From Staphylothermus sp. (GTDB lineage Archaea; Thermoproteota; Thermoprotei_A; Sulfolobales; Desulfurococcaceae), in the NCBI GenBank assembly GCA_021157925.1, contig JAGGVR010000018.1:1-34001 (forward strand): 34,001 nt of DNA. The letters are read 5' to 3'. Of the stretch, positions 1 to 34,001 are shown piece after piece. How positions within the stretch are numbered: position 1 is the first letter of the stretch; each line of letters begins with the position of its first letter. Position numbers and translations under genes: made by a program. A model generated the notes under the pieces. It had not been told where the DNA came from and ran no database searches. It worked only from the letters and a program-made list of their open reading frames with translations.

Positions 1-858
1 ATCAGTAGGCATAAAGCTCCTGATAAATTCATTAAGATACAATATAGTAATGGAAGAACACTCCTTGTCACACCTGAGCACCCAATACCTATTATCAAGA
101 AAGGAAGGATAGAGTTTGTAAGAGCAGACAAGATTTCTAAAGGAGTACTTGTTCCTGGCGTAATTAAGTATAGTTTATTCAGAGAACCTAGAGAAAATGA
201 GATAATAAATCATATCTTGGAGAAAATTGTCTTTGAGAAAAACGAACTACCATATATTGTAGCCGAGAACTATGATGAAGCTAAGGATCTCCAAGACGAA
301 CTCTTAGAGATGAATATACTAACATTCATAGTTGCGAAGAATGGTGTTTATAGAATCTATCCAGCAGGTCCTCGCTCACTGAGAGAGCTCTTATTCAAGT
401 TAGAGAATAAAGGCATTGAAATAGAAATAGATGAAACCTTCCTATCAGAAGTGCTTGAAGCCCATAAATATCCAGAGACCTGGTATGAAATACTCTATTC
501 CCTAGGCATAGGTGTTTTCCCATTAGAAGCTGGTGCGAAGGAATTAAACATTGTGATTGGTTGTATTAATAGGGTTGAAGCCGAGTTAAGAGCGTTATCA
601 TCAATACTTGATCAAGGCGGCTTCTCTGCAGATCTAGTTTATTTATCTCGTAAGAAAGAATTATTGGTGAAAATAAGGGATTCTCTCTTAGAGCTTAGAA
701 ACCGGGTAAAAGAACTAGAGGATGTTCTAGGGAAAGATATCGCAGTCCACATAGTAACAAATATCGAGGAAACTATTAATTATGATTCAGAATGGGTATA
801 TGATATAACTGTTGAGCCAACACACTTATTTGTATCAAATGGGCTCATTCTACACAAT
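1..858 (+). other. Intein within MCM, C-terminal 286 residues
   Basis: The visible part has the protein-splicing block B signature (Thr and His in TPEHPIPI, codons 24-30), a block F-like stretch WVYDITVEPTHLFV (codons 265-278) and block G ending in GLILHN, followed by Thr as first C-extein residue. These are the expected His-Asn/Thr residues for Asn cyclisation and transesterification. Block A lies off the window. The roughly 230 residues between blocks B and F show no LAGLIDADG-like pair that I can recognise; part of it is a charged, probably helical stretch near codons 215-250. It therefore looks like a splicing-competent intein whose endonuclease is absent or unrecognisable. The insertion follows the residues that are normally Glu-Gln-Gln in MCM, just before TVSIAKAGI. 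Confidence 0.92.
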
Positions 859-1668
859 ACGGTGAGTATTGCTAAAGCAGGTATTGTGGCAAGACTAAAT
901 GCTCGTGCTTCAGTGCTTGCAGCAGGTAATCCAAAGTTCGGGAGATATGATCATACACTTCCAGTAAGTAAGAACATTGATCTACCGCCACCGATTCTAT
1001 CTAGGTTCGATCTCATATTTATAGTGGAAGATCTCCCCAATGTGGAAAAGGATACACGACTAGCAACACATATACTAAATATTCACACTGACATAGACCA
1101 AGCCCGTCCCCTGATCGACACGAGCTTGTTAAAGAAATACATAAGCTATGCTAGGAGATATGTTAAGCCCAAACTAACAGAAGATGCTAAGAAGCTCTTA
1201 CTAGACTTTTATGTTAGCATGAGGATGTCGGGTGTTAAGAATAGTGAAACAAGCGATAAGCCACCAGCAATAGCTATTACGCCTAGACAGCTAGAAGCAC
1301 TGATTAGGTTATCAGAAGCTCATGCTAAAATGGCTCTAAAAACTAAAGCAACTATTGAAGATGCTGAGGAAGCAATAAGACTTATGTACAGTACTCTTAG
1401 AAAAGTAGGCTACGATGTAAAATCAGAAACAATAGACATAGACCTTATAGAACTAGGTACTCCTAGAAGTAAACAGATTCAGATGAAGGAGTTCACAAGG
1501 TTTATCGAGAACATATTGTCTGAGAAAGGCGAGGTAACGATACAAGAACTGTTCAAACTAGCAAAAGAGAAAGGATTTGACAAAGACTTCGTGATAGAAA
1601 TGATCAGAAAGCTTAAGAAGGATGGAATAATATATGAGCCACGTAGCGGAACTATAGCGAAAATATGA
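1..1668 (+). CDS. mcm: MCM replicative helicase, 3' part, interrupted by an intein
   Basis: The reading frame is open from base 1, so the gene starts upstream of the window. Codons 1-286 are intein; host protein resumes at Thr (859-861) with TVSIAKAGIVARLNARA, the pre-sensor-1 segment of MCM AAA+ ATPases. Then come the sensor-1 segment AAGNPKFGRYD, the arginine-finger motif LSRFDLIF, the sensor-2 region TPRQLEALIRLSEAHAKMAL and a C-terminal winged helix. In family terms MCM is the hexameric 3'-5' DNA helicase that unwinds origins and moves with the fork. Walker A and B must lie upstream, since this junction follows them in MCM proteins. The gene stops at TGA 1666-1668. No sign of decay is visible in the C-terminal host portion. 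Identity is very secure; the N-terminal half cannot be judged. Confidence 0.96.
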   Translation: MSRHKAPDKFIKIQYSNGRTLLVTPEHPIPIIKKGRIEFVRADKISKGVLVPGVIKYSLFREPRENEIINHILEKIVFEKNELPYIVAENYDEAKDLQDELLEMNILTFIVAKNGVYRIYPAGPRSLRELLFKLENKGIEIEIDETFLSEVLEAHKYPETWYEILYSLGIGVFPLEAGAKELNIVIGCINRVEAELRALSSILDQGGFSADLVYLSRKKELLVKIRDSLLELRNRVKELEDVLGKDIAVHIVTNIEETINYDSEWVYDITVEPTHLFVSNGLILHNTVSIAKAGIVARLNARASVLAAGNPKFGRYDHTLPVSKNIDLPPPILSRFDLIFIVEDLPNVEKDTRLATHILNIHTDIDQARPLIDTSLLKKYISYARRYVKPKLTEDAKKLLLDFYVSMRMSGVKNSETSDKPPAIAITPRQLEALIRLSEAHAKMALKTKATIEDAEEAIRLMYSTLRKVGYDVKSETIDIDLIELGTPRSKQIQMKEFTRFIENILSEKGEVTIQELFKLAKEKGFDKDFVIEMIRKLKKDGIIYEPRSGTIAKI

Positions 1669-1669
1669 T

Positions 1670-1737
1670 TCAGAGGGGCGAAAGAATATATTTACTCATC
1701 ATCGCATAGATAGCTCTGGGCTGGAACGCCTCATCAC
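1670..1737 (-). ncRNA. Candidate box C/D guide RNA (weak)
   Basis: On the minus strand a perfect C box GTGATGA (1731-1737) is followed by a 12-base potential guide (1719-1730, GGCGTTCCAGCC) and a near D' box CAGA (1715-1718). A C'-like ATGATGA (1696-1702) and a perfect D box CTGA (1670-1673) follow. The stretch 1711-1740 is GC-rich compared with its surroundings. The second guide interval is about 22 bases, longer than the usual 10-16, and I see no well-placed TATA box. It may be a real guide RNA, a half-degenerate one, or chance. Confidence 0.3.
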
Positions 1738-1793
1738 ACGATAAAAATTAATAAGACCTAGAACCTCATAAAGCTTAAGGAGCGACTAGTTTA

Positions 1794-2066
1794 ATGGTGA
1801 AGGAGATGGCGGAGGAAGCACCACAATACATTGTAAGAGTTGGTGAAAAAGAAATAATTATCGATGAAAAAACCCTCGAAATAATACGAGAATACCTACA
1901 CAGGCCTATGAGCTTAGACGAATTAGCTGAAAAACTGGGTTTAGAAAGTTGGGAAGAAGCATACGAATTCATTAAAAAAGTGCCAGCATGGATTATTTGG
2001 ACACCACCAGCACTATGGAAATATAGAGCAGGCTGGATCAGGCGTAGAGAAGAGACAAGGGAATAA
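1794..2066 (+). CDS. Small conserved archaeal protein of unknown function
   Basis: This is a 90-residue acidic protein. A short beta-rich start (YIVRVGEKEIIIDEKTLEIIREYL) is followed by MSLDELAEKLGLESWEEAYEFIKKV, which reads like a small helix-turn-helix or winged-helix core, and then a Trp-rich tail (PAWIIWTPPALWKY) ending in basic residues. It could be a DNA-binding or partner protein, but I do not recognise the family. The start at ATG 1794 has no usual ribosome binding site; an A/T-rich promoter-like stretch (1765-1777) about 25 bases upstream would fit a leaderless message. ATG 1806 is an alternative, but the GGAG in front of it touches the start codon. It follows MCM on the same strand after 125 bases. 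Confidence 0.72.
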   Translation: MVKEMAEEAPQYIVRVGEKEIIIDEKTLEIIREYLHRPMSLDELAEKLGLESWEEAYEFIKKVPAWIIWTPPALWKYRAGWIRRREETRE

Positions 2067-2118
2067 CTAGAAACAATACTTTACATTTGATCTTATATTA
2101 GCATAGTTAGTAATATAA

Positions 2119-2490
2119 TTACTCATGCAGTAACAGCTTTTCTAATGTATCTAATATGCCTTTCTTCTTCAAGTGATATATTCTGAACTTACCAGCAGTT
2201 TTGACTCCAACGATTCCTGCATCTTTCAATATACTTAGATGATGAGATGCTAAGGTTTGATCTATTCCTAGGATTGATGTTATTAAACATACAGGCATTT
2301 CGGTCTGATTCAATAAGTAAATTATCTTAAGCCTTATAGGATTACTCACAGCTTTTAAAATAGTAATAAGATCATTTATGACCTTATCAGGTATATTTAT
2401 TTCTTCAGATAATTTCTCCTTATACCTATTGAGCAATTCGTCTCTACAAGTTTTTTTCAACTCATTGATATATTCTCCAAGAGTTTTCAT
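2119..2490 (-). CDS. ArsR-type winged-helix transcriptional regulator
   Basis: This 123-residue protein has a helical N-terminus and then the ArsR/HTH_5 core: LKAVSNPIRLKIIYLLNQTE, followed by PVCLITSILGIDQTLASHHLSILKDAGIV as the recognition helix region and GKFRIYHLKKKGI as the wing. In family terms these proteins bind operator DNA as dimers, often releasing it when a metal or redox signal is bound. Only one Cys remains where metal-sensing ArsR proteins have a Cys-Val-Cys motif, so classical arsenic or metal sensing is doubtful. It stands alone between genes on the other strand and a tRNA, so no target gene can be inferred; self-regulation is possible. Confidence 0.85.
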   Translation of the reverse strand: MKTLGEYINELKKTCRDELLNRYKEKLSEEINIPDKVINDLITILKAVSNPIRLKIIYLLNQTEMPVCLITSILGIDQTLASHHLSILKDAGIVGVKTAGKFRIYHLKKKGILDTLEKLLLHE

Positions 2491-2573
2491 GACGGATCAG
2501 CTCATAATCAGTGGTTCTTATCCAATATAAGAAAATATATATTGATACAAAATTAAATTAGCTAAAGACAAGA

Positions 2574-2683
2574 TGGGGCCGCCGGGATTTGAACCCGGGA
2601 TCACCGGCGCTCTGTGACACCAGGCCCGGCTAGGTGGGGTGTCCCCCCAGGCCGGCATCCTAGCCAGGCTAGACTACGGCCCC
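2574..2683 (-). tRNA. tRNA-Pro (anticodon GGG), with intron
   Basis: The minus strand folds as a full cloverleaf. The acceptor GGGGCCG pairs with CGGCCCC, with A as discriminator base. The D arm is GTCT/GGAT, and the T arm is CCGGG-TTCAAAT-CCCGG. The anticodon stem CCGGC/GCCGG closes a loop that, once the 35-base intron is removed, reads C-U-GGG-G-C. Anticodon GGG (2646-2648) and G37 fit proline. The 3' CCA is not encoded, so it depends on the CCA-adding enzyme, whose gene lies about 1.3 kb away in this window. Upstream on the minus strand the DNA is A/T-rich, as expected for a promoter. Confidence 0.93.
2610..2644 (-). other. Intron of tRNA-Pro at position 37/38
   Basis: The intron is 35 bases. 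It forms an internal 6-bp helix, GACACC with GGTGTC. The bases around the splice sites make a bulge-helix-bulge: a 3-base bulge G36-G37/G, a central helix of C32-U33-G34-G35 against intron ACAG (three pairs plus one G-A mismatch), and a 3-base bulge A-G/C38. This is the shape cut by archaeal tRNA splicing endonuclease, and 37/38 is the canonical position. Confidence 0.88.
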
Positions 2684-2788
2684 TCTTAATCTTCAAAGTA
2701 TAGTTAAAGTTTTTTGGGATTTTAATAATTTTGATACAATATACTATTAGTTTCGCCCACCCCTCTCCCACTTTTAAATAAAGAAACC

Positions 2789-2875
2789 GGTAATACTCAA
2801 TGACAAGTTTAAATCAATCGGTATTACCAAGACATCCTTGTATATAAAAATTTAATCAAATATTATAGGTATTAC
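2789..2875. promoter_or_regulatory. Inverted repeat around a TATA-like element, possible operator
   Basis: GGTAATAC (2789-2796) and GTATTACC (2821-2828) form a perfect 8-base inverted repeat flanking GTTTAAATC, a possible TATA box. A third copy, GGTATTAC, lies at 2868-2875. The element sits between tRNA-Pro and the zinc-ribbon gene, in 243 bases with no other gene. A related arrangement occurs at 17246-17299. It may be a regulator binding site; which regulator is unknown. Confidence 0.4.
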
Positions 2876-2927
2876 GAGCCATGAACTATAAGTATAAATC
2901 TTGCATTTTAAAATAAGTGGTGAAAAA

Positions 2928-3221
2928 ATGCCCGTAAAATATGTTTGCAGAAATTGTGGATACGTTCTTTGGGAATTTAAAGAGGTTGGACAAGACTACT
3001 ATGGTGTACCAACACCTGAGGAAGTCATGCGGGTATATGGGGGCATATGTCCTAGGTGTAAAAGTGATTTAAGAATGCCTTCTTTAAATGACATTTCTAT
3101 CAAGATCATGAGGACGAGGCTTACAATTAGTGATATAGAGTCAAGATTCGAGCTTAGAAGCACAGGCATTCTATCCGGCCACCTAGAACATGGAAAGTTT
3201 ATGGCAGCTCAAGAAGCTTGA
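2928..3221 (+). CDS. Small zinc-ribbon protein, function unknown
   Basis: With the start at ATG 2928 the protein has 97 residues. It opens with a zinc ribbon: CRNC near residues 7-10 and CPRC near 40-43, four Cys in two pairs fitting one zinc site. The remaining half is helical and Arg-rich (IKIMRTRLTISDIESRFELRS) with no motif I recognise. The start is chosen because GGTGA (2918-2922) lies 5 bases before this ATG; an earlier TTG at 2901 has no such site. A TATA-like stretch (ATAAGTATAAAT, about 2887-2898) fits a short leader. The last 23 bases overlap the convergent kinase-like gene. It could bind nucleic acid or be a ribosome- or polymerase-associated factor; this is not shown. Confidence 0.8.
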   Translation: MPVKYVCRNCGYVLWEFKEVGQDYYGVPTPEEVMRVYGGICPRCKSDLRMPSLNDISIKIMRTRLTISDIESRFELRSTGILSGHLEHGKFMAAQEA

Positions 3222-4035
3222 TAAGTTTTATGAGTTCTTGTATTGAATAAGTTTTTCTATAAACTCTTAGAACATGTCTAGTTTTTTCGAGAAACTTTTC
3301 ATTAATATTCTCGAATAATACGTTTCTTAACGGATATCGATAAAGAATAAATGATGCAAATGAAGTTACATTTTTTGGAGATAAACTGAATCGACTGCTT
3401 TCCCAATCAATTATTTTCACGTATATTGTATTAGCTTTGTTATTTCTACAAATATATAAATGATCATATGGTCGATTAAGTTCGCCATGATCTATACCAA
3501 GTTTGTCAATTAAATAAAGTCTTATTAGAATTCTTCTTAAAATATGTCTTGCGATTTTTATTGAATGATCATCCTTTTTCTCTATTAGGGAAGTAATATA
3601 ACGTTCTATACTCAAGCACTTGTATGGATCTATGTACTCCATGAATATGAAATCTTTGCTCCATTGATAAATATTGGGAGTAATGAGAGTCTTATCCAAA
3701 TAGTCTAGAATCATGCCCTCGTGTTCTAAACTCTTCCTCCTACTATCTATTCTCCTAATCTTCAGCACGCCAAGTCCATAGTATTTATTATAACCAAGTA
3801 CTGTTATTGAGGAGTAGCCTTTTCCAAGTACTTCGTAATTTAATATTCTTTTCCCATATTCCATGAGGCATTGATAATGGTTTTTGATCAAGAAGTCTAA
3901 CCTATACTCTAATTCTTTACACTCAGTTCTAGGATAGCATAGAACAAATTTGATGAATTCATCTATCTTGTTTCTGTCTATTCTATGCAGTATTCCATCC
4001 AGTGTGGTCTTTTCAGTATGAATCCTTTGATCCAT
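3199..4035 (-). CDS. Serine/threonine protein kinase-like protein (COG2112 type)
   Basis: The 278-residue protein shows a small kinase fold: a glycine loop VLGKGYSSITVLG near residues 69-81, a Lys strand GVLKIRRID (about 89-97), a hinge FMEYID (about 131), a catalytic loop GIDHGELNRPYDHLYI (about 179-194) where Asp of the usual HGD is replaced by Glu, and IIDWESS (about 208) in the position of the metal-binding DFG. This pattern fits the archaeal COG2112 predicted kinases related to RIO and lipopolysaccharide kinases. Substrate is unknown. Its first 19 codons overlap the end of the CCA-adding enzyme gene, which implies co-transcription but also makes the chosen start uncertain; the kinase core does not need these residues. 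Three genes (ThpR, CCA enzyme, this one) overlap as an operon. Confidence 0.8.
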   Translation of the reverse strand: MDQRIHTEKTTLDGILHRIDRNKIDEFIKFVLCYPRTECKELEYRLDFLIKNHYQCLMEYGKRILNYEVLGKGYSSITVLGYNKYYGLGVLKIRRIDSRRKSLEHEGMILDYLDKTLITPNIYQWSKDFIFMEYIDPYKCLSIERYITSLIEKKDDHSIKIARHILRRILIRLYLIDKLGIDHGELNRPYDHLYICRNNKANTIYVKIIDWESSRFSLSPKNVTSFASFILYRYPLRNVLFENINEKFLEKTRHVLRVYRKTYSIQELIKLIKLLELP

Positions 4036-5396
4036 TCATATAGTCCCCTTGTACTCCTGAGATTATTTATTTCTTCACGTGTTATTCTCTTAACTATCAG
4101 TTTTTTGTTTTTGAAGTGAGGCGTTACTAAGTATTCCCATGTTCTATCTATTAATAGCTTGATTGCATCAATGTATTTTCTTTGACCTAATGAAACTAGT
4201 TTTCCTTCTTCATTAATCCACGGCCCGAAGCTCTGTCTTAGTAGATGGGCTTTTATGAAGTTTAGTGTTCTATTTCCAGTCCAGTATTCTGGTCCAATAT
4301 ATTCGCGTGGATAGTTTTTGGTACATTGATCTAGTTCATATACTATGTATGCATATTTTTCCTCATCTGTATACACGGAGAAATGTATTACTCTGAAATC
4401 GTTGTTTTTAAGTACTTTTGCTCCTCTATCCCCGATTCTCTGGAGTTCTCCCCATATTATTTCTGGAGATAATTTCTCATCCATTGATATTTCTAATAAT
4501 AGTATACATCTCTTATCAAGTGCTGTTATTATTCTTTCCTCATCGCTTTCCTGGATCGGGAAAAAGTAATTCTCGGAAGGATTATTGAGGTAGCATCTTG
4601 AAGCTATGACAAAAGTTGCTAAGCTTTTTAGAGAAACTGCAGCTGTAACATTTCTTAAGGGGTCAACGGGATCTGGCATATATATTACGCTTTCAGGGTA
4701 TTTCCTCACTAATTTGCTTCTTATCTTTTTAAATAGAGCATCTGATTCCAATGTATTGATAAATACTGGATGCTTCCACTTCTCAGCTTCTAGTAGGAGT
4801 TTTCTAAATGAACCATGTTTTATTATTAAAAGTTCTACAGCATATCCAGAGAATCCTTTTGTTTTTTGTTCTGCACCGTAGACTCCTATGGATTTCATGA
4901 ATTGTTTTAAGAGTCTTACCTGATCCCTTAAATAGTTATTTAATCTGTTATTCAAGTATTTTGTGTGAAAAGGAGTTCTATCAACAGCTGTCTTGATCTC
5001 AGATGATTTTTCGAGTTTATATGCTGGTACTAAGTCTATTTGGAAGTCATTAACTCTTACTCTTACATAAGGGTGTTCAGCATACTTGATCTCGTAGTCT
5101 CCGATAATTTTAGCTGCTTCAAGTAATAAGTTAAAGCCCCTCGTCTTTAGTTCTTCGATTTCCCAATTCTTCGGAAACAGAACAAATATGTCTAGATCAT
5201 GGTCTCCACTCAGCCATGTGTCATGGGCTATGCTTCCTTGAAGAGTTATCTCTGCTTTTACCTTGTTCTTTTCTAGGATCGATTCAATTACTTCTTTTAT
5301 TCTATTGAATACTTTCTTTATTTCTCTGTATTCTTCTGGCTTAGGTTTTATTTTTTCAAGTACCTTTTGCTCAATAGCTTCGAATTTATTATTCAT
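3978..5396 (-). CDS. cca: CCA-adding enzyme (archaeal class I tRNA nucleotidyltransferase)
   Basis: The enzyme adds the 3' CCA to tRNAs without a nucleic acid template. The nucleotidyltransferase signature LQGSIAHDTWLSGDHDLDIF is at residues 52-71, with Gly54-Ser55 and the metal-binding Asp67 and Asp69; a third carboxylate is likely in DFQIDLVPAY. The later FSGYAVELLIIKHGSF segment and the long C-terminal region match the archaeal class I enzyme, and 472 residues is a normal length. ATG 5396 is preferred over the TTG two codons upstream; neither has a clear ribosome binding site, and the start overlaps the end of ThpR. The substrate is present in this window: tRNA-Pro without encoded CCA. Confidence 0.95.
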   Translation of the reverse strand: MNNKFEAIEQKVLEKIKPKPEEYREIKKVFNRIKEVIESILEKNKVKAEITLQGSIAHDTWLSGDHDLDIFVLFPKNWEIEELKTRGFNLLLEAAKIIGDYEIKYAEHPYVRVRVNDFQIDLVPAYKLEKSSEIKTAVDRTPFHTKYLNNRLNNYLRDQVRLLKQFMKSIGVYGAEQKTKGFSGYAVELLIIKHGSFRKLLLEAEKWKHPVFINTLESDALFKKIRSKLVRKYPESVIYMPDPVDPLRNVTAAVSLKSLATFVIASRCYLNNPSENYFFPIQESDEERIITALDKRCILLLEISMDEKLSPEIIWGELQRIGDRGAKVLKNNDFRVIHFSVYTDEEKYAYIVYELDQCTKNYPREYIGPEYWTGNRTLNFIKAHLLRQSFGPWINEEGKLVSLGQRKYIDAIKLLIDRTWEYLVTPHFKNKKLIVKRITREEINNLRSTRGLYEWIKGFILKRPHWMEYCIE

Positions 5397-5967
5397 TTTC
5401 AACTGCCTTTACTTCGCATATATCATTATATATTGGGCCACTGGGTGTGAGCACGCTTCTCTTTAAAACAATTTTATCAACTACTACTTCTCCAAACTCC
5501 ATATCCACAATACTCTCAATTATCTTCACTAGGCGTGGTATGTTTCTTCCACTCTTAACTCTAGCGAGGGTAATGTGTGGTATGAACTTCTCTCTTTCTG
5601 GTGGTACTCCCATCTTTCTCAGTATTTTCTCTACTTGGTCATGTAATTGTCTTAGGTGTTCGATTCCTTCAACGACTCCTGCCCATATGACTCTGGGCCT
5701 ATTTATGTTAGGGAATACGCCTATTCCCTTGATCTTTATCTTGAAGGGTTCGAACTTTAACTTGTATAGTTCATCACAGATCTTGTTCACCATGGTTAAC
5801 GGTACTTCACCTATGAATCGAAGTGTTATGTGGAGGTTCTCCGTAGCTACTGGTTTGAGATCTGCTTTGCTCTCTAATAAGAGGTCTCTAGCTTTTGTAA
5901 GATTGTCTAGTACAGTAGGGTCGGGTATGTCTACGGCGATGAATACTCTTAGCTGATCCCTGGCCAT
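5389..5967 (-). CDS. thpR: RNA 2',3'-cyclic phosphodiesterase (ThpR/LigT family)
   Basis: The 192-residue protein belongs to the 2H phosphoesterases. Both catalytic motifs are present: HITLRFIG near residue 46 and HITLARVK near residue 130. Family members open 2',3'-cyclic phosphates on RNA ends and can ligate tRNA halves in vitro, which is relevant where tRNA introns are spliced. The start MARDQLRVFIAVDIP is typical. The gene is first of an overlapping minus-strand set with the CCA-adding enzyme and the kinase-like gene, a context consistent with RNA end processing. Confidence 0.94.
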   Translation of the reverse strand: MARDQLRVFIAVDIPDPTVLDNLTKARDLLLESKADLKPVATENLHITLRFIGEVPLTMVNKICDELYKLKFEPFKIKIKGIGVFPNINRPRVIWAGVVEGIEHLRQLHDQVEKILRKMGVPPEREKFIPHITLARVKSGRNIPRLVKIIESIVDMEFGEVVVDKIVLKRSVLTPSGPIYNDICEVKAVENE

Positions 5968-6060
5968 CTTTGTCTACTTACCTCCATTTTTATTACTAGA
6001 AAATTATGATTAGGTTATATGATATTAAACAATAACGTCTCGTAGAGGAGAAGAGGAGAG

Positions 6061-6618
6061 ATGAAGATAATATTGATTGCCGGTATGCCTGGGTCTGGTA
6101 AGAGTATTGTTGCTAAAGCTGCCAAGGATCTCGGGCTTAAAGTATATAATATGGGTGATGTTGTACGAGAATATACTATGAAATATTATGGTGTAATAAC
6201 GCCTGAGACAATGAGAGAGACTTCGAGAAAACTTAGGGGGATGTATGGTAAAAACATTGTTGCGGTCAAGACATTGGAGAGAATTGATCCTAGTGAAAAT
6301 GTAGTAGTAATAGATGGTGTTAGGAGTCTTGATGAAGTAGAGGTTTTTAGGCGTAGCGGAGAGACTATAATTATAGCTGTTCATGCTTCTCCGAAGACGA
6401 GATATGAGAGATTAGTCAAGCGTGGCAGACCTGGTGATCCTAGTAATTGGGAGGATTTTATGAAAAGAGATATGCTTGAGCTATCATTTGGTCTGGGAAA
6501 CGTTATAGCATTAGCTGATTACATGATTGTGAACGAGACGACGATTGAAGAAGCTTATATGGGTGCATATAATATACTGAAAAAACTGGTTGAGAAAAAT
6601 GCTGAAGATAAAGGTTGA
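6061..6618 (+). CDS. P-loop nucleotide kinase-like protein (UPF0200)
   Basis: The 185-residue protein starts with a Walker A loop, GMPGSGKS (residues 8-15), and continues through YNMGDVVREYTMKYYG, VVVIDGVRS (a Walker B-like strand) and RLVKRGRPGDP, a lid-like basic segment. It resembles the dephospho-CoA kinase and adenylate kinase group and matches the archaeal UPF0200 family. The actual substrate is not established from the sequence. GAGGAGAAGAGGAGAG directly before ATG 6061 is a strong purine-rich ribosome binding region. The following UPF0201 gene starts inside its last codons, so the two are translated as a unit. Confidence 0.88.
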   Translation: MKIILIAGMPGSGKSIVAKAAKDLGLKVYNMGDVVREYTMKYYGVITPETMRETSRKLRGMYGKNIVAVKTLERIDPSENVVVIDGVRSLDEVEVFRRSGETIIIAVHASPKTRYERLVKRGRPGDPSNWEDFMKRDMLELSFGLGNVIALADYMIVNETTIEEAYMGAYNILKKLVEKNAEDKG

Positions 6619-7006
6619 AACAATAATAAAGCCCACAGAAGACCCTGTGAAAGTCCGTAAAGCAGTGGAGAATGTATTCACGGGGGAAATATTAGTTACA
6701 AATATAGGTGATGGTTACAAAAAAGTAGAGGGATTCTCAACAAGCTTAGAATCGCTCTCAGTACTATATAATTTGATACGTATTGAACAAATTATTCCTG
6801 CAGCTCGTAGTTATTTATTAAAAGGAATTAGGGGTAATACGATCAGGTTTATGATACATAAACAGGCTGCATATATGAGGAAGATATCATTTGTAGATAG
6901 TGACAGAGAGTCTCCGCTAGGAGCCATTAAGTTTACTATAGAATCACAGGATCCTATGAGGATAATAGATTGGTTAACGCCGACGAAGTACAAACATGGT
7001 AAATGA
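6599..7006 (+). CDS. UPF0201 family protein (predicted RNA-binding, COG1325)
   Basis: This is a 135-residue alpha/beta protein beginning MLKIKVETIIKPTEDPVKVRKAVENVF and containing KGIRGNTIRFMIHKQAAYMRKISFVD and ESPLGAIKFTIES. These segments fit the archaeal COG1325/UPF0201 family, which has been described as a predicted exosome-related RNA-binding protein. No catalytic motif is visible. ATG 6599 gives the family-like N-terminus; the in-frame TTG at 6590 only adds three residues. It overlaps the UPF0200 gene by 20 bases, and the pair is probably an operon. Confidence 0.86.
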   Translation: MLKIKVETIIKPTEDPVKVRKAVENVFTGEILVTNIGDGYKKVEGFSTSLESLSVLYNLIRIEQIIPAARSYLLKGIRGNTIRFMIHKQAAYMRKISFVDSDRESPLGAIKFTIESQDPMRIIDWLTPTKYKHGK

Positions 7007-7015
7007 AAATATAAT

Positions 7016-7771
7016 TCATAGATAGAGTATCATGTAGTCCTCAGCAACTATTGTGTGTTTGAAGTACCTATATGCATCATAGAAGAGTTCATCGCTGTTC
7101 TTGTATCTAGAGCTAATATGTGTTAGTACAAGTTCACCTACATCTGCATTACTAGCTATTAGGGCAGCATCTGCTGCTGTTGAGTGTCCTTGTTCGTAAG
7201 CTTCTTCTCTTAAATCACTCGTAAAAGTAGCTTCATGTATGAGTATAGTTGTTTTCTTTGCATGTTCCACTACATTATCGCATGGTCTGGTGTCTCCAGT
7301 ATATGTTATGCTTTTTCCATTGCTCAAATTAATCCTATAACCATACGCTTCTATCCCATGATCTACCTTAAAACATTCTACTTTGATTTTATCATCTTTA
7401 TAGATTTCTCCTTCTTGTACTGGTACAAATTCTATATTATAGCCTAGCTTAGCGAGTCCAGACTCTATGAATGTAGATAAGATTTTGTCCAGTTTTTTGG
7501 GAGCAGTTATAACTAGTGGTTTCTCGCGATTGAGTAAATGCATTGATTGAAACATCCCAAATAAGCCTAGATAGTGATCGCCATGTAAATGTGTTATGAA
7601 TATTGCTTTTACCTTAACAACCCCTAAACCCGCTTTAAATAATCTTTGTTGACATCCTTCCCCAGTATCGAGTAGGTATATGTCTGAATTTATTCTAAGA
7701 GCTATGCATGGTAATCCTCTATTAATAGGGATTGCAGCCCCTGTTCCAAGCATGTGGATCCTAACATTCAT
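7016..7771 (-). CDS. rnz: Ribonuclease Z (tRNA 3' endonuclease)
   Basis: RNase Z cuts tRNA precursors just after the discriminator base so CCA can be added. The metallo-beta-lactamase site is complete: THLHGDH (His61, His63, Asp65, His66), a later His in HEATF and in the YTGDTRP Asp region, and the His of LVLTHIS near the end. GHSTAADAA is the HST loop that lies near the active site. At 251 residues it is shorter than many archaeal RNase Z proteins (about 300); the shortening falls between the metal motif and YGYRINL, where the tRNA-binding exosite arm is expected. The start ATG overlaps the stop of the upstream methyltransferase as ATGA, showing translational coupling. Confidence 0.95.
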   Translation of the reverse strand: MNVRIHMLGTGAAIPINRGLPCIALRINSDIYLLDTGEGCQQRLFKAGLGVVKVKAIFITHLHGDHYLGLFGMFQSMHLLNREKPLVITAPKKLDKILSTFIESGLAKLGYNIEFVPVQEGEIYKDDKIKVECFKVDHGIEAYGYRINLSNGKSITYTGDTRPCDNVVEHAKKTTILIHEATFTSDLREEAYEQGHSTAADAALIASNADVGELVLTHISSRYKNSDELFYDAYRYFKHTIVAEDYMILYL

Positions 7772-8781
7772 GGTTTATACGCCACAAATATTATTCTTGT
7801 TAATCCCCCGTGTACATACATGTATATTTCATCTCTGACTATGAAACCATATCTACAGAGTAACTCATATATATGATCTATGATACTAAGTGGGGCCATA
7901 AACACCAAGTATCCTTTCTTTTTAAGCGATTCTGTTACCCTAGCTAAAAACAAGTCATAAAGTTCCACGGTTTCTCTACCCTTGGTACTAGCAGCTCTGC
8001 CGTAAGGGGGGTCTGTAACCACGCTATCAACATTTTTATATGTTATAGTGGTTGAATCACCTAGTATGACTATGGTGTTTTTAGCCTCATAGTATTTTAT
8101 GTTTTTAACTGCTCCATGAACTAATTCCCAATCAAGTTCTACACCAATAGCTCTAATACCCATCGCTACAGCTTCTAAAACAATGCTGCCTGTTCCCATA
8201 AATGGGTCTAATACAACTTGTTTTTCTTTAACTCGTGATAAATTGATTAATGCACGAGAAAGTCTCGTAGGTAAAGCTATGCTTCTGAAAAAAGGCCTAT
8301 TTTTAGGCTCTCTTTTAAGAAGCTCAGCTTTATTGATTACAGCTAATGGATAGCCTACAAAAACTGATCCCTCGCTAAAAACTATCCTAAGGTAATTAGT
8401 TTTTGTATATTCCTTTGTCAATCCTAATCTCTCTCTTAGAAGAGCCACGTATCTATTACTAATACTTGGCTCAACTGTACTCCTCACAACTGTGCTTCTA
8501 ACAGACTTGAAATTAAACTTTACGAGTTTATCAATATATTCATAGCTTGGTGAATAGGGATCATCTATTCCTATGAGAATACCAGCTTCAGTAATATATC
8601 CAGCTCTTCTAATAATAGCTAGTAATGTTTCTTTACTTGTCCTAGCTAAACATATCTTAGAATAACATTTCAGCCCACTATCCTCGGAGTAATTATATGT
8701 TTCCAATAATGCTCTTAGCTCTGCCAAGGATAGCTTCTCATTACTACCAGATAATAAGAAGTACATTTGTTGTTTATTCAT
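7768..8781 (-). CDS. tRNA (guanine10-N2)-methyltransferase (archaeal TrmG10/Trm11 family)
   Basis: The enzyme methylates N2 of G10 in tRNA. The first half corresponds to a THUMP-type RNA-binding region (YFLLSGSNEKLSLAELRALLETY, later YTKTNYLRIVFSEGSVFVG). The second half is a Rossmann methyltransferase with PFMGTGSIVLEA near residue 197, AIGVELD, and the N2-methyl motif TDPPYGRA near 256. PFFRSIALPTRLSRALINL is typical of the group. At 337 residues the length is normal. ATG 8781 is preferred; a TTG three codons earlier is possible. It lies between PRPP synthetase and RNase Z in one minus-strand operon. Confidence 0.92.
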   Translation of the reverse strand: MNKQQMYFLLSGSNEKLSLAELRALLETYNYSEDSGLKCYSKICLARTSKETLLAIIRRAGYITEAGILIGIDDPYSPSYEYIDKLVKFNFKSVRSTVVRSTVEPSISNRYVALLRERLGLTKEYTKTNYLRIVFSEGSVFVGYPLAVINKAELLKREPKNRPFFRSIALPTRLSRALINLSRVKEKQVVLDPFMGTGSIVLEAVAMGIRAIGVELDWELVHGAVKNIKYYEAKNTIVILGDSTTITYKNVDSVVTDPPYGRAASTKGRETVELYDLFLARVTESLKKKGYLVFMAPLSIIDHIYELLCRYGFIVRDEIYMYVHGGLTRIIFVAYKP

Positions 8782-8792
8782 TATTAACAACG

Positions 8793-9683
8793 CTAACTAA
8801 GTAATTCAAGTGCTTTACCTAGTACCTCGACATATTCTATTGTACTATCATTGTGTTTTATGCCTAGAGTGTTACCAAGAATGATTTTCTCAACACCAGC
8901 ACCTTTTATTTTCTCTAATGCATTCCCAACCATTAATCCATGCGAAGCAGCAACCACTACTTTCCTAGCTCCTTGTTTCTTAACATGTCTTATAGCTAAT
9001 GCTATTGTTCCACCTGTACTTATAATATCATCTACTATTATTACATCTCTCTCATGTACATTAAGTTCTTTGGAAGTCATTGATATTTCTCCTGTGATCC
9101 TGTCTCTTGATTTGACTAAGTAATCATATTCTAACCCATATTTCACAGCAGCGTACTCTACTCTCTTAAGGGCACCCTTGTCAGGGGCAAGTACTATTGG
9201 GTTTTCAACATATTCTAATGCTTTATTAACCAAAATATCTGAGACAAGAACATTGATTGTGCAACCATTGAAGCTCCTAAGAGACTGCGGATTGTGGGCA
9301 TCTATTACTACTAATTGGTCAGCCCCCGCCTCCCTTATAGACTTAATAATTACTTCTGCTGAAACAGGCTCACCTGGCAGGAATTGTTTATCTTGTCTAG
9401 AATATGCGAGATATGGAATGATCACTACTAATTTTCTTACAAAGGTTCTCCTTAATGAGTCTATTAAAAATAGTGTTTCGATAAACGAATCATTTTGTCT
9501 TGGGTAAAGAGTATTTATGAGTACAACATCTTTACCAGTGATCTTGTCTGTATCAAGTATTCTAACATACTTTTCGCCGTCTGGAAATATTTTTTGTATG
9601 TAATTAATTCTATCTGAACAATATTCTTTAATCATTTCTTTATCTACTCTGTAGTTCTGTCCAATGATGCAGTAAGGCTTCAT
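8793..9683 (-). CDS. prs: Ribose-phosphate pyrophosphokinase (PRPP synthetase)
   Basis: This enzyme makes PRPP from ribose 5-phosphate and ATP for nucleotide and histidine synthesis. Visible motifs are FPDGEKYVRI (substrate contact), LIIPYLAYSRQDKQF-type ATP loop (VVIIPYLAYSRQDK), DAHNP, VLAPDKGA and the PRPP loop DVIIVDDIISTGGT. The start is moved to ATG 9683 (296 residues) because GGTGAGG lies 6-8 bases before it and MKPYCIIG matches the usual short N-terminus; a longer reading from ATG 9716 would include the ribosome binding site. It heads a minus-strand operon with the tRNA G10 methyltransferase and RNase Z. Confidence 0.95.
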   Translation of the reverse strand: MKPYCIIGQNYRVDKEMIKEYCSDRINYIQKIFPDGEKYVRILDTDKITGKDVVLINTLYPRQNDSFIETLFLIDSLRRTFVRKLVVIIPYLAYSRQDKQFLPGEPVSAEVIIKSIREAGADQLVVIDAHNPQSLRSFNGCTINVLVSDILVNKALEYVENPIVLAPDKGALKRVEYAAVKYGLEYDYLVKSRDRITGEISMTSKELNVHERDVIIVDDIISTGGTIALAIRHVKKQGARKVVVAASHGLMVGNALEKIKGAGVEKIILGNTLGIKHNDSTIEYVEVLGKALELLS

Positions 9684-9815
9684 ATAGTTCCTCACCATTG
9701 TTTTAATGTCTTCCATTACTAAACTATTTTATTATGAATATAAGTGGTTATCTAGATATCAATAATGATGTAGTAAGGTTGCGTTTTTTCATAATGAATG
9801 TGTTGGTGATAATAC

Positions 9816-10898
9816 TTGGTCGTAGAATTTGATCCTAATAGACCGGGAGTAAAGCCTGCTATGTTTTGGGAAAGCATTGGTGATGGTAAGGTAAGGTGTA
9901 ACTTATGTCATAGGAGATGCATTATCGTTCCTGGAGCATATGGTGCTTGTGGTGTTAGGTATAATCATAACGGTACTCTCTACACTCTTGTATATGGTTT
10001 ACTTACAGCAGCAAATCCTGACCCTATTGAGAAGAAGCCATTAATGCATTTCAACCCGGGTAGCTGTGTATTCTCAATCTCTACTGCTGGTTGTAATTTT
10101 TATTGTAGATTTTGTCAAAACTGGGTATTAAGCCAATCCAGAAGAAAACAATTATTTGGTGAACCATATGAGCCTGAAGAAGTAGTTAAGCTAGCTTTAT
10201 CAAATGGTTGTCAAGGCATAAGCTACACCTATAACGAACCCACTATCTTTTACGAATTCATGTATGATACGGCAAAGATAGCTAAGAAACATGGATTATT
10301 CAATACAATGGTTACTAATGGATACATTACTCCCGAAGCAATCAGAGAACTAGCTCCATACATGGATGCTGTTACAGTTGATTTCAAGGGTGGGGGCAAC
10401 AAGGAGTTTTACCGTAAATTCATGGGAGTAATTGATCCTGACCTAATATTTGAGTCATTATTAGAGATGAAGAAAGCCGGGTGGTGGATCGAGATCACGA
10501 ACTTAGTAGTACCCATTTATGGTGACAAAGAGGAAGATATACGTAGGCTTGCGAGATGGATAATCGATAACCTGGGAGACGAAACTCCCTTCCACCTATT
10601 AAGGTTTCATCCAGATTACCTTATGCAGGACGTTCCACCTACACCTATAGAGACTCTAGAAAAGCTTGCAGAAGTAGCCATCAGGGAGGGATTAAAACAC
10701 GTTTATTTAGGAAACATATGGGGTCATCCACTAGAGCATACGTATTGTCCAAACTGTGGTGAACTAGTTGTTAAGAGAAGCGGTTTCTACATTGTTGAGT
10801 GGAAATTAACTAATGACTTTAAATGCCCTAGATGTGGGTATAAATTAAACTTTAGAGGAAAATATTGGGGAGGAACTAGGAGATTCTTAATAATATAG
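9816..10898 (+). CDS. amrS: Radical SAM protein of the AmmeMemoRadiSam system (AmrS-like)
   Basis: The 360-residue protein has the radical SAM cluster motif CNFYCRFC (Cys93, Cys97, Cys100) preceded by a Cys-rich N-terminal element (C28-x2-C31-x3-C35, C45). The KKPLMHFNPGS and GCQGISYTYNEPTIFYEF segments are characteristic of the COG1180 branch known as AmrS. The C-terminus adds a zinc ribbon (YCPNCGEL and CPRCGYKL), not found in all members. Reaction and substrate are not established. No AmrA or AmrB partner is in this window. The start is TTG 9816, with GGTGAT (9805-9810) 5 bases upstream. The next gene, a GPN GTPase, follows after 27 bases. Confidence 0.9.
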   Translation: MVVEFDPNRPGVKPAMFWESIGDGKVRCNLCHRRCIIVPGAYGACGVRYNHNGTLYTLVYGLLTAANPDPIEKKPLMHFNPGSCVFSISTAGCNFYCRFCQNWVLSQSRRKQLFGEPYEPEEVVKLALSNGCQGISYTYNEPTIFYEFMYDTAKIAKKHGLFNTMVTNGYITPEAIRELAPYMDAVTVDFKGGGNKEFYRKFMGVIDPDLIFESLLEMKKAGWWIEITNLVVPIYGDKEEDIRRLARWIIDNLGDETPFHLLRFHPDYLMQDVPPTPIETLEKLAEVAIREGLKHVYLGNIWGHPLEHTYCPNCGELVVKRSGFYIVEWKLTNDFKCPRCGYKLNFRGKYWGGTRRFLII

Positions 10899-10925
10899 CT
10901 AAGCGCATTAAATGGTGTTAAAAAC

Positions 10926-11711
10926 ATGCCATATTTCATAATAGTTCTCGGAACAGCTGGCAGTGGTAAAACTACTCTGACGGCATCTCTTCAAGACTAT
11001 TTATTAAACCATAACCTTGATGCCGTAGCAATTAATCTCGACCCTGCTGTTGAAAACCTACCTTATAAGCCAGATATAGATGTTAGGGAATATGTTAATG
11101 CGAGAGAATTAATGCGTAAAACTGGATTAGGCCCTAATGGTGCATTAATAACTGCTGTTGACATGTTGGCTACTAGAATAGACGAGTTGAGAGACGAGAT
11201 CTGGTCTTTGAAGACAAACTATATAATCATAGATACCCCTGGCCAAATGGAATTATTTGCCTATCGTGAAATAGGCCCCCTTGTACTAGACACTATTGTT
11301 GGAGATGCAAAAGCTGTTTCATTGTTTTTAATTGATGGAATATATGCTAGTAAGCCCAGTAATTACTTCTCAGCTCTTCTCTTATCAGCTAGTACTCATG
11401 TAAGACTCGGTTTCCCCCAAGTTAATGTATTGACTAAAATAGACTTATTACCAGAAAATATTGTCGATAACATAGCTGAATTTCATAATGATCCATATGC
11501 GTTTGCTACTAGAATAGTTGAGGATAAGAAAGCCTCTCTTATATGGAGCGAGGACGAAGTATTAATTCTCTTAGAGAAATTATTGATGACAGACATAGTA
11601 TTTGTTTCATCTACTCAGATGCTCGGCTACGATAACTTATATGCTTCTATACAGAGAATAGTAGCTGGTGGAGAAGACTATTATACCGAAGAACCTTCTC
11701 CTGTACTTTGA
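10926..11711 (+). CDS. GPN-loop GTPase
   Basis: The 261-residue protein has the P-loop GTAGSGKT (residues 9-16), the switch region INLDPAVE (36-43), the defining Gly-Pro-Asn at 69-71 (LGPNGALI), DTPGQMELF as G3 and TKIDLL as G4. These mark the GPN GTPases, homodimers related to eukaryotic Gpn1-3, which act in assembling or importing RNA polymerase II; the archaeal role is not settled. GGTG (10914-10917) precedes ATG 10926 by 8 bases. The gene probably shares a transcript with the preceding radical SAM gene. Confidence 0.94.
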   Translation: MPYFIIVLGTAGSGKTTLTASLQDYLLNHNLDAVAINLDPAVENLPYKPDIDVREYVNARELMRKTGLGPNGALITAVDMLATRIDELRDEIWSLKTNYIIIDTPGQMELFAYREIGPLVLDTIVGDAKAVSLFLIDGIYASKPSNYFSALLLSASTHVRLGFPQVNVLTKIDLLPENIVDNIAEFHNDPYAFATRIVEDKKASLIWSEDEVLILLEKLLMTDIVFVSSTQMLGYDNLYASIQRIVAGGEDYYTEEPSPVL

Positions 11712-11800
11712 TCAATACCATTTTGGGAATATTGTTTGTTCAGCATATTATTTTTTATAAATGTTTTGTTATTACGTTTAAGTGATGCATATAAGTAAAA

Positions 11801-13207
11801 ATGTTGAGGGAATACATATTGCTTGACAAGTTCTTCAATCCTCAAAGTGTAGCAATTATTGGTGCTACCCCTAGAGAAGGCAAAGTTGGTAGAGTAATTC
11901 TCGAGAACTTCAAGAAAAGATATAAAGGAAAAATATACCCAGTTAACCCTAAATACGAAGAAGTTCTCGGATTAAAATGCTATAAATCAGTAAAGGATAT
12001 CCCTGACGAAGTGGACTTGGTAATAATTGTTGTACCAGCACCTATTGTTCCTAAAGTACTTGAAGATGCTGGCGAAAAAGGTGTTAAAGTAGCCATAATA
12101 ATTAGTGGTGGTTTCAGAGAAACAGGGACAGAGGAAGGAGAGAAGCTAGAGAAACAAGTTATAGAGATCTCTAAGAAATATGGTATAAGAGTCATAGGAC
12201 CTAACTGTCTAGGAATATATGATAACTGGAGTGGCGTAGACACATTCTTTTTGCCAGATGAAAAAATGATGAGGCCACGTAAGGGGTATATAAGCTTCAT
12301 TAGTCAAAGTGGTGCATTTGCATCAGCATTACTTGACTGGATGGCTTTAAAAGGAATAGGTGTGTCAAGAGCAGTTAGTTATGGTAATAAGATTGATGTT
12401 GATGATATTGACCTAATAGAGTATTTTGGGGAAGATGACAAGACGAAACTCATAATAATGTATCTCGAAGGTTTGAAACCAGGAAGAGGTAGATTATTCA
12501 TAGAGAAAGCCAAGAAGGTTGTTCAACAAAAACCCATAATTATCTATAAAGCAGGAAAAACAGCCAGAGGAAGTGTTGCAGCTGCTAGCCACACAGCAGC
12601 ATTAGCTGGTAACTATGAACTATACAAAGCAGCGATCAAGCAGGCGGGGCTTATTGAAGCTGAGAGTTTCGATGAAATCATGGATCTATCTAAGATACTA
12701 TTATCTCAGCCTCTCATGAAAGGTGATAGGGTCTACGTGGTTACAGACGCTGGTGGCGTAGGAGTAATGCTAACAGATGCATTAACGATGCAAGGTTTTA
12801 CATTGCCAAGAACACCCGATGACTTGAAGAAAGAGCTCCGTGAAATACTTCCACCACACTGCATCGTTGAGAACCCCATAGACTTAACTGGAGACGCGGA
12901 TGATAAGAGATATATAGATGTTTTGGAGAAATTACTCCCACGTGACGATGTTGATGCGGTTGTAGTAGTTGCTCTTCCCCAGATTCCTGGTTTGAAGGGA
13001 GAATTATTCGACTACATGGTTGAAGCGAAAACCAAATATAGCAAACCAATGATCGTAATAATGATAGGTAGTCATGAAGCAGAGAAATATGGAAAGTTTT
13101 TAGAAGAAAAAGGAATACCTGTATTTGAATCCCCTGAAAGAGCTGCAAGGGCATTGAAAGCCCTATATGCATACTCTCTAATTAGAGGTGTTGTGTCTAG
13201 AAAGTAA
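11801..13207 (+). CDS. acdA: Acetate/acyl-CoA ligase (ADP-forming), alpha subunit
   Basis: AcdA and AcdB together convert acyl-CoA, ADP and phosphate to acid, CoA and ATP, the main substrate-level ATP step of peptide- and sugar-fermenting hyperthermophiles. This 468-residue subunit has the CoA-binding start FFNPQSVAIIGATPREGKVG, the GPNCLGIYD segment, SQSGAFASALLDW and the phosphorylated His region AAASHTAALAGN (His about residue 264). The partner gene follows after 17 bases. ATG 11801 is used; TTG 11819, with GAGGG 8 bases before it, would give MLDKFFNPQS and is a reasonable alternative. Which acyl-CoA is preferred cannot be told from sequence. Confidence 0.94.
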   Translation: MLREYILLDKFFNPQSVAIIGATPREGKVGRVILENFKKRYKGKIYPVNPKYEEVLGLKCYKSVKDIPDEVDLVIIVVPAPIVPKVLEDAGEKGVKVAIIISGGFRETGTEEGEKLEKQVIEISKKYGIRVIGPNCLGIYDNWSGVDTFFLPDEKMMRPRKGYISFISQSGAFASALLDWMALKGIGVSRAVSYGNKIDVDDIDLIEYFGEDDKTKLIIMYLEGLKPGRGRLFIEKAKKVVQQKPIIIYKAGKTARGSVAAASHTAALAGNYELYKAAIKQAGLIEAESFDEIMDLSKILLSQPLMKGDRVYVVTDAGGVGVMLTDALTMQGFTLPRTPDDLKKELREILPPHCIVENPIDLTGDADDKRYIDVLEKLLPRDDVDAVVVVALPQIPGLKGELFDYMVEAKTKYSKPMIVIMIGSHEAEKYGKFLEEKGIPVFESPERAARALKALYAYSLIRGVVSRK

Positions 13208-13233
13208 GAATAAAGTCTATATGGGTGGTAAAA

Positions 13234-13932
13234 ATGAATGTTAAAACCATAATAGAAAACGCAATTAAAGAAGGTAGGAGAAAACTCTTAGAACATGAAG
13301 CATTCGAAGTCATAAGAGCATATGGCATTCCTGCCCCAGAGACAGGATTAGCTAAAACACCCGAAGAAGCAGCTGAATTAGCTGATAAAATAGGATACCC
13401 GGTTGTTCTGAAAATAGTATCACCAGATATTAGTCACAAAAGCGATGTAGGCGGTGTAATACTAAATGTTAATTCAAAGGAAGAAGCAGTAGAAGCATTC
13501 AACAAGATCCAAGAAAACGTTAAAACAAAAGCCCCTGGAGCAAGAATAGTTGGAATACTTGTCCAGAAAATGGCTCCAAAAGGACTAGAGGTAATCATAG
13601 GAGGACTTAGAGACAACATATTTGGGCCCGTAGTAATGTTCGGTATAGGTGGTATCTTCGTAGAAGTCCTTAGAGACGTATCATTCAGAATAGCTCCATT
13701 ATCAGAAGAGGACGCAATAGAAATGATGAAGGAGATAAAGGCATCAAAGCTATTGGAAGGTTATAGAGGACAACCTCCAGTTGATAAGAAATCCTTAGCC
13801 AAAATTATATTAGGTGTAGCCAGACTATTAGAAGCAAACCCTGAGATAGAATCAATAGATTTAAATCCTGTAATGGCGTATCCAGATAAAGCAATTGTAG
13901 TAGATGCTCGTGTGATACTCAGGCTCAAATAA
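13234..13932 (+). CDS. acdB: Acetate/acyl-CoA ligase (ADP-forming), beta subunit
   Basis: This is the 232-residue ATP-grasp subunit. It contains EAFEVIRAYGIPAPETGLAKT, GYPVVLKIVSPDISHKSDVGGV, LVQKMAPKGLEVIIGG and FGPVVMFGIGGIFVEV, all typical of AcdB, and ends with SIDLNPVMAYPDKAIVVDARV. It supplies the nucleotide-binding site, with the phosphohistidine coming from AcdA. ATG 13234 is chosen because GGGTGGT (13223-13229) lies just upstream; the GTG at 13225 falls inside that site. Length is normal for separately encoded beta subunits. Confidence 0.95.
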   Translation: MNVKTIIENAIKEGRRKLLEHEAFEVIRAYGIPAPETGLAKTPEEAAELADKIGYPVVLKIVSPDISHKSDVGGVILNVNSKEEAVEAFNKIQENVKTKAPGARIVGILVQKMAPKGLEVIIGGLRDNIFGPVVMFGIGGIFVEVLRDVSFRIAPLSEEDAIEMMKEIKASKLLEGYRGQPPVDKKSLAKIILGVARLLEANPEIESIDLNPVMAYPDKAIVVDARVILRLK

Positions 13933-13959
13933 TCTATAATCATAAATTAGGGAATAAGC

Positions 13960-14871
13960 ATGGAATACAATAATCTCACCGTACGCGAACTAGAAGAAAA
14001 ACTAAGAGAAATAAGCGCTCAAATAACGAACGTCCGTAACAAAATTAAGGAATTAAAACGTGAAAGAACAATACTCATAGCCGAACTCAAAGAACTTAGA
14101 ACGGAGCGAAGGGCGAAAATAGATGAAATAAAAGAACTAAGAGAATCCATTAAAAGTATTAACGAGAAACGAAGAGAACTAATATCAGAATTAAGGAATC
14201 TCCGTGAGGAGAAGAAAAAGAAAATAGAAGAATACCGTGAACTAGTAAATCTTGCAAGAACTAAGAAGGATCAAATCCAAGCTGTTGGAAAAGAACTTAG
14301 ATTACCACTTTCAGTTATTAGGCGTGAAATAGAGCGTTTAGAATGGGTGCAACAAACACAAATACTCTCACCTCAAGAAGAAAACAAGATTATTAGAAAA
14401 ATTCAGCAATTGGAAGAACTATTAGAGAAAGCATTGAAGTTGAAGAAAGAAAAACAAGAATTCTTAGAAATAAAAGCAATGCTTACAAGCCTAAGACTAC
14501 AAATAAACGATCTCAAAAAGAAAATAAATGAACTAAGCGACGAGATAAGCAACATAACAGAGAAACGAAACAACTTATTCCAAAGATATAACGAGCTCAA
14601 AACCAGGATCGATGAACTGAACAACATGATAAATGAGAAACAAGAACGCATAAATCAGATCAATAACGAGATAGAGAAACTTATAGAAGAACTATCCAAG
14701 CTACGTGAAGAGTATCAGAAAGTACAGGAAGAAATAGAGAATAGAAAACTAGCGGTAATAGTTGAGCAGAAAAGAAAGCTCGTAGAAGAAAAACTAAAGA
14801 AAGGAGAGAAACGTCTAACTCTCGAGGAACTAAAACTACTTTATGGTGGTATAGAGGACTTAAAAGAATAA
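13960..14871 (+). CDS. Long coiled-coil protein (COG1340-like)
   Basis: Almost all of the 303 residues are charged heptad repeats rich in Glu, Lys, Arg, Leu and Ile, with a break near residues 110-125 (LRLPLSVIRREIERLEWVQQTQIL) that suggests a hairpin of two coiled-coil arms. The C-terminus KGEKRLTLEELKLLYGG is a conserved-looking end. This matches the uncharacterised archaeal COG1340 coiled-coil family. There is no ATPase head, signal peptide or membrane segment. It may be a structural or RNP-associated rod. It follows AcdB by 27 bases on the same strand but need not be linked to it in function. Confidence 0.82.
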   Translation: MEYNNLTVRELEEKLREISAQITNVRNKIKELKRERTILIAELKELRTERRAKIDEIKELRESIKSINEKRRELISELRNLREEKKKKIEEYRELVNLARTKKDQIQAVGKELRLPLSVIRREIERLEWVQQTQILSPQEENKIIRKIQQLEELLEKALKLKKEKQEFLEIKAMLTSLRLQINDLKKKINELSDEISNITEKRNNLFQRYNELKTRIDELNNMINEKQERINQINNEIEKLIEELSKLREEYQKVQEEIENRKLAVIVEQKRKLVEEKLKKGEKRLTLEELKLLYGGIEDLKE

Positions 14872-14881
14872 TTATGACTGG

Positions 14882-15745
14882 TTATCTTCCAAAACGTCTT
14901 TCTCTTTTTTGATAACTCCTAATGGCTCTCCAGAAATCTATTTTCCTAAATTCAGGCCAGTAAGCTTCACAGAAATATAGTTCGCTATAAGCAGATTGCC
15001 AAAGGAGGAAATTACTTATTCTGACTTCCCCACTCGTCCTAATTATTAAGTCTGGGTCTGGACAATCATATGTGTAAAGGTATTTGGAGAAAATTTCCTC
15101 GTTTATCTCATTTGTTTTTAGCTTACCATCAGCAATATCTTTTACAATGTTTTTTACAGCATTCAGTATTTCTTGTCTTCCTCCATAGCAAAGCGCTATA
15201 TTTAAATGGTACTCGTCATTATTCTTAGTTTTTTCTTCAACCATTCTTGCTAATTCAACAATATCTGGTGGTACTAGATCTAGTCTGCCGAATACTCTCA
15301 CACGTACTTTTCTTTCATAAATTTCTCTCATTTCCATTAATTCTCTAAGCCCTTTTCTTATAATTTCGAATAAGTGTTCTCTCTCATCTTCTGGTCTATA
15401 TAGACAGTTCTCACTGGACATAGCATATATTGTTACATATTTGATCTTCAGGTCCCAGATCCATTTCAAAACTTCCTTAAGTCTCTCATATCCATAATAA
15501 TGCCCATTTTTAGGATCGAATCCAAGCCTACGTGCCCATCTCCTATTTCCATCTGGAATTATCCCTATATGTCTAGGAAAAGGACCGTTTTTTATTTGAT
15601 TCCATAACCGTTTTTCGTAAATCTTATAAATAATAGATTGAATCTTCGATGTGATGTTAAATCCCTTCTTTGCTACTGTTTTACTCATGAAAGATTCCCT
15701 GTTATTAACCAAGTAGTTTTTGGAAAAAACCGTTATATTCGACAC
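14882..15745 (-). CDS. uppS: Cis-prenyltransferase (polyprenyl diphosphate synthase, UppS family)
   Basis: This enzyme extends isoprenoid diphosphates in cis to make the lipid carrier for archaeal glycosylation. Motifs: HIGIIPDGNRRWARR with the catalytic Asp (about residue 63 onward), YAMSSENCLYRPEDE, LNIALCYGGRQEI, DLIIRTSGEVRISNFLLWQSAYSELYF and a basic C-terminus RSYQKRERRFG. At 287 residues it has a longer N-terminus than usual. GTG 15745 is used: a TATA-like stretch (15764-15778, minus strand) about 26 bases upstream would make it a leaderless start. ATG at 15688 (268 residues) is an alternative closer to the usual length. It is transcribed away from the DUF84 gene. Confidence 0.94.
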   Translation of the reverse strand: MSNITVFSKNYLVNNRESFMSKTVAKKGFNITSKIQSIIYKIYEKRLWNQIKNGPFPRHIGIIPDGNRRWARRLGFDPKNGHYYGYERLKEVLKWIWDLKIKYVTIYAMSSENCLYRPEDEREHLFEIIRKGLRELMEMREIYERKVRVRVFGRLDLVPPDIVELARMVEEKTKNNDEYHLNIALCYGGRQEILNAVKNIVKDIADGKLKTNEINEEIFSKYLYTYDCPDPDLIIRTSGEVRISNFLLWQSAYSELYFCEAYWPEFRKIDFWRAIRSYQKRERRFGR

Positions 15746-15763
15746 TATATATTCAACATGTAA

Positions 15764-15778
15764 TCTAGTATTATATAT
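15764..15778 (-). promoter_or_regulatory. TATA-like promoter of the cis-prenyltransferase gene
   Basis: Read on the minus strand, ACATATATAATACTA is centred about 26 bases before GTG 15745. Archaeal transcription starts about that far from the TATA box, so the message would begin at or near the start codon. The same A/T-rich stretch may also serve the divergent gene. Confidence 0.45.
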
Positions 15779-15802
15779 GTTTGTTTTGCGGTGAAATCGG
15801 CT

Positions 15803-16393
15803 TTGAAAGCTGTTATTGGTAGTTTAAACGAGTCAAAAATAAATGGGGCTCGCCGGGCTCTCAGCTTGCTTGGTATTAGTTTCAAGGATATAATTGCTAT
15901 TAAGGTCAAAGGCTTTAAGGATCAACCAATTGGTTTTGATGAGATATTTATCGGTGCAGCATATAGGGCTATACAATCTGTGAAGTATTTAAGGTATATT
16001 TCTGGGGTTGAAAATGGTATAGGTATTGGTATTGAGGCAGGGATAATAGAATTACATAACACTTGGTTCTCCGGTCAAATAGCCGTTGTAGCTGATAACG
16101 AAAAATACAGTATAGGTATTAGTTCCTTTTTCCCACTACCAAGGAGAATATCAAACGTGGTCTCTAAGGGATATGAATTAAGAGAAGTTATGAAAGAAAT
16201 ATCTGGTTATGAGAGAATAGCTGAAACAATTGGTGCTATAGGTTTCTTTTCAAGCGGTTATATGACTAGAACCGACCTAAGTTATCAAGCAGTACTTACA
16301 GCATTGCTCCCATGGATAAATAAAGACATATATGAACTCAGACCTGTTTCAGAGTTATGGGAAACATTAAAAAGAGCGAAAATAATCGATTAA
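15803..16393 (+). CDS. Non-canonical purine NTPase (DUF84, YjjX-like)
   Basis: The family hydrolyses inosine and xanthosine triphosphates, keeping deaminated purines out of nucleic acids. With TTG 15803 the protein starts MKAVIGSLNESKINGARRAL, the normal family start with the NxxK motif, and continues through QPIGFDEIFIGAAYRA, GIGIEAGI and TDLSYQAVLTALLPW. At 196 residues the length is slightly above the usual 170-190. GGTGA (15790-15794) is 8 bases before this TTG, whereas a GTG at 15791 lies inside that site. Neighbouring S8e follows 61 bases after its end. Confidence 0.88.
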   Translation: MKAVIGSLNESKINGARRALSLLGISFKDIIAIKVKGFKDQPIGFDEIFIGAAYRAIQSVKYLRYISGVENGIGIGIEAGIIELHNTWFSGQIAVVADNEKYSIGISSFFPLPRRISNVVSKGYELREVMKEISGYERIAETIGAIGFFSSGYMTRTDLSYQAVLTALLPWINKDIYELRPVSELWETLKRAKIID

Positions 16394-16454
16394 ATAAGAG
16401 AACAGTCTTGAAAGAATAAGAGAATAAAAATCAATTCAATTAGGGGTTGATCAT

Positions 16455-16844
16455 ATGTCTTGGTATCAAGGCAACGACTTAAAGAAACCAACAGGAGGTA
16501 AGAAATCAAGACATAGGAATAAGAGAAAATACGAGCTTGGAAGAGCTCCGACAATGACTAAGTTATCAACGCAAGAAGCAAGGAAAATCATACGTGTAAG
16601 AGGTGGAAACATTAAGGTTAGATTAAAGAAGGCTGTTTTCGTCAACGTAGCTATTCCTGACGAAAAAATTGTTAAGAAGACAAAAATACTGGAAGTTGTT
16701 GAAACAGCTGCTAACCCACAATTAGCTAGAGGCAACTACATAGTTAAAGGCACAATAGTCCGAACAGAACTAGGATTAGTAAAGATTACCTCTAGGCCTG
16801 GTCAAGACGGTATTTTAAACGGTGTTTTAATAGAGAAGGCATAA
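16455..16844 (+). CDS. rps8e: Small ribosomal subunit protein S8e
   Basis: The 129-residue protein starts MSWYQGNDLKKPTGGKKSRH and carries KRKYELGRAPTMTKL and NPQLARGNYIVKGTIVRTELGLVKITSRPGQDG, the usual core of archaeal S8e, an RNA-binding beta-barrel protein of the small subunit shared with eukaryotes. It is basic and the length is standard. A GGGGTTGAT ribosome binding site lies shortly before ATG 16455. SRP19 follows on the same strand after about 100 bases, which contain a separate TATA-like element. Confidence 0.97.
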   Translation: MSWYQGNDLKKPTGGKKSRHRNKRKYELGRAPTMTKLSTQEARKIIRVRGGNIKVRLKKAVFVNVAIPDEKIVKKTKILEVVETAANPQLARGNYIVKGTIVRTELGLVKITSRPGQDGILNGVLIEKA

Positions 16845-16946
16845 AATATACAAATAGTTAGCAAGATCTGAATAAAGTATAAAGACGTTTCTTATAAGAC
16901 TAGTTTTCCGGACTAAATTTAAAGCATTAATATCTATGGTGGTTAT

Positions 16947-17237
16947 GTGAGTAAGGAGTTAAAGGGAAGAAAAATTGTTGTTTATCCTCAGTATATTGAT
17001 TCAACTAAAACAAGGCGTCAAGGGAGAAAAATATCTTTAGAAGATTCTATTAGGAAACCAAGTATTGATGAAATATATGAAGCAGCTAAACAATTAGGAT
17101 TAAACCCTATAATTGATGAAGGACGTTATCCTAAGAGTTGGTGGGAAAATAGTGGCAGAGTCTTTGTTGATAAAAAAGACACTAAACTCAATATTCTCAG
17201 GATGATCGGTAGGAAGATAAAAGAGCTTAGACGATAA
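16947..17237 (+). CDS. srp19: Signal recognition particle 19 kDa protein
   Basis: SRP19 binds the tips of 7S RNA helices 6 and 8 and helps SRP54 assemble for membrane targeting. The 96-residue sequence has KIVVYPQYIDSTKTRRQGRKI and KQLGLNPIIDEGRYPKSWWENSGRVFVD, the typical RNA-contacting segments, and a basic tail. The start is GTG 16947, with GGTGGTT a few bases upstream. A TATA-like AAATTTAAAG about 30 bases upstream suggests its own promoter. Confidence 0.96.
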   Translation: MSKELKGRKIVVYPQYIDSTKTRRQGRKISLEDSIRKPSIDEIYEAAKQLGLNPIIDEGRYPKSWWENSGRVFVDKKDTKLNILRMIGRKIKELRR

Positions 17238-17245
17238 TTATCCTG

Positions 17246-17299
17246 GGTATTACCTATTATTTTAATCAAACGTTTTAAGAATACAGTAATACTGAATGA
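17246..17299. promoter_or_regulatory. Palindromic motif shared with the 2789-2875 region
   Basis: GGTATTACC (17246-17254) and GTAATAC (17286-17292) are inverted copies. AGTAATACTGAATGA (17285-17299) matches GGTAATACTCAATGA at 2789-2803 in 13 of 15 bases. Each region also has a C-rich run followed by a TATA-like stretch (17369-17392 and 2759-2780). It lies between SRP19 and Gar1, in 166 bases without a gene. Confidence 0.38.
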
Positions 17300-17403
17300 A
17301 AATGTTCTATTGCAATATTGACCGCTTAGATTTTTCAAATTATTAATCATATAGATTACTACGTGGATAATACCCCCTCCCCAGTTTTATATAGGTGTTA
17401 AAA

Positions 17404-17715
17404 TTGAAGAAGCTTGGAGTCGCGGTAACGAAGACTCGAGACGGGTTACTAATAGTTAAATCGAATATCAGGGATCCAAGGAAGCTTGTCGGTTCGCTTG
17501 TGTATGACAAGAATATGATACGTATTGGTAAAATAGTTGATGTTATTGGTAGGGTTGATGAGCCATATGTTGTTGTTAAACCTGAATCACGTGAAGTCCT
17601 CGATATGATCGAATTGGGACCTGTTTACTATTATGTAGAAAGAAAGAAGAAACCATTTGGAGGAAGGAAAAAGGGCAAGAAGCGCCGTGGGAAGAAGGGG
17701 AGGGGGAGGAAATAA
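17404..17715 (+). CDS. gar1: H/ACA RNP protein Gar1
   Basis: Gar1 binds Cbf5 in H/ACA ribonucleoproteins and helps release product after rRNA pseudouridylation. The core beta-barrel motif is visible as RKLVGSLVYDKNMIRIGKIVDVIGRVDEPYVVVKP (split here over the middle of the protein), followed by ELGPVYYYVERKK. The last 20 residues are almost all Lys, Arg and Gly, an RNA-binding tail. TTG 17404 (103 residues) is chosen because AGGTG (17393-17397) lies 6 bases before it. The TFB gene follows 25 bases later on the same strand, a gar1-tfb order known from other archaea. Confidence 0.93.
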   Translation: MKKLGVAVTKTRDGLLIVKSNIRDPRKLVGSLVYDKNMIRIGKIVDVIGRVDEPYVVVKPESREVLDMIELGPVYYYVERKKKPFGGRKKGKKRRGKKGRGRK

Positions 17716-17740
17716 ATAGTTTTTATTGGAGGTGTTATGG

Positions 17741-18637
17741 TTGAAATATGAACATGATGTGATAGTTTGTCCGTATTGTAAGCGGAAATCAGTTATATTT
17801 GATTATGAGAAAAATGAATATGTTTGTACAGCTTGTGGATCAGTTATAGAGGATCATTTAATAGACTTAGGATTTGAACATAGGTATACTGAAACCCCTA
17901 ATTCCACGAGGACAAGTGGGTCTTATACATTCAGAGTACATGATTCGGGCATTGGCAGTACCGAGTTCTTTACTAAATATAGTTATGGCTCCTCAAACAA
18001 ATGGTTAACAATGAAGAGATTACAGAAGAGCATTAGAGTAGAAAAGAAAAACAAGATAGTCGAGAAGGCTCTTAGACACTTGAATAATTATGCAAAAATA
18101 CTGTCTCCACCAAAATATGTAATAGAGACTGCTGGAATGCTTCTACAAAAGAGCGTTGAAGGAAAGAACTATAAGGATAAGACTCTAAGGTTACTAGCAA
18201 TAGCTTCTCTTTATATATCTTATAAAGTACACGGGATACCTAAATCAGCAAAAATGTTTGCTAAGGAAATGAATATTTCTCTAAAAGATCTGTGGCATGC
18301 TGAGAAGAAAATACATCAGAACGTAAAAGATCTTAATAAGTTATTGAAAAAAGATGAGCCAGAACAATATATACCATATATCACTAATAAGCTTGGATTA
18401 TCAGAAAAAGTATCGTATCTTGCAACATATATTATCAACCTAGCTAAACGTGCTGGTTTAAATAATGGTAAAAGTGCTGTTGGTTTAGCAACAGCATCAG
18501 TATATATTGCATCTATATTACTGAATGAAAAAAGAACACAAATTGACGTAGCTAAAACAGTTAATGTAACAGATGTTACGATCAGAAATAGATATAACGA
18601 TATAGTCAAATATTTTGATATAACTATTCCTTTGTAA
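17741..18637 (+). CDS. tfb: Transcription initiation factor B (TFB), divergent
   Basis: TFB joins TBP and DNA and recruits RNA polymerase. The 298-residue protein has the N-terminal zinc ribbon (Cys10, Cys13, Cys29, Cys32), a linker, and two cyclin repeats: KIVEKALRHLNNYAKILSPPKYVIETA with LRLLAIASLYISYKVHGIP, and KVSYLATYIINLAKRAGLNNGKSAVGLATASVYIASIL, ending with VNVTDVTIRNRYNDIVKYF. The B-reader/linker differs from typical TFB: the usual GPEWRAF-like and RSRTGAP-like segments are replaced by LGFEHRYTETPNSTRTSGSY. TTG 17741 is chosen since GGAGGTG (17728-17734) lies 6 bases upstream. It may be the only TFB, or one of several paralogues; the window cannot say. Confidence 0.9.
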   Translation: MKYEHDVIVCPYCKRKSVIFDYEKNEYVCTACGSVIEDHLIDLGFEHRYTETPNSTRTSGSYTFRVHDSGIGSTEFFTKYSYGSSNKWLTMKRLQKSIRVEKKNKIVEKALRHLNNYAKILSPPKYVIETAGMLLQKSVEGKNYKDKTLRLLAIASLYISYKVHGIPKSAKMFAKEMNISLKDLWHAEKKIHQNVKDLNKLLKKDEPEQYIPYITNKLGLSEKVSYLATYIINLAKRAGLNNGKSAVGLATASVYIASILLNEKRTQIDVAKTVNVTDVTIRNRYNDIVKYFDITIPL

Positions 18638-18794
18638 TCTTATCCCATATTTTTCCCATTTCTAAACATTTTATTGAAGAGAAAAAATATATTCTATGTT
18701 GTTTAAAACAATAGTTGGAACTAAACAATGTTAAATATTATTATCAGTAAAACAGCCAATAACTAGCATTGTTTTAGAAGGGGCTGATGCAGAT

Positions 18795-19229
18795 ATGCCA
18801 AGGAAGATCAGCGAATTAGATAGGAAAATATACTATTATGTACTTGAAAAAGGGGAGCAAGGTATACCTCAAAATGTTCTTTGGAAAGAACTAGGAATAA
18901 CGAGTAGAGACGCTTCTCGTTCCCTTAAAAAACTTGAAGAACTAGGTCTTGTAAAAAGAGAACCAATAGTTTATGGTGGTAGGAAAACTTTTAGAATAAT
19001 AGCTATTCCCGGTGCCCTGAAAGAATATGAGAGTAAGGAGAAAAAAGAAGAGATAATCAAGAGACCATTGATCGAGATCAAGAAATTTGTTGATATACCT
19101 TGTATGCATTGTCCTTATATCGATATGTGTTATGAAGGAGGATACTATGATCCACGCATATGTGATTGGTTGAGTGGATGGATTGTTGACAATGTATATG
19201 GTCGAAGAAGAGTTAGAAGGAAGAAATGA
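18795..19229 (+). CDS. TFE-beta (RPC34/RPC39-like transcription factor with Fe-S cluster)
   Basis: The 144-residue protein has an N-terminal winged helix (residues 5-72, with QGIPQNVLWKELGITSRDASRSLKKLEELGLVKRE split over helix and wing) and a C-terminal Cys motif C103-x2-C106-x5-C112-x10-C123. This is the arrangement of crenarchaeal TFE-beta, the homologue of RNA polymerase III subunit hRPC39, where the Cys bind a 4Fe-4S cluster. With TFE-alpha it helps open promoters. TFE-alpha is not in the window, but TFB is immediately upstream (157 bases), a fitting neighbour. It ends overlapping Trm1 by 17 bases on the opposite strand. A TATA-like stretch in 18725-18745 may drive it. Confidence 0.85.
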   Translation: MPRKISELDRKIYYYVLEKGEQGIPQNVLWKELGITSRDASRSLKKLEELGLVKREPIVYGGRKTFRIIAIPGALKEYESKEKKEEIIKRPLIEIKKFVDIPCMHCPYIDMCYEGGYYDPRICDWLSGWIVDNVYGRRRVRRKK

Positions 19230-20385
19230 TTTCATGCAAAATTTCTATAGGTACATTTGTCTTAATGCCTCTGGGATCAAAATGTGTTCTATATGCTTCA
19301 TAACCATGTTTTCTTATTAGTTCAATAAATGTATTTATACTTGGCATATTCTTCTTATGTAGACCGAATAACTTATCATATCTTATATAAGGCTGATTAA
19401 TAGTGGTCTCTCTAACTAGTTCTTCGAGAAAATTTATTGTTTCTCTATTAATGTATTCTTGCCTAGTTCCTTCATTAATAACTTTTTTAATGAAATCAGG
19501 GTCTCCAAGTGGGCATATCCATAGTGGTCCTATAATCTGCGTTTTTTGACCATTAACTTTAACTTCATTAGGTTCCTTGATAAATTCCCTATCAAGGTTT
19601 TCTGAATTATAGAGTATGTATCCGCTACATTTATCCATTACTTTATATGACTCATTTCCTCTTCTAGCGGTTTTCAAAAATACTCTGTAATAGTATTTAT
19701 GTTGAAAGCTAATTAGTGGATAAACAGCCACGTCATTACTGGCTGCTCTGAGAGCTATATTATATAATAGGATCCTTAATCCTAGTTCTTTGCTGAAATC
19801 AACCTTTTGACATCTAACACCATATCTTCTTAGAGTCTTTTGTTTATGGCTACATGTTAATGGTCCTGTATCAGTTGCTGTGATTCCTATTAATGCTTTT
19901 TTCCCCAGGGGTCTTACGGCTGAATCTATGAAAGGAATAGGTGATCCATAGGGGTCTATATCGATGTAGTCAACGATTATTCCGCTGAATGTGAAGTTAT
20001 TAAGGAAAGTATTTGCTTCATTAATTGTTGCAACTAGTTTTCCTTGTAGACTATTTAACGAGATATTTCTTTCCATATAGTAATACGATAATGGATCAAC
20101 ATCGTTGATGTATCCATAACCATTTGACTCTAGAGCTAGTCTAATTCCCCTTATACCAGTTCCACTTAACGGTTCTATAAAGAAAAATTCTTTTTTATTA
20201 AAATATGTTATTGTAACTAATACTGTTATGTTACGATTAAACTCCATTAATGGGTTATAAAATACAGGAGACCAAGCTGGTTCATATAATCCATCAGGTC
20301 TTATAAAGAGTTCTCTTTTCGGAATAATTATCTTAGCTAGTCCTTCAACAATTATTTCCTCCCAGTCAAAAACTTTGATATTCAT
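19213..20385 (-). CDS. trm1: tRNA (guanine26-N2)-dimethyltransferase Trm1
   Basis: Trm1 makes m2,2G26 in tRNA. The 390-residue protein has EGLAKIIIPKRELFIRPDGLYEPAWSPVFYNPLMEFNRN at the start (read in pieces), the SAM region FIEPLSGTGIRGIRLA, VDYIDIDPYGSPIPFID as the N2-methyl catalytic motif, and LIGITATDTGPLTCSH. CSGYILYNSEN and GPLWICPLGD fit the C-terminal zinc-containing domain, though few Cys remain there. Length is normal. It lies 9 bases after THEP1 when that gene is read with its TTG start, so the two are probably co-transcribed. Confidence 0.95.
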   Translation of the reverse strand: MNIKVFDWEEIIVEGLAKIIIPKRELFIRPDGLYEPAWSPVFYNPLMEFNRNITVLVTITYFNKKEFFFIEPLSGTGIRGIRLALESNGYGYINDVDPLSYYYMERNISLNSLQGKLVATINEANTFLNNFTFSGIIVDYIDIDPYGSPIPFIDSAVRPLGKKALIGITATDTGPLTCSHKQKTLRRYGVRCQKVDFSKELGLRILLYNIALRAASNDVAVYPLISFQHKYYYRVFLKTARRGNESYKVMDKCSGYILYNSENLDREFIKEPNEVKVNGQKTQIIGPLWICPLGDPDFIKKVINEGTRQEYINRETINFLEELVRETTINQPYIRYDKLFGLHKKNMPSINTFIELIRKHGYEAYRTHFDPRGIKTNVPIEILHEIISSF

Positions 20386-20394
20386 TTACTTTAC

Positions 20395-20946
20395 TCACCT
20401 ATTTGCAAAGAACTCTTGTATTTCTCTAAGAATTTTCTTCGGTAGTGTTTTATTCAAGTGTTCACGGTTTTCGAATGTTACAGTAAATAATTCGTATTCT
20501 TTTATTTTTCTCCAAATAGTTGGGTCGTTTAATCTTATGTGGAATACTAGGATTTTAGGCTTATTTGTTTCGAGGGCTTTATATAATAATTGTCTAAACA
20601 AGTCTATTTTAAGTTCCATAGGCCCAACTTCGTCTATGGCTATAACATCAGCTTCCTCTATTGCTTTCGTTAGTGCTTTTTCTATTACTCTTTTTGCCTC
20701 ATCTATGACTACGCCATATTTTCCGACTCGAATAGGTGAATAATAATTCTTTTTTGCTAGCCATCCTTCTTCGCCGGACAATAGATCCACGATTTTGAAA
20801 CCAATTCTATAGCCTCTACTATCTCTTACTTCGGGACTTCTAATCCCTCCTACTACGATGTTGTACTTAGTTAATTCATTAACTATGTTATTAAATAACG
20901 TTGATTTACCTATTCCAGGTCTTCCTGTTATAATATAAGTCTTCAA
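20395..20946 (-). CDS. Nucleoside-triphosphatase THEP1 type
   Basis: The 183-residue protein has Walker [10 protein letters not shown] near the start, [23 protein letters not shown], and the Walker B strand [13 protein letters not shown]. These are hallmarks of the THEP1 (COG1618) NTPases, first studied in Aquifex and related to human NTPCR, which hydrolyse several NTPs slowly; the role in the cell is unclear. TTG 20946 is chosen: GGTGA lies about 7 bases before it and it gives [17 protein letters not shown] longer reading from ATG 20970 would include the ribosome binding site. Confidence 0.92.
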
Positions 20947-21053
20947 TATATTCACCAGCGTGTAGGTCATTTATGTTTACAAGCTAACAAGTATAAGAAG
21001 GAGTTAATATTTAATAATAATCTATTTTCATTAGGTTTCATTAGGTATTTGTT

Positions 21054-21938
21054 TTATTCTTCGAGGAGCAATCTTTCTATAAGTTTTACGTCTTCGGGAT
21101 TCCTAATAATTATTTCTTTTGACCTTGTAAGTCTTGTTATTCTTTCGGCTTCTTTGATCTTTATTTTTAGTTTTTCATAGTCTCTCCTAGCATTAATTAT
21201 TGAGATCTTATCTTTTCTGGTTCTTAGGACATAGTCAATTGGTGTTCTAAACAGCTTGTATAATATCGTTCCTTTTCTTTTACTCATTCGCATTAAGATA
21301 TCTTCTATCTTATTTCTTGGCGGTTCTTCCTCTAGTATTTGTATAGCTTTTTGTTTGAGAAGATCTATTTCTTCAAATACGTCTTCACCCATTATATCGG
21401 CTATTTTGATTGCTTTATCCACTGTAACACTAATGTTACCCCTTTCGTATTCATATATGGTTTTTCTAGATACTCCTATTTTATCAGCGAGATCTCCTAA
21501 GCTATACCCAAGCTCGAGTCTTTTTTCACGGAACTTTTGTGGATTGATCTTTACCACATAGTTTCCTTGTACCTCATATACTAGGGGCTTATCGTTTTCT
21601 AAAAAGTATTTCTCCAGAAGTTCTGTACATATTATATTAAGATCTTTTCTACGATAAACTACATCGGGCTCCATTTTCTTCTTTCTATATTTCTCAGATA
21701 TGACTAGGGGGGTCGCATTATATGCTACTGAGGCTTTTTTTAAGTCTTTTACTTCTAATTCTGTGAGGTGAGACGCATCTACCGTTACTTTGATCATAAG
21801 TCTTTTTTGTCCATGAAGACCCACTATGTCTATAGAACGCTTGTTCTCGGGATAGCTTATATATTCAACTATGAATCCAGCTTTTTTCAGATTATTCATT
21901 ATATTCTCTACTAGTTCTTCGAGAATTTTCTTATACAT
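21054..21938 (-). CDS. Archaeal HTH regulator with N-terminal nuclease-like domain (COG1395)
   Basis: The 294-residue protein has two parts. Residues 1-125 form an alpha/beta region (VEYISYPENKRSIDIVGLHGQKRLMIKVTVDA split over strands) resembling the PD-(D/E)xK-like fold seen in the archaeal COG1395 family. Residues about 130-190 are an XRE-type helix-turn-helix: REKRLELGYSLGDLADKIGVSRKTIYEYERG. The C-terminal hundred residues are basic and helical. In family terms it is a putative transcriptional regulator; targets are unknown. A nuclease function is not supported, since the catalytic set is incomplete as far as I can see. It sits between THEP1 and fibrillarin on the minus strand. Confidence 0.86.
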   Translation of the reverse strand: MYKKILEELVENIMNNLKKAGFIVEYISYPENKRSIDIVGLHGQKRLMIKVTVDASHLTELEVKDLKKASVAYNATPLVISEKYRKKKMEPDVVYRRKDLNIICTELLEKYFLENDKPLVYEVQGNYVVKINPQKFREKRLELGYSLGDLADKIGVSRKTIYEYERGNISVTVDKAIKIADIMGEDVFEEIDLLKQKAIQILEEEPPRNKIEDILMRMSKRKGTILYKLFRTPIDYVLRTRKDKISIINARRDYEKLKIKIKEAERITRLTRSKEIIIRNPEDVKLIERLLLEE

Positions 21939-21994
21939 TTCCTAATAATACCCCTTCTATGTAAGGATATTTAAAAAAGTGATTAAATATTTGT

Positions 21995-22699
21995 TTATTT
22001 TCTCTTATACCTAGCATATACCATGGCATGGTCTTTATCGTAGGGTTCTAGGTGTACAACATCTTGTATCTCGAATCCTCTTTCTTTTAGAGTGTTTATT
22101 TCTCTCTTGTATACTTCGCTTGGTTCTTTTGTTACATCAATACTTCTCGCTTTTATTGCTAGAAGTAAATATCCTCCATCTTTTAAGAAGTATTCAGCGT
22201 TATCGGCTACTATTGCCGCTTGGTCTGGTTGTGCTACATCAGCATATATTCCATCAACCATCTCAACTACGTGGCGGTATTCTTTTGGTTTTCTAGCATC
22301 GCCCAGAATTGGGTATAGGTTTTTCCTAACATCTGCTACCAATACAAATTCACGCATTACACGTGGTGCGAATTCGACGCTATATATTCTCCCTGTTGGT
22401 CCAACTATGTCGGACACGTGACTTGCCGTTGTTCCCGTAGCTACTCCAAGGTAGAGTATTGAATGTCCTTCTCTTATTGGTTGTTCCATTAATCCATTTG
22501 CAAGTGCTGCTGCTAATTTACTCCTGTAGAGATTCCACTCTCTATATTCTTCTCCTTGCCACTTATACAGTCTCTCACCATATACTCTATGACCTGGGAC
22601 GAGGTTCTTGGTTGCTAATCTAACACTTCCATCTTCAAGTTCTACAATATATACTCCAAAGTATTTTTCATGGGGCTTAATATTAACTACTTGAGACAT
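21995..22699 (-). CDS. flpA: Fibrillarin-like rRNA/tRNA 2'-O-methyltransferase
   Basis: Fibrillarin is the catalytic subunit of box C/D RNPs, methylating ribose at sites chosen by guide RNAs. The 234-residue sequence has [46 protein letters not shown], the SAM-binding [17 protein letters not shown] (about residues 80-96), [13 protein letters not shown], and [12 protein letters not shown] with the catalytic Asp, then [16 protein letters not shown]. The gene follows nop5 with 15 bases between, the classic archaeal pair. Candidate guide RNAs are also in this window. Confidence 0.97.
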
Positions 22700-22714
22700 G
22701 TCTTACACCCCTTC

Positions 22715-23944
22715 TTATCTTCTCCTTCTCCTCCTACCTTTTCCTCTTCTTCTCCTGGGTCTTGCTGGTTTTTCTTCCCTCTTCCTTGCCGGCGGCTTGG
22801 CATAGAGCTTCTTGATCTCTGCGATTCTCTTCTCAAGTTCTTCTCTCAGTTTATCTCCTATAAATCTTCCAGTGAAGAAGTCTACTTTGGCGGCTATAGC
22901 TAGTTTTGCTGCCAGTGCTCTAGCTATCTTTCCTCTCTGCCATCTCGGGCTTCTATGGATTGCTGGGAACTGGAAAATCACTCCATGCTTTGGTGGTTTT
23001 CCACCCGTACGTAGAGCTCTAAATAATGCTTTTTCAGCGCCTAGTACTTGTATGGTACTTGCTGGTAGTTTTGCAAGGTTCTCTAATCCTCCTGCAAGGC
23101 TTAGGAGTCTGGCACCTAGCTTTGGACCTACTAGCGCGGTTATGTTTGGTGCTACTTCTTTCATAATTGCTTCTATGTAGCCTTCTAGTGTTTCTCTCAA
23201 CTTGTATAGGTCGAGAATGATTCCTGCAAGCGTCTTTATGTATTCTATATCAAAGTCGCTAAGGTCTGCTCCCATAGTCTTCTTTGCTGCTTCTGCTATT
23301 TTCTTTGCTTTCTGCTCGCTAAAACCTAGTTTCTTGAGATTTTCTACTGTTATATTGTTCCTATGACCTAGTTCGTAGACTATTCTTGCGTAGTCTATAT
23401 GTTCACGGACGAGCTCATCGAGTTCTGGGAAATGCAGGCTATACCATTCCCTTAGTCTTGCAACATATAAGTTGATTGTTTTATCAATATCATCTATTGC
23501 TCTAATTGCTTGTACAGCTAATAGGTCTCTCTTCTGTGCTGCTCTTCTAAGTTTTCTACGTGTTAACTCTAAGGAGATTTCATGGACTCTGGAATAATAG
23601 TCTTCTTTGTCTTTTGCAAATCCTACCTCAACAGCATAATCAACGATATTTTCTCTAAGTTTCAAAGCTCCTAAGTGTCCGACTTCAACTAATGGTTCTA
23701 AACCAGCAGAAGAAACATATCTACCAGTCTCAGCAGTTTCTACAATAACTGTTGTATACCCATCTTCTTTTAATTTAGATAAGACCTCTTTAAGCTGTGG
23801 AGTTCCTTCTCCCCTCTCAATCTTTAATAAATATTCGACGTTTTCATCTAGATTAGTTGGAGCTACTGATTTTGCAACAACTTCTCCTCTTTCGTCAAAT
23901 GCGAATACTCCTATGACTGATTCAGCTAGGTATGCTTTCTTCAT
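22715..23944 (-). CDS. nop5: Nop5 (Nop56/58) box C/D RNP core protein
   Basis: Nop5 bridges L7Ae-RNA and fibrillarin. The protein (409 residues from ATG 23944) has an N-terminal fibrillarin-binding domain, a long coiled-coil middle (about 130-250), and the Nop domain: PNITALVGPKLGARLL, LPASTIQVLGAEKALFRALRTG, KHGVIFQFPAIHRSP and LAIAAKVDFFTG. The last 30 residues are almost entirely Arg, Lys and Pro. The tandem ATG start is resolved in favour of the second, which is 6 bases from GGTGA (23951-23955); the first is only 3 bases away. It is transcribed with fibrillarin and divergently from S30e. Confidence 0.97.
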   Translation of the reverse strand: MKKAYLAESVIGVFAFDERGEVVAKSVAPTNLDENVEYLLKIERGEGTPQLKEVLSKLKEDGYTTVIVETAETGRYVSSAGLEPLVEVGHLGALKLRENIVDYAVEVGFAKDKEDYYSRVHEISLELTRRKLRRAAQKRDLLAVQAIRAIDDIDKTINLYVARLREWYSLHFPELDELVREHIDYARIVYELGHRNNITVENLKKLGFSEQKAKKIAEAAKKTMGADLSDFDIEYIKTLAGIILDLYKLRETLEGYIEAIMKEVAPNITALVGPKLGARLLSLAGGLENLAKLPASTIQVLGAEKALFRALRTGGKPPKHGVIFQFPAIHRSPRWQRGKIARALAAKLAIAAKVDFFTGRFIGDKLREELEKRIAEIKKLYAKPPARKREEKPARPRRRRGKGRRRRRR

Positions 23945-24057
23945 CATATATCACCGACTCCTATAGATCACTTACACCTATACCAATATTTAAATATCCC
24001 TAAAAACTTAAAGCACTATAAGGGTATTTAACATATCTTGATAAAGGGTGTTGATAT

Positions 24058-24222
24058 ATGCCTAGCCACGGTTCATTGACAAAAGCAGGAAAAGTGAGGA
24101 GCCAAACACCAAAAATTCCGCCTAAGCCAAAGAAGAATAAGCCTCCAAGAATGAGGAACAGATGGGAATACATTAGAAGAATAGTATTGGCAGCACAACA
24201 AGTACCTAGGAGAAGAAGATAA
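24058..24222 (+). CDS. rps30e: Small ribosomal subunit protein S30e
   Basis: This short gene encodes 54 residues starting [20 protein letters not shown] and ending in a run of Arg. The sequence is the standard start of archaeal S30e, a small basic protein of the 30S subunit shared with eukaryotes (where it is made as a ubiquitin-like fusion). The sequence ends with [12 protein letters not shown] before TAA 24220-24222. GGGTGTTGAT (24046-24055) supplies the ribosome binding site before ATG 24058. It is divergent from nop5, with both promoters in about 110 A/T-rich bases. A long antisense frame over it is not real. Confidence 0.95.
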
Positions 24223-24420
24223 AAGGAAATAATTTTTAACAAAGCTTAAGTATTTAGCAATATTTTGATCGAATAAATTTCTGTTCTTTGAAGAACTATA
24301 GAAGGTATAGAATGTATAATTCTAAATAGATTTTACATAATTCTGGGAATTGATTTTAATTTTGAGTAAACATAATTTTTAGCACTCTATAATGGATAAT
24401 AAATTAACAGGTGCTAGGTT

Positions 24421-25779
24421 TTGAATAACGATTATTTCGGTTATAGGGGGGTTGTAGCCGATATACTTAGGAAAATAAATGCTTCGGTTGGAGATAGAAT
24501 AATTGTTAAGAAGAAAGATAAGGTATTTGAAGGACTGCTAATGCCTCGTGAAAAACTTTATGGTGATAAACCAATTATTGTGATCAAACTTGACAATGGT
24601 TATAATGTAGGTGTTCGCGTTGATAAATTTACGGAAATATATCTTAAGGAGAAACGCAGAGAGAGAAAATCTTTTCTTAGATATAAAGTAAAGACTCAGA
24701 GATCCGATTTGCCGAAGGTGGTGCTTCTCAGTACCGGTGGTACCATTGTTTCGAAAGTAGACTATGAAACTGGTGCTGTAAGACCTGCTCTGAGTGTTGA
24801 GGAGTTAACCGAGTTTATACCAGAGATAAGCGATATTGCTGTGCTTGATGCTAGAGAAGTACTTAATGTTTTTTCCGAAGACATCACTCCTAGAGACTGG
24901 GAAAGCATAGCAAGAGAAATATATAAAGAGATGAACGAGGGTGTTGATGGAGTAGTTGTAGCTCATGGAACAGATATGATGGCCTATACAGCTGCAGCAA
25001 TGGCTTTTGCTATTAGGAATAAGCCAGTACCGATAGTCTTCGTTGGTGCTCAGAGAAGTAGTGATAGACCAAGTTCTGATTCAGCATTTAACTTGTTATC
25101 AGCGTTCTTGACAGCTTCTCGAGCCCCTTTCGCTGAGTCTGTTGTAGTAATGCATGGCGAGACTGGTGATTCATATGCATTAGCTCATAGAGGCGTGAAA
25201 GTTAGGAAAATGCATACTAGTAGGAGAGATGCTTTTCAAACTATTAATGATAAACCACTAGCAGTGATAAAACCATATGAGAAGAAAATCATAATAGTTA
25301 ACAAGATAATAGAAGAGAGAAATAAGGATAAAGAACCTGTTCTTGAGAACAAATTTGATGAAAAAGTAGCCTTGATCAAAGCATATCCGGGTTTCCAAGT
25401 AGACATAATTCATTATTTTATTGATAAGAAGTATCACGGAATAGTTATTGAAGGATCAGGCCTAGGCCACATCACTAATAGAGCTGTTGAAGCTATTAGG
25501 AGGGCAGTTGAAGAAGAGATACCCGTAGTGATGACTAGTCAGTGTCTTTTCGGAAGAATTGATATGTTCGTATATAGTACTGGTAGGAGACTCATAGAAG
25601 CAGGTGTGATACCAGGAAATGATATGCTCCCAGAAACAGCTTATGTTAAGCTATCGTGGATTCTTGGTTCAAAGACGAGGAACTTAGACGAAGTCAAGGA
25701 GTTGATGACAACGAATATTGTTGGTGAAATGAACCCGCGTCTAACAATAGATTTGTTCCCGAGGTGGCCTCATACATGA
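24421..25779 (+). CDS. gatD: Glu-tRNA(Gln) amidotransferase subunit D
   Basis: GatD is the asparaginase-like subunit of the archaeal amidotransferase; it frees ammonia from glutamine or asparagine for GatE. The 452-residue protein has a small N-terminal beta domain (about 1-85), then the type I asparaginase core with [11 protein letters not shown] (catalytic Thr, about 102), [16 protein letters not shown] (Thr-Asp pair, about 180) and [30 protein letters not shown] and [18 protein letters not shown] mark the C-terminal half. The start is TTG 24421, preceded by AGGTG at close range. Its stop overlaps the GatE start as ATGA. The 198 bases upstream hold only A/T-rich promoter-like DNA. Confidence 0.96.
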
Positions 25780-27701
25780 TTGGTAAACTGAACTATGAGG
25801 AAATAGGCCTTAAGGTTGGTTTAGAAATACATATACAACTAGATACTAGAGAGAAACTATTCTGTGGTTGTCCGACAAAACTGGTTGAAACCGATCCGGA
25901 AGACGTGTTTGTCAGAGAACTACGCCCAACTCGTAGCGAGTTAGGGGAAGTTGATGTAGCTGCTCTTCTCGAATGGAAGAAGGGTAGGAAGTATGAGTAT
26001 CATGCTCCTAGGACAGCTTCTTGTCTTGTGGAAGCTGATGAAGAACCTCCACATGAGCTTAATAGAGAAGCACTAGTAATAGCTTTAGCTGTAGCAAAAG
26101 CGCTCAACATGTATATAGTTGATGAGATCCATGTTATGAGAAAAATAGTTATCGATGGTAGTAATACAAGCGGTTTTCAGAGGACATCGATAATTGCCCT
26201 AGATGGGTACATAATGGATGGTGACAAGAAGATTGGTATACAAACACTTTGTTTAGAAGAAGATGCTGCTAGGAAACTAGGTGAGGAAAAGAACTTTGTA
26301 AAATACAAGCTTGACAGGTTAGGAATACCATTAATTGAGATAGCAACAGCACCAGATATTCATGACCCTGAGCAAGCAGAGAGAGTTGCTTTCAAAATAG
26401 GCCAACTAGTTAGATTAACAGGCAAGGCTAAGCGGGGACTTGGAACTATTAGGCAAGATCTTAATGTCTCGATAAAGGGAGGAGCAAAGATCGAGATAAA
26501 AGGTGTTCAACACTTATATCTCATATCTAAAGTTGTAGAGTACGAGGTAATGAGACAAGTTAAACTACTAGAGATCCGTGAAGAACTTATTAATAGATGT
26601 GTAAAAGAAGAAAACATACCTGAAACGATACATGATGTAACTGATTTATTCAAAGAAACAAGATCAAAGATCATTAGGAAAATTATAAATAGGAAAGGAC
26701 ACGGCGTCTATGCAATCGTACTCCCCGGTTTCAAAGGGCTTCTTGGAAAAGAAGTACAGCCCGGAAGAAGATTTGGAACAGAACTAGCAGATTATGCCAG
26801 AGTATGGGGAGGTGTCGGTGGCTTATTCCATACAGACGAGTTGCCCGGATATGGTATTAGTGAAGAAGAAGTGAAAAGATTATATGATAAGCTAGGTGCT
26901 GATAAAAATAAGGACGCGATCATAATAATTGCTGATGAAAAAGAAAAAGCATATAAAGCACTAAGAGCTGTTATACAGAGAGCTAAGCAAGCATTAAAAG
27001 GAGTACCTGAAGAAACACGTGCGGCTCACCCCGATGGGACAACAAAGTATACGAGGCCTAGACCCGGAGCTGCTAGAATGTATCCTGAAACGGATATACC
27101 TCCAGTAGAGATTACAGAGGAGTTACTAAGAGAAGCTGAGAAATATGTTCCAGAGCCCGTAGATGTAAAGTTGGAGAAATTCATAAGAGATTATGGGTTA
27201 AGCAAAGAACTTGCCAATGCTATATTAAATGATCTAAGACTAGACCTGTTTGAACAACTAGTAGAAAAATACAAGGATAGGCTCCCACCAAAATTAATAG
27301 CATCAACGCTCACAAATACTTTGAAGATGCTTAAAGGAGAAGGTATCCCAATAGAGAATATTTCTGATGAAGACATAGAAGAGACTTTGAAACTTGTTGC
27401 TGAAAACAAGGTCTCTAAGGAAGCGATACCCGAGATCTTATCATACATAGCCAAGCATCATGGAACAACACCTATGGAAGCAGCAGAGAAACTCGGATTA
27501 ACAAGAATAAGCGAAGAAGAGCTTGACAAAATAATAGAAGATGCAATAAGTCAGAACATGAAGATAATCATGGAGAAGCCCGAAAAAGCATTCAAGATCA
27601 TAATGGGTACTGTAATGAAAATAGTTCGTGGAAGAATTGATGGAAAAACTGTCGCTGAGCACGTGAGAAGAAAACTTCAAGAAATCCTTAAAAACAAATA
27701 A
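25776..27701 (+). CDS. gatE: Glu-tRNA(Gln) amidotransferase subunit E
   Basis: GatE phosphorylates the glutamate on Glu-tRNA(Gln) and amidates it with ammonia from GatD, so this cell probably makes Gln-tRNA by the indirect route. The 641-residue protein has the GatB-like kinase core: [20 protein letters not shown] near residue 10, [33 protein letters not shown], and the metal-binding Cys pair. A GatE-specific GAD (AspRS-like) insertion lies at about 290-400 ([34 protein letters not shown]). The C-terminus is the helical YqeY-like tRNA-binding tail. ATG 25776 overlaps the gatD stop, giving coupled translation. Confidence 0.97.
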
Positions 27702-27775
27702 TTAATTCAGTGGCGATGAAGAGTACTCCCGACAATGAATCGATGATTAGAAGGCATTTGGCGGAGCCTTGATAA

Positions 27776-27790
27776 TTTAATTATAATTAA
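27776..27790 (+). promoter_or_regulatory. TATA-like promoter of the candidate C/D RNA
   Basis: TTTAATTATAATTAA is centred about 26 bases before the C box region at 27810, the spacing expected for archaeal initiation near 27806-27808. It lies downstream of gatE and is not needed for any protein gene close by. Confidence 0.42.
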
Positions 27791-27805
27791 TTCTTGAAAT
27801 GTTTT

Positions 27806-27869
27806 AACAATGATGAGTATCCCCAAGAAGAGCTCTAAGCGATGATTTATGCACGAGCGTGCTGAGGTT
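27806..27869 (+). ncRNA. Candidate box C/D guide RNA
   Basis: A perfect C box ATGATGA (27810-27816) is followed by about 16 bases of possible guide, a degenerate D' (CTCT, 27833-27836), a C'-like GCGATGA (27839-27845), another 16-base interval, and a perfect D box CTGA (27862-27865), with a T5 run just after. A TATA-like promoter sits at the right distance upstream. Total size about 60 bases fits archaeal C/D RNAs. Caution: the second guide contains GCAC-GAGC-GTGC, which can fold on itself. Fibrillarin and Nop5 are encoded in the window. Target unknown. Confidence 0.5.
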
Positions 27870-27897
27870 TTTAATCCTTCAATATTATAGATAGTTA

Positions 27898-27981
27898 CAG
27901 TGGATGCTGAGCCTTGGCCGCTGCCGAGCCCATTCACATGTTCTATGGGTGGTGAGGAGATTGGTAGCCACTGATGAAACA
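27898..27981 (+). ncRNA. Candidate structured GC-rich RNA, possibly H/ACA-like
   Basis: This stretch is markedly GC-rich (near 60 percent by eye) in AT-rich surroundings, a classic sign of RNA genes in hyperthermophiles. CAGTGG (27898-27903) pairs with CCACTG (27968-27973), and inside it GCCCAT pairs with ATGGGT (27928-27933 with 27945-27950), extended by GCC against GGT across a GA bulge. ACA follows at 27979-27981. The shape recalls a one-hairpin H/ACA RNA, but I cannot define a pseudouridylation pocket. It overlaps the start of the next gene, so it could instead be a structured leader or simply coding sequence. Confidence 0.38.
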
Positions 27982-28335
27982 CAATTATTTAGGTTAACAA
28001 ATAATGTACGTTTAGAGCTTAGAAGGAAAGGATATAGGACAATGATAAAAACAGTGAACGAAAAAGATCTCTTTGGAAACAATATTAAATACGATATGAT
28101 CCATGCTATTTCTTGTGATGAAAAAACCATTATAACTATAAGGCTAGGATTTCTCGGGGACAAACATAGAGTGCATATAAGTGCGAAAACTAGTCATTTA
28201 GAAGACCTTGCCGATAAACTAGAAGATATTGGTTATAGAGTAGTTGATACTGAAGAAGAGCTAACTGCTTCAGCAATGTTTGAAACAAGGGAACTAGTCT
28301 CTAAGATCAAGAGAACACTTGAAACAATTAGCTAG
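27961..28335 (+). CDS. Hypothetical protein, 124 residues
   Basis: I do not recognise this protein. It is soluble, mixed alpha/beta and charged: LFRLTNNVRLELRRKGYRTMIKTVNEKD, then two strand-rich segments (DMIHAISCDEKTIITIRLG and KHRVHISAKTS) and a helical tail (HLEDLADKLEDIGYRVVD; MFETRELVSKIKRTLETI). The pattern suggests a small alpha/beta domain with possible nucleic-acid or protein contact. TTG 27961 is chosen because GGTGAGGAG ends just upstream; ATG 27904 in the same frame would add 19 residues (LSLGRCRAHSHVLWV) encoded by the GC-rich possible RNA. The next gene is about 80 bases downstream. Confidence 0.68.
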   Translation: MVATDETQLFRLTNNVRLELRRKGYRTMIKTVNEKDLFGNNIKYDMIHAISCDEKTIITIRLGFLGDKHRVHISAKTSHLEDLADKLEDIGYRVVDTEEELTASAMFETRELVSKIKRTLETIS

Positions 28336-28418
28336 GGATAAACCGCTTCATTTAAAGTGGTTAACTATTAATTCAAGTCTTGATTTATTCTTTTTACTAG
28401 TTAATGGTGATAGTGAAT

Positions 28419-29357
28419 TTGATAAACGTCGACGAATATATTGCGAAGAATCATTCTCTGCTATCATCTATGGGATTTTCCCAGAAAGAAGTATCTTCAT
28501 TATTAGGATTATCGCAGTCTTTTCTGTCGAGAAAGATTAGGAGATTAAACGAATATGGATATGTTCTCGAATACTATAATGTCTTTTTGGATAAACTCGT
28601 TTATCCTACTTGGATCTATTTTATCGAGTCTACACAAAGAATGCCTCTCAGTAAATGCTTCATTGATAAGAACTTCTACGCCCCAGATTTATTATTTTTC
28701 TCCCCCATAAGTAGATCTACATACATAGCATACTATATTTCTAGGAAACACAAGGATAGTGAAGAATCAAGTGGTCCTCTAAAACTTGATTCCATAGATT
28801 ACACTAAATGTAGAATCCACTATGATTATGTCAAAGAAACTATTATACCAATAGAAGACTTCGTAGATGAAAAAATATATATTTTGAATGGAATAAGGTC
28901 TTCAAACTTTAATGTGACAGTCGATGTATATGACGATTATATTGCAAGACTTTTCTTTATTTTAACTAATCCTCCGATAAAGTATTACGGACTAATGAAA
29001 TTAGTTAAAAGAATGACAATCAATACTTTTGCTCTAGATGTATTTAAAAATCATTACTATAGCCATGTTAGGGAGAAAATAGTTTTCAAGAGATACTTGT
29101 ATAGAAAGAAACCCCGCGAATATGTTATTTTAAGAATTATATCAACATCATTTAATCTTGTCGAGGAGTTATTAAACGAAATGTTTGCTAATCAGTTAAT
29201 CATTGGAATTGACCAAATATTCGTCCTGTCTTATCAACCAGTTTCTCTAGTTATACATTGCTGGGTGGATCCGGAGAAGATCTGGGATGATAGTATTGTT
29301 TTAGAAGAATTTTCAAATACATACTACTACATATACCTTGTAAGAAGAATACTTTAG
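28419..29357 (+). CDS. Helix-turn-helix protein of unknown function
   Basis: With TTG 28419 the protein has 312 residues. Residues about 12-50 (LLSSMGFSQKEVSSLLGLSQSFLSRKIRRLNEYGYV, in pieces) form a helix-turn-helix much like Lrp/AsnC or MarR proteins, with a following strand. The remaining 260 residues are rich in Tyr, Phe and Ile, with no effector domain I recognise. The start is a choice: GGTGA (28406-28410) is 8 bases before this TTG, while ATG 28404 overlaps that site. The PPP-type phosphatase gene follows after 16 bases, so the two are likely an operon; the pair suggests a signalling unit, which is inference. Confidence 0.72.
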   Translation: MINVDEYIAKNHSLLSSMGFSQKEVSSLLGLSQSFLSRKIRRLNEYGYVLEYYNVFLDKLVYPTWIYFIESTQRMPLSKCFIDKNFYAPDLLFFSPISRSTYIAYYISRKHKDSEESSGPLKLDSIDYTKCRIHYDYVKETIIPIEDFVDEKIYILNGIRSSNFNVTVDVYDDYIARLFFILTNPPIKYYGLMKLVKRMTINTFALDVFKNHYYSHVREKIVFKRYLYRKKPREYVILRIISTSFNLVEELLNEMFANQLIIGIDQIFVLSYQPVSLVIHCWVDPEKIWDDSIVLEEFSNTYYYIYLVRRIL

Positions 29358-29373
29358 ATGTGGAGGATTATTC

Positions 29374-30300
29374 ATGAAAATGGGTACGGATGATTTTTTA
29401 TCAATGGTATATAACTATATAAAGTCTCCAGAGAAAACTGTTGAGCTAATAAATAATGCCTTCTCTGAATTGTGTTTATCCCATGAATCTCTATGGTACA
29501 GGCCTCCCGGATACTACGAAATACTCGATTACGATGAAGTATATGTTATAGGAGATCTTCATGGAGATTATGAAACCTTAATAGAGATAATGAGTAAGGA
29601 GCAATTTATTGAAAAGCTCTCCGAGTATAGTGGTGTTAAAATAGTTTTTCTTGGTGATTATATAGATAGAGGAGCTTATCAATTAGAAGTCATTGCTTCT
29701 GTTTTACTTCTAAAATACTTGTTTCCCGAGAACATTGTCTTGCTAAGAGGTAATCATGAACCACCACCATTTCTTATTCCCTATCCACACGATTTTCCAG
29801 AACATCTAATTCAAAGATTCGGTGTTGAGGGCAAAGAGCTATATTATGAGTTCCTAAGGATCTTTCAAAAAATACCAGTAGTTGCTAGAATTCCTGAAAG
29901 AATCTTATTTTTACATGGTGGCGTGCCTCTTGAAGTTGTTAAGGCAAAATGTTTTGAAGAAGTATTCAGTATTGGTTATCCCACGATTGATGACTGGATT
30001 TTAGAGGAAATTATTTGGAGTGACCCCTTGAATAATCCAAGTGTACTTTATGAGTATTCTTTCCGGGGAGCAGGTATTCTTTATGGACCACAACTAACTG
30101 AGAAAATGCTACAATTAGCTAATACTAAATACATTGTTAGAGGACATGAAGCAATAGATGGTTACAAACTAGATCACGGGGGAAAAGTAGTAACACTATT
30201 TACTTCCAAAATACCCTATGGACTGATTCAAGGAAGCTATATGTATTTTAGGAAGGAAGATGATCTAAGCGATATAGAGCAATTTATTAAACTCATATAG
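29374..30300 (+). CDS. PPP-family serine/threonine protein phosphatase
   Basis: The 308-residue protein has all the signature metal motifs of PP1/PP2A-like phosphatases: GDLHGD (residues 60-65), FLGDYIDRG (about 91-99), LRGNHEPP (about 124-131), a His in LHGGVP, and VRGHEAIDGY with a last His in LDHGGKVVTLF. It should remove phosphate from Ser/Thr of proteins using two metal ions. The region between the GNHE and HGG motifs is normal in length, and no membrane segment or regulatory domain is present. GGAGG upstream of ATG 29374 is a strong ribosome binding site. It follows the helix-turn-helix gene on the same transcript. Confidence 0.94.
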   Translation: MKMGTDDFLSMVYNYIKSPEKTVELINNAFSELCLSHESLWYRPPGYYEILDYDEVYVIGDLHGDYETLIEIMSKEQFIEKLSEYSGVKIVFLGDYIDRGAYQLEVIASVLLLKYLFPENIVLLRGNHEPPPFLIPYPHDFPEHLIQRFGVEGKELYYEFLRIFQKIPVVARIPERILFLHGGVPLEVVKAKCFEEVFSIGYPTIDDWILEEIIWSDPLNNPSVLYEYSFRGAGILYGPQLTEKMLQLANTKYIVRGHEAIDGYKLDHGGKVVTLFTSKIPYGLIQGSYMYFRKEDDLSDIEQFIKLI

Positions 30301-30305
30301 AATTG

Positions 30306-30596
30306 TTAGAAAATCCAGAACCTCTTACCCTTCACATAAACCGTTAAGATACCGTTCTTATATACTGTTTTGATCTCTTTTATTTTAAACCATAGTTTTA
30401 TTTGTGTATAGTAGCTTTCGCTGGTATAGTCATCGTATCCGTATATATACAAACTTTTTTCTCTAAAAGCGATCTTAAAACTGTCATCGCTAAAAGAGTC
30501 TGCATAAATAATTATTTTTGCTTTGTTAAACCTTTTTTTCACAATATCGTAGCTAAGTGGTTTTGCCCATCTATAAATTGGTGAGAGACCCGCCAC
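30306..30596 (-). CDS. Small Hsp20/CS-domain-like protein
   Basis: From GTG 30596 the protein has 96 residues. FRRKSLYIYGYD-like strands and the end IKTVYKNGILTVYVKGKRF resemble the last strands of alpha-crystallin and CS domains, where a K-N-G-V-L motif is conserved (here KNGIL). The start is chosen because GAGGAGGT ends 8 bases before GTG 30596, with a TATA-like TATTTAAAAATAT just upstream; a longer frame reaching 30899 would collide with the oppositely oriented gene at 30746. The N-terminal half has no clear crystallin features, so this could be another small beta protein. Function, if a chaperone, is inferred. Confidence 0.55.
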   Translation of the reverse strand: MAGLSPIYRWAKPLSYDIVKKRFNKAKIIIYADSFSDDSFKIAFREKSLYIYGYDDYTSESYYTQIKLWFKIKEIKTVYKNGILTVYVKGKRFWIF

Positions 30597-30745
30597 CGAA
30601 ACTAACCTCCTCAGAATAATCATATTTTTAAATAAGTAATATTCTTTTCCATATTGAAACATTTTTATAAGTGAAAATAAGGGGGTCAGTTTATAAAAGG
30701 ATGTAAAAGTAATGAATTCCCAGAAAAAATGTGGTGTGTTTAGGC

Positions 30746-31063
30746 GTGGATAACGAGTCAGCCTTGCTTGAGTACTTTGCGGACCTAACTGAACAATACC
30801 TCGGCGACTTAATCGAAGAAGTAATTGAAGAATATTACTCAGATAAAATAGATATTTCGGCAGAATACGAAGACATTCTCGAATATATAATTGATACACT
30901 CATAGATGAGAACCTTAATGGAGATTATGATCCCGCTAAGTTTGAGAAACTACTTAGAACCTTTCTAAGACATAAAAACCTTGCAAGAATAGTTTTAAGC
31001 TACTTGATCTCAAAATATATTGAGGAAAACGAGAACTTCACGTATTTTGATGAGAATATTTGA
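30746..31063 (+). CDS. Small acidic protein, function unknown
   Basis: This 105-residue protein is strongly acidic and almost wholly helical (EYFADLTEQYLGDLIEEVIEE; EYEDILEYIIDTLIDENLNG; LRTFLRHKNLARIVLSYLIS). It has no Cys, membrane segment or known motif. GTG 30746 is preferred over GTG 30731: GGTGTG (30733-30738) lies about 7 bases before it. TTTATAAAAGG at about 30690-30701 would serve as a TATA box. It starts about 150 bases from the divergent Hsp20-like gene. A protein-binding role is conceivable but only a guess. Confidence 0.66.
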   Translation: MDNESALLEYFADLTEQYLGDLIEEVIEEYYSDKIDISAEYEDILEYIIDTLIDENLNGDYDPAKFEKLLRTFLRHKNLARIVLSYLISKYIEENENFTYFDENI

Positions 31064-31156
31064 GCAAAGCATTGTTTAGATATTTTCGTTTCGTTTACTT
31101 GTTTTATTGTACTTTAGCTCATTTTATAGTGGTATGTAGTATATTTATCGGGTGGG

Positions 31157-31990
31157 GTGATTGCAATAGGGAGACGGAGAAAGAAAACAAAGAAAATGGA
31201 GGCTGATGAGAAAACAAGTGAAACCACGAGTGTTTCTACCCAGGTTAAGCCAAAGAAGAAGAGAAGCAGGAAAAAGAAGGCACTTGATCTAGATAAGTTA
31301 GTTGATTCGCTTAAGGATACTATTAGTGATTTTCTTGGTTTGAATATACTTGGTATTCCGGAAGAGTTAATCAAGAAAATTGTTAGGGAAATACTTGATG
31401 TTGTAATAACTTCATCTTCTTATAAGCCTAGTACGGATACTATTTTGAAGAGAATTAATCGTCACTTGGACGTCGTTAGGATGATAATTGCTGCTAGAAT
31501 GCTTGAACATATGAAGGATTTTACGAATGAACAGCTGGAATTCATTGTTTATTATGGAGGAAAAATGATTATTCCAGAAGTTCCCCGTTTATATAGGGTA
31601 CTTGTTAAGAAAAAGCTCTTTGACCTAATTGATTATCTTAAATATGTCTGGGAAAAATACGGACGACCCTCTCCAGTTAAGTGTCCCAAATGTGGTTTTT
31701 ACTCAGTTATGCCTGATTCTACTTGTTTTATATGTGGTTACACAGTTACGGATGAATATCTTAGAAAGGAATTGGGTTTCGACGAAAAATTCAGAGAATA
31801 TATTAAGAATGCTAGCGTAGCTGAGCTTCAAGAAATAATTAATATTGGTTTTGTTCTTGTGGATAAAAACAACATATATAATCCGAAATATAGGCCTAGA
31901 AAACCAGGTTATTATTTCCCAATATATTTGAAGAAGCGAGATATATTATTAATAAGCGAGGAAATATCAAGGAGAAAAATCAAGATATGA
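31157..31990 (+). CDS. Zinc-ribbon protein of unknown function with basic N-terminus
   Basis: The 277-residue protein starts with a very basic, probably disordered tail (RRRKKTKKM and KPKKKRSRKKK within residues 6-42), has a helical middle, and a zinc ribbon CPKCGFYSVMPDSTCFICG near residues 174-192. The C-terminus is mixed. I do not recognise the family; nucleic-acid binding is likely. The start is unusual: GTG 31157 lies inside the GGTGGGGTGA ribosome binding site, and the TTG at 31161 is out of frame and quickly stops. ATA 31166 is at the ideal distance, and ATG 31197 would delete part of the tail. TTTATAG at 31122-31128 may be the TATA box. The CTG-start gene follows 15 bases later. Confidence 0.74.
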   Translation: MIAIGRRRKKTKKMEADEKTSETTSVSTQVKPKKKRSRKKKALDLDKLVDSLKDTISDFLGLNILGIPEELIKKIVREILDVVITSSSYKPSTDTILKRINRHLDVVRMIIAARMLEHMKDFTNEQLEFIVYYGGKMIIPEVPRLYRVLVKKKLFDLIDYLKYVWEKYGRPSPVKCPKCGFYSVMPDSTCFICGYTVTDEYLRKELGFDEKFREYIKNASVAELQEIINIGFVLVDKNNIYNPKYRPRKPGYYFPIYLKKRDILLISEEISRRKIKI

Positions 31991-32005
31991 ATGAGGTGTT
32001 GAAAA

Positions 32006-32173
32006 CTGACTGAACGAGACTATGTTTTAAGGAAATTAAGCAAGATAATGTTCCTAGCTGGAAATGGATTTTACCAGACTATCGGGGAAAATAAAGTTGC
32101 TAGTAAACTATTTCTTGAGATCATAAAAGAAGCATATAAGGCTGAAAGACACATATATCAGATGAATAATTAA
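32006..32173 (+). CDS. Small protein with an apparent CTG start
   Basis: The frame from CTG 32006 to TAA 32171-32173 encodes 55 residues beginning MTERDYVLRKLSKIMFLAGN if CTG is read as Met. No ATG, GTG or TTG lies in this frame near the ribosome binding site GAGGTG (31993-31998), which is 7 bases before the CTG, the spacing seen elsewhere in the window. The first in-frame ATG (32051) has no such site and would leave about 40 residues. The product is helical and basic, with no known motif. The stop runs into the AGGTG of the next gene, so three genes (31157, this, 32187) form a tight operon. It may have been missed in other genomes because of its start codon. Confidence 0.6.
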   Translation: MTERDYVLRKLSKIMFLAGNGFYQTIGENKVASKLFLEIIKEAYKAERHIYQMNN

Positions 32174-32186
32174 GGTGTTGAAAAAG

Positions 32187-32540
32187 ATGCCAATATTAGA
32201 GATCAGTCATAGATCAGAGCTATTAAGAGCATTGCAGAGCAATCAAGTAGTCATTATAGAGTATTCAGATCCTGAAAAAGACGAGAGTAAGTCTTTCAAT
32301 AGAATTATCAAGATGCTTTCAAAATATGCTGATCCCACAATATTGTTTCTAAGAATTAATATTAAAAAATCAAATATAAGTTCAGAATTGCCACGATCAC
32401 CATGTATAAGAGTCTATTACAAAGGTAAAGTTATTTTTGAACAAAAGGACTTGTTTGGAAAAGAAGACATGGACCTCTATGTTTTGAGAAGAGGCATTAG
32501 GTCTGTTTTTAAAACATACAATATACCGCTAAGGATCTAG
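32187..32540 (+). CDS. Thioredoxin-fold-like protein without a CxxC motif
   Basis: The 117-residue protein reads as a thioredoxin-like domain: NQVVIIEYSDPEKDESK where thioredoxins have their active-site loop, LSKYADPTILFLRINIKK as the next strand, SPCIRVYYKGKVIFEQ as the cis-Pro-like strand pair, and a final helix. The redox pair is missing, so it would not be an oxidoreductase; a binding or scaffold role is more likely. ATG 32187 lies 9 bases after AGGTG (32173-32177). It is the last gene of the unknown three-gene operon and converges on the next gene with 2 bases between. Confidence 0.68.
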   Translation: MPILEISHRSELLRALQSNQVVIIEYSDPEKDESKSFNRIIKMLSKYADPTILFLRINIKKSNISSELPRSPCIRVYYKGKVIFEQKDLFGKEDMDLYVLRRGIRSVFKTYNIPLRI

Positions 32541-32542
32541 GT

Positions 32543-32878
32543 TTATACTTCTAGTTTATCAAATTTATCTTCTTTTAATAATCGTCGTGAAAGCTCTAGT
32601 GCTTCCTTTAGGTTCTCAAGACTTGCTGACTCCTCTAAGATCCCTAATAGTTCCATTACATAGGGATTAATACTTCCAGGTCCTTCAAGTATTTTGTCTC
32701 TGAGTTTTTCAGCTATTTCTCTAAGGTCTTCTGGGGAAATAATACCTTTTATTGCTTCATGTATCATAGACTCGATCTTTACTGTTAGATATCTGTTTCC
32801 ACTATAAATGTCTAGGTCTTCATCAACATATTTTGTATAAGTTCTCATTATATCTTCGATTATTTTTTCTTTCTCCAT
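32543..32878 (-). CDS. Small helical protein, function unknown
   Basis: From ATG 32878 the protein has 111 residues, all helical and charged: MEKEKIIEDIMRTYTKYVDE, ISPEDLREIAEKLRDKI, and SLENLKEALELSRRLLKED. It lacks Cys and membrane segments. GGTGAT on the minus strand lies 4 bases before this ATG; an in-frame ATG at 32890 would overlap that site. I do not recognise it. It is divergent from the thermosome gene, with about 150 bases between the two starts. Confidence 0.7.
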   Translation of the reverse strand: MEKEKIIEDIMRTYTKYVDEDLDIYSGNRYLTVKIESMIHEAIKGIISPEDLREIAEKLRDKILEGPGSINPYVMELLGILEESASLENLKEALELSRRLLKEDKFDKLEV

Positions 32879-32947
32879 GTTTATCACCATGTTTTTATTC
32901 CTTTTCCTGCAGGATATATATACTTCTGCTATGATCTAAGAGAAACG

Positions 32948-32955
32948 TTTATATA
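32948..32955 (+). promoter_or_regulatory. TATA box of the thermosome gene
   Basis: TTTATATA preceded by GAAACG (a BRE-like purine stretch) is a near-ideal archaeal promoter. Initiation is expected at about 32975-32980, giving a leader of roughly 50 bases that ends with AGAGGTG before ATG 33029. Confidence 0.72.
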
Positions 32956-33028
32956 GAAGTGGTTTAATGATATCCCAAAATGAAGAAATATTTCCTGTAA
33001 TAAATGGATTCTTTAGAGGTGTATGGTT

Positions 33029-34001
33029 ATGGCACTGTATAGCGTACCCGTACTTATATTAAAGGAAGGGACTCAGAGAACAGTTGGTAGAGATGCTCTA
33101 AGAGCAAACATTATGGCTGCTAGAGCACTTGCTGAAGTATTGAAGACAAGTCTTGGACCAAGAGGGTTAGATAAAATGCTAGTTGACAGCTTCGGCGACA
33201 TAACCGTAACTAATGACGGTGCAACAATTGTAAAGGAAATGGAGGTACAGCACCCAGCTGCTAAACTATTAGTAGAAGTCGCTAAAGCACAGGATGCAGA
33301 AGTAGGTGATGGTACAACATCGGCAGTAGTATTTGCTGGAACACTTCTTGAGAAAGCAGAAGAACTATTAGAACAAAACATCCATCCAACAGTAATTATT
33401 GAAGGATACACAAAGGCTATGAAAGAAGCACTCAAGATACTAGAAGAGATCGCTGTAAAAGTAGACCCAATGGACAGAACAACTCTTAGGAAGATAGTTG
33501 ATACAGCAATAGCGAGTAAATATATTGGAAGGGGTACAATTGGCGAAAAACTAGCAGAAATAGCAATCAATGCAGCTCTAACTGTAGCTGAGAGAAAACC
33601 CGACGGAACATTTAATTTCAGAATAGATGATGTAAAGATTGAGAAAAAGAAGGGTGGAAGCGTTGATGACACCCAATTAGTATATGGTATTGTTCTTGAT
33701 AAAGAGGTTGTTCACCCAGGTATGCCTAGAAGAGTTGAAAATGCAAAAATAGCACTCATCGACGCGCCTCTAGAGGTAGAAAAACCAGAGATCACAGCTA
33801 AGATAAACATCACCAGCCCAGACTTAATAAAGGGATTCTTGGATGAAGAGGCCAGGATCCTCAAAGAAATGGTTGATAAGATTGCTGGGACTGGTGCTAA
33901 TGTTGTTATTTGTCAGAAGGGTATTGATGAGGTTGCACAGCACTTCCTAGCAAAGAAGGGCATTCTAGCAGTAAGAAGAGTAAAGAGAAGCGACATGGAA
34001 A
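33029..34001 (+). CDS. Thermosome subunit (group II chaperonin), N-terminal part
   Basis: The frame runs from ATG 33029 off the end of the window, giving 324 residues of about 550. It starts [20 protein letters not shown] and has [20 protein letters not shown] and [20 protein letters not shown] in the equatorial domain, the ATP motif [15 protein letters not shown], the intermediate domain, and [21 protein letters not shown] leading into the apical domain. Thermosomes refold proteins in a double-ring cage and are strongly heat-induced in hyperthermophiles. AGAGGTG 7 bases upstream supports this ATG over an earlier ATG at 33023. Which paralogue (alpha, beta or gamma) cannot be decided. A long antisense frame over it is not a gene. 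Confidence 0.97.

Follow-up and report, generated by a model that had tools for sequence, protein, structure and literature searches.

The 55-codon ORF at positions 32006-32173 of the window (that is, the whole stretch of 34,001 nucleotides of Staphylothermus sp. DNA that was analyzed) is a real, conserved operon gene that is probably translated from a CTG codon at position 32006. This reading is based on the sequence, homology, synteny, the spacing from a Shine-Dalgarno (SD) sequence, and recurrence of the same arrangement in other genes, from which we infer initiation itself. Archaeal annotation normally permits only ATG, GTG, and TTG as start codons. Just these three are named as archaeal starts in a recent review (PMC7531240).

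The CTG site and its reading frame

The window derives from a MAG of 158 contigs with about 87% completeness. Considering that 16S rRNA was not found in this MAG, in line with its incompleteness, the anti-SD sequence was read from the 16S 3' end of a complete genome of the same family (G020). The features of the locus are given below, where L024 is another MAG of the same genus.

31157-31990 (+): upstream operon gene encoding a conserved 277-aa protein with a CxxC...CxxC zinc-ribbon-like motif (ORF list, synteny)
31993-31998 (+): Shine-Dalgarno sequence GAGGTG, complementary to the 16S 3' end ...GGATCACCTCC (sequence; 16S end from G020; identical in L024)
32000-32002 (+): in-frame TGA closing the frame upstream (translation; identical in L024)
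32006-32008 (+): CTG, putative start codon, 7 nt after GAGGTG (SD spacing, aligned homologue starts, conservation in L024)
32006-32173 (+): 55-codon gene, small predicted helical-hairpin protein (homologues, third-position changes, AlphaFold2)
32048-32050 (+): ATG, first in-frame canonical start, codon 15 and inside helix 1, rejected as the true start (alignment)
32187-32540 (+): downstream operon gene encoding a conserved, possibly thioredoxin-like (Trx-like) 117-aa protein; ATG 9 nt after AGGTG (synteny)

As an earlier note on this DNA had described, a 55-codon frame opens at CTG 7 bases after GAGGTG. Its 55 sense codons are followed by a TAA stop at 32171-32173, and the spacer between GAGGTG and CTG is TTGAAAA (31999-32005). 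Read locally in frame, the region is AAG ATA TGA ATG AGG TGT TGA AAA CTG ACT GAA CGA GAC TAT, and the TGA of the 277-aa upstream gene (31988-31990) lies 15 nt before CTG. The second TGA, at 32000-32002, is in frame two codons 5' of CTG, so that AAA and CTG alone precede the first canonical start. Because this TGA closes the frame, the first ATG, GTG, or TTG able to open it is the ATG at 32048, which the earlier note had placed three bases too far downstream, at 32051. Its remark that no ATG, GTG, or TTG is found near the site holds within the frame and fails outside it: GTG 31996 and TTG 31999 stand beside the site in other frames, and ATG 31991, although in frame, soon runs into TGA 32000-32002. 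At its homologous N-terminus, the gene has no canonical start in frame; the codon found there at a normal SD spacing (7 nt; the ATG optimum is about 6-8 nt in these genomes) is CTG, one position off ATG. The site is predicted to be unstructured by RNA folding (z = +1.3). A scan for sigma-70-type promoters gave about as many matches as chance would, the expected outcome in an archaeon.

The motif GAGGTG followed by CTG at a distance of 7 is by itself near chance, slightly above it, and too weak to decide the matter: among 145 GAGGTG sites in 605 kb of the same genome, CTG occurs 7 bases downstream 3 times (1.4 expected), and ATG at the same distance occurs 12 times (2.6 expected), with a peak exactly there. 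The case against chance comes from homology, synteny, and the recurrence of this arrangement in other genes. GGTG is also present 5' of the start in homologues from five genomes of the family (G020, G065, G107, G140, and G163); the distance from this SD-like sequence to the start is 6 bases in G020, G065, and G107 and 7 bases in G163, as for the CTG in the window. Separately, 12 bases (AGGTGTTGAAAA) are common to the start regions of the 55-codon gene (31994-32005) and the next gene (32173-32184), followed by CTG at +7 in the former and ATG at +9 in the latter. At the other end of the contig, its first bases seem, by eye, to fall within an intein-like segment (...THLFVSNGLILHN followed by T) joined to the C-terminal part of an MCM-type helicase (window 217-1668, +).

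Homologues, gene order, and position of the start

Whole-genome searches identified relatives of the 55-codon ORF in several other genera within the family (E-values down to 1e-13). The gene order PP-type phosphatase (PPase), 110-aa protein (p30731), zinc-ribbon protein, 55-codon gene, Trx-like protein, and a convergent gene for a 115-aa protein (m32543) is conserved in the other genera that were compared. Homologues of the zinc-ribbon gene are syntenic in G020, G065, G140, G107, G163, and G154 (95% identity in L024), and those of the 117-aa Trx-like gene are syntenic in the first five of these; no Trx-like match was found at the G154 locus, which is short and where the homologue of the 55-codon gene was located by reading the DNA. 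In five of these genomes the homologue begins with ATG (MENNDLGE... in G020, METNDLGR... in G065, MDERDQLIV... in G140, MQEESRKD... in G107, and MELDDSVE... in G154), and in G163 with GTG. In all six, the start lies 22-26 residues before a conserved FY, which is found 21 residues after the CTG of the window and only 7 after ATG 32048. In a multiple alignment of eight homologues, these starts line up with the CTG of the window, give or take a few codons.

This alignment bears directly on the first of the alternatives, namely that translation starts at ATG 32048 and yields a 41-aa protein, with the 14 upstream codons serving as an untranslated leader. Such a start would be the first canonical one in frame and the one that ORF finders report, and Met also occupies this position in G020, G065, and G140. 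However, the aligned residue is Ile, Asn, and Phe in G107, G163, and G154, respectively; the homologues start about 15-16 residues earlier; the SD sequence is 49 nt away from this ATG; and conserved residues precede it (K/R-L-x-K/R-I), conservation setting in near CTG and not at the next canonical start. In addition, an AlphaFold2 model built on the alignment is a helical hairpin (mean pLDDT 88.9; helices 3-19 and 30-53) whose first ten residues have a pLDDT of about 90, and a start at 32048 would remove most of helix 1. We thus consider this shorter product very unlikely. The earlier note had proposed that homologues beginning at the later ATG would speak against CTG, and their longer N-termini support the CTG reading instead. 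Its suggestion that TERDYVLRKL might be conserved is borne out for the second half, from about xVLRKL onward, and not for TERD, which is replaced by LADHD in L024.

The copy in L024 (90% identity) is informative for a second alternative, i.e., that the gene is decayed or mis-assembled and its canonical start was lost through mutation or sequencing error, as the fragmentation and incompleteness of the source MAG might suggest. Against this, the 21 bases from the TGA of the upstream gene through CTG (TGAATGAGGTGTTGAAAACTG) are identical in this divergent genome, with SD, spacing, and CTG unchanged. The ORF also stays open between the two genomes, and changes are concentrated at third positions (13 of the 17 substituted bases; over 48 comparable codons, 11 differ synonymously and 5 nonsynonymously), all of which makes decay or mis-assembly highly improbable. 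Entry from upstream, either by readthrough of TGA 32000 from ATG 31991 or by frameshifting from GTG 31996 or TTG 31999, is hardly credible: although ATG 31991 is in frame directly after the upstream stop and an AAAA run lies 5' of CTG, on which a frameshift might occur, none of the three triplets has an SD sequence at a usable distance or is common to the homologues in other genera, and readthrough would put MRC-K before the homologous N-terminus.

The 55-aa product had no significant match in Pfam, NCBIfam, or PDB sequence searches and could not be assigned to a known family by them. From synteny, one might guess that it is a small helical partner of the neighboring zinc-ribbon or Trx-like protein. 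The 277-aa zinc-ribbon-like protein had no Pfam or NCBIfam match above the cut-off, and the 117-aa protein showed sub-threshold similarity to thioredoxin.

Candidate near-cognate starts in other genes

We compared 605 kb of the window's own genome (about 1.58 Mb) with G020 (complete, about 1.58 Mb), keeping 564 non-overlapping homologous frames. A first homology scan in which antisense shadow ORFs were left in gave 657 candidates, mostly false; filtering reduced them to 47, most of which had a canonical start a few codons in, showed conserved upstream leader sequence, or were broken or partial genes. The test set consisted of frames with homology above any canonical start and with an SD sequence, amounting to 16 independent cases. 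A near-cognate codon was found 6-8 nt after the SD sequence in 11 of them, compared with 16% expected (binomial p = 4e-6); ACG accounted for 4 (p = 6e-7) and CTG for 3 (p = 1e-4), and neither AAG nor AGG was seen among the 16. We also ran a scan that was homology-free and required an SD sequence of 6 bases or more, an in-frame stop close upstream, 60 or more open codons, and no canonical start in the first 10; in G020 it detected 16 near-cognate codons at gaps 7-8 versus a mean of ~5 at control gaps (Poisson p = 1e-4), a control that is imperfect in that gaps 4-5, outside the control mean, give 11; a few of the matches at gaps 7-8 are probably antisense shadows. In the own genome and G020, about twenty genes besides the 55-codon one seem to start in this way, among them the following candidates.

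L081:7230-8108 (+), own genome: CO dehydrogenase FAD subunit (PF00941), ATA, SD+8
L091:2361, own genome: MGMT-like, CTG, aligned to TTG in G020
L072:3794 (-), own genome: radical SAM, ACG
L052:1825 (-), own genome: tRNA endonuclease, ACG, overlapping the upstream gene
L098:15347, own genome: ACG, from the homology-free scan
L046:13844 (-), own genome: ATA, from the homology-free scan
G020: oligopeptide ABC ATPase, ACG, coinciding in the alignment with ATG of the own genome
G020: TtuA, ATT
G020: 2-oxoacid oxidoreductase, ATT
G020: SLOG protein, ACG
G020: membrane protein, CTG
G020: TruD, ATT
G020: methyltransferase, ATT
G020: ABC ATPase, ATA
G020: DUF1156 protein, CTG
G020: 73-aa protein, CTG
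G020: L12ae, ATC

The same arrangement is thus found at the homologous N-terminus of other genes in the same and related genomes. CTG at +7 of the DUF1156 gene is kept in both G065 and G020. In TtuA of G020, read from ATT, the N-terminal LIM domain (model positions 1-26) sets in at residue 3, and a protein made from the first canonical start would lack it. Several cases are less convincing, such as ATA at G020 395586 and 779628 and the ACG of the tRNA endonuclease, which overlaps the upstream gene. Canonical SD-led ATG, GTG, and TTG starts of these genomes are alike in SD sequence and spacing range; the near-cognate codons of this collection are confined to 7-8 nt, whereas canonical ATG is common at 5, 6, and 9 as well.

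A precedent comes from the S. marinus genome paper, in which one gene, L12ae (Smar_1096), was reported without a valid start and ATC was proposed (Anderson et al. 2009, PMC2678158). The ATC of L12ae in G020 was recovered blind by our scan, whose design was independent of the published case, and serves as a positive control. L12ae has ATC with GAGGTG+7 in G065, G020, and G153 (the window's genus), ATA with GAGGTG+7 in G107, ATG in G163, and ATG directly before ATC in G140. Hence, judging from the genome sequences, this essential ribosomal protein appears to use a near-cognate start in the genus of the window too, with a spacing equal to that of the CTG. It was not found in the window's MAG by whole-genome search, in line with the incompleteness of the MAG. 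The S. marinus gene and the 55-codon gene come from the same family of archaea, lack a valid annotated start, have a start deduced from homology, and carry GAGGTG 7 nt before a near-cognate codon. They differ in that L12ae is an essential ribosomal gene with ATC (third-position mismatch) and was reported as a single exception, whereas the gene described here is small and uncharacterized and has CTG (first-position mismatch). No report of a broader near-cognate pattern beyond S. marinus L12ae was found in the open-access literature searched.

Proposed initiation and wider significance

Initiation at CTG might proceed as follows. Pairing of GAGGTG with the anti-SD sequence would place the 30S subunit such that its P site holds CTG, whose 7-nt spacing is optimal. 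Termination of the upstream gene, whose stop lies 15 nt before CTG, may assist if the two events are coupled. The initiator Met-tRNA would then pair with CTG despite one first-position mismatch, so the protein would begin with Met, probably at a yield below that from ATG. Other genes of the family probably follow the same habit, with CTG, ACG, ATT, ATC, and ATA serving as starts 7-8 nt after a good SD sequence. In bacteria, near-cognate starts such as the AUU of infC have, as one use, keeping expression low or self-regulated. The infC case is alike in that a Shine-Dalgarno sequence precedes an initiation codon differing from AUG by a single base, but bacteria initiate with IF3 and formyl-Met-tRNA, whereas archaea use aIF1, aIF1A, and aIF2. 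In Sulfolobus, aIF1 has been reported to favor discrimination against non-canonical starts (PMC6237735). A search of the window's genome and five relatives found this factor in all but one of them, the fragmented G153; its presence implies that the tolerance does not come from losing aIF1 and that no simple loss of fidelity explains the near-cognate starts.

Taken across genomes, these results make it likely that Desulfurococcaceae around Staphylothermus follow a relaxed start rule, in which CTG, ACG, ATT, ATC, or ATA, with AAG and AGG excluded, would be used when fixed 7-8 nt after a strong SD sequence, partly conserved across genera. The rule would apply to about 1% of genes, with essential genes such as L12ae among them, a proportion estimated by setting some 14 cases in G020, a complete genome, against an assumed total of about 1,600 genes. 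In L12ae, the conserved non-AUG start may tune expression. If this proportion holds for the family, standard gene finders would cut such genes short or miss them, and TtuA would lose its zinc-binding N-terminus. The archaeal aIF1/aIF2 machinery resembles the eukaryotic one. Non-AUG starts that occur naturally and are conserved in part would also provide a test of how far the archaeal machinery tolerates mismatches when the SD sequence fixes the position.

Two further observations were made during the comparison. The CO dehydrogenase FAD subunit gene is without a canonical start in both genomes, with SD+8+ATA in the own genome (L081:7230-8108, +) and SD+7+TTA in G020 (G020:C1:402167-403045, minus strand; in L124); TTA is two positions off ATG, and near-cognate pairing does not explain it. 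A MoaD-like gene of G020 (L104, about G020:C1:9,230-9,460, minus strand; reverse-strand index 1570539) has TGA where the orthologue in the window's genome (L087) has CGA (...FLA[R/*]AGDIVG...), i.e., an in-frame stop within a complete genome.
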